Assembly: GCA_022376465.1 (NCBI GenBank)
Contig: JACDTU010000015.1
Location: 744,001-808,000 of the forward strand
Reading direction: 5' to 3'
DNA length: 64,000 nt
DNA from: Cubamyces lactineus
Taxonomy: Eukaryota > Basidiomycota > Agaricomycetes > Polyporales > Polyporaceae
The translations under genes were made by a program, and so were the position numbers. How positions within the stretch are numbered: position 1 is the stretch's first letter; the number at the start of each line of letters is the position of its first letter. Positions 1 through 64,000 of this stretch are shown in pieces. The notes under the pieces were generated by a model. It had not been told where the DNA came from, made no database searches, and saw nothing but the letters and a program-made list of their open reading frames with translations.

Positions 1-177
1 TCCGATCGCGAGATAGTCAATTCACGTTGTACATTCGAGACAATACATGACTGCTTCTGTACTGATACACTTTACCCCATAGATTCGTCGGAAGCCCTCA
101 TCAACCCTGTACAGTATACGTTGTCGGGGAACAAAGGAGACTTGTATTCGCCTTGAGTTGCGATTTATTGATGCGGT

Positions 178-517
178 TCACTTGCCACAGGAGCAAGCCT
201 TGCCCTCCTTCGCGCACTTGCATTCATCGGCGCCCTCGCATTGGCCGCACTGGGGGAAATGCACGTAAGTCAGTTCTACGGAGGAGGCTGGGTGATTGAA
301 GACAATACTGACGGAGCTGGCCTTGTTCACGCAGTTCTGGCAGTTGCACTTGCCCTTAGGGCATGCACAGCCGGTGCCAGAGGGGCCGCAGGCGCTGTAC
401 GGCGTACAATAGGGCACAAGCAGGCACAAGAGGGCGTTAGTACACGCTCGGCGGGTGTCAGGAGTGCATGGAATCGACTCACCCGCAAGAGTTCTGGCAG
501 GTGCAGGTGTCGACCAT
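178..517 (-). CDS. metallothionein-like cysteine-rich protein, 2 exons
   Basis: Small cysteine-rich protein, probably a cytosolic metal (Cu/Zn/Cd) chelator of the metallothionein kind. Exon 1 is 517-483 (MVDTCTCQNSC...). An 88-nt intron, 482-395 (GTGAGT...TACAG), leads to exon 2, 394-178; together they give 83 residues. About 15 Cys fall in two clusters, 9 near the N-terminus and 6 at the C-terminus, many as C-X-C or C-X2-C; there are few aromatics and Lys/Gly fills the gaps. A Cys-free linker of 27 residues separates the clusters. It is bounded by GT and CCCCAG and is a multiple of three, so it could be a second, in-frame intron (81 or 63 nt). The start was chosen because the spliced frame then begins with a C-X-C motif. 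Metal preference cannot be read from the sequence. Confidence 0.75.
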
Positions 518-613
518 TGCTAGTATGTGACTTTGGGTGCAGTATGTGTGGTTGAGTGACTGGTTTGGTGGAGAGGGGGTGAAGTGGGGGCGAGGTACCT
601 GGAAGAGGGGTGA

Positions 614-620
614 ATATATA
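614..620 (-). promoter_or_regulatory. TATA box of the metallothionein-like gene
   Basis: A TATATAT run on the minus strand lies about 100 nt upstream of the ATG at 517, a usual distance for a strongly inducible fungal promoter. No metal-response element was identified. Confidence 0.45.
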
Positions 621-2001
621 GGTGCTGTGGCTGAGCTCGGGACATGACGTCGATGTGACGGTCCCGGGACATACTTGTGGTACGCCCCTGCGCGGGGCGA
701 ACGGGAGAGCGCCGGAAAGCAGCACCAGTGCTGCTTATGCGCATGCACCTGTGATCGGTACATGCGTGCAAGACCCTGTAAAGATAACACGTTCCTTTCC
801 TCCGCACAACCGACGTGCGCAGGGTGCTGCAGAAGCTGCCTGATATGGTTGCGGATACCAGGGGCAAGGTTCAGCCGCAGGGTGCTTGTGAGATCCACCT
901 CTAGCCCAAGCTTCGACCTGAGATGTCGACCGTAGCCCGAGAAGAGCATCCATGCATGTGGCCGGAGTTCCTGGGCATTCAATCATGGCGTCGAACAAAG
1001 ATGGCGAGGTCAGAGAACGCATCACCCATGACTTCCCCCGCCAAACCGCCTGTCTTGCTCTCGGAACCTAGTCGTAAACAGTACCAAGCGTGAACCGTAC
1101 GACTGCGGTTAGCCAATGCCAAGCCGGTGCGACCGGGTCGATGTGCCCGGAATAGGATGAACTGAATTCCGTGGCATCGACAGCTAAGGTTTGGGGGCCG
1201 TCCAGACGCATCTGTCAGATTGTATTTGGACATCGACTTGACTCCTCCGTCTCTGCGGCATTTCGGCGGACAACAGAGGAATGCCTGGATGTGCTTCTGG
1301 CCCTGCCGAAAACTGAATTATGGATTTCATGCTTCCGGCCTGGGCAGCCGTGGTGTCTGCACGAACACGTTGAGATTAGCTGAACTTTGAAGAGGATAAG
1401 TTCCGAAGCATTTGTGGCATGAGAGACAATGTACGCAGACAGCATCCTTCCCATACTCTGTTGTCGGGACATCTATTGTGTAAGGGCCCTCCTCACTCAA
1501 ACCGTGCGTCAGAGACAAGTTGATATGCAGTCGGGAGCCTACCGAAAGCGCATTGCCATCATTATGCCTTCGCTGTGTATAGCCACGAGCCTTTTATATC
1601 TCTATAACATGACCCTTGTGCGATGAGCAAATTGAGGACTGCAGATGAGCTGGACATACCAGGTTACAGTAAATTGTTGAGTACATCGATATCCATGCAC
1701 CATTGCCAGTACCGCGAATAGCTGGAACCGGTCTCACGCCACCGACGCGTTTCTCTGTCACGTGGCCGCGAGTGTAATCCACGATATCTGCATGGATGCC
1801 GGCGTGCTGGGCGCGGACGAGTTTGAGAGACTGTCGCCAGCGCAGATATTCTGCAGGGATACGGGTGACCTATAGCGGTCCATGGAAAGGTAATATGCCT
1901 AGCAACTAAGAAGCGCTTCTGCACACCACTTTCCTGTAGCCTGGGGTAATGATGCGCAGTACAGAGCAGCTTGCCTCATTCCACCCACCACTCTTCACAT
2001 C
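621..2001. other. intergenic, no gene recognised
   Basis: Only short overlapping open frames occur on both strands. None has a recognisable domain or a convincing splice pattern. Divergent promoters of the metallothionein-like gene and the phosphoesterase probably lie here. Confidence 0.5.
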
Positions 2002-2976
2002 ATGACGGAACCAGTAGAAAGTATAGGCATCCAAATCCTAAGCGACCTTCACCTTGAATTCGAACGAGCATCTTCCAATGGAGGTCCTAACGACGAAGGC
2101 AATCTCTGCAAGTTCGACTTCCCTGCTCGCGCGGAGCACCTCGCGCTCCTGGGCGACATAGGGATGACCGTCGACGACCGCCTCTTTGCATGGCTCCACG
2201 CGCAGCTCGAACGCTTCAAGACGGTGTTTTTTGTCCCGGGGAACCATGAGCCCTACGGGACGTCGCTTGTTCGTGTCTAGGCGAGACGATTGCATCATGG
2301 GACGGTGCGCCATGAACGGGGACATGCTGTACTCGATGATGGCGCCACGCCCTGGCAACCTGCGTGTCAAGGAATAAAGCACTCACTCAAACGCTCTCCT
2401 TAGGATGAATCTAACGCCCGCTTGGCTCGATTCGCGGCCGAATGCACCAAGGGCGAGTCCACATCGCCCAAACGCGGTCAACACGTCCTGCTCAACCGCA
2501 CACGCTACGACCTCTCGCCCACGCTCACTGTGCTCGGGTGCACGCTCTGGGCGCGCCTCAACCCGGATGATCTCGACGTCCTCCGGTGGGGCGTGAACGA
2601 CTTCCGGAGGATCCAGGGCTTCGACCCCGACGCGTTCCAAGTCGCCCACGCGCGCGACGCTGCGTGGCTCGCCCAAGCCGTCGCGGACATCGCGCGGGGC
2701 GAGCCGCAGCGGCGGGTGGTGGTCATGACGCACCACGCGCCGACGGCCGAGGGGACGAGCGACCCGAAATACGCTGGGGGCCCGACGAGCTCGGCGTTCG
2801 CTACTGAGTTCGTGGGGAGTGAGATTTGGAGGGCGGGGGTGGTGAGGGTGTGGATGTTTGGCCATACGCATTGGTGTTGTGATTTTGTGAGGGAGGATGT
2901 GAGGGTGGTCAGTAATCAGAGAGGGTATAAGGACGGTGCACTGGGGTTTGTGCTGGATAAAGTGGTTGAGGTGTGA
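2002..2976 (+). CDS. calcineurin-like metallophosphoesterase, 2 exons
   Basis: Predicted metal-dependent phosphoesterase of unknown substrate. The five conserved blocks of the calcineurin-like superfamily are present in order: SDLHLEF (D-x-H), LLGDIG (GD), PGNHE (GNH), VVMTHHAP and FGHTHWC (GHTH). These residues would hold the two active-site metals. Exon 1 runs from ATG 2002 to about 2268 and exon 2 from 2404 to 2976, giving about 280 residues. The intron, 2269-2403, ends in CCTTAG. Its donor is weak (GTTCGT at 2269, or GTGTCT at 2275); both keep the frame, whereas unspliced reading stops at 2278. The start codon is the first ATG, shortly before the first metal motif. No signal peptide or membrane segment is seen, so it is probably cytosolic. 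The next gene converges on it, with 121 bp between the stop codons. Confidence 0.85.
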
Positions 2977-3097
2977 AGGAGAAGAGGGTGTGAGCAGGAA
3001 TTAGACGGTGCATATGGACGGGTATGAGATCTACAACGGCGTAGTACAATGTGGATACAGTAGGGACAGAAGGAACGAAAGAAAGGGCGAAAAGAGA

Positions 3098-6000
3098 TTA
3101 CTGCTCCGCTCGACTATGAGTCGCCTTCGAGCCCTCAGACTTTCTATGGTCGGCTACCAGCTTAGCGAACTTGGACACGAACTTCTCCCTCCTGGACCGC
3201 TTATCCCCTGCAGAATGTCCATCATGCCCATGCTTCTCAGCGTCGCCACCCTGGTGCCGGTCTTCGTGCTCGTGCTTATGCTTGTGCTTGTGCTTCCCCG
3301 CGTCGCGTTCGGGCGTCATAGTGAGGAAGTTGACGATGAGCGACCACAGGTTGTTCCCGCTCACGGCGTGCTCGTCCATCAGCACCGCCTGGTCCGCGAT
3401 CTTCGCCAGCCGCCGCGCCTCGTCGGTGTCGCGCCGCGACACGATACTGCTCGGGGGCGGGTTCTCGTCGGCATCGAGCGCCCACGCCCAAGGCCAGCTC
3501 CCCGACGCAGCCAGCCCCTCTTTCACGCCCTGCGCCGTGTCTGCCTTGACAGCGCGCGCCGAGCTGCTCTCTGCATGACCATCCTGGGAGGCAGCATGCA
3601 GCCCGTCTTTCTGCCCATGCTGCCCCCCCTCGCCGTGGTCCCCACTGCGCCCAGAGTTGAGGAACGTGTGCAGCTGCGCGATGTTGCGCATCGTGTCCCG
3701 CTTCGCGCGCTCGAGGTTCCGACGGCGCGCCTTCTCGATCGCCTTCGTCGCCTTCGCGAACTTGCGCCCGAACTTCGCCGCGCCGTCAAGATAGCGCCGC
3801 ACGGCGAGCTCAGAGACCTCGCCGACGAGCTCGGGCGGGAGCTGGAACGCGGTTAGCTCGGACTCGGGCTCGAGCGGGCGGACGACGCCTCGTGTTGAGA
3901 TGCGTTCTCGGATCATCGTGTCCTGTGCGGAGGCGTGAGTCTGGGGTGGGCACAAGCTTTCAGAAAATGTACTTACCAGGCCGTACTCGTATACGGCGGC
4001 TTCGCCGGCATACCGTGCGCCCTCGGGACCACTGGACTTCTCTCGGAACCGAGAACCACCGACATCTGTCGAGTTGGTAGAATCTCTGCTCTGTTTCTCC
4101 CCATCGGGTGTACGTGAAGAGCTTGAACCAGCGGTGGTGTGGTGTCTGCGGAGGAATCCGCTGGCAGCGCGCGTGACACTCGCGCTGAATGCTCTGCGAG
4201 CAGACCTGCGCTGTGACTGCTGCTGCTGCTGCGAACCCGCGAGGGACGCAGTGCGTCCGTGCGAGTGTGCGGCCGCGTCGGGTTGAGGGGACTGCGGCGC
4301 TGACACGTCGGAGCTCTGGGAGATTATCGACCTTTGCGCGGACGCGGGGGCGGAGTTGACGCCTCGGCTGGCTTCCCCTTCCTTCGGAGTCGCACTGAGG
4401 AAACCGCTTGGCATGCCCTCGGGGGAGACCGTCCGAGTCGCTTGTTCTAAGGTCTGGTGTATGCCACTGTTGCTACTGCTGGAGGGCGGGAGCATTCCGG
4501 TAATATACTTGATGAACGTCGCCATCGCCCGGAAACAGTACTTTCCTGGAGTCGTGAACGCGAACAGGACAGGGAGGGTATGTGCGGCATCTGCGTACAG
4601 AATGAATTACCAGCGACAGTAGCACAGTCGAGAAGACGTACCGTCGTAGACTTGCAGATGGACCTTAGCCGGGCCATAACGCTCTTCAATGCCGTTCAGC
4701 ACTGGATATAGCAACCTAGCCTCGGACTTCACAGGGTATTTGTCCGGATGCGCGGCTTTGTGTGCACTATCGCAACATCTTAAGCCCCTGAAGAATGGCG
4801 AGAATATGACGACGACACTTACAAGTATATAATCTCATCCCGGAGCACCTCTTTGTCGCTCGCGATCACCAGCATCGGTGGGAGACCCCCCAGGTACGAC
4901 ACCACGGGGCTCACGAGCGGGTGCGCGAGTAGATAGTTGGGCGCATACATGTGCACTTGCTCGTCGAGTGTAAGTGTCTCGCCCGCCTTCGTCGTACAAG
5001 TCACTCGCTGACTGCGCACTCCGTCGACGGGCAATGGGAGCGTGCCCACGGAGCCAAGATGCAGTGTGCGTCCAGAGTTGTGTTCTGGGAGCGGTAAGGT
5101 GTAGTCTGGTGTGGGGACGCGCGATGAGTTGTTGATGCCTTCGTGATGTGTCGCGGGTGGCCCGGGATGGGTAGTGGTCGAGAGAGCACCGTTCTGCGCT
5201 GCCTTGCGTTCGTCTTGGGACTTGGGCCGGATGGCGTCTCGTATACGGGAACGGAGACCCTGGTGCACCTCCGTGGTCAACTCGTCAGGCGGAGGCGGCC
5301 AGAGTGTGCTTGGTTTGTGGAACGACAAGCCGTACTGCGGTATGATGTCCTGGAGATAGCACAGCATGAGTCTCGCCGACCGTGCCGCATACATGCACGG
5401 CGCTGCTCACCGTGGCAGTGTTAAGATGGATACTTGGGAATGAATGTGTGAGGTCACACCAGGGCGAGATCAGGACGGCCCCGGAAGGTTGAGGTAGTCC
5501 TGAATCGCGAATGACTTGCATCAATGCTATACACAATCCACCTCCTGCAGAGTCTCCAGCTAGGATGATGTTAGAAGGCGACACTGGCGTGTGGAGCGCG
5601 CCTGGAGGTGGTCTGATCAAGTATAGATCTACAAACTGTTAGTAACTCGGCACGAATGAACGCCGTAACCGACTCACAAGCTGCTATGAAGTCTTGTATC
5701 GCGCAAGGGAACGGGTATTGAGGGGCAAGCCGGTAGTTGATGGCTGTATGCGCGTAAGGGCTCACCGACACGGCGTAGTCAGAGTGTCGGTACTCACTGA
5801 ATACTCGCCCATTGATCTTGCGTGCGAGCCTTTGCATGCAATACCTAGATAACGCCTGATCAACGAGACCCCGGCAATCTCACGTCTGTCAGACGCACGA
5901 ACCTTTCCTGGTCGATGCTACCGAAGTAATAGCCGCCTGTATATGGAACTTAAGTGAAGTCAATCAGGGACAGGCAACGCCTGCTAACCTCCGTGAGCAT

Positions 6001-6754
6001 AGAGAATGCAGCGCATCTGGTCCATCTCCGGCTGGTACGACGCGGGCATCTCTTGGCTTGGGTTACCAGCGTCGAAGGATGCTGGACCGTCGGTCGACAT
6101 CTCCCTTGCTTTCTGCCTCTTCTTAGCTTCCTGCCAATCCCTCTTCGCAACGATCCACTCGGCATCTACGCTACAATGCCGGCGCACTCAGCGGTCATAT
6201 TCACTAGATGCTTCCGCATACTGCTTGAACCGGAAAATACGCACCCTTTGACACCGCGGACTTGCCACCACTTCGTACCGCCGATGACCCGTTTGGTAAC
6301 TTCTTCGCCGCCGAGCGCCTTGATCAAATAGGTCGCAGCATCGTCGCAGCATGACATGGGCACGAGCAGTCGTACGACATGCACCCATGGCGGACTTGGG
6401 GTGCGCGTGTTGGAGAACGATTGCAATTCTTCGACAGTATGCCTAGAGCAGGGCGATATAGATTGACGTGAGGGACTTCATTGAGCGCATAGAGCCGCTT
6501 ACTTTGTCGCCGCCTCCATGAATGACTTGGGGAGATAGACCGTTGAATCGACCGGACCATGAATGTGGGCTGTATGCGCTACTCACTCTGATGATGTTGA
6601 ATGCTTCATCGTAGAGCAACTCCTCCTGCATCAACTTTGGCATGTGTTTCGCCTCTTGGTCCTTCCTGAGCCGATCGAAGTAGTGCTTCACCAGAACATC
6701 TAGGATGATAGGCCCGAGCTTGAACCCAGTCTGCCGAGTGAGAGAGTTAACCAT
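3098..6754 (-). CDS. alpha/beta hydrolase (HSL-type esterase/lipase) with long C-terminal tail, 12 exons
   Basis: Serine hydrolase of the alpha/beta-hydrolase fold-3 (hormone-sensitive-lipase-like) group, probably cleaving acyl esters. Exons: 6754-6587, 6525-6503, 6442-6245, 6170-5989, 5936-5903, 5844-5798, 5743-5678, 5628-5411, 5349-4823, 4766-4642, 4590-3977, 3922-3098. All phases agree and give 1,008 residues. Oxyanion motif HGGGYYF is at about 189-195, nucleophile GDSAGGG with Ser 266, acidic segment SDKEVLRDE near 476-484 (which acid is catalytic is unclear), and DDAAHTLP with His 533. About 90 low-complexity residues are inserted between the nucleophile and acid motifs. After the fold (about residue 565) comes a tail of some 440 residues: Ser/Gln-rich, then basic helical, then His/Lys-rich. 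Exon 2 is a 23-nt microexon. The donor after exon 5 is the weak GTTCGT. Starting at 4525 would lose the catalytic domain. Confidence 0.85.
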
Positions 6755-7476
6755 GTCGAGCTGCGACGCGCGCACGCGTCAGCAAGAGAGCGCGAAAACA
6801 CGCGTAAGGCGGATGGTGGTGGTATGTCGGAGAGCCGGTATTTATGAACGCTAACGTCAACGCGCTCGGCGTATCACGCGACGGCGGTGTAGTGGTGCAC
6901 CCGTCAGCAACATTGACCGGTAGCCGTCCGTAAACCCGATGATGCAAGTTGCAAGACAGACTAGACGTTGAAGCAGCGTATGCAATAGCAGGACTGGAAA
7001 CCGCAGCGATGTAAGCCTGAGGCGATATCGATGTTGTGAACGACGAGCAAAGTAGTTAGCCAGAGCGTCCGGAGGCATCATGGACGGTAGCGCCGTGAAG
7101 CGCCTGCTTTGTCGCGGTGCCTGACACCGGACAGGTCGCAGATCCTGCTGCGCTCGACTTGAATATGAACCTCGACGTCGGTCCTATGGTCTTTTCGCCT
7201 CCTCGCGATCTGCCCCTCATTCTTAGCGGCCTACTCATCGTCGATGGCAGCGCCCAGGCAGGAAAATCCCGCGATGAAGTCACCATCAGCGGCCGCGGCA
7301 CGTTTGATGTCCAAGTGACCTGGGGCTCAAGCTCAGAAGCCTGTCGGCAGAACCAGAAGCTTGAGCGAGCAACGTGCTCCGACTGACAAGCCACGACCGC
7401 TGCCCCTCTTTGCGCTCCTCTCCCATCGCGCTCGGCGACGCCCTCGTCCTTCAGGTCGACCACGAGCTCCCCCGCG
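6755..7476. other. intergenic, divergent promoter region
   Basis: The region lies between the 5' ends of the hydrolase (-) and the PalI-like gene (+). A frame at about 7165-7386 (+) reads open for some 70 codons but has no recognisable motif and is not called. The last 90 bp before 7477 are pyrimidine-rich, as in many fungal 5' leaders. Confidence 0.4.
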
Positions 7477-8253
7477 ATGGCCATGTCCCTCTGTTGCCTC
7501 CGCCGTTCCCGCGATAGCGACTCTCAGGATTCTGATGGGCCAAAGCCGCGACGTCGCCCCCGCCCCCTCGCACGGCACCTTGGCATCTCGCTCGCAACGT
7601 CCGCCGTCCTCCTCGCGTCCTTCATTTTGTTCCTCCTCGTCGGTCTTTCCCTGCCCATAATTAAGAGCATATACCTCTTCACGATCCAGTTCGCGACCAA
7701 CCCCAACCTTCCCACCACCTCCATCGCGACCCGCCTCCGTCTCGGCGTATGGGGTATATGCGCGTTCAGCACCTTTGATTCCCCGGATGACATGGAGTGT
7801 TTTGGACCCATGCTCGGATACACCATCCCCGAGCAGATCCTCGACCTCACCGGATACCCCGCACTCGTCCAGGACGTCGGCAAGGGCGTGACCGTCCTGC
7901 TCGTCCTGCACCTTGTCGCCGCCGGTCTCGCGTTCGTGGGAGTGTTCACATCGCTCTTCCTCGAATCCCACACCATGTGCATCATCTCGCTTCTCGGCAC
8001 GATCTTCACACTCATCGTCGGCCTCGTCGTGTTTGGCGTCGATCTCGCGCTCATACTGGTCGGCAAGGATCGCATAGGGCCCCTCACCGAGTTCAACTAC
8101 GTCGCGAACTGGGGCCCTGCGCTGTGGATGGTCCTCACGGGCGTCGTGCTCAGTTTTGTGGGGATGATCCTCATGAGCATCGTGGTATGCGAGTGTTGCG
8201 GGGTGGGAAGGAAGCACCGGGGACGTCATCATCACCGACAGGAGAAGTGTTGA
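7477..8253 (+). CDS. PalI/RIM9-SUR7 family four-helix membrane protein
   Basis: Single-exon gene of 258 residues with the topology of the fungal SUR7/PalI family: a basic cytosolic N-terminus, TM1 about 36-60, an extracellular loop, TM2 about 136-160, TM3 about 167-195, TM4 about 212-238 and a basic, His-rich tail. The first loop carries the W-G-x-C signature (VWGIC at 91-95) followed by a second Cys at 108, typical of claudin-like SUR7/PalI proteins. Members act at the plasma membrane, as the Rim9/PalI helper in alkaline-pH sensing or in eisosome-like domains. Which role applies here cannot be decided. ATG 7477 was chosen as the first Met; Met 3 is an alternative. Long antisense frames over this gene are composition artefacts. 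Confidence 0.8.
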   Translation: MAMSLCCLRRSRDSDSQDSDGPKPRRRPRPLARHLGISLATSAVLLASFILFLLVGLSLPIIKSIYLFTIQFATNPNLPTTSIATRLRLGVWGICAFSTFDSPDDMECFGPMLGYTIPEQILDLTGYPALVQDVGKGVTVLLVLHLVAAGLAFVGVFTSLFLESHTMCIISLLGTIFTLIVGLVVFGVDLALILVGKDRIGPLTEFNYVANWGPALWMVLTGVVLSFVGMILMSIVVCECCGVGRKHRGRHHHRQEKC

Positions 8254-9369
8254 ATTTGAAGTTATTTGCAAAGTGCCGTGTAAGTCCGAGGCTCTGCTCG
8301 ATGCCGCGACATCTCCGGGCTCACCTCATGAAGAGTTCTTTGATGACAGAGCCTTATTGTAATGTTTACGACCTGTTACGACCCGTCATGACTGTCTGCG
8401 TGTATCTCGTAGCTATGATTATTGCATGTTTCACTGGACGCACAAGCAAAGAAAGACGCGCATCCTTCATCAAGTCGTGCGCGTTGTAACATCAGGGCGG
8501 CAGATCGAGCCTGAAAGCATGTCATTGTACTACCCTGGCTACCAAACCAACGATCCGGGAGCGGCTGCTCTCACCTCCCGCTTGAAGTTATCAGGTCTAT
8601 TCGCATACGCAGATTCAATGCCCCATATCCCTAGCCAGCTTAGTAGCTGCAGCTAAGGGTGCTAACACTAGTCCTTGGAGTCGTGTACCCGGATTTTGTG
8701 AATGTTATACTTGTGCCAGTGTGCTGCGAGCGCGCGGCGTTCAGTAGAAGCGGGCGCTAAAGAGAAAACTGCATCGTCTTCCCGTCGTCGTCTAACAATC
8801 ATGAACTCGACCTCATCGACGTCTGAAACTATAGCCTGTGCCACACCCAAGCCTCGATTTACGCTCATATGCTTGCTGTGCTGTATGTGCGAAGTGAGCG
8901 GACCAACGTCCAACTAGCGGGTAAATTGAGAGCCGTTTACTCGAAGAGTGGCAGGCCTGGCAGGGGGAGCCGATAAAGGCCGGTACGTTTGCACAATTTC
9001 TCATCCAATTACATGCTCACGAAATGAATGTCCTAAAGACCTCGCCGCCATGCTGAAAAGGGCGGTGTCGACGCTCAAGACGCGCCTCAGGTCGTGTGGT
9101 GTGCTGTCACTAGGTCCTACACTCAGCCGCAAGTTCCACCGGACGCATCAATTTATACAGCGACACAAGGAATACACCCTTCGTACACTAGCACGGCACC
9201 ACACGATGGACGCCATGCGAGAAGATGTACACTTGGCTTTATCCTGCGAACCACTACAAATCCACCGCGTCGCGTGCCCGCTACCACGGTTACTCATGCA
9301 AATGACTAGTATGGCGCCACTGCAAGGCAAGGGTGAGTGAGTGAATGATGCTCGTATGTTCTGGTATGG
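8254..9369. other. intergenic, nothing recognised
   Basis: Short unsupported open frames only. No domain, tRNA, LTR or tandem repeat was seen. Confidence 0.45.
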
Positions 9370-10080
9370 CATCACCGTACTCGTTGCGATCATTGTTTCG
9401 TATGCGCCTCTTGCTCGTGCATTCGAGCAAGCTGTGCATTCGTTTGTTGGGTGGTGTCCTCGGGGCTGGGTAGCCGGGGAAGGCCTGGGGATTGTTTGTT
9501 AATGGATGAAGGGAGAAGTAGGTGAGCGAGACTGCTGGATGGGCGGTGACATGGACGCTCACGTGAAGTTCCGTTATGCTGAATGGGACTCCACGTTGCT
9601 GGCCTCAGGCTGAGGCTCGGCAGGAATCTCTATATTCTTTCTGCGACACGGCATGGGGTGTGAGGTGAGTGGCGAAAAGCTTCTAGTGAATGGCTCTCAC
9701 CGTTCCCGCTTCGTTTTCAGGGATTCGGGGGAATGTTGGGCCCGTAGCATGCGCTTGTTGTTGTGTCGAGGTGAGGCTTGGAGGTCGTATGCGCGTCATG
9801 CTCGCGCATTCGAGCAAGTTGTGCATTGGTTTGCGGGGTAGGACGTGTTGAATCAGGGCGAGGTAGCATGAGAGGGTGTGAAGATCATGCGCTTTTGCTG
9901 AAGGCGACGCTGGTTTATATATGCTGCCGGACAGGCAGTGTATCCGGTTGCTCACCTTTGTGCTTGGGGCTCCAGTTGCAAGCCTGAAGTCGCCAAAGGC
10001 GTTGGCATCTTTCCTGACAAACAAACGTGTACGAAATTTGAGGTGAGTGGCAAAGATCTTTGCGTGACGTTTCTTACCAT
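9370..10080 (-). pseudogene. two decayed fragments related to the 19.9-21.7 kb gene
   Basis: On the minus strand, segments around 9447-9405 and 9835-9781 both encode a TNAQLARM-type peptide. The same peptide type (TNARLAHM) is encoded at 20660-20631 in the intact gene downstream. The two fragments are more than 85% alike over about 30 nt, but are followed by stops within 10-30 codons. No complete splice model could be built, so they are read as broken duplicates of the same gene family. They could still be parts of a gene with exons I failed to find. Confidence 0.35.
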
Positions 10081-11037
10081 GTCCATTGTCCCATTCGCAG
10101 GACGAGCCTCGTGAAGATGCATAGTCTGCGTGGTGTTCCCGAATCAGCAGATGCAAGGCCCATGACTGAAGACTCATTCACTCGTCTTCAGAGCTATTGC
10201 CAGGAACCTGCGACACCGCCCTGGGGCTCACCTAGGTCTTGTTCTGTTCTGGCGACGCTCATTGCCTTAGCTCTCGTGTCGGAAACGGCTGGTTCCTCCT
10301 ACCTTGCACCTCGGACCGCATGACAATAGCAAAGGATCTTTGACTGGTAGTTCGTTTGCTAGGCTCTTCCCCCTTTCCCCTTTGCTTTGAATGCGGCCAA
10401 AGCTGATCTGCTGGCGATGCGGCTACGGCTAGACACGCTCGCACTGACTGGCGACTGTGCAGCTGGGACGACTGGTCAGTATGCTACATGACGATGGTGA
10501 CTACGGCGCTGCTCTTACGCTGGGATGGCCTTTGGATGAATACATGAGCTCCAAAACAATCTGGACGTCTCTTCTGGACTGCTTCGATGCTATCTCTCTG
10601 CGCGCAGGTATACGCCAGGAAACAGGCGAGCAACTGGGACGTTAGCCACTGCCTGCCAGACTGGACCGCGCCGACGCACCACACAGCCTGGCGAGCACCA
10701 GCATGAAGTATAGCGCGAGTCGGCCTGTGCAGTGCTTTATCATTCATGATTACCTCCGGCTGGTGGGACAGTGTAGGTATACTGTGGTTTGAAGAAGTCA
10801 AGGTGGTGGCTACGGTCGGGCATGCGCGCTTCGCCGTCCCGGGCTTCCCACGACTGAAATGTTGAACCGACGTTGACCACGTCTTGACCCTGCCACCCTC
10901 ACACCGAACGCCATATACTGCAGAGACGGACGCGATACATTTCACAATGACAACAGACACTATACACTAAGAATACACGGAATCCAAACACCGTATCGTC
11001 CCACGGACAAGGGGCATTCGAAACAACCTCCTCTCCT
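10081..11037. other. intergenic, nothing recognised
   Basis: No supported gene. It includes the 3' flank of the SAP-domain gene. Confidence 0.4.
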
Positions 11038-11999
11038 CTATACGCTCGACCGAGCGCATGCCCGCTTCCGCGGGGAATCGTTGGGACTAGCATCTTCCGC
11101 TACACGCTTTCGCTTCTGTCCGCGGCTATGGTTTTGAAGGTGAGTCAAAGATTGTCACGACATATGAAGCCAAGGACGTACTCTGCCATATCGACGTCCC
11201 CATTTGGGGTCGACGGGAGGTCCGTAAAATCGACCTCCCTCGAGGTCATCTCTTCCACCTCGATAAGCTCCTCTTCTTCGTCTTTGCTCTCCTCAGGGCG
11301 CGAGGCTGCTGTCGCCGCCCGCTGAGGGCGTAGCTCTTCCAACTCTGGCAGATGGCGCTCAAACGCCAAACGAAGTTGTTGGAGGCGCAACGCCTTCTCC
11401 CTGAGCTTGGCCGTGCGGCGGGCGATGCTCGACACAAGAAGTTGGAGCTCCCGGACCTGCTCCTTGGTCTCCATTTCTTCATTCGCGATCGGCGCGACGA
11501 AGTCGAGAGCTTCCTGGAGCTCTCTCACCGTAGGGCGGTAGATGGGCGCTACCTTCCGAGCGCTGGGCTCTTGCCTACGACGGTTGGAGGAGTGGGTCAC
11601 CGACGCCGACGTTGAAGCGGATACACGCTGGTTCTGCAAGTTTCCTGCCTCGCCTTGCTTTCTCGCTATCTGCGAGGAAGCTGACGTGGGCGAACTGGCA
11701 GTCAAGTCCGCAGGGCTAGGGTATCTAACAGTCAGGGCTCCGCAAGGCGACAACGGCGACGACGCTGCTTACTATGGCACCAACACTGGGTGGTACTTCG
11801 CGATCAACGCCGAAATGATGTCTTTCTTGCTCTGGTTCGCTCGGATGCCCTCCCGCTAGGGGCAGGGACGACGACGGAGATGGGCGAGACGAGGTCAGTT
11901 CCAGGCCCAAGCGCCATCGAACAGCGCCGACGCGCTACACACCTGGGCAATCTTCTTGAGCTCAGCGGATGATAGCTGCGACAAAGCTTTGGCATCCAT
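11038..11999 (-). CDS. SAP-domain, coiled-coil nuclear protein, 4 exons
   Basis: Predicted 253-residue nuclear, DNA- or chromatin-associated protein. Exons: 11999-11943, 11855-11773, 11715-11182, 11125-11038. The first two exons join into a SAP-like helix-turn-helix (LSSAELKKIAQ, then REGIRANQSKKDIISALI), a motif that usually binds A/T-rich DNA. A Ser/Thr-rich linker follows, then a charged coiled coil of about 60 residues (ELQEALDFVAPIA to LRLAFERHLPEL), an acidic stretch, and a basic tail with GQKRKR and SPRKR that looks like a nuclear localisation signal. The last intron, 11181-11126 (GTACGT...CATAG, 56 nt), is inferred. Without it the frame stops at 11145 and the basic tail is lost; the paralogue at 19858-21654 also ends in an SPRKR tail. 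Function is otherwise unknown. Confidence 0.65.
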
Positions 12000-12560
12000 G
12001 TTCAACGTTTGAATTATGGTGGGGATGTAGGGATGTGTACGTGGGAGGGGATGGAGATGGGAGGAAGACAAGGTAGGTGCGGGTGGCTAAGATCGACGTC
12101 GCGCGCTTCTTATTGTGCGCACAACTTTGATTAGCGCCCGCTATCACGAGGCGCTTGTAATGGGCTAAATCGCAGTGAGTTCAACGTTCAGCTTATTTCC
12201 CCTCGGATCAGTAGCTAATAAATTAACTATGTGTGTAGAAGAGTGGAATTGTATCGTTGCAACGTTTTACTGGGTGCGCTCCGAGATTGACCGTGTACGC
12301 CAGTGATCGTCGGACTCGATGCATTGGCCATCACAAGAGCCTCCCCAGCTCACGAATTGATGTAGCGGTAAGTTCTATGTTGGTTCTGGTTACTGTGAGG
12401 GAGACCGTATCATGTGCCAAACGTCTTCCATACAGCTGGCGACGATCTCATACGGGTCTGCCGCCCGTTGGACACTTGCCTCTGTCAGCGACCTGCCCGA
12501 TTCATCCATGCACCTGGAGACAATGCAAAACCGATTTCAACGGAGGAAACCCTAGGGTAT
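12000..12560. other. 5' flank of the SAP gene and left flank of element P
   Basis: No gene recognised. A plus-strand frame from 12257 runs into the 5' LTR of element P and is not considered real. Confidence 0.45.
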
Positions 12561-12564
12561 ACGT
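12561..12564. repeat. target-site duplication (ACGT), left of element P
   Basis: ACGT lies directly outside the 5' LTR and again at 19745-19748. If the LTR is taken to start with GG instead of TG, the duplication would be ACGTT (5 bp). Confidence 0.7.
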
Positions 12565-12786
12565 TGGACCAGGGCGAGGAGGACTCGAGGGCCGAAGAGG
12601 GCGAGAGCGAGCGCTAGGAAGAGAAGGAGGAGAAGGGAAGCGCGCGAGAAGGATTAGTCAGCAGAAGGAGGGAGAGAGCGTAGTCGGGATACATGAGGGG
12701 GGGGAGCCGTCTTTCGGGAGGATGGGGAGATCATCTAGCTTGTCGTACACAGAGCATCTCTGGCATATCCTATCTAGGCTGGTCCA
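12565..12786 (+). repeat. 5' LTR of element P
   Basis: 222 bp, purine-rich, starting TGGACCAG and ending CTGGTCCA. The same sequence recurs at 19523-19744. No clear TATA box was found. Confidence 0.92.
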
Positions 12787-12788
12787 TC

Positions 12789-12803
12789 TGGTGACGAGAG
12801 TGG
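12789..12803 (+). other. primer binding site of P, tRNA-Leu type
   Basis: TGGTGACGAGAGTGG begins 2 nt after the LTR. It matches the complement of the 3' end (with CCA) of the tRNA-Leu at 62334-62442 in 14 of 15 positions, and the similarity continues beyond into the T-arm. A related Leu isoacceptor is the likely primer. Confidence 0.7.
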
Positions 12804-13110
12804 CGATTGAACCACGAAAAGCGACAGTCACACCAACCTGGCTCGGACAAAGAAGAACGACGATCGGCCGAGGAACAAACTAGGACAATACGTGTCCAAA
12901 GCAACACACAGTGTGGCGGCATCCGAGAACGAAGACATTGACATCCCTATTCCCAGTATCGAACCACTCCCACACCTCTACACACAAGAGAACCTCACGA
13001 CGTTCGAGATCCACAGAGCAGCGCAGGAGCAGTTCAAATTCCCGTCGATACACACAGCGCCAGAAGACGATAGCAAGAAGTGCCGACAGCGAAGAGGAGC
13101 GCAGGACAGC

Positions 13111-14349
13111 ATGGTGGAGACGAGCGGGACGAGGCCGTCGTTTGCAGGAGAACTCAACAACGAGAACCCAAAACAGTTCTGGAAGGACGTCGATGAATAC
13201 CTCAGCAACTGTGAAGACGCGAAGAAATGCAAGCGCTTCGGAAATCTGCTCAAAGCCGGTTCCGCCGCAGAAAGCTGGTTCGAAGAACTCGATAAGAGTA
13301 CAAGAGAGGACTGGGACGCACTCGAAGCAGCGTTCAAGGAGAAGTTCATCCCCAAAGTCGTCCAACAAATCACCGACACCGACCTCGTCAATCTACTGCT
13401 GCAAGACAAGCCGTCCGAAGACGACATCCTCACGTACAAGACGACAGCTCTAGGCACGCTACCGTACCACGTGTGGTGGGCGAACGAGCTCGACAATCGC
13501 GTCGCCAAGTACAAAGCCGGGCAGCATCTGGCAGAGCGCGTACGGGAAGCCCTACCCTACGTCCTGAGGAAGCATGTCGAAACCGTCACGAGCTGGAAAG
13601 AACTGTACGAAGCGATCAAGAAAGCGGACGCGGGGAAGATGAAAGAAGAGGTGGAGTTTTTCAAGAGTCGAGGCATAGGAGAAGGGGAGAAGAAGACAGA
13701 AGGGGCGCGACAAGGAGGCGGGAAGGAGGAGAAGGCCAACGACAGCGAAATCAAGACGCTCATCGAGGCACTCAAGGAGCTCACAGTAGCAAGAGCGAAC
13801 GCGGTGAGCTCGTTCCAACGACCCCCCATCTACGCTCCTCCGCTTCCATCCATACCGCCGACGAGCGTACACAGCCAACGAGCTAGTGGAGCATCAGGCC
13901 TGAGAGAGTCTCCAGAGAGGAGGTTAGCCCTCGTAAGGAGCAACGCACTCGCGCCACCGCCGGACACAGACGAGGGGCGCAAGCTGTATGAGGCGCAAAC
14001 GCGCGAGTGGCAGACGAAGCACGGAGGGCAAAGCCCGAACGAGTACAGGCCGTACCCGTTAACGCCAGGCACGTTGCCGGTAGCATCGAAGGACTGCTGG
14101 AGATGCGGTTTCGAAGCACACGGGCGAGGGAACCCATGTACGAGGACCAAGCTCCCTGAGCTCGAGACACAGTGGCGCATGACAGCCGGGTTCGTAGAGA
14201 GAGACGCGAGAATGCGGGGAGTTCAGCTGGTCACAGGGGAAGCGTACCAGGCAGGAACACAATCGTACCCAAGGGCAGGACAGATATGCGTAGGGGGGCA
14301 GTGGTTTCCGTATATCCCAGACGGCGAATGGAGCTCGGGAAATGTGTGA
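13111..14349 (+). CDS. P gag polyprotein
   Basis: Gag of 412 residues from ATG 13111, the first ATG after the LTR. The same frame is open upstream for at least 73 more codons (to a GTG at 12892), so an N-terminal extension from a non-AUG codon is possible. The retrotransposon-Gag-like core is FAGELNNENPKQFWKDVDEY through ...ALEAAFKEKFIP. A Lys/Glu-rich helix and a Pro-rich segment follow. A zinc-knuckle-like C-X2-C-X4-H-X5-C (CWRC..EAHG....C) is one residue longer in its last spacing than the classic CCHC. The protein would form the virus-like particle and bind RNA. The frame ends 6 nt after the slippery heptamer described in the next feature. Confidence 0.8.
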   Translation: MVETSGTRPSFAGELNNENPKQFWKDVDEYLSNCEDAKKCKRFGNLLKAGSAAESWFEELDKSTREDWDALEAAFKEKFIPKVVQQITDTDLVNLLLQDKPSEDDILTYKTTALGTLPYHVWWANELDNRVAKYKAGQHLAERVREALPYVLRKHVETVTSWKELYEAIKKADAGKMKEEVEFFKSRGIGEGEKKTEGARQGGGKEEKANDSEIKTLIEALKELTVARANAVSSFQRPPIYAPPLPSIPPTSVHSQRASGASGLRESPERRLALVRSNALAPPPDTDEGRKLYEAQTREWQTKHGGQSPNEYRPYPLTPGTLPVASKDCWRCGFEAHGRGNPCTRTKLPELETQWRMTAGFVERDARMRGVQLVTGEAYQAGTQSYPRAGQICVGGQWFPYIPDGEWSSGNV

Positions 14350-14382
14350 GGGCCGTCGACACGGAGGATCGGACGACGGTCC
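14337..14382 (+). promoter_or_regulatory. -1 ribosomal frameshift signal between P gag and pol
   Basis: Slippery heptamer G_GGA_AAT (14337-14343) is in the gag frame. A 6-nt spacer, including the gag stop, leads to a 9-bp stem: 14350-14358 pairs with 14374-14382 (one G-U pair), loop 15 nt. Slipping one base back enters the pol frame (GGG AAA TGT). Confidence 0.8.
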
Positions 14383-17300
14383 CTACAGCAGATCCCGGGG
14401 CAGTTGCGGAAGGACTCGAAGGTAGCTGCGTCACAGAATACTCAGAGAGAGTTGCACAGACGGACTCTGATAGAACTACGAATCGACATGTACAGTGCTC
14501 GAAGCGTATCGAGAATGAGACCGTGTCATTGTATTCCGTGGGCGCAGCTATGAGCGAGAGAGAGGAGGCTCAACCATTCATCTGTCACTTCACACTGTCG
14601 CATCGAACGACAGGTACAGCAGTAAGAGTCAAAGGACTAGTAGACGATGGGGCGATGGTGAACGTCATGGACACAGAACTGTGGAAACAAATCCACACCA
14701 GGCTAGAACCAGCGCAGGCGTCCGATAAAACACTGCGCATGGCGAACGGAGCCACAGTGAAATCACAAGGAAAATGGAGGGGGTTATTCGATTTCCAAGG
14801 AGTACATGTTAACAGCGCATTCGAGATATTCCCGAGCCAGGGAGCGTGGTCATTCCTCATAGGCAAACCGCTACTTGAAGCGCTTAAGGCGACACATGAC
14901 TATGAATCAGACCAAATAATCGTGAGCAACGACCGCTATAAAACAGTAATAGAGAATCAGAGGGGGAGAACGTGGGGAGATCGCGCGCTGAAGCATAAAG
15001 GCCTGATGCTCACGCTAGACGCTAAGATGTGCCATACAATGATCGAAGCGGAGGAGACAGAATACACGGTCAAAGATGCGCTGACGGACACTATCACGCA
15101 GCAGATAACTCCAAGGTTCAAAACCGTAACAGTAGAAGAAGAAAGCGAAGAAGACAAGGGAGAAGAAGAGGACGTGCGAGAAGAGCGAGAGAGCTACAAG
15201 AACGAGCAGCGAACAAAATTAGCGCCGGCGGAGTGGATAGCGGGACGTCGAAGAGCGAGACGCCAGACGCAAGCAAAGAACACGACCAACGAAGCACAGG
15301 CAACTTACAAACCAGCAAAACAGCACGCAGTGAACCAACACGAAGACGACGAACGGTACATCGGACCAGACGCGAAGGAAGTCTACAACAACCCGGAAGA
15401 CCAATCAGAACTCGCGGTGAATGCAGTCACAACAGAACGTAGAGCAGCTGACGAGCAGAGCATATACACCAGAACCACGGAACCGTTCAAAACAGAACGC
15501 GTTCAAGCCATAGTCGACGCCATACAACTAGGAGACGACATTACGGAAGAACAACGCAAAGCGGTACAAGACCTAGTTAAGCAATACGCAGACTGCTTCG
15601 CGCTGTCAGTCAAGGAAGTCATACCAGTACCAGGTGAAGTACACACGCTCTCAGTACCCACAGATGCTACCTTCTCCAAAAGTGTCCACCAGCGTCCATT
15701 GACAGCGCCACAACGGAAGTACGTGCATAAGAAGATCGACGAACTACTGGAAGCCGGAGCGATTGAACAATGCACACCGAGCCAAGTCAAGTGCATAGCG
15801 CCAATCACGCTAGCGTACAAGGTACACGAAGGCGAAGGGCTCACAATGGAAGAACTACGACAACGAGTCAATGAAGAATGCGAAACACTCAAAATACCGA
15901 AAGCGTTCCCAGATGTGGACAACACCGACTTCAGGCCAACAACGATCAAACCAACCACGGAACGCAAGTGGAGGATTTGTCAAAACTTCGGAGAAATCAA
16001 CAAAGTCACCAAGATAGCAGCGGTACCTCAAGGGGACATACGACAAAAGCAACAGAACTTAAGTGGACATCGGTGGGTCTGTACATTTGACTTTGCATCA
16101 GGTTTCTACGCAGTCACCCTAGCAGAAGAATCAAGACCGTACACGTGCTTCTACATAGAAGGGCGAGGGTACTTCTGGTGTGTCAAGATGCCGTTCGGTC
16201 TCACAGGTGCACCAGCCACGTTCGGCCACATGACCGCGAAACACCTACACGACCTCATAGCGGACGGTATCATGGAACTCTTTGTCGACGACGGAGGCGC
16301 GGCAAGCGACGACTTCGAAGACATGATGGGCAAGCTAAAGAAGATACTAGAGCGAGTGCGACAATGTAAACTCTCGCTGTCACCCGCAAAGTGCAAGTGG
16401 TTCATGAGCGAAGCAGTATTCGCGGGCGGCCTTGTCGGAGCACACGGCGTGACCCCAGACAGAGCTAAGTTGACCGCAGTCGTAGACTGGAAGAAACCGG
16501 AGGACGCACTGAACCTTATGTCATTCTTAGGTCTTACAAGCCACTTCCGTGATCTCATCAAAGACTACGCAAGGATCGAAGCACCACTCCGGGACCTTCT
16601 CCGGGACGTACACGTACCAAAAGGTGCGAAGAAAGGATTATATAGGCGAGCGATGCAGAACTACAAGCTGAGTACCAAATGGACGCATACACATGATAAG
16701 GCCTTCGTACAGCTAAAGTCGATACTAACGTCAGAACCAATCCTCAAAAGGCCAAAGTGGGATGGAACACCATTCATTGTAACCACGGATGGCTCGAAGG
16801 ATGGTTTCGGTGCAGTACTAGCACAAAGAAGTACGACTATACTACACAGTGGAAAAGCAGTGACAAAAATACACCCCGTCGCATTCGCATCGAAAAGAAC
16901 GTCAACTAGCGAAGAGAAGTACAAACCTTTCCTCCTAGAATTTGCTGCACTGAAATTCGGTCTAGATAAATTCAAAGACATCATATGGGGGTTTCCAGTC
17001 GAATTGGAAACCGATTGCCAAGCGTTACGCGACGTGTTGTCAAACGACAAGCTAGTCAGCACACATGCACGGTGGCGCGACGGAATCCTAGCGCACCAAA
17101 TCGTAGACGTCAGACATGTACCAGGAAAACTGAATACAGTTGCAGATGGACTCAGCCGAGTCAGCGAAGGAGCACCGCGGCAAGACGGAGACGGAAGTGA
17201 ATGGACAGTGTGCGAAGATTGGGAAGCAAACACAGGACTTATCAATGATGTGTTTCAGGTGATGTCCCCCACCGAAAATGATGATGACAACGTTGAAAAG

Positions 17301-18743
17301 CTTCTCCACAGATTCCGTGAAGAACCGGTATTCGTTGAAGTCATACAAGCAATTATGAACATAGATGGAGAAGAAGACGAACGCAAACGCAGAAGAGCAA
17401 AACACCGAGCAGAACAGTATTCAATAAACGATGGGAAGCTATGGCGAATACGGGGCGGTACGGCAACCAGGAGCAGACACCGCACAGAGTGCATCACGAA
17501 GAAGGAAACAGTCGAGAAAGCACGTGAAGTTCATCAAAACCAAGGACACTGGGGGCGGGACGTCATCAAGATCACGCTCATGGACAAGTACTGGAGTCCG
17601 AAGATGGACACATCGATACTGGACGGCATACAACATTGTGCGAAGTGCAAGAACTTTGGGTCAATGCAACTACACGCCCTCCTGGAGCCAATCACACGAA
17701 GACACCCATTCGAGCTGCTCGTAGGCGACTACTTGTCCATGCCAGATGGGAAAGGCGGCTACCATACACTCGGTGTGTTCCTAGACACGTTCTCACAACA
17801 CGTCTGGGCTTTCAAGTTCAAAACAGCAGGTACCGCAAAAACAACAATAGAAGCGTTACGACATATCTTTCAAGGCTTCATACCGGCGGAAACGTTCATG
17901 ACAGACGGCGGGAAACACTTCGATAACCACGACGTGCGCGAGTTCTGTGCAAAATGGAACACGAAACCGCACGTTGTAGCAGCATATGCGCCGTGGATCA
18001 ATGGTCTAGTCGAAGGAACAAACAAACTGTTACTCCATGTCTTGAAACGATTATGTGCCCCAGACCTAGGCGAAGACGACTGCAGAGACGATACAGAAGC
18101 CAGCTGGGACAAGCTACCAAGGAATTGGACAGAACATTTAGACACTGCGGTGAAGTGTCTTAACTATCGCATTCTGCCCGCACTGAAATTCTCCCCGAAG
18201 GAACTTCTACTCGGCCGGGTAGTGAACACACCCAGTACACCCATCTCGACAGCTCTAGAATCGATCACGCAAGAAGATGCAGAGCAACACATAGCGTACG
18301 TGGCACAACAGCACCTCGACGGGTACGAAGAAGCGGTAAGGCATGCAATACAACGGAAAAGAACATTCGACAGGAAGGTCATGAGGTCGAGAGCGGGCGA
18401 GGTCTTATTCAAAGAAGGCGACCTCGTGCAAATTTACCGAAGTGATCTAGACTACACATTCAAAACCGAACGAAAATTGCTGCCGAAGTGGTCGGCACCA
18501 TACCGCGTGGTGAGTCGCATGACCAACTCATACGAGTTAGCTACGCTGGCGGATGTGAAGTTAGCAGGGAAATACAATGCAAGAAGGCTGCGACTCTTCG
18601 TACCAAGGCCGGGCACACAACTAGACAAAGACGAAGAACGGAGAAGGCTACAGAAAGAGAATGAATCAAACCTGCAAGCGAATAGCGAAGAAGCGACATC
18701 AAGGACAACTGCGGTAGTTACCGACGCAGCAAAAATTAGCTGA
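14344..18743 (+). CDS. P pol polyprotein (protease, RT, RNase H, integrase)
   Basis: Made as a Gag-Pol fusion by -1 frameshifting; its frame is open from before the gag stop to 18743. Domains in order, numbered from the frame's upstream GTG at 14172: aspartic protease with an unusual DDGA instead of DTG/DSG (158-161); reverse transcriptase with FVDD in place of YxDD (704-707); RNase H (TTDGSKDGFGAVL, then ...LLEFAAL...); integrase with an HHCC finger (HQNQGHWGRD...CAKC) and D1186, D1245, E1281. The D-D(35)E spacing is normal for Ty3/gypsy. The C-terminus (KWSAPYRVV...) resembles a GPY/F module, but no chromodomain follows. The reading frame is intact, so the enzyme set may be functional. Confidence 0.9.
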
Positions 18744-18783
18744 GTAATCCCATTCTATTTTGCGCTTGCTATGCGACATCACC

Positions 18784-19575
18784 ATGCCATCGTCGCTTCG
18801 AAAAGCACAAAAAACGAGACCCAGGTGGCAGAGACAGACGACAAGCCACACTCTCTCTCACCCAACTCCGTCCACTGCTATACCTGACACTCATTACCAC
18901 AACATAGATATGCCCGACGCCCTGACGATCGCCCTTCGGAAGGCTGTGGAGGCTATGCACTCAGTCAACGTCCAATATGTCAGCTGTGCAACACACCCGC
19001 AAGGATACGATGTCTTCGCCACAAAAGCGGACCTCGTAAGGACAATCGGGGTCGGAGACGAGGTCGACCTGATGTATAAAAGGATGCAGAACGGGTGGGT
19101 CGTCGGACTCCCCGTGAAAGTGTCTAGCATCAGGGTTATCGAGGAACGCGGAGTCGAGTTCGTCGCACACCGGCGGAGCGTTCAGAACGAAGAAAAACCC
19201 GAGTACGTCCTCCTGCAAGTACCTAGGAACAAAGCTCGTGTCAGCAGATGGCCGATATGGGACTACTTGCGGAGCAAACCGTGGACGCAGTCGACCATTC
19301 CACCCCCCGTCGGTGATGGAGGGAACCCGATCCAAGTCAGAGCGGCGTACTCGCTTAAACGGTTCTTTGAACCGGAGAGGCCGGACGTGCGAGAGATTCA
19401 AACGCTGCTGGACGCGTTTCCGTGCGAGTTCACAGTGACACTGGTGGACGAGAAGGGTCAGCGGCGGGAAGTCCTTCTGGGAACGACGGCGACGGGGACG
19501 TCGCCACTTGGAGGGGGGCACATGGACCAGGGCGAGGAGGACTCGAGGGCCGAAGAGGGCGAGAGCGAGCGCTAG
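18784..19575 (+). CDS. P extra ORF downstream of pol, unknown function
   Basis: Open frame of 263 codons 40 nt after the pol stop, from ATG 18784 (a second candidate ATG is 18910, MPDALTIAL). It runs through the polypurine tract and ends about 50 nt inside the 3' LTR, so its last residues (MDQGEEDSRAEEGE...) are LTR-encoded. No signal peptide, membrane segment or zinc finger is seen, which argues against an env-like protein. The middle looks like a folded beta-rich domain (GVGDEVDLMYKRM, WVVGLPVKVSSIRV). I do not recognise a family. How it is translated is unclear: it has no overlap with pol, so it may need a spliced or subgenomic RNA. Confidence 0.6.
   Translation: MPSSLRKAQKTRPRWQRQTTSHTLSHPTPSTAIPDTHYHNIDMPDALTIALRKAVEAMHSVNVQYVSCATHPQGYDVFATKADLVRTIGVGDEVDLMYKRMQNGWVVGLPVKVSSIRVIEERGVEFVAHRRSVQNEEKPEYVLLQVPRNKARVSRWPIWDYLRSKPWTQSTIPPPVGDGGNPIQVRAAYSLKRFFEPERPDVREIQTLLDAFPCEFTVTLVDEKGQRREVLLGTTATGTSPLGGGHMDQGEEDSRAEEGESER
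19510..19522 (+). other. polypurine tract of P
   Basis: GGAGGGGGGCACA lies directly before the 3' LTR, the expected plus-strand priming site. It also lies inside the extra ORF. Confidence 0.75.
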
Positions 19576-19744
19576 GAAGAGAAGGAGGAGAAGGGAAGCG
19601 CGCGAGAAGGATTAGTCAGCAGAAGGAGGGAGAGAGCGTAGTCGGGATACATGAGGGGGGGGAGCCGTCTTTCGGGAGGATGGGGAGATCATCTAGCTTG
19701 TCGTACACAGAGCATCTCTGGCATATCCTATCTAGGCTGGTCCA
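19523..19744 (+). repeat. 3' LTR of element P
   Basis: 222 bp, identical by eye to 12565-12786. Followed by the ACGT target duplication at 19745-19748. Confidence 0.92.
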
Positions 19745-19857
19745 ACGTTCCGCCTAGTAAATAAACAACTGGTACACACAGACGCACAAGGTTCGAGATA
19801 CAAAATTGAAACCCATGCACAAATCAATTCCAACGCGATCAGCCGATGTTTGTGTCT

Positions 19858-21654
19858 TCAGCTGGAGACCAAACGTGCTCTGCGGACACGCTTGCGCGGA
19901 GACCCTTCCGAGGACATGTCATCCGTAGTTCGCTTTATTGTCTTCGCATTTATAGTGCTGGGGACACTGAAGGTAAGCAAGCGGGCATGTATGGAGCAGA
20001 CAAAACACACCGGCCACCGTCGCGTCCCTCGGTCCTTGCTAACAAGTCGGAGCTCGCGACAAGTTGTGTGGAAACCGTCTCTTTGGTCTCCTGTATACCC
20101 TCTATCCCATCGTCCTTCTCTTCGTCTCTGACGCTCGGAATGTCCGCGCTTCCGCCGTCGGTCTCTGCCTGAGCATGACAAGTCTCTGTCCCGCTCGAGT
20201 GTACCGCTGTTGGCGAGGATAGGAATTGCTCCAGTGCGAGCCGCAGCTGATGGAGCTTTCGCGACCGCTCCGTTAGCTTTGCGGCGCGCTGGGCGGCCAT
20301 CCTGATGATCATGCGGGTCTCCTCGACTTCCTGTCGTAAGTCTTTGTATACGTCGGCCAGCGGAGCTACGATGTCGAGAGTCTGCTGGAGATCGACAATT
20401 GTTTCCTGACAAGCGGGGGCTAATGGGGACGTCGGGGTGCCCGTGTGGACGGTTTGGGGGATACGGGCTGTCGAGCCTGAGCCTGGGCTTTGCACACCGT
20501 GCGGGAGGGGGCCCGGCGGCGCAGACATTGCCTTGCGAGAGAGGATCTGCTGTCCCAAAGTGACGTCCAACTCTGCTTGGGTCGATCGTGAGAGCACAAT
20601 CGCGTCGGAAGCGGCATATACTCTTTGTTGGCGCATATGAGCAAGTCGTGCATTGGTCGGAGGGAGCGAAGTTGGTAGTAGAAGGTCTAGGCCGCTGAAG
20701 GCGACATCACTTGGGCCCCCGTATCGATCTGCGGGATGCTTTCAACATGCACCTCAAAGGGAAGTGCCACACGAATTCTGACCTGTTGCACCGTCGTGCC
20801 GAACAGGACTCCAAGAAGGCCGGTCGACGATGCCGAGGCTGGGAAAGCCCTGCCCTGCTCCTGCCGAAGAGTAATCTATGTGAGTGTGACAAGTGCTTCA
20901 TGAGCAGATATTTACCTCGTTCTGTAGCGGCGTCGCTTGGTCTCCGTGCTGAGCTTTGCATCGACAAGCCTTCAAGCCATTGCGGCGTTAGTTCAAGCAT
21001 GACGTTGAATATCTACTAATACTTTGGCTCACCTCCATGGCTCACTTGTGGATTGGTAGCCGCCACAACTGGGGTTTCGTCGTGGTTCTCTGCGACTAGT
21101 CACAACCACGGCGTTAGCTCTCAATATTTATTCGATGGCTTTCGGCAAATACCCTGAGCTTCTAACAGGAATTCTAGCGTCGTCTCTTGACCATTCCCAG
21201 GCATCTCGGCGGTCACGACGGCTGCGCGACTACCGTCCTCCTTGGGTACTATGCGCGTAGCCACAGGTGTCTCGAGCCAAGCACTGAACTGGCCGATGGC
21301 GTCTTCATCGCGGTTATTGCTTTGCCTCGACGGGGTTAATGATGCTGATAAAAACGCTTTCACATCTTGCACTCCGTCGGCTGATGGCATGTCTTTGTAT
21401 TTGCCGTTTAAGAGGGGCGGACCAGGACTAGCAAAGATGGGCATGCCTGCGACCTGTTGACCGCTGGCCTTCTCATCGCCGAGGCTGCGGTCTCGGGTAT
21501 ATGCCAAAGATTCTTGGCCGGTACGCTTAGTCTGGCGCCGACCGCTCCTCCTCGCTGGAAAAGAAGTGCCTCTCGTGCTTCGAGCCGCATTGTTCTTATG
21601 TAGACTATGGTGAGTTTCCGGGGCCGGAGTGGCATCACTCTGTTGTTGCACCAT
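19858..21654 (-). CDS. coiled-coil nuclear protein, paralogue of the SAP gene, 6 exons
   Basis: Predicted 510-residue protein. Exons: 21654-21153, 21089-21033, 20969-20916, 20875-20783, 20728-20011, 19966-19858; all phases agree. The N-terminal half is disordered (Ser/Pro/Arg-rich, SFPARRSGRRQTKR). After TNARLAHMRQQRVYAASDA comes a coiled coil (DLQQTLDIVAPLADVYKD to LHQLRLALEQFL) that aligns with ELQEALDFVAPIA...LQQLRLAFERHL of the gene at 11038-11999. The end is acidic, then basic, with an SPRKRVRR nuclear-localisation-like tail. No SAP motif is seen here. Intron 4 has a weak donor (GTCAGA, or GTGCAA 7 nt earlier) and introns 3 and 6 are short (40 and 44 nt), so exon borders are less sure than the overall gene. 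Function unknown. Confidence 0.6.
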
Positions 21655-21712
21655 TCTTGCTGGAATTGTCAGTGGTGTTCGACTTTTTAACAGCTTAAAT
21701 GTCTACCTAATC

Positions 21713-21720
21713 CTATATAG
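21713..21720 (-). promoter_or_regulatory. TATA-like element before the coiled-coil gene
   Basis: CTATATAG on the minus strand, about 60 nt upstream of the ATG at 21654. Confidence 0.35.
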
Positions 21721-21888
21721 AGCTGGTCTCGTGAATCGTGTAGAGCTTGGGGATGGCAAAGAGGAAAGGTAGGTGCTGTGGCCGAGCTGTGGCTGAGATT
21801 AAGCTCGCCTTGTCCTCCCCGGTCCGCCGGCCCGTGCATAACAATGCGCTTAAGCGCCCAAAGGTGTTCTATGGATACGCGTCGTGGC

Positions 21889-21891
21889 ATT
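21889..21891. repeat. 3-bp target duplication (ATT), left end of CACTA element
   Basis: ATT directly precedes the left inverted repeat, and ATT follows the right one at 58245-58247. A 3-bp duplication is typical of the CACTA superfamily. Confidence 0.75.
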
Positions 21892-21906
21892 CACTGTGCG
21901 CCTAGG
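21892..21906 (+). repeat. left terminal inverted repeat of CACTA element
   Basis: CACTGTGCGCCTAGG, exact reverse complement of 58230-58244. The CACTG start is the superfamily signature. Confidence 0.9.
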
Positions 21907-22310
21907 TCATTGGGAAGTTCACCAGCTGAATCTTGGGGTTTACAAGGGCGAGTTCCCTATGAGTCCGCGAGTAAATTCACCGTGTGTTCGGCGCTTCCTG
22001 AATGTTTGTCATGGTGAAAACATGACTCTTTTGAGCATGTATTTGACCGATTTCACCAGTATGCTCGTGGGGAAGTTCAACATGTTTACCTTGCAATAAT
22101 GCGACTACCAGAATACGCAATTGCACCATGAACACCGGTGAATTTGCCGTCTCCAACACTCGTACTTTGCTCTAGAAAACACGGGGAATTTTACAAAGAA
22201 TAACTTGGTGAATTCTCAACATGTCATGGGTAAACCGAACAATCAAGGGCGGGTCATTCGCTGGAATTACATCGGTCTCCGACAGAGGACATGGTGAATT
22301 TCGGATAGGC
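21907..22310. repeat. left subterminal repeats of CACTA element
   Basis: At least eight short copies, in both orientations, of a motif like GGTGAATTT or TTCACC (for example CATGGTGAAAACATG, CCGGTGAATTTGCC, TTGGTGAATTCTC, CATGGTGAATTTCGG). Such arrays are the transposase or TNPA binding sites in plant CACTA elements. Confidence 0.6.
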
Positions 22311-22418
22311 GCTTATATTGATATGAACGCCCAACACAAATCGGGACTATCTCTAGCGCCTAAACCACCCATCTCTCCCGGTGACCATGACTCTCACGAC
22401 GTCGACTACTACCATGCT

Positions 22419-23214
22419 CTACACGTTCCTGCGAGCCGTCTTCAGGCTCTCGCGATCAATGTAACCCTGCTTGACCGCGTACTTCCGCTTGTTCTGTAGG
22501 AACTGTTTGACCAACTCTGCAGTGAGCCAACTGTTCTGGAATCGTCTCAAGATCGGATGCTCGTCGCGCGCCTTCAAGGGTTGGTCACCTCCATACACGA
22601 TAGGCATAGGGTAAGCAACTCACTACACGGTAGAGCCTTGCCAGGTTCTCTGCGTTTTGACGGCGGAAGTCTTCCTTCCAGTCGAGGTTGGCCATGACTA
22701 CGAGGTTGCGGATGCTTCGCTGAACAACGCTGGTAAGTGCACTTCTCTGACTTGTATGCTGACCACTCACCTGAACTGCTTTGTAGTCTGCCCTGGTCAT
22801 GCCTGAGAGCGCCTCAAGACCTCTCAGATTCCTCCCTGTAGGCTTGGGCACTGGCGGCAAGTCATTCTGCATACCACCAGCCATGGCGGCGGCGGCAGCG
22901 GCTGCAGCGGCGGCTTGTTGGGCCTCAGCTACTGCAGCAGCAACGGCCATCTCTTGTGCAGCGGCGGCAGCAGCCACTGCCTCCTCCCGCGCGGCAGCAG
23001 CGGCAACTGCTGCCGCTTGAAGTTGCGCTATGTTTTCACGGGCAGACTGGAGCTCGTGATTCATCGCTTCACGCTCTGGGTTCAAGGTGAGAAGTTGTGG
23101 CAAAGCTGCCACCGTACGATCTGACTCATGTGTAGTTTCTTCTAGTACCGTCGCTTCAAGCTGCTCAACAAGCAGCTCGAGGTCCCGCTTTCTGAAGCCG
23201 CTCCGCTGCAACAT
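22419..23214 (-). CDS. CACTA accessory protein (TNPA-like position), alanine-rich coiled coil, 3 exons
   Basis: Exons 23214-22771, 22719-22629 and 22588-22419 give 234 residues. The N-terminal half is a coiled coil (RDLELLVEQLEATVLEE..., then about 60 residues of Ala with Glu/Gln). The C-terminal half is compact and charged (GRNLRGLEALSGMTRADYK..., LVKQFLQNKRKYAVKQGYI) and looks like a helical DNA-binding or dimerisation domain. I do not know its family name. It lies inside the transposon, divergent from the transposase, with 434 bp between the start codons. That resembles the two-gene layout of En/Spm, where the smaller product (TNPA) binds subterminal repeats. That role is inferred from position only. 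Intron 2 is 40 nt with donor GTGTAG. This half of the element is intact. Confidence 0.65.
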
Positions 23215-23648
23215 CTCGAAGTCTCAGTGGATGAACGCAACGGCTCGAACGAGTGACCCACATTAGAGGCTGAGGTGGGCGGCATGGTCTGATGGGGTGC
23301 AAACAGCGATGAAGATGGCTTGGGCCGGATGGTCAGGCAGAGAGGACTTGGGCCGCAGTGAGGGAGGTGTACGGTGTACGGGCATGACTCGCTTCTGCCT
23401 TATGTAGAGCCTGTGCGTATGTCTCAACCTTCAACTTTATTTGTGCCATCCCGCCCGTGAGCACCTGAGCATATTGGCCTGAAAGCTATGGCTGTACCTG
23501 ACATCTCCGGTACTCGTGACAACTGGATGCATGGTGGGTGAACCTGTGCGGCCAAGTACGAGTTGCCCGCTTCCTCTCCTCTGCCTCGCCATCATCCACG
23601 ATTCTGCCATCCCTCGCTACTCCCCCTAGAGCTCCCTTGATTTCCCTC
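23215..23648. promoter_or_regulatory. divergent promoter region inside CACTA element
   Basis: 434 bp separate the start codons of the accessory gene (-) and the transposase (+). No clear TATA box was identified; the region probably serves both genes. Confidence 0.4.
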
Positions 23649-26600
23649 ATGGTCAAAGTACACTGTTCGCACTGCGGGAGGGATGTCGCGCCTTCAACCG
23701 AGTTCCGACATCGCACCGGAAAAGCTCCAACAACTCTCAGAGCGGCAGCATTGGCAAACGATCGCCCATGGTTCGAAGGAACACAAGTTGTCAAGCGGCG
23801 GCGAGTAGAGGTCTTGTCAGACCGCAGCGAGCCCTTGTACGAGGCGGTTGCTGGAGGGGAACAACATCCGGAGACGATCTCCTCTGCAATACCAAGTATG
23901 TCGCACATTTTTCCATTATGCTGAATGATGAACTGAACTCCTTTGGTGCACTGTGGTTACACCCTCAGCATCTTCATCCAGCAGCTCAGCAGATGCAGCG
24001 ATACATGCAGCTCAAGAACGAATATGGGCGGGACGTCAGACCCGGAGGGCCTATGTTGAAGATGACATTGATGAAGACGACTCAGGCAGGCAGGAGCACC
24101 AAGATGATGAAGATATGTTCGAGTACGTCTGGGGTACCGAGGAGTACGATGCAGATGAGTATAGTGCTATATCTGCATGGGATGAGCTATCGGAGTACTT
24201 CCTGGGCTGTGCGGCAACATCGGGTACGTAGTACCGTTTCACACATAACTTAGCATATTCAATGAGTATTTGCGGACAGCTATGGATATCTCAGAGGAAG
24301 ATTTGCGAACTTTGCGGCCGTTTGCGCTCAAGGTCGATACCCATATGCCAGGTGCGACCTTTGCCAAACTTCCCTTTGCATTCCCGGATTCGCACATCAA
24401 TTCTTGGAAAGTTGTTCAAGCTCGCGTTGCACGACTTTCAGGCTTTACACCTGAACTTTATGACTGTTGCGTCAACTCATGCGTGTGTTTTGTCGGCCCA
24501 CACACCCAGCTTTCTGCCTGCCCTCACTGCTCAGAGAATCGCTATCGCTCTAATGGGAAGCCACGATCTCGCTTCCTTTATCTGCCGTTGACACCACGTC
24601 TTCAAGCTCTGGTTGGCAATCAACGTTCAGCTCAGCGTATGCGGTATCGGGCGGTGGAACACCAGCACAGGCCGGGGATCATTTCCGACGTCATGGATTC
24701 CTCAAACTACCGTACGCTACTTGGCCAACACGTCGTCGTAAATGGCAAGCAGCTTCCGCACCTGTTCTTTGATGATCCGCGTGACATCGCACTTGGGGCA
24801 TCGACCGACGGCTTCGCACCACATCGTCGCCGGAAGAAAACGGCGTGGCCGCTTATCGCATTCAACTACAACCTTCCCCCTGAGATACGCTTCCATCTCG
24901 AGCACATTCTCCCACTCGGCGTCATTCCAGGGCCCAAGAAGCCGGTTGACTTCGACTCCTTCTTGTGGCCCTTTGTCCAAGAGCTCCTCCGACTATCTGT
25001 TGGCGTTCACACATACGATGCTCTCTCCGCGGAATTCTTTGCTCTGCGCGCTTATCTCATCCTTGTCTTTGGCGACATTCCAGCCATCTCTATGGTGATG
25101 AGGATGAAGGGCCACAATGGCTATACTCCCTGTCGCATGTGTACTATCCACGGCATCCGGCCGCCAGATGTACGCCAACCAACCCTCTATGTACCTTTGG
25201 ACCGCACCCGGCATCCTAGTGCTATTGCTTCGAATGGTCCGAACACTTGCTTGCTGTACGATGTTACAAATGTACGATAGGCGTCTTACGAACTGTACGA
25301 TTTGGTATGGTCTCTACTTCCGTCTCTGTACTATATGAATATGGCGGACTCTAGGATTCTAGCTACGGTTCTTAAAGACAGGAATGGTCTCGTATTATCT
25401 AGGACTCTCTAGGACTTTCTATGCACAGTTACTGCTGCACAGTGCACAGTTACTTCCGCGCAGTGCACAGGCGCTTCTGCACAGTCCACAGCAGCACTGC
25501 CACAGTGTTACTAGGTTCGACTAGCGCTGACTACTACGCACCAGAAAGTCCATGTACACGTTAGAACATTCCGTCTACAGGCCTGCATACATGTATATAA
25601 GAGGCGACGCCATAGAGCGACCCTCAGCTTTCAGTCTCTTCGCGAAATACGACTTTTGTTGCTCGTTAACTCGCTTTCAACTGCAAATACTACTACGCGC
25701 TTATCTTCGACAAGCTAGGGCTAGTAGCTGAATAGATACAAGCTCTCTATTCATTGACGTCTTAAGGCTTGATAGTTTAAGAGTCACGCTCGAAAGCGTA
25801 ACATTAGACTGAAAGCTTTAACCCTCCACTTGTTAAAAGTGTAGAGGCCTACGTCGGAAGACAACGACTACGAAACGCATCAGAACCCTCTCTTGCTCGT
25901 AACGTACAGAGAGACAATAGTCAATACGGAGGGAACTACACAACCCCCATTGCGACAATCACCCGGGGTACTAGACGGAAGGAACAAAACACTGCCGAGG
26001 CTACCACCACTCGCGATCCCGGAGAATATAGTTGCTCTCCCAAGTTCGCCAAGAGGATCCCCATTCCCCTTGATAAGAGGTTTTAGCTCGACAATCCCTT
26101 ACGTAGAAAGTACCAGTTCAATATCGTCGGGTCAGAGCACTCGAGTATCGGACCACGAACCCGCGTTTCAGCGAACACAAGAGTGGAGAGAATATAGGAA
26201 TTCTCTGGCCATTCAGGCGGAATCAGGAGTAGCAATAGGCGTACCCATTCCAACCCGAGCGAGTCCAGGAACGGATAGTTCGGATCGATCGACTCCAGAA
26301 ACTAGTGTTGAAGAAGCATCCTCAACGGCAGGGATATTCTATCGGAGAACACAGCTTCCGGTGCACGCGATCGATACACTTCGAGTTATAGCAGATAACT
26401 TGGAAGTACTAGGACAGGAAGACTTCACGAGGAGATATCACGCGACTCTCGAACGAGCCCATCGATACATAACTCAGGTCATCCAGACACTCGAATTTAT
26501 TCCAAGACAAGCTGTTACGCCTCCAACGAGGGTACGGAACTTTGCGGGATATCTTCAGAACCAGATTGACTACCTGCGAGCAAAGGTCCTCAATCCGGAG

Positions 26601-29600
26601 AACTACGCAGATATAGACCTCGAAGAAAATCTTAGGAAATTTCGTAGTTGCCTCCGAGCTAGGGAACTACATCAGGCTTTCCTACGACAAGCACAACGTG
26701 TATGAGTTCAGCTGAACCATATAGTTGTTCAAGGTTATATCATCTCTACAACTCCGACAAAGCTCGGGACGTATACTATCGAGAAAGCGTAGACAAGTGG
26801 AATTTTTGCACCAACGAAAGGTGTCCACTTCGGTACAACACTAAGGAGGTTCCAAACGTCAAGCACGCATCGGCTTTAATCCTAACACACTCTTCACAAG
26901 AGCGGGATATTACTAACACCCACGGACGACAACCCGCGTTAGTCAAGAAGCCACTACTTGCTGGAAAAGCTACTGGTCGGATTAATAGTCCGAGAGTTGT
27001 GTCAGGATCGTTTCCGACTTCAAGAGTAGGAACCCCAAAACCTCAAGAATCCGAATCACCTAAGGAATCAGGTCCATCCTTCAAGGAGAAAGGAAAGGAG
27101 ACCGAACCGCCTAAGGTAGAGGACTCGGACAAGGAGGACGAGACTTTTCGGACGACGGTCGAAGCACCTGAACCGAAAATCGAAGAAACTATTCAGATTA
27201 AGGTCGTAGTACCTGCACCGAAAACAGAAGACACTCGGGTCGAGGCAGAAACACCTGAACCGAGAGAAGAGCATATTCAGACAGAGGTCGAGGAGACTAA
27301 ATCTGAATTGGAGTATACTGGTCGCAGCGCAACCCCAGAATTTGTACGAAAATCAGTACCATCGTACATGTCGGGAACAGCGACAGGAGAGTCCATTTCT
27401 GGAGCCCATAGATATGCGTTCACTCCGCAAGGGCAAGGCTCAGAAGGAGAAAGATACGGGTCTTTATCAAGTGGACCAGCCCCTCGGGCAACGGCAATTT
27501 CTGGAGGAGTTATCAATCCTTCTGGAGGTGGAGGAGGAGGCGGACCAGGTAGGCCCGGAGGTCGGCCTGACCCTGAGCCTTCAGATCCCTACTCCCCAGG
27601 AGGAGGACCACCAGGACCAGACCCAGACCCGGAACCGCAAGAAGCTCCAGGAAATGCGCCGCAAGGACACGGAAAGGGCAAGATCAAGGACCCTGAGGTC
27701 TTCAACGGAGACCGAGACAAAACCAGGTCCTTCCTCAATCAACTGTTCCTGTTGTTCACGGCGCGACCCCACGACTTCGTTAATGACTACACGAAGGTGG
27801 CGACGGCCCTATCCTTCATGGAAGGGGACAATATAAACTACTGGAAGGACATCACGATTCAGCGAGCTGAAGAGGAAATTAGACCGGGAGTTTATCGAGG
27901 ATTTGACTCTTGGCCGGTCTTCAAGAGGAATTTCCTGCTCGCATTTGCCCCAGTAGACGAGGTGGACGACTCTATGGTTAATCTCACGACGATACAGCTC
28001 AAGGACTACTCTTCAGTCGATGAGTTCAATGCGAGGTTCATGGATCTAGCTCTCAAGGGAAAAATTCTGGACCCAGCAGCGCAACTGGCCCTGTACAGGA
28101 ATGCGCTTCCAGAATATTTACTGAAGAAGATATCCATGTCGTACCCTCCGCCGACGACCATTGAAGAGTGGATGACTAGGACTAAGGAGATCGACCATAG
28201 CTATCACCTTACGGAGAAGATTTTGGCTAATCGCAGAGGACGCAAGGCCAAAACCTTGAAGACTAAGAAGAATGTCAAGACGGTTAATATCGAGGACGAC
28301 TCGCTCGATATTAACAAGCTCTCTGTCAAGGAGAGACAGGAGCTGCAAGACAAAGGACTATGTTTCCGGTGCAGGAAGCCGGGACATATTTCCAGAGACT
28401 GTCCTTCTAAACCTAAGAAGCCCGGCAAACCTGTTAGTCGAAAGGTACGACAGGTTACCGACGAGGACTTAGAGGACGAGTCTGAGGAAATCTCAGACGA
28501 AGAGGACGACGAGGACGAAGAGGACAATGTTTCTATTAACGCACTCAGGGCTACAGATTTCGAGACGGGTTTTTAGGCAGGCAAGCAGACTCGACGCCTG
28601 ACTTGCCCAAGGAACTGCATGTAACTATTGTAACCAATACAGAGCGGAGACGCAGTGCTCTGCTGATACCCGGTTACATGCAGGTTCAGGACAAAGCCGT
28701 CGAAATCAAGGGACTCATTGACACTGGTGCGGATGCCGTGATCGTCAATAAAAAGATTGTGGACAAGTACAATCTTCCGACAGTCAGACTACCAAAGACT
28801 CTGACTTTCCGGAACGCGGACGATAGCGTTAATAGCATGGGAACCATTACCCATCGGGTGGAGGGGACATTTAATCTCCACGGGAAGAAGCTCCCAACAA
28901 ATTGGTATGTGGCCGACATTGGGCGGGACGATGTCCTATTCGGCATGCCATGGATCCGCAAGTACAATCCTAATATCGACTGGGAAAGTGGTCGCATTAC
29001 TTTCAAGTCGGATATTATCAAGAAGCAGCAGCAGATCCATAAATACCAATGCGAGCACGACCCACCCGAAGGGATGCTGTGGAATTTCCCAGTAAAACCT
29101 CAAAATCAAGACCTGGTCGTATCGTTCGTACGTGCTATACCGGACGAGGACGACGCAGACCCAGACTCCGAAAGGCTTACATTTAATCCTTCGAGGGCCA
29201 TTGAGCTATGGTACCGCAAGAAGAAAATCCGAAAGATTAATAAGTCTACGGAGATCGCTATAGCAGCGAAGAAAGACCAGAAGGAGAAGACCTTGGACGA
29301 AATCCTACCTGATTTTGTAAAGGACTACCGACAGGTCTTTGAGAAAAAGGCAGCAAGTAGATTTCCGCCCTCGAGACCATGGGACCATGCTATCGAATTC
29401 AAGAAGGACTTCGACCATCATACCAAGGGGTCTTGGAGGAAAATCTACCCTCTGACCTATACGGAACGTATAGAACTCGACAAATTCATTGCGGAGAACC
29501 TTGAGAAGGGCTACATTCGAAAATCCAAGTCTCCACTAGCCTCGCCATTTTTCTTTGTCACCAAGAAAGATGGGAGTCTTCGACCTGTTCAAGACTACAG

Positions 29601-32600
29601 GGCTCTTAACGAGGGGACTATTAAAAACGCATATCCCTTGCCGCTCATCAGCGACATCATTGACCGGCTGAAGGGGGCCACAATATTCACCAAACTCGAC
29701 GTGCGAGCAGGGTACAATAATGTGCGCATCAAGGAGGGCGATGAGTGGAAAGCTGCGTTTATAACACCCAGTGGATTGTTCGAACCAACAGTCATGTTTT
29801 TTGGTCTGTGCAATGCACCGGCCACATTCCAAAACATGATGAATGACCTCTTCCGAGACATGCTCCAGGAAGGATGGATGGTCATTTATATGGACGACAT
29901 CCTGATATTCTCAGACAATGTCGAGGATCACCATGAGCGGACGCGAAGAGCTTTACAGCGACTTCAAGACAGTGATCTATTCCTCAAAGCGGAAAAATGC
30001 GAATTCGACAGACAAGAAGTCGAATTCCTAGGATCAATAATCCGACCGGGGGTAGTCGCTATGGATCCAGTAAAGCTAAAGGCAATTATCGAGTGGGAAC
30101 CACCGAAAACAATCAAGCAGGTTCAGGCATTCCTGGGGTTCGGTAATTTCTACCGACGGTTCATTCGGGATTATTCAAAGATAGTCCGACCCCTCACGGA
30201 ATTAACCAAGAAGGACCAGCCTTTTCTGTGGACCCCTGATTGTCAGAAAGCATTCGACACACTCAAGAAGCGGTTTACTGAAGAACCGATCCTGCAAATC
30301 CCGGATCCGGAGAAACCATTTCAGATTGAGTGCGATGCTTCTAAAGTCGCAACAGGTGCTGTACTACGACAGCAAGGAGAGGACGGACTATGGCATCCTT
30401 GTGCCTATTTGTCCAAGTCCTTTACTCCTGCGGAACGGAACTATCAGATTTATGATAGGGAATTGTTGGCCATTGTTCGAGCCCTCGAAGCATGGCGGCA
30501 TTTTTTGCAGGGTTCCCCACACCCTACAGAAATTCTATCAGATCACAAAAATCTGACCTACTTCCGTACGGCGCAGAAGCTAAATCGCAGGCAGGCACGA
30601 TGGCATTTATTCCTCTCGGAGTTCAACATCGTAATCAAGCACCAACCCGGAAAATCCCTCACTCAAGCAGACGCCCTTTCTCGGAGATCAGGGCATGACG
30701 GGGGGGAAAATGACAACAAGGATGTCGTATTATTGGGACCAGAACTTTTTGCCAAAGCTGTCAACGTTGAGCTACAAGAGCGCATCCGCGATAGCAAGCT
30801 ACGGGACAGCTCGGTAGTAGAGTACATTACCCTAAAAGGAAAGGCTACCAAACGCCCAGAGTTCGGCAAACCAGAAGATTGGTCCGACGACGACGGAATA
30901 CTCCTGTACAAGAACAGGGTATATGTTCCACCAGATAATCAATTGTATCGTGATATAGTCAAGATGCATCACGACGCACCGATTATGGGACACCCAGGAG
31001 TCCAGAAAACCTACGATCTGGTTAAACGGGAATATATGTGGCCAGGCATGCGGAAATTCATTGTGCAATATGTCAAAGGTTGCGCCGCTTGCCAAACAAG
31101 CAAGGTCAATACGCATCCCATTAAACCAGGCTTAATTCCCATTCAACACAGTGGGGATACTAGGCCTTTCCGGACCATTACAATGGATTATATCACGGAT
31201 CTACCAGAGTCGGATGGATTCAATGCTGTCCAAGTGGTAGTTGACCATGATGTATCCAAGGCAGCGGTATTTTCCCCTTGCACTAAGAATATTACGGCAG
31301 AAGGAGCCATGGATATTCTGCAAAGGGATGTATATCGCAGATTCGGACTACCTGCGAAGGTCATCTCGGATCGAGGGCCGCAATTCATCTCCAAGGCATT
31401 CAAAGAATTACACAACAGCCTCGGAATTGAAACGGCACTCAGCACGGCCTATCATCCTCAGACAGATGGGGAAACGGAGCGAGTCAATCAGGAACTCGAC
31501 TTAGCACTTCGGCTCTACTGTGCTAACAATCCGGAGAACTGGGCCAAACTGCTGCCTCAATTCGAATTCGCGCACAATCAGCGGACACACTCTGTCACGG
31601 GAAAATCCCCGTTTGAACTCCTCTACGGGTTTCAGCCAGAGGCCGCTGGGACAGTCCGAACCACCCCAAAGCATCCAAGTACGGAGCAGAGGCTTCAAAG
31701 TCTTCAGGAAGCCAGGGAGAATACAATAGCTGCGCATGCGCAGGCCGCCGCAGCCATGTCAAGAAGACTCCCCGCTGCTCAAGTTCCGCTGAAGCTCGGA
31801 GACAAGGTTCTTCTCGATACAAAGAACCTCAGGCTTCCATATGTCTCTAGGAAGTTGATTCCAAAACGAGTGGGACCGTTCGCTATCGTCAAGGTCTTGG
31901 GACCGGTTACATTTAAGTTAAAACTTCCGGAGAAATGGAAGATACACCCAGTCTTCCACGCAGCGCTACTTACTCCGTACCACACAACTAAGGAGCACGG
32001 ACCAGACTACATCCGACCTCCACCGATTCCCACTCCAGACTCGACGGAAGGAGAGGAATGGGAGGTAGAAGCAATCCTAAGCCACCGTACCCGAGGTACC
32101 CGAAAACAGTACCTAGTGGCTTGGAAGGGTTGGCCTGCATCGGAGAATTCTTGGGAACCAGAAAAACATCTCAAGAATGCGCAGTCAATCCTGCGCAACT
32201 ATAAGAAGAGGCACAAATTGTCGTAAAAAGACTCAACCCACTCCTCACTCAAATATTCCCTCCAATTTTCTAAACATTTTCTGATATTCACTATGGTCAA
32301 CACTCGCACTCATCTCACTGGTCGCCGCTTCTCTGAGGCTTCCAGACGCAACATTCCCCGTCCCCCCAACTTCATCCGCGAACGGAGGACGGTTTTCTAC
32401 AACCACCTCCCTCGACACACTGTCTCGGCCAACGACGAAGGCACCCTCGCCGACCACATCGGCTGGGTCATTGTCCACCCCGACCTCTACAGTCACGTAG
32501 AGGCTCGAATTTCTCATCTCCCTGAGGTCAAGGACCTCATCGACGTCTACCGCTCTCTCGCCAGGGCTGCTCCGTCCTACGGAGTTCTCGTCAACTATAA

Positions 32601-35600
32601 CAAGAGGACGTCGGCGCCCAAGTCGGAGAAGAAGAAGGTCGATCAGGTTGCGAACGAGGCTTACCAGGCGGTGATCCAAGGAGCAGAGAAGGTACTCTCG
32701 ATGCTCGCTAACCCCCAGATCGCGGGGGCTCTCTCGGATCTCATGCCCCTCCGCAACCAACACGGTACTCATAACTGGGGACATATTTTCTGGCCGCAAC
32801 GTCTCGATGACTACCCGGAGTCTATCGAGGTAGATGAGGATGAAGACGCGGACGTGAGTTCAGTCGGAGGATGGTCAGTTCCCTCAACTGACCCATGGAA
32901 GATTGCTACTCCAGACCCCGAGGAAGAAGCCGTCAAGTGGGGACAAACCTCTGAGGAGTCCACCCCCTCTTTGGTTTCATCTCGCTCGGATTCACCTTAC
33001 TCCGAGGTGGAATCGTTCGACTTTCTCCCGGAGCTTGAGCATCTCGAGCTCAGTACGGTTGACGAGGTCGACGAGCTCCTTGAGGAGGAGTTCCACGAAG
33101 CCCTGAAGGTCGCGGTTAGGGCACCCTCTCCTCCTCCTCCCCCACCAGCGACTCTCACTAAGAACGCGGAAGAACCTCGCGGACGCTGCGGTTTCTTTCG
33201 AGGAACCGGAGAAGATCGACTTGGCTATGTCAATTCCAACGGCGACATCTTCGTGGTCCCCAACAATCCTTTCGGCATCTCCGTCACTCGGATCATGGTC
33301 GCATACCATCTGCGATGGCCGGAAGCTTCTGTCAGGACCACAATGGCAGCCTCTCTCCTTATCGACGACGTCATCGCTCGTCGAGGAAATTTCCCTGCCT
33401 TCAAGATCGAGGCCGAACGCACCCCGACGACTTATCGCCAGGCTATAGGCATGTCGGCGGCAGAATCGGCGCAGTGGGATTGTATTCGGGCAGTAGGTAA
33501 CGTGTCTGACCTCGTCCAGACCTCTTTGGACGTCTTCCGTCCTGAGGTCGTCGAGCGTAACCAGAACATTATCGTGCATGCCTAAGGTCGAGGACGACCT
33601 TCAGCGGAGGGGGAGCTAATGTTACAAATGTACGATAGGCGTCTTACGAACTGTACGATTTGGTATGGTCTCTACTTCCGTCTCTGTACTATATGAATAT
33701 GGCGGACTCTAGGATTCTAGCTACGGTTCTTAAAGACAGGAATGGTCTCGTATTATCTAGGACTCTCTAGGACTTTCTATGCACAGTTACTGCTGCTGTT
33801 ACGAATGTACGATAGGCGTGTTACGAACTTTACGAACTGGTACAGTATCTGCTTCGATCTCTGTACGATACAGATATGGCGGACTCTAGGATTTAGCTAC
33901 GGTTCTATAAGACAGGAATGGTCTCGTATTATCTAGGACACTCTAGGACTTTCTATGCACAGTCACTTCTGCACAGTGCACAGTTAATTCCGCGCAGTGC
34001 ACAGGCGCTTCTGCACAGTCCACAGCAGCACTGCCACAGTGTTACTAGGTTCGACTAGCGCTGACTACTACGTACCAGAAAGTCCGTGTATACGCTAGAA
34101 CATTCCGTCTACAGGCCTGCATACATGTATATAAGAGGCGACGCCATAGAGCGACCCTCAGCTTTCAGTCTCTTTGCGAATTACGACTTTGGTTGCTCGT
34201 TACCTCGCTTTCACTGCAAATACTACTACGCGCTTATCTTCGACAAGCTAGGGCTAGTAGCTGAATAGATACAAGCTCTCTATTCATTGACGTCTTAAGG
34301 CTTGATAGTTTAAGAGTCACGCTCGAAAGCGTAACATTAGACTGAAAGCTTTAACCCTCCACTTGTTAAAAGTGCAGAGGCCTACGTCGGAAGACAACGA
34401 CTACGAAACGCATCAGAACACTCTCTTGCTCGTAACGTACAGAGAGACGATAGTCAATACGGAGGGAACTACACAACCCCCATTGCGACAATCACCCAGG
34501 GTACTAGACAGAAGGAACAAAACACTGCCGAGGCTACCACCACTCGCGATCCCGGAGAATATAGTTGCTCTCCCAAGTTCGCCAAGAGGATCCCCATTCC
34601 CCTTGATAAGAGGTTTTAGCTCGACAATCCCTTACGTAGAAAGTACCGGTTCAATATCGTCGGGTCAGAGCACTCGAGTATCGGACCACGAACCCGCGTT
34701 TCAGCGAACACAAGAGTGGAGAGAATATAGGAATTCTCTGGCCATTCAGGCGGAATCAGGAGTAGCAATAGGCGTACCCATTCCAACCCGAGCGAGTCCA
34801 GGAACGGATAGTTCGGATCGATCGACTCCAGAAACTAGTGTTGAAGAAGCATCCTCAACGGCAGGGATATTCTATCGGAGAACACAGCTTCCGGTGCACG
34901 CGATCGATACACTTCGAGTTATAGCAGATAACTTGGAAGTACTAGGACAGGAAGACTTCACGAGGAGATATCACGCGACTCTCGAACGAGCCCATCGATA
35001 TATAACTCAGGTCATCCAGACACTCGAATTTATTCCAAGACAAGCTGTTACGCCTCCAACGAGGGTACGGAACTTTGCGGGATATCTTCAGAACCAGATT
35101 GACTACCTGCGAGCAAAGGTCCTCAATCCGGAGAACTACGCAGATATAGACCTCGAAGAAAATCTTAGGAAATTCCGTAGTTGCCTCCGAGCTAGGGAAC
35201 TACATCAGGCTTTCCTACGACAAGCACAACGTGTATGAGTTCAGCTGAACCATATAGTTGTTCAAGGTTATATCATCTCTACAACTCCGACAAAGCTCGG
35301 GACGTATACTATCGAGAAAGCGTAGACAAGTGGAATTTTTGCACCAACGAAAGGTGTCCACTTCGGTACAACACTAAGGAGGTTCCAAACGTCAAGCACG
35401 CATCGGCTTTAATCCTAACACACTCTTCACAAGAGCGGGATATTACTAACACCCACGGACGACAACCCGCGTTAGTCAAGAAGCCACTACTTGCTGGAAA
35501 AGCTACTGGTCGGATTAATAGTCCGAGAGTTGTGTCAGGATCGTTTCCGACTTCAAGAGTAGGAACCCCGAAACCTCAAGAATCCGAATCACCTAAGGAA

Positions 35601-38600
35601 TCAGGTCCATCCTTCAAGGAGAAAGGAAAGGAGACCGAACCGCTTAAGGTAGAGGACTCGGACAAGGAGGACGAGACTTTTCGGACGACGGTCGAAGCAC
35701 CTGAACCGAAAATCGAAGAAACTATTCGGATTAAGGTCGTAGTACCTGCACCGAAAACAGAAGACACTCGGGTCGAGGCAGAAACACCTGAACCGAGAGA
35801 AGAGCATATTCAGACAGAGGTCGAGGAGACTAAATCTGAATTGGAGTATACAAGTCGCAACGCAACCCCAGAATTTGTACGAAAATCAGTACCATCGTAC
35901 ATGTCGGGAACAGCGACAGGAGAATCCATTTCTGGAGCCCATAGGTATGCGTTCACTCCGCAAGGACAAGGCTCTGAAGGAGAGAGATACGGGTCTTCAT
36001 CAAGTGGACCAGCCCCTCGGGCAACGGCAATTTCTGGAGGAGTTATCAATCCTTCTGGAGGTGGAGGAGGAGGCGGACCAAGTCGGCCTGGAGGTCGGCC
36101 TGACCCTGAGCCTTCAGATCCCTACTCCCCAGGAGGAGGACCACCAGGACCACCGGGACCACCGGGACCGGATCCAGACCCGGAACCGCAAGAAGCTCCA
36201 GGAAATGCGCCAGGAAACGTGCCGCAAGGACAAGGGAAAGGCAAGATCAAGGACCCTGAGGTCTTCAACGGAGACCGAGACAAAACCAGGTCCTTCCTCA
36301 ACCAACTGTTCCTGTTGTTCACGGCGCGACCCCACGACTTCGTTAATGACTACACGAAGGTGGCGACGGCCCTATCCTTCATGGAAGGGGACAATATAAA
36401 CTACTGGAAGGACATCACGATTCAGCGAGCTGAAGAGGAAATTAGACCGGGAGTCTATCGAGGATTTGACTCTTGGCCGGTCTTCAAGAGGAATTTCCTG
36501 CTCGCATTTGCCCCAGTAGACGAGGTGGACGACTCTATGGTTAATCTCACGACGATACAGCTCAAGGACTACTCTTCAGTCGATGAGTTCAATGCGAGGT
36601 TCATGGATCTAGCTCTCAAGGGAAAAATTCTGGACCCAGCAGCGCAACTGGCCCTGTACAGGAATGCGCTTCCAGAATATTTACTGAAGAAGATATCCAT
36701 GTCGTACCCTCCGCCAACGACCATTGAAGAGTGGATGACTAGGACTAAGGAGATCGACCATAGCTATCACCTTACGGAGAAGATTTTGGCTAATCGCAGA
36801 GGACGCAAAGCCAAAACCTCGAAGACTAGGAAGAACGTCAAGATGGTTAATATCGAGGACGACTCGCTCGATATTAACAAGCTCTCTGTCAAGGAGAGAC
36901 AGGAGCTGCAAGACAAGGGACTATGTTTCCGGTGCAGGAAGCCGGGACATATTTCCAGAGACTGTCCTTCTAAACCTAAGAAGCCCGGCAAACCTGTCAG
37001 TCGGAAGGTACGACAGGTTACCGACGAGGACTTAGAGGACGAATCTGAGGAGATCTCAGACGAAGAGGACGACGAGGACGAAGAGGACAATATTTCTATT
37101 AACGCACTCAGGGCTACAGATTTCGAGACGGGTTTTTAGGCAGGCAAGCAGACTCGACGCCTGACTTGCCCAAGGAACTGCATGTAACTATTGTAACCAA
37201 TACAGAGCGGAGACGCAGTGCTCTGCTGATACCCGGTTACATGCAGGTTCAGGACAAAGCCGTCGAAATCAAGGGGCTCATTGACACTGGTGCGGATGCC
37301 GTGATCGTCAATAAAAAGATTGTAGATAAGTACAATCTTCCGACAGTCAGACTACCGAAGACTCTGACCTTCCGGAACGCGGACGATAGCGTTAATAGTA
37401 TGGGAACCATTACCCATCGGGTGGAGGGGACATTTAATCTCCACGGGAAGAAGCTCCCAACAAATTGGTATGTGGCCGACATTGGACGGGACGATGTCCT
37501 ATTCGGCATGCCATGGATCCGCAAGTACAATCCTAATATCGACTGGGAAAGTGGTCGCATTACTTTCAAGTCGGATATTATCAAGAAGCAGCAGCAGATC
37601 CATAAATACCAATGCGAGCACGACCCACCCGAAGGGATGCTGTGGAATTTCCCAGTAAAACCTCAAAATCAAGATCTGGTCGTATCGTTCGTACGTGCTA
37701 TATGTTACGAATGTACGATAGGCGTGTTACGAACTTTATGAACTGGTACAGTATCTGCTTCGATCTCTGTACGATACAGATATGGCGGACTCTAGGATTC
37801 TAGCTACGGTTCTATAAGACAGGAATGGTCTCGTATTATCTAGGACACTCTAGGACTTTCTATGCACAGTCACTTCTACACAGTGCACAGTTACTTCCGC
37901 GCAGTGCACAGGCGCTTCTGCACAGTCCACAGCAGCACTGCCACAGTGTTACTAGGTTCGACTAGCGCTGACTACTACGTACCAGAAAGTCCGTGTATAC
38001 GCTAGAACATTCCGTCTACAGGCCTGCATACATGTATATAAGAGGCGACGCCATAGAGCGACCCTCAGCTTTCAGTCTCTTCGCGAAATACGACTTTGGT
38101 TGCTCGTTAACTCGCTTTCAACTGCAAATACTACTACGCGCTTATCTTCGACAAGCTAGGGCTAGTAGCTGAATAGATACAAGCTCTCTATTCATTGACG
38201 TCTTAAGGCTTGATAGTTTAAGAGTCACGCTCGAAAGCGTAACATTAGACTGAAAGCTTTAACCCTCCACTTGTTAAAAGTGCAGAGGCCTACGTCGGAA
38301 GACAACGACTACGAAACGCATCAGAACTCTCTCTTGCTCGTAACGTACAGAGAGACGATAGTCAATACGGAGGGAACTACACAACCCCCATTGCGACAAT
38401 CACCCAGGGTACTAGGCGGAAGGAACAAAACACTGCCGAGCTTACCACCACTCGCGATCCCGGAGAATATAGTTGCTCTCCCAAGATCGCCAGGAGGATC
38501 CCCATTCCCCTTGATAAGAGGTTTTAGCTCGACAATCCCTTACGTAGAAAGTACCAGTTCGACATCGTCGGGTCGGAGCACTCGAGTATCGGAACAAGAA

Positions 38601-41600
38601 CCCGCGTTTCAGAGAACAGACGAGTGGAGAGAATATAGGAATTCTCTGGCCATTCAGGCGGAATCAGGAGTAGCAATAGGCGTACCCATTCCAACCCGAG
38701 CGAGTCCAGGAACGGATAGTTCGGATCGATCGACTCCAGAAACTAGTGTTGAAGAAGCATCCTCAACGGCAGGGATATTCTATCGGAGAACACAGCTTCC
38801 GGTGCACGCGATCGATACACTTCGAGTTATAGCAGATAACTTGGAAGTACTAGGACAGGAAGACTTCACGAGGAGATATCACGCGACTCTCGAACGAGCC
38901 CATCGATACATAACTCAGGTCATCCAGACACTCGAATTTATTCCAAGACAAGCTGTTACGCCTCCAACGAGGGTACGGAACTTTGCGGGATATCTTCAGA
39001 ACCAGATTGACTACCTGCGAGCAAAGGTCCTCAATCCGGAGAACTACGCAGATATAGACCTCGAAGAAAATCTTAGGAAATTTCGTAGTTGCCTCCGAGC
39101 TAGGGAACTACATCAGGCTTTCCTACGACAAGCACAACGTGTATGAGTTCAGCTGAACCATATAGTTGTTCAAGGTTATATCATCTCTACAACTCCGACA
39201 AAGCTCGGGACGTATATTATCGAGAAAGCGTAGACAAGTGGAATTTTTGCACCAACGAAAGGTGTCCACTTCGGTACAACACTAAGGAGGTTCCAAACGT
39301 CAAGCACGCATCGGCTTTAATCCTAACACACTCTTCACAAGAGCGGGATATTACTAACACCCACGGACGACAACCCGCGTTAGTCAAGAAGCCACTACTT
39401 GCTGGAAAAGCTACTGGTCGGATTAATAGTCCGAGAGTTGTGTCAGGATCGTTTCCGACTTCAAGAGTAGGAACCCCAAAACCTCAAGAATCCGAATCAC
39501 CTAAGGAATCAGGTCCATCCTTCAAGGAGAAAGGAAAGGAGACCGAATCGCCTAAGGTAGAGGACTCGGACAAGGAGGACGAGACTTTTCGGACGACGGT
39601 CGAAGCACCTGAACCGAAAATCGAAGAAACTATTCGGATTAAGGTCGTAGTACCTGCACCGAAAACAGAAGACACTCGGGTCGAGGCAGAAACACCTGAA
39701 CCGAGAGAAGAGCATATTCAGACAGAGGTCGAGGAGACTAAATCTGAATTGGAGTATACTGGTCGCAGCGCAACCCCAGAATTTGTACGAAAATCAGTAC
39801 CATCGTACATGTCGGGAACAGCGACAGGGGAGTCCATTTCTGGAGCCCATAGATATGCGTTCACTCCGCAAGGACAAGGCTCTGAAGGAGAGAGATACGG
39901 GTCTTCATCAAGTGGACCAGCCCCTCGGGCAACGGCAATTTCTGGAGGAGTTATCAATCCTTCTGGAGGTGGAGGAGGAGGCGGACCAAGTTGGCCTGGA
40001 GGTCGGCCTGACCCTGAGCCTTCAGATCCCTACTCCCCAGGAGGAGGACCACCAGGACCACCGGACCACCGGGACCGGATCCAGACCCGGAACCGCAAGA
40101 AGCTCCAGGAAATGCGCCAGGAAACGTGCCGCAAGGACAAGGGAAAGGCAAGATCAAGGACCCTGAGGTCTTCAACGGAGACCGAGACAAAACCAGGTCC
40201 TTCCTCAACCAACTGTTCCTGTTGTTCACGGCGCGACCCCACGACTTCGTTAATGACTACACGAAGGTGGCGACGGCCCTATCCTTCATGGAAGGGGACA
40301 ATATAAACTACTGGAAGGACATCACGATTCAGCGAGCTGAAGAGGAAATTAGACCGGGAGTTTATCGAGGATTTGACTCTTGGCCGGTCTTCAAGAGGAA
40401 TTTCCTGCTCGCATTTGCCCCAGTAGACGAGGTGGACGACTCTATGGTTAATCTCACGACGATACAGCTCAAGGACTACTCTTCAGTCGATGAGTTCAAT
40501 GCGAGGTTCATGGATCTAGCTCTCAAGGGAAAAATTCTGGACCCAGCAGCGCAACTGGCCCTGTACAGGAATGCGCTTCCAGAATATTTACTGAAGAAGA
40601 TATCCATGTCGTACCCTCCGCCAACGACCATTGAAGAGTGGATGACTAGGACTAAGGAGATCGACCATAGCTATCACCTTACGGAGAAGATTTTGGCTAA
40701 TCGCAGAGGACGCAAAGCCAAAACCTCGAAGACTAGAAAGAACGTCAAGATGGTTAATATCGAGGACGACTCGCTCGATATTAACAAGCTCTCTGTCAAG
40801 GAGAGACAGGAGCTGCAAGACAAGGGACTATGTTTCCGGTGCAGGAAGCCGGGACATATTTCCAGAGACTGTCCTTCTAAACCTAAGAAGCCCGGCAAAC
40901 CTGTCAGTCGGAAGGTTCGACAGGTTACCGACGAGGACTTAGAGGACGAATCTGAGGAGATCTCAGACGAAGAGGACGACGAGGACGAAGAGGACAATAT
41001 TTCTATTAACGCACTCAGGGCTACAGATTTCGAGACGGGTTTTTAGGCAGGCAAGCAGACTCGACGCCTGACTTGCCCAAGGAACTGCATGTAACTATTG
41101 TAACCAATACAGAGCGGAGACGCAGTGCTCTGCTAATACCCGGTTACATGCAGGTTCAGGACAAAGCCGTCGAAATCAAGGGGCTCATTGACACTGGTGC
41201 GGATGCCGTGATCGTCAATAAAAAGATTGTAGATAAGTACAATCTTCCGACAGTCAGACTACCGAAGACTCTGACCTTCCGGAACGCGGACGATAGCGTT
41301 AATAGTATGGGAACCATTACCCATCGGGTGGAGGGGACATTTAATCTCCACGGGAAGAAGCTCCCAACAAATTGGTATGTGGCCGACATTGGACGGGACG
41401 ATGTCCTATTCGGCATGCCATGGATCCGCAAGTACAATCCTAATATCGACTGGGAAAGTGGACGCATTACTTTCAAGTCGGATATTATCAAGAAGCAGCA
41501 GCAGATCCATAAATACCAATGCGAGCACGACCCACCCGAAGGGATGCTGTGGAATTTCCCAGTAAAACCTCAAAATCAAGATCTGGTCGTATCGTTCGTA

Positions 41601-44600
41601 CGTGCTATACCGGACGAGGACGACGCAGACCCAGACTCTGAAAGGCTTACATTTAATCCTTCGAGGGCCATCGAGCTATGGTACCGCAGGAAGAAAATCC
41701 GAAAGATTAATAAGTCTACGGAGATAGCTATAGCAGCAAAGAAAGACCAGAAGGAGAAGACCTTGGACGAAATCCTACCTGATTTTGTAAAGGACTATCG
41801 ACAGGTCTTTGAGAAAAAGGCAGCAAGTAGATTTCCGCCCTCGAGACCATGGGACCATGCTATCGAATTCAAGAAGGACTTCGACCATCATACCAAAGGG
41901 TCTTGGAGGAAAATCTACCCTCTGACCTATACGGAACGTATAGAACTCGATAAATTCATTGCGGAGAACCTCGAGAAGGGCTACATTCGAAAATCCAAGT
42001 CTCCACTAGCCTCGCCATTTTTCTTTGTCACCAAGAAGGATGGGAGTCTTCGACCTGTTCAAGACTACAGGGCTCTTAACGAGGGGACTATCAAAAACGC
42101 ATATCCCTTGCCGCTCATTAGCGACATCATTGACCGGCTGAAGGGGGCCACAATATTCACCAAACTCGACGTGCGAGCAGGGTACAATAATGTTCGCATC
42201 AAGGAGGGCGATGAGTGGAAAGCTGCGTTTATAACACCCAGCGGATTGTTCGAACCAACAGTCATGTTTTTTGGTCTGTGCAATGCACCGGCCACATTCC
42301 AGAACATGATGAACGACCTCTTCCGAGACATGCTCCAGGAAGGATGGATGGTCATTTACATGGACGACATCCTAATATTCTCAGACAATGTCAAGGATCA
42401 CCACGAACGCACGCGAAGAGCTTTAAAGCGACTTCAAGACAGTGATCTATTCCTTAAGGCGGAAAAATGCGAATTCGACAGACAAGAAGTCGAATTCCTA
42501 GGATCAATAATTCGGCCAGGGGTAGTCGCTATGGATCCAGTAAAGCTCAAGGCAATTATCGAGTGGGAACCACCGAAAACAGTCAAGCAGGTTCAGGCAT
42601 TCCTAGGGTTCGGTAATTTCTACCGACGGTTCATTCGGGATTATTCAAAGATAGTCCGACCCCTCACGGAATTAACCAAGAAGGACCAGCCTTTTCTGTG
42701 GACCCCTGATTGTCAGAAAGCATTCGACACACTCAAGAAGCGGTTTACTGAAGAACCGATCCTGCAAATCCCGGATCCGGAGAAACCATTTCAGATTGAG
42801 TGCGATGCTTCTAAAGTCGCAACAGGTGCTGTACTACGACAGCAAGGAGAGGACGGACTATGGCATCCTTGTGCCTATTTGTCCAAGTCCTTTACTCCTG
42901 CGGAACGGAACTATCAGATTTATGATAGGGAATTGTTGGCCATTGTTCGAGCTCTCGAAGCGTGGCGGCATTTTTTGCAGGGCTCCCCACACCCTACAGA
43001 AATTCTATCAGATCACAAAAATCTGACCTATTTCCGTACGGCGCAGAAGTTAAATCGCAGACAGGCGCGATGGCATTTATTCCTCTCGGAATTCAACATC
43101 GTAATCAAGCACCAACCCGGAAAATCCCTCACTCAAGCAGACGCCCTTTCTCGGAGATCAGGGCATAACGGGGGGGAAAATGACAATAAGAACGTCGTAT
43201 TATTAGGGCCAGAACTTTTTGCCAAAGCTGTCAACGTTGAGCTACAAGAGCGCATCCGTGATAGCAAGCTACGGGACAACTCGGTAGTAGAGTACATTAC
43301 TCTAAAAGGAAAGGCTACCAAACGCCCAGAGTTCGGCAAACCAGAAGATTGGTCCGACGACGACGGAATACTCCTGTACAAGAACAGGGTATACGTTCCA
43401 CCAGATAATCAATTGTATCGTGATATAGTCAAGATGCATCACGACGCACCAATTATGGGACACCCAGGAGTCCAGAAAACCTACGATCTGGTTAAACGGG
43501 AATATATGTGGCCAGGCATGCGGAAATTCATTGTGCAATACGTCAAAGGTTGCGCCGCTTGCCAAACAAGCAAGGTCAATACGCATCCCATTAAACCAGG
43601 CTTAATTCCCATTCAACACAATGGGGATACTAGGCCTTTTCGGACAATTACCATGGATTATATCACGGATCTACCAGAGTCGGATGGATTTAATGCCATT
43701 CAAGTGGTAGTCGACCATGATGTATCCAAGGCAGCAGTATTTTCCCCTTGCACCAAGAATATTACGGCTGAAGGAGCCATGGATATTCTGCAAAGGGATG
43801 TATATCGCAGATTCGGACTACCCGCGAAGGTCATCTCGGATCGAGGACCGCAATTCATCTCCAAGGCATTCAAAGAATTACACAACAGCCTCGGAATTGA
43901 AACGGCACTCAGCACGGCCTACCATCCTCAGACAGATGGGGAAACGGAGCGAGTAAATCAAGAACTCGACTTAGCACTTCGGCTCTACTGTGCTAATAAT
44001 CCGGAGAACTGGGCCAAACTGCTGCCTCAATTCGAATTCGCACACAATCAGCGGACACACTCTGTCACGGGAAAATCCCCGTTTGAGCTACTCTACGGGT
44101 TTCAGCCAGAGGCCGTTGGGACAGTCCGAACAACCCCAAAGCATCCAAGTACGGAGCAGAGGCTTCAAAGTCTTCAGGGAGCCAGGGAGAATACAATAGC
44201 TGCGCACGCGCAGGCCGCCGCAGCTATGTCAAGAAGGCTCCCCGCTGCTCAAGTTCCGCTGAAGCTTGGAGACAAGGTTCTTCTCGATACAAAGAACCTC
44301 AGGCTTCCATATGTCTCCAGGAAGTTAATTCCAAAACGAGTGGGACCGTTCACGATCGTCAAGGTCTTGGGACCGGTTACATTTAAGTTAAAACTCCCGG
44401 AGAAATGGAAGATACACCCTGTCTTCCACGCAGCGCTACTGACCCCGTACCACACAACTAAGGAACATGGACCAGACTACGTCCGACCTCCACCGATTCC
44501 CACTCCAGACTCGACGGAAGGAGAGGAATGGGAGGTAGAAGCAATCCTAAGCCACCGTACCCGAGGTACCCGAAAACAGTACCTAGTGGCTTGGAAGGGT

Positions 44601-47600
44601 TGGCCCGCGTCGGAAAATTCTTGGGAACCAGAAAAACATCTCAAGAATGCGCAGTCGATCTTGCGCAACTATAAGAAGAGGCACAAGTTGTCGTGAAAGA
44701 CTCAACCCACTCCCCACTGAAATATTTCTTCCAATTTTCTGAACAATTTCTCATATATTCACAATGGTCTACACTCGCACTCAGCTCACTGGTCGCCGTT
44801 TCTCTGAGGCTTCCAGGCGTAACATCCCTCGTCCCCCCAACTTCATCCGCGAACGACGAACGGTTTTTTATAACCACCTTCCTCGACACACCGTCTCGGC
44901 CAACGATGAAGGCACCCTCGCCGACCGCATCGGCTGGGTCATCGTTCACCCTGACCTCTATAGTCACGTCGAGGCAAGGATCGCTCATCTTCCCGAGGTC
45001 AAGGACCTCATCGACATCTACCGCTCTCTCGCTAGAGCCGCTCCCTCTTATGGAGTTCTCGTCAACTACAATAAGAGAACGTCGGCTCCTAGGTCGGAGA
45101 AGAAGAAGGTAGACCAGGTAGCAAACGAGGCGTACCAAGCGGTGATCCAAGCGGCAGAGAAAGTACTCTCTATGCTCGCTAACCCCCAGATCGCGGGGGC
45201 TCTCTCGGATCTCATGCCCCTTCGCAACCAACACGGCACTCACAGCTGGGGGCATATCTTTTGGCCGCAGCGCCTCGACGATTACCCGGAGGCTATTGAG
45301 GTAGATGAGGATGAAGACGCAGATGTGAGTTCAGTCGGCGGATGGTCAATTCCTTCGACTGATCCCTGGAAGGTATCCACCCCCGACCCTGAAGAGGAAG
45401 CTATCAAATGGGGTCAGACTTCTACCCAAGAGTCGACTCCTTCCCTGACCTCCTCCAGTTCCGACTCATCCTATTCCGAGGTTGAGTCTTTCGACCTCTT
45501 ACCTGAGCTCGAACACCTCGAGCTTAGCACGGTCGACGAAGTCGATGAGCTCCTTGAAGAGGAGTTCCATGAGGCTTTGAAGGTCGCAGTCAGGGCGCCC
45601 TCTCCTCCTCCTCCTCCCCCGACAACGCTCACTAAGAACGTCGAGGAACCCCGAGGACGTTGCGGGTTTTTTCGAGGAACCGGTGAAGATCGACTCGGAT
45701 ATGTCAACTCCAACGGCGACATCTTTGTCGTTCCCAACAACCCCTTCGGCATCTCGATTACTCGCATTATGGTCGCATACCACCTTCGATGGCCGGAGGC
45801 TTCTGTTCGGACCACCATGGCGGCAGCACTTCTTATCGACGATGTCATCGCTCGTCGAGGTAATTTTCCTGCTTTCAAGATCGAAGCAGAGCGTACCCCG
45901 ACAACTTATCGCCAGGCTCTAGGCATGTCGGCGGCAGAGTCGGCGCAGTGGGACTGCATTCGGGCGGTAGGTAATGAGTCTGACCTCGTCGAGATCTCGT
46001 TGGACGTCTTCCGTCCTGAGGTTGTCGAGAGAAACCAGAACATTATTGTGCATGCCTAAGGTCGAGGACGACCTTCAGCGGAGGGGGAGCTAATGTTACG
46101 AATGTACGATAGGCGTGTTACGAACTTTACGAACTGGTACAGTATCTGCTTCGATCTCTGTACGATACAGATATGGCGGACTCTAGGATTTTAGCTACGG
46201 TTCTATAAGACAGGAATGGTCTCGTATTATCTAGGACACTCTAGGACTTTCTATGCACAGTCACTTCTGCACAGTGCACAGTTAATTCCGCGCAGTGCAC
46301 AGGCGCTTCTGCACAGTCCACAGCAGCACTGCCACAGTGTTACTAGGTTCGACTAGCGCTGACTACTACGTACCAGAAAGTCCGTGTATACGCTAGAACA
46401 TTCCGTCTACAGGCCTGCATACATGTATATAAGAGGCGACGCCATAGAGCGACCCTCAGCTTTCAGTCTCTTTGCGAATTACGACTTTGGTTGCTCGTTA
46501 CCTCGCTTTCACTGCAAATACTACTACGCGCTTATCTTCGACAAGCTAGGGCTAGTAGCTGAATAGATACAAGCTCTCTATTCATTGACGTCTTAAGGCT
46601 TGATAGTTTAAGAGTCACGCTCGAAAGCGTAACAGCTGCACAGTGCACAGTTACTTCCGCGCAGTGCACAGGCGCTTCTGCACAGTCCACAGCAGCACTG
46701 CCACAGTGTTACTAGGTTCGACTAGCGCTGACTACTACGCACCAGAAAGTCCATGTACACGTTAGAACATTCCGTCTACAGGCCTGCATACATGTATATA
46801 AGAGGCGACGCCATAGAGCGACCCTCAGCTTTCAGTCTCTTCGCGAAATACGACTTTTGTTGCTCGTTAACTCGCTTTCAACTGCAAATACTACTACGCG
46901 CTTATCTTCGACAAGCTAGGGCTAGTAGCTGAATAGATACAAGCTCTCTATTCATTGACGTCTTAAGGCTTGATAGTTTAAGAGTCACGCTCGAAAGCGT
47001 AACATACGATCCCCTAGATCTACCTCTACGCGATCATTCTAGCTTTCTTGCCCACGCCAACGAGGTCCAGTTCGCACCAACTGAAGCTGAGCATGAACAG
47101 CTTGCGAAGCTCCATGGGATCAAAGGAATCCCAGTTCTGAGTGTGCTGTCCTCCCTCTCCTTTCCGACATCCTTCCCTTACGATTTCATGCATCTCATGT
47201 TCGAGAACGTCCTCAAGAACCTCATGCTCCTGTGGACTGGCAGTTACAAGGGTCTAGACACCGGCTCTGAAGACTACGAGATCTCGCCGACAGTCTGGGA
47301 TGCTATAGGGGAGGCCAGTGCGTCGTCAGGCGATACCATTCCTTCTGCGTTTGGACCCCGGCCCCCCAACGTTGCGAGCGACAAGACGTCATGGACCGCG
47401 GATCTCCGCTCTTTCTGGGCGCTGTACGTCGGCCCCACCCTGCTCTCCGGCCGCTTCCCGCACCGGAAGTACTACGACCACTTGTTACGCTTTCGAGCGT
47501 GACTCTTAAACTATCAAGCCTTAAGACGTCAATGAATAGAGAGCTTGTATCTATTCAGCTACTAGCCCTAGCTTGTCGAAGATAAGCGCGTAGTAGTATT

Positions 47601-50600
47601 TGCAGTTGAAAGCGAGTTAACGAGCAACCAAAGTCGTATTTCGCGAAGAGACTGAAAGCTGAGGGTCGCTCTATGGCGTCGCCTCTTATATACATGTATA
47701 CCAGCCTGTAGACGGAACGTTCTAGCGTATACAAGGACTTTCTGGTGCGTAGTAGTCAGCGCTAGTCGAACCTAGTAACACTGTGGCAGTGCTGCTGTGT
47801 ACTGTGCAGAAGCGCTGTGCACTGCGCGGAAGCGACTGTGCACTGTGCAGAAGTAACTGTGCATGGAAAGTCCTAGAGCATCCTAGATAATACGAGACTG
47901 TTCCATAGAATCCGCCATATACAATCGTAGCTGGAGTCCCAGAGCCTACCATACTTGTATCGTACAGAGTAAGTACTAGAAACCGTTACCAGTTCGTCGA
48001 GACGTCGCAATACCTATTGTACATTCGTAACATCAGCTCCCCCTCCGCTGAAGGTCGTCCTCGACCTTAGAGGTGAACGATAGCATTGTTTCTCTCGACG
48101 ACCTCAGGACGGAAGACATCCAGGGAGATCTGGACGAGCTCCGCATCGCTACCTACTGCTCGAATGCAGTCCCATTGAGCAGTCTCTGCCGCCGACATGC
48201 CTAAAGCCTCGCGATAAGTAGTCGCGATGCGTTCAGCGTCGACCTTGAAGGCGGGGTAATTTCCACGCCGGGCGATGACATCGTCGATGAGTAGGGAGGC
48301 GGCTTGGGTGGTCCTGACTGAAGCTTCCGGCCATCGGAGATGGTATGCGACCATGATCCGAACGTCAGAGATGCCGAAGGAACTGTTGGGGACCATGAAA
48401 ATGTCGCCTCGAGAGTTGATGTATCCGAACCGATCTTCTCCGGTTCCACGAAAGAAACCGCATCGTCCATGGGGTTCCTCGACGTGCTTGGTGATCGTAG
48501 TCGGGGGAGGAGGAGGCGGGGAAGGGGCCCTTACTGCGACTTTCAGGGCTTCGTGGAACTCCTCTTCCGAGAGCTCGTCGATCGTGCTAAGCTCTAGTTG
48601 TTCGAGCTCAGGGAGTAAATCGAAAGACTCGACTTCCGAATAGGAGGAGTCAGAACTTGAGGAGGATAGGGTCGGGGTCGACCCCTCAACTGAAGTCGGA
48701 CCCCATTTGATGGCTTCCTCCTCAGGATCAGGAGTGGAAACCTTCCAAGGGTCAGTCGAGGGAATGGACCATCCACCATCCGAGCGTACCTCGTCCTCGT
48801 CTTCTTCCTCATCCGAAGAATCGACCTCGATAGCTTGCGGGTAGTCATCGAGGCGTTGCGGCCAAAAGACATGCCCCCAACTATGCGTACCGTGTTGGTT
48901 ACGCAGGGGCATCAGGTCCGAGAGTGCTCCCGCGACCTGAGGGTTAGCGAGCATAGAAATTACTTTCTCTGCCGCTTGAACCACTGCCTGATAGGCCTCG
49001 CTCGCAACTTGAACTACCTTCTTCTTCTCGGACTTGGGCGCCGACGTTCTCTGGTTGTGTTTGATGAGAACAGAGTAAGAGGGGGCGGCCCTGGCGAGAG
49101 CGCGGTAGACGTCGATGAGGTCCTTGACCTCAGGAAGATGGGCAATACGGGCCTCGACATGGCTGTAGAGGTCGGGGTGCACGATGACCCAGCCGACACG
49201 ATCGGCGAGGGTGCCCTCGTCGTTGCACGAGACGGTGTGTCGGGGAAGATGGTTGTAGAAAACAGTGCGCCGTGCCCTAATGAAGTTGGGGGGACGGGGA
49301 ATGTTGCGACGAGTCGCCTCAGAGAAACGACGACCAGTAAGACGAGTGTTGGTGTAGACCATAGTGAATAGAGGAGAAATTTGTTCAGAAAATTCGAAGA
49401 GATATTGGGTGAGGAGTGGGTTGAGTCCTTCACGACAACTTGTGCCTCTTCTTATAGTTGCGCAAGATCGACTGCGCGTTCTTGAGATGTCTTTCTGGTT
49501 CCCAAGAATTTTCCGATGCGGGCCAGCCCTTCCAAGCCACTAGATACTGCTTTTGGGTACCTCTAGTGCGGTGGCTCAGAATTGCTTCTACCTCCCATTC
49601 CTCTCCTTCAGTTGATTCAGGAGTGGGAATCGGTGGAGGTCGGACATAGTCTGGTCCGTGCTCCTTAGTTGTGTGGTACGGGGTAAGTAGCGCTACGTGG
49701 AAGACGCGGTGTATCTTCCATTTCTCCGGAAGCTTTAACTTAAATGTAACCGGTCCCAAGACCTTGACGATGGTGAACGGTCCCACTCGTTTTGGAATCA
49801 ACTTCCTGGAGACATATGGAAGCCTGAGGTTCTTTGTATCGAGAAGAACCTTGTCTCCGAGCTTCAGCGGAACTTGCGCAGCGGGGAGCCTTCTTGACAT
49901 AGCTGCGGCGGCCTGCGCATGCGCCGCTATTGTATTCTCCCTGGCTTCCTGAAGACTTTGAAGCCTCTGCTCCGTACTTGGATGCTTTGGGGTGGTTCGG
50001 ACTGTCCCAACGGCCTCTGGCTGAAACCCGTAGAGTAGCTCAAACGGGGATTTTCCCGTGACAGAGTGTGTCCGCTGATTGTGCGCGAATTCGAATTGAG
50101 GCAGCAGTTTGGCCCAGTTCTCCGGATTGTTAGCACAGTAGAGCCGAAGTGCTAAGTCGAGTTCTTGATTTACTCGCTCCGTTTCCCCATCTGTCTGAGG
50201 ATGGTAGGCCGTGCTGAGTGCCGTTTCAATTCCGAGGCTATTGTGTAGTTCTTTGAATGCCTTGGATATGAATTGCGGCCCCCGATCCGAGATGACCTTC
50301 GCAGGTAGTCCGAATCTGCGATACACATCCCTTTGCAGAATATCCATGGCTCCTTCTGCCGTAATATTCTTGGTGCAAGGGGAAAATACCGCTGCTTTGG
50401 ATACATCATGGTCGACTACCACTTGGACGGCATTAAAACCATCCGATTCTGGTAGATCGGTGATATAATCCATGGTAATTGTCCGGAAAGGCCTAGTATC
50501 CCCACTGTGTTGAATGGGAATTAAGCCTGGTTTAATGGGATGCGTATTGACCTTGCTTGTTTGGCAAGCGGCGCAACCTTTGACATATTGCGCGATGAAT

Positions 50601-53600
50601 TTCCGCATGCCTGGCCACATATATTCCCGTTTAACCAGATCATAGGTTTTCTGGACTCCTGGGTGTCCCATAATCGGTGCGTCGTGATGCATCTTGACTA
50701 TATCACGATACAATTGATTATCTGGTGGAACGTATACTCTGTTCTTGTACAGGAGTATTCCGTCGTCGTCGGACCAATCTTCTGGTTTGCCGAACTCTGG
50801 GCGTTTGGTAGCCTTTCCTTTTAGAGTAATGTACTCTACTACCGAGTTGTCCCGTAGCTTGCTATCACGGATGCGCTCTTGTAGCTCAACGTTGACAGCT
50901 TTGGCAAAAAGTTCTGGCCCTAGTAATACGACGTCCTTGTTGTCATTTTCCCCCCCGTCATGCCCTGATCTCCGAGAAAGGGCGTCTGCTTGAGTGAGGG
51001 ATTTTCCGGGCTGGTGCTTGATTACGATGTTGAACTCCGAGAGGAATAAATGCCATCGCGCCTGTCTGCGATTTAACTTCTGCGCCGTACGGAAGTAGGT
51101 CAGATTTTTGTGATCTGATAGGATTTCTGTAGGGTGTGGGGAACCCTGCAAAAAATGTCGCCATGCTTCGAGAGCTCGAACAATGGCTAACAATTCTCTA
51201 TCATAAATCTGATAGTTCCGTTCCGCAGGAGTAAAGGACTTGGACAAATAGGCACAAGGATGCCATAGTCCGTCCTCTCCTTGCTGTCGTAGTACAGCAC
51301 CTGTTGCGACCTTAGAAGCATCGCACTCAATCTGAAATGGTTTCTCCGGATCCGGGATTTGTAGGATCGGTTCTTCAGTAAACCGCTTCTTGAGTGTATT
51401 GAATGCTTTCTGACAATCAGAGGTCCACAGAAAAGGCTGGTCCTTCTTGGTTAATTCCGTGAGGGGTCGGACTATCTTTGAATAATCCCGAATGAACCGT
51501 CGGTAGAAATTACCGAACCCTAGGAATGCCTGAACCTGCTTGACTGTTTTCGGTGGTTCCCACTCGATAATTGCCTTGAGCTTTACTGGATCCATAGCGA
51601 CTACCCCTGGCCGGATTATTGATCCTAGAAATTCGACTTCTTGTCTGTCGAATTCGCATTTTTCCGCCTTGAGGAATAGATCACTGTCTTGAAGTCGCTG
51701 TAAAGCTCTTCGCGTGCGTTTGTGATGGTCCTCGACATTGTCTGAGAATATCAGGATGTCGTCCATGTAAATGACCATCCATCCTTCCTGAAGCATGTCC
51801 CGGAAGAGATCGTTCATCATGTTCTGGAATGTGGCCGGTGCGTTGCACAAACCAAAAAACATGACTGTCGGTTCGAACAATCCGCTGGGTGTTATAAACG
51901 CAGCTTTCCACTCATCACCCTCTTTGATGCGAACATTATTGTACCCTGCTCGCACGTCGAGCTTGGTGAATATTGTGGCCCCTTTCAGCCGGTCAATGAT
52001 GTCGCTGATGAGCGGCAAGGGATATGCGTTTTTGATAGTCCCCTCGTTAAGAGCCCTGTAGTCTTGAACAGGTCGAAGACTCCCATCCTTCTTGGTGACA
52101 AAGAAAAATGGCGAGGCTAGTGGAGACTTGGATTTTCGAATGTAGCCCTTCTCGAGGTTCTCCGCAATGAATTTGTCGAGTTCTATACGTTCCGTATAGG
52201 TCAGAGGGTAGATTTTCCTCCAAGACCCCTTGGTATGATGGTCGAAGTCCTTCTTGAATTCGATAGCATGGTCCCATGGTCTCGAGGGCGGAAATCTACT
52301 TGCTGCCTTTTTCTCAAAGACCTGTCGATAGTCCTTTACAAAATCAGGTAGGATTTCGTCCAAGGTCTTCTCCTTCTGGTCTTTCTTCGCTGCTATAGCG
52401 ATCTCCGTAGACTTATTAATCTTTCGGATTTTCTTCTTGCGGTACCATAGCTCGATGGCCCTCGAAGGATTAAATGTAAGCCTTTCGGAGTCTGGGTCTG
52501 CGTCGTCCTCGTCCGGTATAGCACGTACGAACGATACGACCAGATCTTGATTTAGAGGTTTTAGTGGGAAATTCCACAGCATCCCTTCGGGTGGGTCGTG
52601 CTCGCATTGGTATTTATGGATCTGCTGCTGCTTCTTGATAATATCCGACTTGAAAGTAATGCGTCCACTTTCCCAGTCGATATTAGGATTGTACTTGCGG
52701 ATCCATGGCATGCCGAATAAGACATCGTCCCGCCCAATGTCGGCCACATACCAATTTGTTGGGAGCTTCTTCCCGTGTAGATTAAATGTCCCCTCCACCC
52801 GATGGGTAATGGTTCCCATGCTATTAACGCTATCGTCCGCGTTCCGGAAAGTCAGAGTCTTCGGTAGTCTGACTGTCGGAAGATTGTACTTGTCCACAAT
52901 CTTTTTATTGACGATCACGGCATCCGCACCAGTGTCGATGAGCCCCTTGATTTCGACGGCTTTGTCCTGAACCTGCATGTAACCGGGTATCAGCAGAGCA
53001 CTGCGTCTCCGCTCTGTATTGGTTACAATAGTTACATGCAGTTCCTTGGGCAAGTCAGGCGTCGAGTCTGCTTGCCTGCCTAAAAACCCGTCTCAAAATC
53101 TGTAGCCCTGAGTGCGTTAATAGAAATATTGTCCTCTTCGTCCTCTTCGTCCTCTTCGTCTGAGATCTCCTCAGACTCGTCCTCTAAGTCCTCGTCGGTA
53201 ACCTGTCGTACCTTCCGACTGACGGGTTTGCCGGGCTTCTTAGGTTTAGAAGGACAGTCTCTGGAAATATGTCCCGGCTTCCTGCACCGGAAACATAGTC
53301 CCTTGTCTTGCAGCTCCTGTCTCTCCTTGACAGAGAGCTTGTTAATATCGAGCGAGTCGTCCTCGATATTAACCGTCTTGACATTCTTCCTAGTCTTCGA
53401 GGTTTTGGCCTTGCGTCCTCTGCGATTAGCCAAAATCTTCTCCGTAAGGTGATAGCTATGGTTGATCTCCTTAGTCCTAGTCATCCACTCTTCAATGGTC
53501 GTCGGCGGAGGGTACGACATGGATATCTTCTTAAGTAAATATTCTGGAAGCGCATTCCTGTACAGGGCCAGTTGCGCTGCTGGGTCCAGAATTTTTCCCT

Positions 53601-56600
53601 TGAGAGCTAGATCCATGAACCTCGCATTGAACTCATCAACTGAAGAGTAGTCCTTGAGCTGTATTGTCGTGAGATTAACCATAGAGTCATCCACCTCGTC
53701 TACTGGGGCAAATGCGAGCAGGAAATTCTCTTGAAGACCGGCCAAGAGTCAAATCCTCGATAGACTCCCGGTCTAATTTCCTCTTCAGCTCGCTGAATTG
53801 TGATGTCCTTCCAGTAGTTTATATTGTCCCCTTCCATGAAGGATAGGGCCGTCGCCACCTTCGTGTAATCATTAACGAAGTCGTGGGGTCGCGCCGTGAA
53901 CAACAGGAACAGTTGATTGAGGAAGGACCTGGTTTTGTCTCGGTCTCCGTTGAAGACCTCAGGGTCCTTGATCTTGCCCTTTCCGTGTCCTTGCGGCGCA
54001 TTTCCTGGAACTTCTTGCGGTTCCGGGTCTGGGTCTGGTCCTGGTGGTCCTCCTCCTGGGGAGTAGGGATCTGAAGGCTCAGGGTCAGGCCGACCTCCGG
54101 GCCTACCTGGTCCGCCTCCTCCTCCACCTCCAGAAGGATTGATAACTCCTCCAGAAATTGCCGTTGCCCGAGGGGCTGGTCCACTTGATAAAGACCCGTA
54201 TCTTTCTCCTTCTGAGCCTTGCCCTTGCGGAGTGAACGCATATCTATGGGCTCCAGAAATGGACTCTCCTGTCGCTGTTCCCGACATGTACGATGGTACT
54301 GATTTTCGTACAAATTCTGGGGTTGCGCTGCGACCAGTATACTCCAATTCAGATTTAGTCTCCTCGACCTCTGTCTGAATATGCTCTTCTCTCGGTTCAG
54401 GTGTTTCTGCCTCGACCCGAGTGTCTTCTGTTTTCGGTGCAGGTACTACGACCTTAATCCGAATAGTTTCTTCGATTTTCGGTTCAGGTGCTTCGACCGT
54501 CGTCCGAAAAGTCTCGTCCTCCTTGTCCGAGTCCTCTACCTTAGGCGGTTCGGTCTCCTTTCCTTTCTCCTTGAAGGATGGACCTGATTCCTTAGGTGAT
54601 TCGGATTCTTGAGGTTTTGGGGTTCCTACTCTTGAAGTCGGAAACGATCCTGACACAACTCTCGGACTATTAATCCGACCAGTAGCTTTTCCAGCAAGTA
54701 GTGGCTTCTTGACTAACGCGGGTTGTCGTCCGTGGGTGTTAGTAATATCCCGCTCTTGTGAAGAGTGTGTTAGGATTAAAGCCGATGCGTGCTTGACGTT
54801 TGGAACCTCCTTAGTGTTGTACCGAAGTGGACACCTTTCGTTGGTGCAAAAATTCCACTTGTCTACGCTTTCTCGATAGTATACGTCCCGAGCTTTGTCG
54901 GAGTTGTAGAGATGATATAACCTTGAACAACTATATGGTTCAGCTGAACTCATACACGTTGTGCTTGTCGTAGGAAAGCCTGATGTAGTTCCCTAGCTCG
55001 GAGGCAACTACAAAATTTCCTAAGATTTTCTTCGAGGTCTATATCTGCGTAGTTCTCCGGATTGAGGACCTTTGCTCGCAGGTAGTCAATCTGGTTCTGA
55101 AGATATCCCGCAAAGTTCCGTACCCTCGTTGGAGGCGTAACAGCTTGTCTTGGAATAAATTCGAGTGTCTGGATGACCTGAGTTATGTATCGATGGGCTC
55201 GTTCGAGAGTCGCGTGATATCTCCTCGTGAAGTCTTCCTGTCCTAGTACTTCCAAGTTATCTGCTATAACTCGAAGTGTATCGATCGCGTGCACCGGAAG
55301 CTGTGTTCTCCGATAGAATATCCCTGCCGTTGAGGATGCTTCTTCAACACTAGTTTCTGGAGTCGATCGATCCGAACTATCCGTTCCTGGACTCGCTCGG
55401 ATTGGAATGGGTACGCCTATTGCTACTCCTGATTCCGCCTGAATGGCCAGAGAATTCCTATATTCTCTCCACTCGTCTGTTCTCTGAAACGCGGGTTCTT
55501 GTTCCGATACTCGAGTGCTCCGACCCGACGATGTCGAACTGGTACTTTCTACGTAAGGGATTGTCGAGCTAAAACCTCTTATCAAGGGGAATGGGGATCC
55601 TCCTGGCGATCTTGGGAGAGCAACTATATTCTCCGGGATCGCGAGTGGTGGTAAGCTCGGCAGTGTTTTGTTCCTTCCGCCTAGTACCCTGGGTGATTGT
55701 CGCAATGGGGGTTGTGTAGTTCCCTCCGTATTGACTATCGTCTCTCTGTACGTTACGAGCAAGAGAGAGTTCTGATGCGTTTCGTAGTCGTTGTCTTCCG
55801 ACGTAGGCCTCTGCACTTTTAACAAGTGGAGGGTTAAAGCTTTCAGTCTAATGTTACGCTTTCGAGCGTGACTCTTAAACTATCAAGCCTTAAGACGTCA
55901 ATGAATAGAGAGCTTGTATCTATTCAGCTACTAGCCCTAGCTTGTCGAAGATAAGCGCGTAGTAGTATTTGCAGTTGAAAGCGAGTTAACGAGCAACCAA
56001 AGTCGTATTTCGCGAAGAGACTGAAAGCTGAGGGTCGCTCTATGGCGTCGCCTCTTATATACATGTATACCAGCCTGTAGACGGAACGTTCTAGCGTATA
56101 CAAGGACTTTCTGGTGCGTAGTAGTCAGCGCTAGTCGAACCTAGTAACACTGTGGCAGTGCTGCTGTGTACTGTGCAGAAGCGCTGTGCACTGCGCGGAA
56201 GCGACTGTGCACTGTGCAGAAGTAACTGTGCATGGAAAGTCCTAGAGCATCCTAGATAATACGAGACTGTTCCATAGAATCCGCCATATACAATCGTAGC
56301 TGGAGTCCCAGAGCCTACCATACTTGTATCGTACAGAGTAAGTACTAGAAACCGTTACCAGTTCGTCGAGACGTCGCAATACCTATTGTACATTCGTAAC
56401 ACCACTTTGTTGATCTTGTGCGACTCATACACCGCTGTCTTCAATTCGAGATATCCTCCGAAGAGGTCCAGGAACTACGGGAAGGGTTTGCCAAATGGGT
56501 TAGGCAGTACGAGAGGTGAGCATGTCATACTAGTTCTCCGCTCTTCTCTGAGACTCACAGAATTGCAGAATTTACTATCAGCTGGATCCGACGAGGCTCT

Positions 56601-57613
56601 CTGCTTGCCCACTCACGATTCACGCACTCCTTCACATCGCTGACAGTATCATTGCGGCTGGTCCTGTGTGGGCGTCATGGGCGTTCCCAATGGAACGATA
56701 CTGCGGTTCTCTCCAGCCTGCTATTCGCAGTCGCCGCTTCCCGTATGCGAGCATCAACCGGTACGTCCTCGACAATGCCAGGCTCACTCAAATCAAACAC
56801 ATGTACGACCTCGGCGAGGTGCTCGACCTCAAACCGTTGAGTATGAATGGCTTCTATCAGGGAGTCTGTATACCTGGCTGTAGGTCATCATCTCCTTGTC
56901 GCTACGCTATACTGTGGGAACCCTGAACTGTGCTTCTGATAGATCGTATGTGCGCTCTTCTGCCGCCACACTTACCCACTAAAACGGGGAGCGACCTCGA
57001 CCGCGGACTATTCACGAAGCTCGTAGGAGCGTGCATCACACGGTTTGGTACCACTATTCAAGTGACACGGCATACATTGAAGCAAGCCGAGATCGAGGAA
57101 TGGGGACGTGTCCGCATTCTCCCCGACGGTGACATCGTGAGAGCTTCGTCGCTATGCTGCGACATGGGCGGCTCGCGCGATGCTACTTTTGTCCGTGTGA
57201 GTCCACCCGCTTTCGAATAAGGGGTCCGCGCTGACCTTATGCATGTGCTCCAGTACGAGGCCCTCGTCGACCGTAATGCTCGCTCTCGCAATGCAGCTAT
57301 CCAGCTTGTATCGAAAACTTTCTATGGCCAGCTGCAGCGCGTACTTGTTGTTCACTTCCCTGCGATGCCTGCAACCCCCATCACCACAGCTACGCCGCTA
57401 GTTTTCGCCATCATCCGTACCTGTAAGGTGATCGACAGTCATCAAAGCCTCGATATCCACTACTACACCCAAACCTCGACTTTGGACGTTGTCGATATCA
57501 CCACAGTGCAGTGCCTCGTTGGACGAATACATGACCGTGGTCGGTGGGCGATCATAGATCGCAGTGGTTCTTTGTCGCGTGCGATCTACGCTGAAGATGA
57601 AGAGACTGGATGA
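23649..57613 (+). CDS. TNP2-type CACTA transposase, interrupted by two retrotransposon insertions
   Basis: Exons: 23649-23895, 23969-24223, 24280-56515 (interrupted), 56569-56879, 56943-57196, 57254-57613. The third exon survives as 24280-25261, 47010-47482 and 56407-56515. With one copy of each target duplication removed the frame is open for 996 residues. The N-terminus has a zinc-finger-like C-X2-C (CSHCGRD) and an acidic stretch. A TNP2 region follows: CCVNSCVCFVG, CPHC, TDGFAPHRRRKKTAWPLI, FGDIPA, CRMC. After the first break comes FMHLMFENVLKNL, after the second the DUF4218-like block FPMERYCGSL. The C-terminus (KTFYGQLQ, IIDRSGSL) is that of fungal TNP2 transposases. It would catalyse cut-and-paste transposition. 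As it stands the gene is broken and is best treated as a disrupted copy. Confidence 0.85.
25257..25261. repeat. target duplication (TACGA) of G1
   Basis: TACGA immediately left of G1, repeated at 47005-47009 to its right. It lies in a Leu-Tyr-Asp stretch of the transposase. Confidence 0.9.
25262..25803 (+). repeat. 5' LTR of G1
   Basis: 542 bp. U3 carries several GCACAG repeats (about 25420-25510). A TATATAA box is at 25594-25600. R probably starts at 25626. The 3' LTR is split between 33620-33796 and 46640-47004. Confidence 0.92.
25594..25637 (+). promoter_or_regulatory. G1 core promoter and predicted RNA 5' end
   Basis: TATATAA (25594) is followed 32 nt later by AGCTTTCAGTCT (25626-25637), the exact complement of the PBS. 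This places the predicted transcription start at 25626. Confidence 0.65.
25806..25817 (+). other. self-priming PBS of G1
   Basis: AGACTGAAAGCT begins 2 nt after the LTR. It has no TGG start and no tRNA-like match, but is the perfect 12-nt complement of 25626-25637. This is the arrangement of self-primed Tf1/sushi-type elements. Confidence 0.75.
25893..26705 (+). CDS. G1 ORF1, methionine-free open frame upstream of gag
   Basis: At least 270 codons (frame open from 25845, after a TAG at 25842 that the other copies lack) with no ATG in this or any other frame. The first half is Pro/Ser-rich. The second half is helical and charged (HAIDTLRVIADNLEVLG, FTRRYHATLERAHRYITQVI, NPENYADIDLEENLRKF). All four G copies keep it open with substitutions and no indels. 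Its stop overlaps the gag ATG as TATGA. If translated it must start at a non-AUG codon, such as the CTG in the PBS or the TTGs that follow. It may be a Gag-like N-terminal part or an accessory protein; no family was recognised. The start coordinate is arbitrary (first TTG). Confidence 0.6.
   Translation: MLVTYRETIVNTEGTTQPPLRQSPGVLDGRNKTLPRLPPLAIPENIVALPSSPRGSPFPLIRGFSSTIPYVESTSSISSGQSTRVSDHEPAFQRTQEWREYRNSLAIQAESGVAIGVPIPTRASPGTDSSDRSTPETSVEEASSTAGIFYRRTQLPVHAIDTLRVIADNLEVLGQEDFTRRYHATLERAHRYITQVIQTLEFIPRQAVTPPTRVRNFAGYLQNQIDYLRAKVLNPENYADIDLEENLRKFRSCLRARELHQAFLRQAQRV
26702..28576 (+). CDS. G1 gag
   Basis: 624-residue Gag from ATG 26702, the first ATG of the predicted transcript, in weak context (TGTATGA). 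The N-terminus has a short Cys motif (CTNERCPL). A long acidic Pro/Glu/Lys-rich segment and a Gly/Pro-rich linker (GGGGGGGPGRPGGRPDPEP) follow. The capsid-like core runs FNGDRDKTRSFLNQLFLLF to ...DLALKGKILDPAAQLALYRNALPEYLL. A classic CCHC zinc knuckle (CFRCRKPGHISRDC) and a very acidic tail close the protein. It would form particles and bind RNA. This is the intact reference for the frameshifted gag copies in G3 and G4. Confidence 0.9.
   Translation: MSSAEPYSCSRLYHLYNSDKARDVYYRESVDKWNFCTNERCPLRYNTKEVPNVKHASALILTHSSQERDITNTHGRQPALVKKPLLAGKATGRINSPRVVSGSFPTSRVGTPKPQESESPKESGPSFKEKGKETEPPKVEDSDKEDETFRTTVEAPEPKIEETIQIKVVVPAPKTEDTRVEAETPEPREEHIQTEVEETKSELEYTGRSATPEFVRKSVPSYMSGTATGESISGAHRYAFTPQGQGSEGERYGSLSSGPAPRATAISGGVINPSGGGGGGGPGRPGGRPDPEPSDPYSPGGGPPGPDPDPEPQEAPGNAPQGHGKGKIKDPEVFNGDRDKTRSFLNQLFLLFTARPHDFVNDYTKVATALSFMEGDNINYWKDITIQRAEEEIRPGVYRGFDSWPVFKRNFLLAFAPVDEVDDSMVNLTTIQLKDYSSVDEFNARFMDLALKGKILDPAAQLALYRNALPEYLLKKISMSYPPPTTIEEWMTRTKEIDHSYHLTEKILANRRGRKAKTLKTKKNVKTVNIEDDSLDINKLSVKERQELQDKGLCFRCRKPGHISRDCPSKPKKPGKPVSRKVRQVTDEDLEDESEEISDEEDDEDEEDNVSINALRATDFETGF
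28567..28607 (+). promoter_or_regulatory. -1 frameshift signal between G1 gag and pol
   Basis: Slippery heptamer G_GGT_TTT at 28567-28573 sits directly before the gag TAG. A 6-nt spacer precedes a hairpin in which 28580-28588 pairs with 28598-28607 (9 bp, one bulged A). The same sequence occurs in G2, G3 and G4. Confidence 0.8.
28573..32226 (+). CDS. G1 pol (protease, RT, RNase H, integrase, chromodomain)
   Basis: Reached by -1 slippage from gag; the frame then runs 1,217 codons without a stop. Numbered from TTG 28603: aspartic protease DTGA at 40-43; RT with YMDD at 429-432; RNase H (ECDASKVATGAVL, DRELLAIVRALE, SDHKNL); integrase HHCC (HHDAPIMGHPG...CAACQ) with D862, D923 and E959 (D-D35-E); GPY/F module (RVGPFAIVKVLGPVTFKL); C-terminal chromodomain about 1152-1207 (EWEVEAILSHR, YLVAWKGWP, NSWEPE). 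Chromodomains steer integration to particular chromatin, which fits the clustering of copies here. No inactivating change is seen. Confidence 0.93.
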   Translation, partial: LGRQADSTPDLPKELHVTIVTNTERRRSALLIPGYMQVQDKAVEIKGLIDTGADAVIVNKKIVDKYNLPTVRLPKTLTFRNADDSVNSMGTITHRVEGTFNLHGKKLPTNWYVADIGRDDVLFGMPWIRKYNPNIDWESGRITFKSDIIKKQQQIHKYQCEHDPPEGMLWNFPVKPQNQDLVVSFVRAIPDEDDADPDSERLTFNPSRAIELWYRKKKIRKINKSTEIAIAAKKDQKEKTLDEILPDFVKDYRQVFEKKAASRFPPSRPWDHAIEFKKDFDHHTKGSWRKIYPLTYTERIELDKFIAENLEKGYIRKSKSPLASPFFFVTKKDGSLRPVQDYRALNEGTIKNAYPLPLISDIIDRLKGATIFTKLDVRAGYNNVRIKEGDEWKAAFITPSGLFEPTVMFFGLCNAPATFQNMMNDLFRDMLQEGWMVIYMDDILIFSDNVEDHHERTRRALQRLQDSDLFLKAEKCEFDRQEVEFLGSIIRPGVVAMDPVKLKAIIEWEPPKTIKQVQAFLGFGNFYRRFIRDYSKIVRPLTELTKKDQPFLWTPDCQKAFDTLKKRFTEEPILQIPDPEKPFQIECDASKVATGAVLRQQGEDGLWHPCAYLSKSFTPAERNYQIYDRELLAIVRALEAWRHFLQGSPHPTEILSDHKNLTYFRTAQKLNRRQARWHLFLSEFNIVIKHQPGKSLTQADALSRRSGHDGGENDNKDVVLLGPELFAKAVNVELQERIRDSKLRDSSVVEYITLKGKATKRPEFGKPEDWSDDDGILLYKNRVYVPPDNQLYRDIVKMHHDAPIMGHPGVQKTYDLVKREYMWPGMRKFIVQYVKGCAACQTSKVNTHPIKPGLIPIQHSGDTRPFRTITMDYITDLPESDGFNAVQVVVDHDVSKAAVFSPCTKNITAEGAMDILQRDVYRRFGLPAKVISDRGPQFISKAFKELHNSLGIETALSTAYHPQTDGETERVNQELDLALRLYCANNPENWAKLLPQFEFAHNQRTHSVTGKSPFELLYGFQPEAAGTVRTTPKHPSTEQRLQSLQEARENTIAAHAQAAAAMSRRLPAAQVPLKLGDKVLLDTKNLRLPYVSRKLIPKRVGPFAIVKVLGPVTFKLKLPEKWKIHPVFHAALLTPYHTTKEHGPDYIRPPPIPTPDSTEGEEWEVEAILSHRTRGTRKQYLVAWKGWPASENSWEPEKHLKNAQSILRNYKKRHKLS
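32293..33585 (+). CDS. G1 ORF4, conserved accessory ORF downstream of pol
   Basis: 430 residues from ATG 32293, 66 nt after the pol stop and 34 nt before the 3' LTR. Layout: basic N-terminus (GRRFSEASRRNIPRPPNF), helical domain to about 170 (HLPEVKDLIDVYRSLARA, NEAYQAVIQGAEKVLSMLA), acidic Ser/Glu-rich middle, a run of prolines near 288, and a C-terminal domain of about 135 residues (GRCGFFRGTGEDRLGYV, AYHLRWPEASVRTTMAASLL, SAQWDCIRAVG). No signal peptide or membrane segment is seen, so it is not an obvious env. Three copies (G1, the G2/G3 composite and G4) keep it open with many substitutions and in-frame indels only, which implies selection on the protein. Family not recognised. Its mode of expression is unknown. 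Confidence 0.75.
   Translation: MVNTRTHLTGRRFSEASRRNIPRPPNFIRERRTVFYNHLPRHTVSANDEGTLADHIGWVIVHPDLYSHVEARISHLPEVKDLIDVYRSLARAAPSYGVLVNYNKRTSAPKSEKKKVDQVANEAYQAVIQGAEKVLSMLANPQIAGALSDLMPLRNQHGTHNWGHIFWPQRLDDYPESIEVDEDEDADVSSVGGWSVPSTDPWKIATPDPEEEAVKWGQTSEESTPSLVSSRSDSPYSEVESFDFLPELEHLELSTVDEVDELLEEEFHEALKVAVRAPSPPPPPPATLTKNAEEPRGRCGFFRGTGEDRLGYVNSNGDIFVVPNNPFGISVTRIMVAYHLRWPEASVRTTMAASLLIDDVIARRGNFPAFKIEAERTPTTYRQAIGMSAAESAQWDCIRAVGNVSDLVQTSLDVFRPEVVERNQNIIVHA
33606..33615 (+). other. polypurine tract of G1
   Basis: GGAGGGGGAG, followed by CTAA and the 3' LTR start at 33620. Conserved before the LTRs at 46094 and, on the minus strand, 48032. Confidence 0.75.
33620..33796 (+). repeat. 3' LTR of G1, first part
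   Basis: First 177 nt of the 3' LTR, matching 25262-25438. Cut after GCTGC by the G2/G3 insertion; continues at 46640. Confidence 0.9.
33792..33796. repeat. target duplication (GCTGC) of the G2/G3 composite
   Basis: GCTGC at 33792-33796 and again at 46635-46639 flanks the composite inside the U3 of G1's 3' LTR. Confidence 0.88.
33797..34336 (+). repeat. 5' LTR of G2
   Basis: 540 bp. Shares private variants (TTAATTCCGCG, TTTGCGAATTACG) with the LTR at 46094-46634 and not with the G3 LTR at 37703. Confidence 0.88.
34363..35238 (+). CDS. G2 ORF1 (methionine-free)
   Basis: Same protein as G1 ORF1, with the frame open further upstream (CAG where G1 has TAG), giving at least 291 codons and no ATG. 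Ends TATGA, overlapping gag by 4 nt. Start coordinate arbitrary (first TTG after the PBS). Confidence 0.6.
   Translation: MLKVQRPTSEDNDYETHQNTLLLVTYRETIVNTEGTTQPPLRQSPRVLDRRNKTLPRLPPLAIPENIVALPSSPRGSPFPLIRGFSSTIPYVESTGSISSGQSTRVSDHEPAFQRTQEWREYRNSLAIQAESGVAIGVPIPTRASPGTDSSDRSTPETSVEEASSTAGIFYRRTQLPVHAIDTLRVIADNLEVLGQEDFTRRYHATLERAHRYITQVIQTLEFIPRQAVTPPTRVRNFAGYLQNQIDYLRAKVLNPENYADIDLEENLRKFRSCLRARELHQAFLRQAQRV
35235..37139 (+). CDS. G2 gag
   Basis: Intact 634-residue gag, nearly identical to G1 gag. It carries extra Pro-Gly units in the linker (GPPGPPGPPGPDPDPEP and an added GNV) and the CCHC knuckle CFRCRKPGHISRDC. The GGGTTTT frameshift site directly precedes the stop. With pol truncated, only Gag and ORF1 could be made from this copy. 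Confidence 0.85.
   Translation: MSSAEPYSCSRLYHLYNSDKARDVYYRESVDKWNFCTNERCPLRYNTKEVPNVKHASALILTHSSQERDITNTHGRQPALVKKPLLAGKATGRINSPRVVSGSFPTSRVGTPKPQESESPKESGPSFKEKGKETEPLKVEDSDKEDETFRTTVEAPEPKIEETIRIKVVVPAPKTEDTRVEAETPEPREEHIQTEVEETKSELEYTSRNATPEFVRKSVPSYMSGTATGESISGAHRYAFTPQGQGSEGERYGSSSSGPAPRATAISGGVINPSGGGGGGGPSRPGGRPDPEPSDPYSPGGGPPGPPGPPGPDPDPEPQEAPGNAPGNVPQGQGKGKIKDPEVFNGDRDKTRSFLNQLFLLFTARPHDFVNDYTKVATALSFMEGDNINYWKDITIQRAEEEIRPGVYRGFDSWPVFKRNFLLAFAPVDEVDDSMVNLTTIQLKDYSSVDEFNARFMDLALKGKILDPAAQLALYRNALPEYLLKKISMSYPPPTTIEEWMTRTKEIDHSYHLTEKILANRRGRKAKTSKTRKNVKMVNIEDDSLDINKLSVKERQELQDKGLCFRCRKPGHISRDCPSKPKKPGKPVSRKVRQVTDEDLEDESEEISDEEDDEDEEDNISINALRATDFETGF
37136..37702 (+). pseudogene. G2 pol, truncated after the protease region
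   Basis: Contains the aspartic protease (IDTGAD) and ends after ...VVSFVRAI where the G3 LTR begins. RT, RNase H, integrase and chromodomain are lost from this copy. Confidence 0.88.
37703..38244 (+). repeat. 5' LTR of G3
   Basis: 542 bp, TGTTACGAATG...GTAACA, with variants (ACTTTATGAAC, TTCTACACAG, TTCGCGAAATACG) absent from the LTR at 46094-46634. Confidence 0.88.
38271..39146 (+). CDS. G3 ORF1 (methionine-free)
   Basis: 291 codons, no ATG, colinear with the other copies and with several amino-acid changes (RVLGGRNKTLPSLPP, VSEQEPAF) but no indel. TATGA overlap with gag. Start coordinate arbitrary (first TTG). Confidence 0.6.
   Translation: MLKVQRPTSEDNDYETHQNSLLLVTYRETIVNTEGTTQPPLRQSPRVLGGRNKTLPSLPPLAIPENIVALPRSPGGSPFPLIRGFSSTIPYVESTSSTSSGRSTRVSEQEPAFQRTDEWREYRNSLAIQAESGVAIGVPIPTRASPGTDSSDRSTPETSVEEASSTAGIFYRRTQLPVHAIDTLRVIADNLEVLGQEDFTRRYHATLERAHRYITQVIQTLEFIPRQAVTPPTRVRNFAGYLQNQIDYLRAKVLNPENYADIDLEENLRKFRSCLRARELHQAFLRQAQRV
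39143..41046 (+). pseudogene. G3 gag with a 1-nt frameshift
   Basis: A single G is missing in the Pro-Gly linker near 40064 (CCACCGGACC where G2 has CCACCGGGACC). Reading leaves the gag frame and stops at 40306. The capsid core and CCHC knuckle remain open in the shifted frame to 41046. The change sits in a repetitive G/C tract, so an assembly error is possible. Confidence 0.8.
41043..44696 (+). CDS. G3 pol
   Basis: Complete and uninterrupted, differing from G1 pol at only a few dozen positions. Protease DTGA, RT YMDD, RNase H, integrase HHCC and D-D-E, GPF module and chromodomain are all kept. Preceded by the same GGGTTTT hairpin frameshift signal. With its gag frameshifted, the Gag-Pol fusion would not form from this copy unless that change is an error. 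Confidence 0.9.
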   Translation, partial: LGRQADSTPDLPKELHVTIVTNTERRRSALLIPGYMQVQDKAVEIKGLIDTGADAVIVNKKIVDKYNLPTVRLPKTLTFRNADDSVNSMGTITHRVEGTFNLHGKKLPTNWYVADIGRDDVLFGMPWIRKYNPNIDWESGRITFKSDIIKKQQQIHKYQCEHDPPEGMLWNFPVKPQNQDLVVSFVRAIPDEDDADPDSERLTFNPSRAIELWYRRKKIRKINKSTEIAIAAKKDQKEKTLDEILPDFVKDYRQVFEKKAASRFPPSRPWDHAIEFKKDFDHHTKGSWRKIYPLTYTERIELDKFIAENLEKGYIRKSKSPLASPFFFVTKKDGSLRPVQDYRALNEGTIKNAYPLPLISDIIDRLKGATIFTKLDVRAGYNNVRIKEGDEWKAAFITPSGLFEPTVMFFGLCNAPATFQNMMNDLFRDMLQEGWMVIYMDDILIFSDNVKDHHERTRRALKRLQDSDLFLKAEKCEFDRQEVEFLGSIIRPGVVAMDPVKLKAIIEWEPPKTVKQVQAFLGFGNFYRRFIRDYSKIVRPLTELTKKDQPFLWTPDCQKAFDTLKKRFTEEPILQIPDPEKPFQIECDASKVATGAVLRQQGEDGLWHPCAYLSKSFTPAERNYQIYDRELLAIVRALEAWRHFLQGSPHPTEILSDHKNLTYFRTAQKLNRRQARWHLFLSEFNIVIKHQPGKSLTQADALSRRSGHNGGENDNKNVVLLGPELFAKAVNVELQERIRDSKLRDNSVVEYITLKGKATKRPEFGKPEDWSDDDGILLYKNRVYVPPDNQLYRDIVKMHHDAPIMGHPGVQKTYDLVKREYMWPGMRKFIVQYVKGCAACQTSKVNTHPIKPGLIPIQHNGDTRPFRTITMDYITDLPESDGFNAIQVVVDHDVSKAAVFSPCTKNITAEGAMDILQRDVYRRFGLPAKVISDRGPQFISKAFKELHNSLGIETALSTAYHPQTDGETERVNQELDLALRLYCANNPENWAKLLPQFEFAHNQRTHSVTGKSPFELLYGFQPEAVGTVRTTPKHPSTEQRLQSLQGARENTIAAHAQAAAAMSRRLPAAQVPLKLGDKVLLDTKNLRLPYVSRKLIPKRVGPFTIVKVLGPVTFKLKLPEKWKIHPVFHAALLTPYHTTKEHGPDYVRPPPIPTPDSTEGEEWEVEAILSHRTRGTRKQYLVAWKGWPASENSWEPEKHLKNAQSILRNYKKRHKLS
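44764..46059 (+). CDS. ORF4 of the G2/G3 composite
   Basis: 431 residues, colinear with G1 ORF4 and open throughout. It has one extra residue (STQESTP) and many substitutions, more than in pol of the same copy. Because the following LTR is of G2 type, this ORF may come from G2 or G3. Same layout: basic N-terminus, helical domain, acidic middle, proline run, conserved C-terminal domain. Confidence 0.72.
   Translation: MVYTRTQLTGRRFSEASRRNIPRPPNFIRERRTVFYNHLPRHTVSANDEGTLADRIGWVIVHPDLYSHVEARIAHLPEVKDLIDIYRSLARAAPSYGVLVNYNKRTSAPRSEKKKVDQVANEAYQAVIQAAEKVLSMLANPQIAGALSDLMPLRNQHGTHSWGHIFWPQRLDDYPEAIEVDEDEDADVSSVGGWSIPSTDPWKVSTPDPEEEAIKWGQTSTQESTPSLTSSSSDSSYSEVESFDLLPELEHLELSTVDEVDELLEEEFHEALKVAVRAPSPPPPPPTTLTKNVEEPRGRCGFFRGTGEDRLGYVNSNGDIFVVPNNPFGISITRIMVAYHLRWPEASVRTTMAAALLIDDVIARRGNFPAFKIEAERTPTTYRQALGMSAAESAQWDCIRAVGNESDLVEISLDVFRPEVVERNQNIIVHA
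46080..46089 (+). other. polypurine tract of the G2/G3 composite
   Basis: GGAGGGGGAG followed by CTAA and the LTR at 46094. Confidence 0.7.
46094..46634 (+). repeat. 3' LTR of the composite (G2 type)
   Basis: 541 bp, nearly identical to 33797-34336 (one T-run difference, GGATTT against GGATTTT). Followed by GCTGC, the second copy of the target duplication. Confidence 0.88.
46640..47004 (+). repeat. 3' LTR of G1, second part
   Basis: 365 nt completing the LTR begun at 33620, matching 25439-25803, including private variants CGACTTTTGTTG and TCCATGTACACG. Ends GTAACA before TACGA. Confidence 0.9.
47478..47482. repeat. target duplication (CCACT) of G4
   Basis: CCACT on the left and again at 56402-56406; both lie in the transposase frame (Tyr-Tyr-Asp-His). 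Confidence 0.9.
47483..48032 (-). repeat. 3' LTR of G4
   Basis: 550 bp, identical by eye to 55852-56401. The minus-strand TATATAAG and AGCTTTCAGTCT blocks are conserved. Confidence 0.92.
48037..48046 (-). other. polypurine tract of G4
   Basis: GGAGGGGGAG on the minus strand, just upstream of the 3' LTR. Confidence 0.7.
48067..49362 (-). CDS. G4 ORF4
   Basis: 431 residues, colinear with the other ORF4 copies and open from ATG 49362. The acidic region has in-frame length changes (DSSDEEEDEDEVRSDGG) and the C-terminal domain is the best conserved part (GRCGFFRGTGEDRFGYI, SAAETAQWDCIRAVG). The strong divergence from G1 ORF4, against near-identity in pol, is discussed under findings. Confidence 0.73.
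   Translation of the reverse strand: MVYTNTRLTGRRFSEATRRNIPRPPNFIRARRTVFYNHLPRHTVSCNDEGTLADRVGWVIVHPDLYSHVEARIAHLPEVKDLIDVYRALARAAPSYSVLIKHNQRTSAPKSEKKKVVQVASEAYQAVVQAAEKVISMLANPQVAGALSDLMPLRNQHGTHSWGHVFWPQRLDDYPQAIEVDSSDEEEDEDEVRSDGGWSIPSTDPWKVSTPDPEEEAIKWGPTSVEGSTPTLSSSSSDSSYSEVESFDLLPELEQLELSTIDELSEEEFHEALKVAVRAPSPPPPPPTTITKHVEEPHGRCGFFRGTGEDRFGYINSRGDIFMVPNSSFGISDVRIMVAYHLRWPEASVRTTQAASLLIDDVIARRGNYPAFKVDAERIATTYREALGMSAAETAQWDCIRAVGSDAELVQISLDVFRPEVVERNNAIVHL
49430..53083 (-). CDS. G4 pol
   Basis: Complete pol of the same length as G1, with protease DTGA, RT YMDD, RNase H, integrase HHCC/D-D-E, GPF module and chromodomain, and scattered substitutions only (for example HRVFHVALL for HPVFHAALL). 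Reached by the same GGGTTTT -1 signal, just upstream on the minus strand. Confidence 0.92.
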   Translation of the reverse strand, partial: LGRQADSTPDLPKELHVTIVTNTERRRSALLIPGYMQVQDKAVEIKGLIDTGADAVIVNKKIVDKYNLPTVRLPKTLTFRNADDSVNSMGTITHRVEGTFNLHGKKLPTNWYVADIGRDDVLFGMPWIRKYNPNIDWESGRITFKSDIIKKQQQIHKYQCEHDPPEGMLWNFPLKPLNQDLVVSFVRAIPDEDDADPDSERLTFNPSRAIELWYRKKKIRKINKSTEIAIAAKKDQKEKTLDEILPDFVKDYRQVFEKKAASRFPPSRPWDHAIEFKKDFDHHTKGSWRKIYPLTYTERIELDKFIAENLEKGYIRKSKSPLASPFFFVTKKDGSLRPVQDYRALNEGTIKNAYPLPLISDIIDRLKGATIFTKLDVRAGYNNVRIKEGDEWKAAFITPSGLFEPTVMFFGLCNAPATFQNMMNDLFRDMLQEGWMVIYMDDILIFSDNVEDHHKRTRRALQRLQDSDLFLKAEKCEFDRQEVEFLGSIIRPGVVAMDPVKLKAIIEWEPPKTVKQVQAFLGFGNFYRRFIRDYSKIVRPLTELTKKDQPFLWTSDCQKAFNTLKKRFTEEPILQIPDPEKPFQIECDASKVATGAVLRQQGEDGLWHPCAYLSKSFTPAERNYQIYDRELLAIVRALEAWRHFLQGSPHPTEILSDHKNLTYFRTAQKLNRRQARWHLFLSEFNIVIKHQPGKSLTQADALSRRSGHDGGENDNKDVVLLGPELFAKAVNVELQERIRDSKLRDNSVVEYITLKGKATKRPEFGKPEDWSDDDGILLYKNRVYVPPDNQLYRDIVKMHHDAPIMGHPGVQKTYDLVKREYMWPGMRKFIAQYVKGCAACQTSKVNTHPIKPGLIPIQHSGDTRPFRTITMDYITDLPESDGFNAVQVVVDHDVSKAAVFSPCTKNITAEGAMDILQRDVYRRFGLPAKVISDRGPQFISKAFKELHNSLGIETALSTAYHPQTDGETERVNQELDLALRLYCANNPENWAKLLPQFEFAHNQRTHSVTGKSPFELLYGFQPEAVGTVRTTPKHPSTEQRLQSLQEARENTIAAHAQAAAAMSRRLPAAQVPLKLGDKVLLDTKNLRLPYVSRKLIPKRVGPFTIVKVLGPVTFKLKLPEKWKIHRVFHVALLTPYHTTKEHGPDYVRPPPIPTPESTEGEEWEVEAILSHRTRGTQKQYLVAWKGWPASENSWEPERHLKNAQSILRNYKKRHKLS
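53080..54953 (-). pseudogene. G4 gag with a 1-nt frameshift
   Basis: A G is missing in CAAGAG-AATTTCC near 53728-53731 (G1 has CAAGAGGAATTTCC). Reading from ATG 54953 stops at 53700, inside the capsid core. The remainder, with the CCHC knuckle and acidic tail, stays open in the other frame to 53080. The rest of the sequence is near-identical to G1 gag. Confidence 0.82.
54950..55825 (-). CDS. G4 ORF1 (methionine-free)
   Basis: At least 291 codons with no ATG, almost identical to G3 ORF1 (one Thr to Ile, one Arg to Cys). Overlaps gag by the TATGA stop/start. Start coordinate arbitrary. Confidence 0.6.
   Translation of the reverse strand: MLKVQRPTSEDNDYETHQNSLLLVTYRETIVNTEGTTQPPLRQSPRVLGGRNKTLPSLPPLAIPENIVALPRSPGGSPFPLIRGFSSTIPYVESTSSTSSGRSTRVSEQEPAFQRTDEWREYRNSLAIQAESGVAIGVPIPIRASPGTDSSDRSTPETSVEEASSTAGIFYRRTQLPVHAIDTLRVIADNLEVLGQEDFTRRYHATLERAHRYITQVIQTLEFIPRQAVTPPTRVRNFAGYLQNQIDYLRAKVLNPENYADIDLEENLRKFCSCLRARELHQAFLRQAQRV
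55852..56401 (-). repeat. 5' LTR of G4
   Basis: 550 bp. The self-complementary PBS AGACTGAAAGCT lies just inside (minus strand, about 55838-55849). Confidence 0.92.
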
Positions 57614-58229
57614 GGTACGTCTGCCTATCACTACCAAGGTGGATCGTTCAATGGACACAGGCTCTCCATGCTCATTCACGCCGGCATTAGCAGGCTACCG
57701 CGTAGTGGCGCGCACAGCTCTCCATGAACAATACACACAATCCGCGGACACCCTGATCGTTTGGAGGGCATCTCCGAGTCTACATGGTTCACGTAGGACG
57801 CGCGGAATCGAATTTGATCTACGTTAAGGATAGTGTAGTACTCGGCCGGTTAAATGCTTGTCGTTTCGAAGCTCGACCACACTGCATATCATCGTGTGCG
57901 CTCCCCACTGCAGTGTCGTGCCTGTCATGAATACATGGTACACCACCTCCCAGTACTAGTGCATGTGCGCGCGTATGCGTATGTACAGCTTGTGCTGCGG
58001 TAGTTGCGTGCGTGCGTGCACGCACGTTCGAATGCCGAGGGTATTTCACGACTTTCATGGTGAAATTTCCATCAGGAAGTAGACGCGCGTGGCATGGTGA
58101 TTCTCACTAACTAACACAGTGGAATCCGCACTCGGCCTTTTCACTACTTCAAACACTAGCCCCAACTACTCCCCGGGAAACATCGTGAATTGCGCTTTTC
58201 ACCATCAATCCTCGGCAAGTTCACAGATT
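57614..58229. repeat. 3' flank of transposase with right subterminal repeats
   Basis: From about 58040 several GGTGAAATT/TTCAC motifs recur in both orientations (TCATGGTGAAATTTCC, CATCGTGAATTGCG, TTTTCACCATC, AGTTCACAG), mirroring the left end. A short alternating TGCG/CACG palindrome-like tract is near 58003-58026. Confidence 0.55.
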
Positions 58230-58244
58230 CCTAGGCGCACAGTG
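58230..58244 (-). repeat. right terminal inverted repeat of CACTA element
   Basis: CCTAGGCGCACAGTG, exact inverse of 21892-21906, followed by the ATT duplication. Confidence 0.9.
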
Positions 58245-58247
58245 ATT

Positions 58248-59467
58248 TGCCCACGCTACTGGTGGTTCCGCTAGGTTTTTGCCTTTAACCCTGGCACCAG
58301 GCAAATTGGGTCGCTATTGGTTTTGGCAGTGTTGGACGAGGTAAGAATCTCCTGTGCAAGTCGTACATATAAACAACTAATCATGTTGCTAGAAGCTATG
58401 ATATATAGTACAAGCTAGATATCCTGAATCCTGTATAACTCATACCTCCAATCCTTCCGATACCCCATCGATTGATGATGCGTCTTGCTTATGGGAACGA
58501 GATAGTTCTCTGGGTTCGAGTTCAAGCTAGATCCATGCCAACATGACAACTTGAACCCCACGGACTGAACGTACAACGAGGAGTCCGACAGTTAGCACAC
58601 AGTAGCGGTATGTTCCGCACTATACCCCGAATCTTGCCAGAGCGCTGTTCACTTCGTACGTGAACAGTACGTATCGGTGCTTACCGGATCGACAAGTATC
58701 CCACGCGGGCCCTCGACAGCTCGAGCACCTGTCTAGTGTCGTTAATTCTGGACTTGACCCTGGCACACATCGTGTGCGACACCGTATCGACGAATCATCA
58801 ACCGAGTTCGAGCGGACGGATCCAGTCCCGAGGCCGTGTATGACCTCCGACCGGTCAATTCAAAGAACAAGTAGCATCGATGCAGGGCGTCTATGCACGG
58901 CTTGACCGGCTACTATGTGTCCAATGGTCAATAAGTTGCAGGATAGTTCTGGGCCTGGTCAGAAGTGAGCGCGGTTGATGTGGCCCGTGTCACCTGTGGT
59001 CAGGACCTTCATTGGATGCTTCTCACCATGTGGGCGCGGGCACAATCAACATCGCCTCTGCGTCATAGACGAACGCTTCGGGACAATTCTCCTGCCTTCG
59101 AGCTTCTTTCTGACTTTCATTGTACCTGGTGAGTCGTTGCCATTCCGAATTGTAGTCAGTCCGTGGTTGACCATTCGGAATTCGCCAAACACCTGCTGAC
59201 TGCTGCACAGGCCTCAACCACCTCGGAAATGATACCTTGCGCGCGATCTGCGGGTAGGTCTGCGCCGTAGAACACGTAGCGCTCCGTCTGCTGTCGATAC
59301 TGGCAGCGAAGATTTCTCTCCACCCGTCGAGTAGGCCGATGCCTATGGTAGCTCAGAGGTTCTGTTCGTTCGGCATGGCGTGGCCGCCCATATCTCTCAC
59401 CGGCCGACATGCACGCAAGATAGCTTGAAAGTAACTGTGTCGTTCCATGAATAGCGTGCTGCAGCGG
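58248..59467. other. intergenic, no gene recognised
   Basis: Short open frames only on both strands. The last part is the promoter of the oxalate decarboxylase gene. Confidence 0.45.
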
Positions 59468-59469
59468 GA

Positions 59470-59475
59470 TATAAG
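59470..59475 (+). promoter_or_regulatory. TATA box of the oxalate decarboxylase gene
   Basis: TATAAG 98 nt upstream of the ATG at 59568, followed by a CT-rich stretch near 59500-59565 typical of fungal transcription starts. Confidence 0.5.
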
Positions 59476-59567
59476 AGGAGTTCCTCCATAATCGAGCACG
59501 ACAGTATCCTCAAGTTACTCTGCACTAAAGCTCTTCAAGACCCACCACATCCACATTATTCACCGCC

Positions 59568-61722
59568 ATGAACAAGCTCTTGACCGCTGTGCTGTGCGCT
59601 GTTCTCTGCAGCGAGCTCGCTGCAGGCATCCCGCTCGGTGACGCATCCGCTGGCATCTCCTCGTCCGCGTCCTCCGGCCTCTCTAGGGCTGCGACGTCGA
59701 CGAGCAGCGATGCTGCGGCTAAGCCGAGTCCTACGGTGCCGTATGCCAGTGACGACCCGAACTACTGGCTGTGGAACGAGACAACAACGACGGACCCCGA
59801 GCCTATTCGTGGTTCGTTGGGCGGAAGCATCCTGGGCCCCCAGAATGTTCCGCTCGACAAGCAGAACCCGGACCTCCTCGCACCCCCGACGACCGACAAT
59901 GGCGATGTGTAAAGCTCCTTCCCTTGCATCCGTACCCGGAAGAAGAAGGTAGATCGCTGACCTCAATTTCTGCTATCAGGGGGAATGCGAAGTGGCCGTT
60001 CGGCTTGAGCAAGAACCGGTTGGTCGCCGGGGGCTGGATCAGGACTCAGAACGGTAGGTTTGGCCGCTCTGTGCCGTTGAATGGCTGCTGATGCATTCGG
60101 TTTCGCACTATAGTTGAACAGATGCCCCTATCTACAGGTTTGCTTGTCGCACACTCAGCGTGTCCGCATGTGCACTGAGGCTAGCTCTTACTACCCCAGC
60201 TATGGCCGGTGCCAACATAAGGCTCGAGCCAGGGGCGATCCGTGAGCTCCATTGGCACAATGTTGCAGAGGTGTGATATGCCCATTGTTCTACCTGATAT
60301 TCGACCGGGACTGACCTATTTGTGTCTTAGTGGGCCTATGTTCTCGAGGTAGGCTTGCATATAGGCGACGACCTGTCGTACTCTGACCTCAGCTGACTTG
60401 CCACAGGGCTCTACGCAGATTACCTCTGTCGATCAACTCGGCCGCAACTACGTTGCGACAGTGAACAAGGGCGATCTATGGTACTTCCCGCCCGGTATCC
60501 CGCACTCTCTGCAGGCTACCAATGACTCCGCTACGGGGACAGAGTTCCTTCTGGTCAGGTTGCGATAAGACCTCGTTCTCGTTTCCCGTATTGATCGATG
60601 CACAGATTTTCAATAGCGGCACTTTCGGCGACTCTAACACGTTCCTGGTGGGTCTCGTCATTGGCACCGATTCAACAGAATAATATTGAAGGAGGTCTTG
60701 CGGTTAGCTCACGGACTGGCTGGCTCACACGCCCAAGGAAGTGATCGCTAAGAACTTCCAAGATGATATCGAAGACTGGGACCAAATCCCAGGACGTGAT
60801 TTGTACATCTTCCCTGGTAGTACGTGTCGACGCCCCCACACCAAACAATACATACTTAACGTCTCCATGCACAGTTGCCCTGCCGAGCGACCAGAAGCCT
60901 CCCGAGGATCCGTTCGGCACCATCCCTCAGCCGTTCTCTTTCGAGTTCTCCAAAGTCGAGCCGACGCGTTATCCCGGTGGCTCGGTTAAGATCGCCGATT
61001 CTACCACTTTCTCGATTGCGAAGGAGATTGCTGTTGCGGAAGTGACCGTTGAGCCAGGTGCTATGCGTGCCCTTCACGTACGTCTCCGAGTCATCATGCT
61101 CATTCTGCGTACGCGACGCTCAACTGTATGGTACTGCAGTGGCACCCGACACAGGATGAATGGGGCTTGTTCTTGTGAGTAAACCGAGTCGGGAAAGTCT
61201 CCCAATCGATAGCTGATGTAGCTCTGAATCATAGGGAGGGCAATGCGAGAGCGACGATCTACGCTGCTAGCGGGAACGCGCAAACCTTCGACTATCAGGT
61301 ACGCTGCCTTCGAATATCCCACCTTCCTTCAGATGCTTACCGGCTTTGTCTTGGTAGCCCGGTGACATCAGCTACGTACCGACTGGATGGGGTAAGTCCT
61401 TGATGAGAGAAGGAAAACACAGTGCTCTGACTGATCTGTACGTGCTTGAATAGGCCACTACATCGAAAACACCGGAAACACCACCCTTCGCTTCCTCGAG
61501 ATCTTCAACACCGCGGTGTTCGAGGACGTCAGCCTCGAGCAGGCAAGTACCATTATTCGCTTTTACCAACCGAGCTCGCCTGACACTGCGTCTTGCGATC
61601 AGTGGCTTGCTCTCACTCCGCCTGCGCTGGTGAAGCAGCACTTGCAGCTGTCCGACAGCACGATCGCGAAATTTAACAAGACCAAGAACTACGTCGTGGG
61701 CCCAAAGAGCTCGAGCTCTTAG
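59568..61722 (+). CDS. secreted bicupin oxalate decarboxylase, 14 exons
   Basis: Converts oxalate to formate and CO2 in a Mn-dependent bicupin. Exons: 59568-59908, 59980-60053, 60114-60137, 60200-60270, 60331-60348, 60407-60553, 60606-60647, 60708-60816, 60875-61077, 61140-61174, 61235-61298, 61358-61391, 61454-61542, 61603-61722. All phases agree; 456 residues, the usual family length. It starts with a signal peptide ([20 protein letters not shown]) and a Ser/Thr-rich pro-region. Cupin 1 has [10 protein letters not shown] and PPGIPHS; cupin 2 has [10 protein letters not shown] and GHYIENTG, giving the three His and one Glu metal ligands in each. Exon 5 is only 18 nt. The last intron, 61543-61602, uses a GC donor (GCAAGT). 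In wood-decay fungi such enzymes control extracellular oxalate and pH. Confidence 0.92.
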
Positions 61723-62333
61723 TAGACGGATCGGGTTCGATAAATCAGCCAGACTCTCGACGCTTCGAAGTTGCTTTTGAGAATGAATGGGATTTTACCG
61801 TATAATGGCTCGTGACGAATGCTTGACTGGGCACTGTATATGTTCAAAAACGATATAACATCAGGAAAGTGTTAAATCTCCAGATGGAGGTGGGCGTCTC
61901 CAGGGCCTCCATCGCTCCAGGCGCCCAGCCCATTCTCCAGGGCGGTTTACCGACCCCTTCCATATAGCAAATGCATACCATAAAATCAACCTAAATCGTT
62001 TGCGCGTAAGTCACAGAGTCCGTTTATTGAACAAATTTGAGGCCCTTGTGCGTAGGCAACGCAGGACGAGCCTTCCCAGGTCGTGGGAAAGGATCCATCC
62101 AGAGCCAGATGGAGACGAGCGCCTCCATAATTCGGGGGGTTCCTCCAGCGCCTCCATCCGTCCATGCGCGACCATATGATACGAATGGAGATTTCAGGCT
62201 TTCCTGATGAACTCGACAAGTTGGACAGACTTGGACACCATGATCATTGGCGGTGGTACTGCGCTCTTCACAAGCTTGACCTGCACCATGGCCGAAGATT
62301 GTCGGATTGCAGGAAGTCTTGCATGCTCAGCAT
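61723..62333. other. 3' flank of the decarboxylase gene
   Basis: No gene. Two blocks rich in GCCTCCATC/CCAGATGGAG words (about 61880-61930 and 62095-62165) look like a degenerate local repeat. Confidence 0.4.
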
Positions 62334-62442
62334 GGCAAGATGGCCGAGCGGTCCAAGGCGTGTGACTCAAGCGAAAGCTTGCCTGCTTCAGCGGGTTTCT
62401 CATCTGGGTATCCAGGCGTGGGTTCAAATCCCACTCTTGTCA
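62334..62442 (+). tRNA. tRNA-Leu (anticodon CAA) with intron
   Basis: Acceptor GGCAAGA pairs with TCTTGTC (one G-U), discriminator A. D-arm GCC..GAGCGGTCCAA..GGC, anticodon loop CTCAAGC with CAA, then an intron of about 26 nt as in other fungal Leu-CAA genes. The long variable arm and T-arm GTGGG TTCAAAT CCCAC follow. The proposed anticodon stem (TGTGA/TCTCA) has one T-T mismatch. A T5 terminator follows directly. Confidence 0.85.
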
Positions 62443-62443
62443 C

Positions 62444-62448
62444 TTTTT
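62444..62448 (+). terminator. Pol III terminator of tRNA-Leu
   Basis: TTTTT one base after the discriminator region. Confidence 0.7.
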
Positions 62449-62886
62449 GCCACTTTCTACCTCAACTTGTTTCCTCTCTTTTTTTTTCGATGCCTCAGCG
62501 GAATCGAATGTCTCTTTCTAGGTTCAACAAACATAGTCAAGAATTACACCGAGCAGTGAGCTCCGCACAACACTGTTATGCAAGTGTCCGAGTTGACGAT
62601 GTCTACTACATGGCAGCGGCTAGAACTGGGTACTAGTACTACTTGACTACTACGTTCATCGTCTGCCTAGGAGAGACAAGGTAAGTACTACTACGTGATT
62701 GGTATCGTACAATGACATCTGTCTGCGTGCAAGCTGAATAACAAACGTCCTGGCTTAAGTGGTGTACAGTAACTAATCATCGCGATGCATCTTTCCTATC
62801 CTTCTCTTGGGCCACCCTTGCCGGGCACGAGCCATGATAGCGTACAGCCGGGATAGTAGCGCTTCATAGATGAATCTATGCTGCTA
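62449..62886. other. intergenic, nothing recognised
   Basis: Contains a T-run near 62478-62487 and the 3' flank of the following minus-strand gene. Confidence 0.4.
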
Positions 62887-64000
62887 CTACTCTTCTTCTT
62901 GGTCTTCAGAGATAGCACCCAGTCCGGGAGCAGGGGCAGGTGCGTCCTGTGCAGCGTCGTCCTGCTCGGTCTCGCCCCGCAGCTTCTTGCTGGGGCGTTG
63001 GCCAAAGATGAGAGCCGCTGCGGGCGTGTTGCGGCGCCGCTTCTTGTTCTTCGGTTCCGGAGTGACCAAGCCGCGGTTCGCGGTGGAGGGACTGGAACGG
63101 CAGGGCGAGTATCAGTAAATGGATCCGGCCACTTGACATAGGTCAGCACTCACAGCTTAGCCTGCTCCTGGTCCTGGATCGCAGCTTCGTCATCCGACGA
63201 GGTGACTTCAATCTCCCTTCCCTGCTCGTCGAGCCGAGTACGGAACGTCGTGCCATCCCGCGGCCAGAACTCCCTCTCTTCCCAGTCCGGCTGGTCCCCG
63301 TTGCGGTACGACAGCCAGAGCGCCATGCGCTCGCGCTGCCCCCTCGACTGGCGGATGAGCGAGCGCACGCCCTCGACCGTCTGCGAGAGGAGGTCGATCT
63401 CGGGCTCGAACGTGTTCGCGGCCTCCCAGCACTCCTTGTGCATCTGCGAGATGTCGGCCATCTTCTCGACGACGGCTTTGATTTGCTTCTCGGAGGCGAG
63501 GCGTTCGCGCCGGGGCGGCGGCGGAGGTGGAGGGGAGGGGACGGTCGGGCTTAGGACTTCGGGCGACTCGTAGGGCGCCATCTCCTCCTCGGGGCTTGCG
63601 GTGGGCGGACGGAAGGCTTGACCCGCGCGGCTGCGAGGCGGAGTAGACGGCGTCCAGACGTTCGTTGCGTCCGTCGGCGCGCGGGAAGGCACGAGGGGCG
63701 GCAAGGGGCCGGAGTAGGAGAAGTCATATTCGTCAGGATAGTCGGCCGTCTCGTCCGCGTCGTCTTCCTGCTGAGGTGCGTTGGGGCCGTCCATGATCAT
63801 GCGAACCTGCGCTCTGAATTGCTTGAGCCTCGCGTTCAATGAGAGGTCTGGAGCGGCGGGCGGGATGCCGGTCGAGATGGAGTAGGCGTTCTCGGGGACT
63901 GAGTGGGAGGTGCGTTGAGATCCATTCATGCACGTGGAGGGGAGGAGACAACTCACTTAAGCCGTCAGGTATATGTGGGATTTGCTCGTTGCGGGTAGAT
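62887..64000 (-). CDS. nuclear-type coiled-coil protein, 5' end outside window
   Basis: Partial gene: exons beyond 64000 to 63957, then 63898-63154, then 63091-62887 (stop). The ATG near 63956 lies in the first intron (63956-63899, GTGAGT...CTCAG). Splicing gives the continuous ...PDGLIPENAYSISTGIPP. Visible parts: an amphipathic helix (LNARLKQFRAQVRMIM), an acidic Pro-rich region, a run of prolines, a helical coiled-coil domain (KQIKAVVEKMADISQMHK, LSQTVEGVRSLIRQSRGQRE), WLSYRNGD, a Ser/Asp patch (VTSSDDEAA), and after the last intron a basic segment (PKNKKRRRNTP, PSKKLRGE) that looks like a nuclear localisation signal, then an acidic end. Family not recognised; no clear homology to the coiled-coil genes at 11 and 20 kb. 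Confidence 0.7.

Follow-up and report, generated by a model that had tools for sequence, protein, structure and literature searches.

How would a retrotransposon express gag from an RNA whose leader contains no ATG and holds a long open frame that ends on the gag start codon itself? This question is raised by an element in the 64,000-nt stretch of Cubamyces lactineus DNA analysed here (the window; all features given below as intervals lie on its plus strand).

Structure of the element and its ATG-free leader

The element belongs to the Ty3/gypsy retrotransposons with a chromodomain, and its arrangement for self-priming resembles that of Tf1. Its 5′ LTR (TGTTAC...GTAACA, 25262..25803; ends read from the sequence) has matches elsewhere in the window, and its pol frame (28540..32226) encodes protease, reverse transcriptase, RNase H, integrase, SH3_Tf2-1 and a chromodomain. 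The position of the chromodomain after the integrase (PF00385, E=1e-15, together with rve, RVT_1 and RNase H) places the element among the chromoviruses. Caulimoviridae are pararetroviruses without LTRs and integrase, and an LTR element with integrase and chromodomain does not belong to them. The primer-binding site (PBS; AGACTGAAAGCT, 25806..25817), located 2 nt after the LTR, is the reverse complement of the predicted RNA 5′ end (AGCTTTCAGTCT, 25626..25637), and this exact 12-nt match is present in both subfamily A (copy L020) and subfamily B (copy L052). The RNA end and the priming are both predicted; the match supports an RNA start at 25626, and a TATA box (TATATAAG, 25594..25601) lies 32 nt upstream. 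A start far downstream, named by the earlier note as evidence against its own reading, is opposed by both the match and the TATA spacing.

The element is multicopy, with four copies in the window (ORF1 starting at 25845, 34378, 38286 and, on the minus strand, 55810). In total, 48 close copies (subfamily A) and 12 copies of the divergent, older subfamily B (66-73% identity) were read. Another sequence, L069, was first taken as a distant relative and proved to be a rearranged derivative in which the leader is present and ORF1 survives only as broken remnants.

The leader including ORF1 (25626..26701) contains no ATG, as had been claimed, and the same holds for all 48 close copies; all four window copies share this property together with an equal ORF1 length. 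The next ATGs are found at 26702, the gag start, and then at 27368, so that the desert, apart from the AUG at 26702, reaches further into gag than had been described. The previous estimate of about 17 chance ATGs holds at the window rate (1 per 67 nt, about 16 expected), whereas the dinucleotide composition of the leader gives only 6.5-6.8; under a first-order Markov model, 34 of 20,000 simulated leaders were ATG-free. Subfamily B copies carry 0-9 ATGs each, with one copy (L047) having none. In B copies L048-L054, 11 of the 12 ATGs inside ORF1 correspond to ACG in L047 and therefore resemble later CpG decay, which is what most of the checked ORF1 ATGs in this subfamily look like. Moreover, with the protein and codon set fixed, out-of-frame ATGs are absent from ORF1 of subfamily A (0 vs 4.47 expected, P=0.0002) and of B copy L052 (0 vs 3.98, P=0.001). 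The depletion persists when codons are drawn from the usage of the element (P=0.002 and 0.022, respectively), and no significant out-of-frame ATG loss was detected by the protein-fixed test in capsid gag, pol or ORF3.

ORF1 as a coding frame and its candidate start codons

ORF1 (25845..26705) is a methionine-free frame of 286 open codons (25845-26702) with a non-ATG start, and a frame of at least this length appeared in one of 20,000 simulations. Its TGA (26703-26705) overlaps the gag ATG (26702-26704), as previously proposed, and the resulting TATGA is present in all 48 close and all 12 B copies. The length of ORF1 is equal in 47 of the close copies, the remaining one having a 2-nt deletion. 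Between A and B the 858-nt length is shared with no net indel, changes are in excess at third positions, and dN/dS is 0.35-0.38 in all seven B copies measured, three of which carry in-frame stops. The same ratio is uninformative among close A copies, ranging from 0.11 to 0.995 on few changes; some pairs are near 1, and the highest value reflects 4 synonymous and 12 non-synonymous changes. Protein relatives of ORF1 were found down to 42% identity, and in ten lineages no methionine occurs among 2,581 residues, excluding the first residue, which databases show as M and which may be a real ATG. The AUG-less first cistron suggested by the earlier note is thus supported as a frame under coding constraint that would be translated. 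Such an AUG-less ORF1 family within self-priming chromoviruses is considered new.

The ORF1 product is predicted to be disordered in its first half and helical in its second. Two AlphaFold models have mean pLDDT values of 50.6 and 51.2, with only parts of residues 173-285 being fair. When the first model was searched against the PDB with Foldseek, 102 matches passed E<=10 and not one passed E<=0.001; Pfam contained no ORF1 family at E<=1, and none of 61 pattern matches in an IMG/VR scan was a relative. A duplicate or paralogue of Gag was rejected, the ORF1 and Gag profiles giving no match (hhalign probability 0.1 over 7 aligned columns). With regard to database origin, NCBI and UniRef contributed none of the 18 ORF1 relatives, compared with eight of the 14 gag relatives (all named Trametes cubensis).

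Since no ATG is available on an RNA beginning at 25626, the start codon of ORF1 must be a non-AUG codon. The best candidate, which is unproven, is the ACG at codon 28 (25926..25928), around which both subfamilies have A at -3 and G at +4. A second putative start, the ACG at codon 3 (25851..25853), is also common to A and B and has a weaker context, and codon 4 of subfamily B is a TTG in good context that is specific to this lineage. The motif YPFLARxLRKR, which precedes the codon 28 ACG, recurs in varied form in four relatives (P0004, P0005, P0009 and P0010), suggesting that coding begins before codon 28; A-B changes upstream of this codon have no codon periodicity (8/11/11). The CTG inside the PBS (25809-25811), put forward earlier as a start, was rejected as a general one, as the frame between PBS and ORF1 is closed in 11 of the 12 divergent copies and in four of the 48 close copies, the latter situated at four different target sites. 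The copy at 25845 itself, contrary to the earlier description, is cut by an in-frame stop (25842-25844) that 44 of the 48 close copies lack, so starts further upstream are unusable in it. In alignment, P0001 begins at an in-frame GTG before ORF1, and P0004, P0009 and P0010 probably do so too; this codon is not a general start either, the same nucleotide block being in another frame in subfamily B.

Two conserved gag AUGs and a probable route to them

The long form of gag (26702..28576), which includes a CCHC knuckle, begins at AUG1 in a weak context (T at -3, A at +4). It is followed by a second ATG-free stretch of 663 nt (26705..27367) and by AUG2 (27368..27370), which is in frame, conserved as PS[YF]M and also weak in context (T at -3). 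The same order, a weak AUG1 and then 173-221 residues without methionine up to an in-frame AUG2, was observed in all six lineages compared, and the alignment of these Gag lineages shows no variation at AUG2. Methionine is absent from the 1,159 residues between AUG1 and AUG2 and occurs 30 times in the 2,278 residues after AUG2 (Fisher P=6e-6, six lineages). On its own, gagN shows a modest ATG depletion in the protein-fixed test (P=0.022), and an ATG is present in this region of some close copies, namely L015 and L023 of this genome and the Trametes cubensis proteins P0019, P0020 and P0024. An overlapping frame from 27414 in gag is variable and shortened among copies, and was treated as a by-product.

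We think it probable that gag is reached by leaky scanning through the AUG-less first cistron, in the manner of rice tungro bacilliform virus (RTBV). The full-length RNA would serve as a polycistronic mRNA scanned from 25626; a minority of ribosomes would initiate at a non-AUG codon, most likely the ACG at 25926, and produce the ORF1 protein, while most would traverse about 1.1 kb without AUG and initiate at AUG1. Because the context of AUG1 is weak, some may bypass it and reach AUG2, yielding a shorter Gag that lacks the conserved Cys/His-rich region at the N terminus. A more specific version is put forward tentatively: a single pass of scanning over one uncut RNA would serve three tiers (ORF1 from ACG, long Gag from a weak AUG, short Gag from AUG2), with start-codon strength setting how much of each of the three structural proteins is made, and would have been kept across several related chromovirus lineages with an ORF1 family that annotation misses for want of an AUG.

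The earlier note left leaky scanning and stop/restart side by side; the former is favoured here because both out-of-frame ATGs and in-frame methionines have been purged. If ORF1 were translated to the UGA in AUGA and ribosomes restarted at AUG1, the TATGA overlap of the 48 close and 12 B copies and the weak context of AUG1 would fit, and so would the ends of most ORF1 relatives in V, I or A, compatible with an A-ending last codon before TGA. However, translating ribosomes ignore out-of-frame AUGs and tolerate in-frame methionine, so the purge is not predicted. Furthermore, a TURBS element, which spans 40-87 nt just ahead of the overlap, would be expected to contain the UGGGA core of caliciviruses; this core was not found in the final 120 nt of ORF1 in L020 or L052, where AGGGA occurs at -41 in both. 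Termination-reinitiation is therefore unlikely as the main route and could act in addition to leaky scanning. A -1 frameshift fusing ORF1 to Gag was also considered and rejected, the L020 overlap containing no heptamer of the X XXY YYZ type.

Leader splicing occurs in other retroelements, and a spliced or internally started RNA could express ORF1 or gag so that the long leader is not scanned. Such a spliced leader, which the earlier note regarded as damaging to its reading, was not encountered: no GTRNGY donor exists in 59 of 59 leaders (L056, whose leader does not align, was excluded), which is weak evidence because a leader would be expected to have only 1.1-1.6 of them (P 0.2-0.33 for the three leaders tested). 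No spliced retrocopy was seen either, given the ORF1 lengths described above, and neither splicing nor an internal RNA start predicts ATG loss through ORF1, making this explanation quite improbable. Still less probable is internal ribosome entry at gag with another role for ORF1. Four-fold sites between A and B differ at 4 of 42 positions in the first 360 nt of ORF1 and at 19 of 60 later (Fisher P=0.009, post hoc cut point), and 205 of the 224 nt from the RNA start to ORF1 are identical, which could reflect an RNA element in this part; but a packaging or priming signal explains this conservation equally well, and internal entry would leave ATGs unpurged. The least probable is an ordinary long 5′ UTR with ORF1 as a fossil or chance frame: a scanned UTR is expected to be AUG-free anyway, but the simulated frame lengths, the dN/dS values without net indel and the distant relatives all speak against it.

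Should leaky scanning be the route, AUG purging known from a few plant pararetroviruses would have arisen also in integrated fungal retrotransposons, and a gene family missed by start-codon-based annotation for lack of an AUG would be added. The lasting absence of AUG from the close-copy leaders would be a strong natural test of scanning, and ATG deserts in retroelement leaders offer a simple search handle for further AUG-less first ORFs.

Comparison with known systems

The stop-start overlap resembles those of caliciviruses and non-LTR retrotransposons, for which AUGA and UAAUG are described in stop/restart; an AUG-free first ORF is presumably not needed there, and their UGGGA core was not found in the fungal element. 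Among plant Ty3/gypsy elements, Retrosat2 and Ogre share with the fungal element an extra conserved ORF, and in Ogre one such ORF lies before gag. Retrosat2 ORF0 is a conserved extra ORF upstream of gag-pol that changes faster than gag-pol (PMC3485330), and one or two extra ORFs are reported for Ogre (PMC6431247); the portions of these reports used here mention neither an AUG purge nor a non-AUG start, and the hosts are plants. Like Tf1 and Tj1, the element combines SH3_Tf2-1 and a chromodomain with a PBS whose complement is the start of the predicted RNA; the corresponding portion of the Tj1 report does not mention an AUG-less ORF upstream of gag (PMC4600332). One figure legend in a survey of fungal gypsy elements mentions a further ORF, of unknown function, and gives no start codon there (PMC2864245). 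Among the matches listed from the open literature (titles and abstract beginnings), none points to a fungal LTR element in which an AUG-less ORF precedes gag.

The proposed scheme of expression matches that given for RTBV in a review. In its polycistronic pregenomic RNA, the first long ORF is described as starting at a non-AUG codon, ORFs I and II as lacking internal AUGs over 900 nt, and the next AUG as being in moderate context, with the same scanning leading on to a third start (PMC5902531). RTBV is a plant pararetrovirus of the Caulimoviridae whose leader has uORFs and a shunt, and its third start belongs to an ORF of its own, whereas AUG2 of the fungal LTR retrotransposon lies in frame inside gag. 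The two systems share a first ORF free of internal AUGs before the main ORF (no ATG in 48 of 48 close copies) and a next AUG in weak or moderate context, with a further start downstream that is putative in the fungal element.

The element and its predicted RNA start

The element beginning at 25262 (the window corresponds to positions 744001-808000 of contig C7, in an assembly of 36.3 Mb in 43 contigs) is a chromovirus by its structure: the LTRs measure about 542 nt, gag carries a CCHC knuckle, and pol comprises protease, RT, RNase H, integrase and chromodomain. In a protein search, its gag showed 73-93% identity to eight annotated Trametes cubensis proteins, which would make a polypore resembling Trametes the probable host. 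The predicted RNA 5' end lies 32 nt downstream of the start of a TATA box, and 25626-25637 at this end is reverse-complementary, without mismatch, to the PBS (25806-25817); the match is also present in L052, a copy of the divergent subfamily B. The same arrangement is described, in the portion of PMC4600332 consulted, for the self-priming elements Tf1 and Tj1. The match lends independent support to the predicted RNA start at 25626.

Several neighboring features were also observed. The region 25262-47005 holds nested and tandem copies; to judge from LTR matches at 33619-33796 and beginning at 33797, one copy may have inserted in the 3' LTR of another. Downstream of pol, an additional ORF of 430 aa (32293-33582) has an ATG in strong context, and a Pfam search with it returned no family at E<=1. 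At 24249-25280, an open frame resembling that of a KDZ-type transposon protein has the element at its end. Elsewhere in the genome, L069 (G000:C29:76450-77650) is a short, possibly non-autonomous derivative that keeps the LTR, PBS and leader and only remnants of ORF1.

An ATG-free leader over a probable coding frame

The earlier note's claim that no ATG occurs in any frame between 25626 and the gag ATG was borne out: the leader (25626-26701) contains none. Its figure of about 17 expected ATGs is right for random sequence, whereas the leader's own dinucleotides give 6.5-6.8, and in simulation 34 leaders out of 20,000 had no ATG. Same-letter permutations of ATG are not depleted there (observed vs expected: GAT, 17 vs 17.5; TAG, 23 vs 20.1; GTA, 14 vs 13.1; TGA, 7 vs 10.3). 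The longest ATG-free runs in the window (the top three of 1110-1111 nt on the plus strand, 1111 nt on the minus strand) all belong to four copies of this element's family; the next longest (666 nt) lie inside gag of the same family, and no other run in the top-12 list of either strand exceeds 524 nt.

Searching the genome in six frames returned at least 86 rows, 62 of them close (94-100%) and 24 divergent or fragmentary, with no stop in any close row. DNA was examined for 48 of the 62 close copies (subfamily A), 12 divergent loci (L047-L058, which account for 14 of the 24 divergent or fragmentary rows) and L069. None of the 48 close copies has an ATG from the RNA start up to gag or a stop in ORF1 codons 28-286, and all share an identical 21-nt context of the gag start; 47 have no net indel in ORF1, the exception being L043, which has lost 2 nt upstream of codon 28. 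The divergent copies carry 0-9 ATGs each (one of 12 is ATG-free). Seven of these copies, L048-L054, have 12 ATGs within ORF1, of which 11 correspond to ACG in L047. In-frame stops occur in 7/12 divergent copies, which are therefore decaying insertions.

Between subfamilies, the dN/dS of ORF1 was 0.35-0.38 with the window copy as reference (282-284 codons; seven B copies, three carrying stops) and 0.36-0.39 with L039; changes between L020 (subfamily A) and L052 by codon position were 48/47/86. Among close copies, which differ by few changes, the ratio scattered between 0.11 and 0.995 and speaks neither for nor against constraint. By these signs ORF1 appears to be protein-coding. It is also purged of ATG in frames never read by an elongating ribosome: with amino acids and codons fixed, out-of-frame ATGs numbered 0 vs 4.47 expected in A (P=0.0002) and 0 vs 3.98 in B (P=0.001), the signal being weaker when codons were drawn from the element's usage (P=0.002 and 0.022, respectively). 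No significant reduction was found in capsid gag (9 vs 10.6), pol (39 vs 35.0) or ORF3 (8 vs 8.9). This pairing of coding signs with an out-of-frame ATG purge is the one expected if ribosomes scan through an ORF that is also translated.

Protein searches yielded 18 relatives of ORF1, none from NCBI or UniRef, with four internal Met in 3,873 residues (one in P0001, two in P0008, one in P0018); by our reading, those of P0008 and P0018 fall in non-homologous stretches. After nine near-duplicates, fragments or chimeras were dropped, ten lineages were each represented by one sequence, namely the window copy or one of nine proteins (several short at the N-terminus). Their pairwise identities are 41-73%, and Met is absent from all 2,581 residues. 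Predicted models make the first half of the protein probably disordered and the second helical; from this and its position before Gag, we would guess at an accessory structural or RNA-handling role. Separately, over the initial 360 nt of ORF1 compared (25851-26210), four-fold sites are unusually conserved between subfamilies, as is the leader upstream, perhaps as a packaging signal.

Candidate starts of ORF1

The frame is closed directly upstream of ORF1 in 11/12 divergent copies, and a stop occupies the position of 25842 in 4/48 close copies, each of which sits at its own target site. The CTG in the PBS, formerly put forward as a candidate start, is thus ruled out as a general one, unless the stop-bearing copies moved with help from others. 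In a scan of 163 codon positions beginning 23 codons before ORF1, ACG 25926 is the sole near-cognate that the two subfamilies have in common in a context of A at -3 and G at +4 (48/48 close copies, 9/12 B copies). In the five other lineages reaching the site (B, P0004, P0005, P0009 and P0010), [KNT]-T-[AE] occurs at or within one residue of it (the one-residue shift being made by eye), which fits ANN-ACN-GNN. Against this ACG, YPFLARxLRKR lies just upstream in four relatives, with variation, so a start near codon 3 is possible.

From ORF1 to Gag

Restart at the ATGA, where the ORF1 stop overlaps the gag start, may operate in addition to scanning; however, it leaves the ATG purge unexplained, and a UGGGA core is absent from the final 120 nt of ORF1 of L020 and L052. 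Beyond gag AUG1 (26702), the first ATG is in frame at 27368 (AUG2); both have T at -3. No other ATG intervenes in 46/48 close copies (L023 has one extra; L015 has three and lacks AUG2 at that site), and in L036 AUG2 is displaced by 3 nt. Fourteen gag relatives were found and ten examined. Six Gag lineages, represented by the window copy and P0026-P0030, show no Met over the 1,159 residues from AUG1 to a PS[YF]M motif vs 30 in 2,278 downstream. This count excludes three Trametes cubensis proteins that belong to the lineage of the window copy and do have Met in the region, namely P0019 (two residues past its first) and P0020 and P0024 (their annotated first residue). Because the N-terminal part of Gag is well conserved (YSCxRxYH, CTxxRCPLRYNT), the long Gag is probably made.

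Just past AUG2, an ATG opens a +1 frame of about 140 codons inside gag (27414-27836), which differs in length from copy to copy, some having it in a short form. Another LTR element (12565-19744; 222-nt repeats) has a gag-like frame open from 12811 vs a first ATG past the LTR at 13111, and is a possible second case of non-AUG or late start.

In rice tungro bacilliform virus (RTBV), as far as the consulted part of PMC5902531 describes, an AUU starts ORF I in about 10% of ribosomes while the remainder continue scanning; no internal AUG occurs in ORFs I and II over 900 nt, and some ribosomes pass a moderate AUG to reach the third ORF. In its sequence features the window element is alike: its first ORF is without AUG, and a weak first AUG is followed by a third start past another AUG-free stretch.
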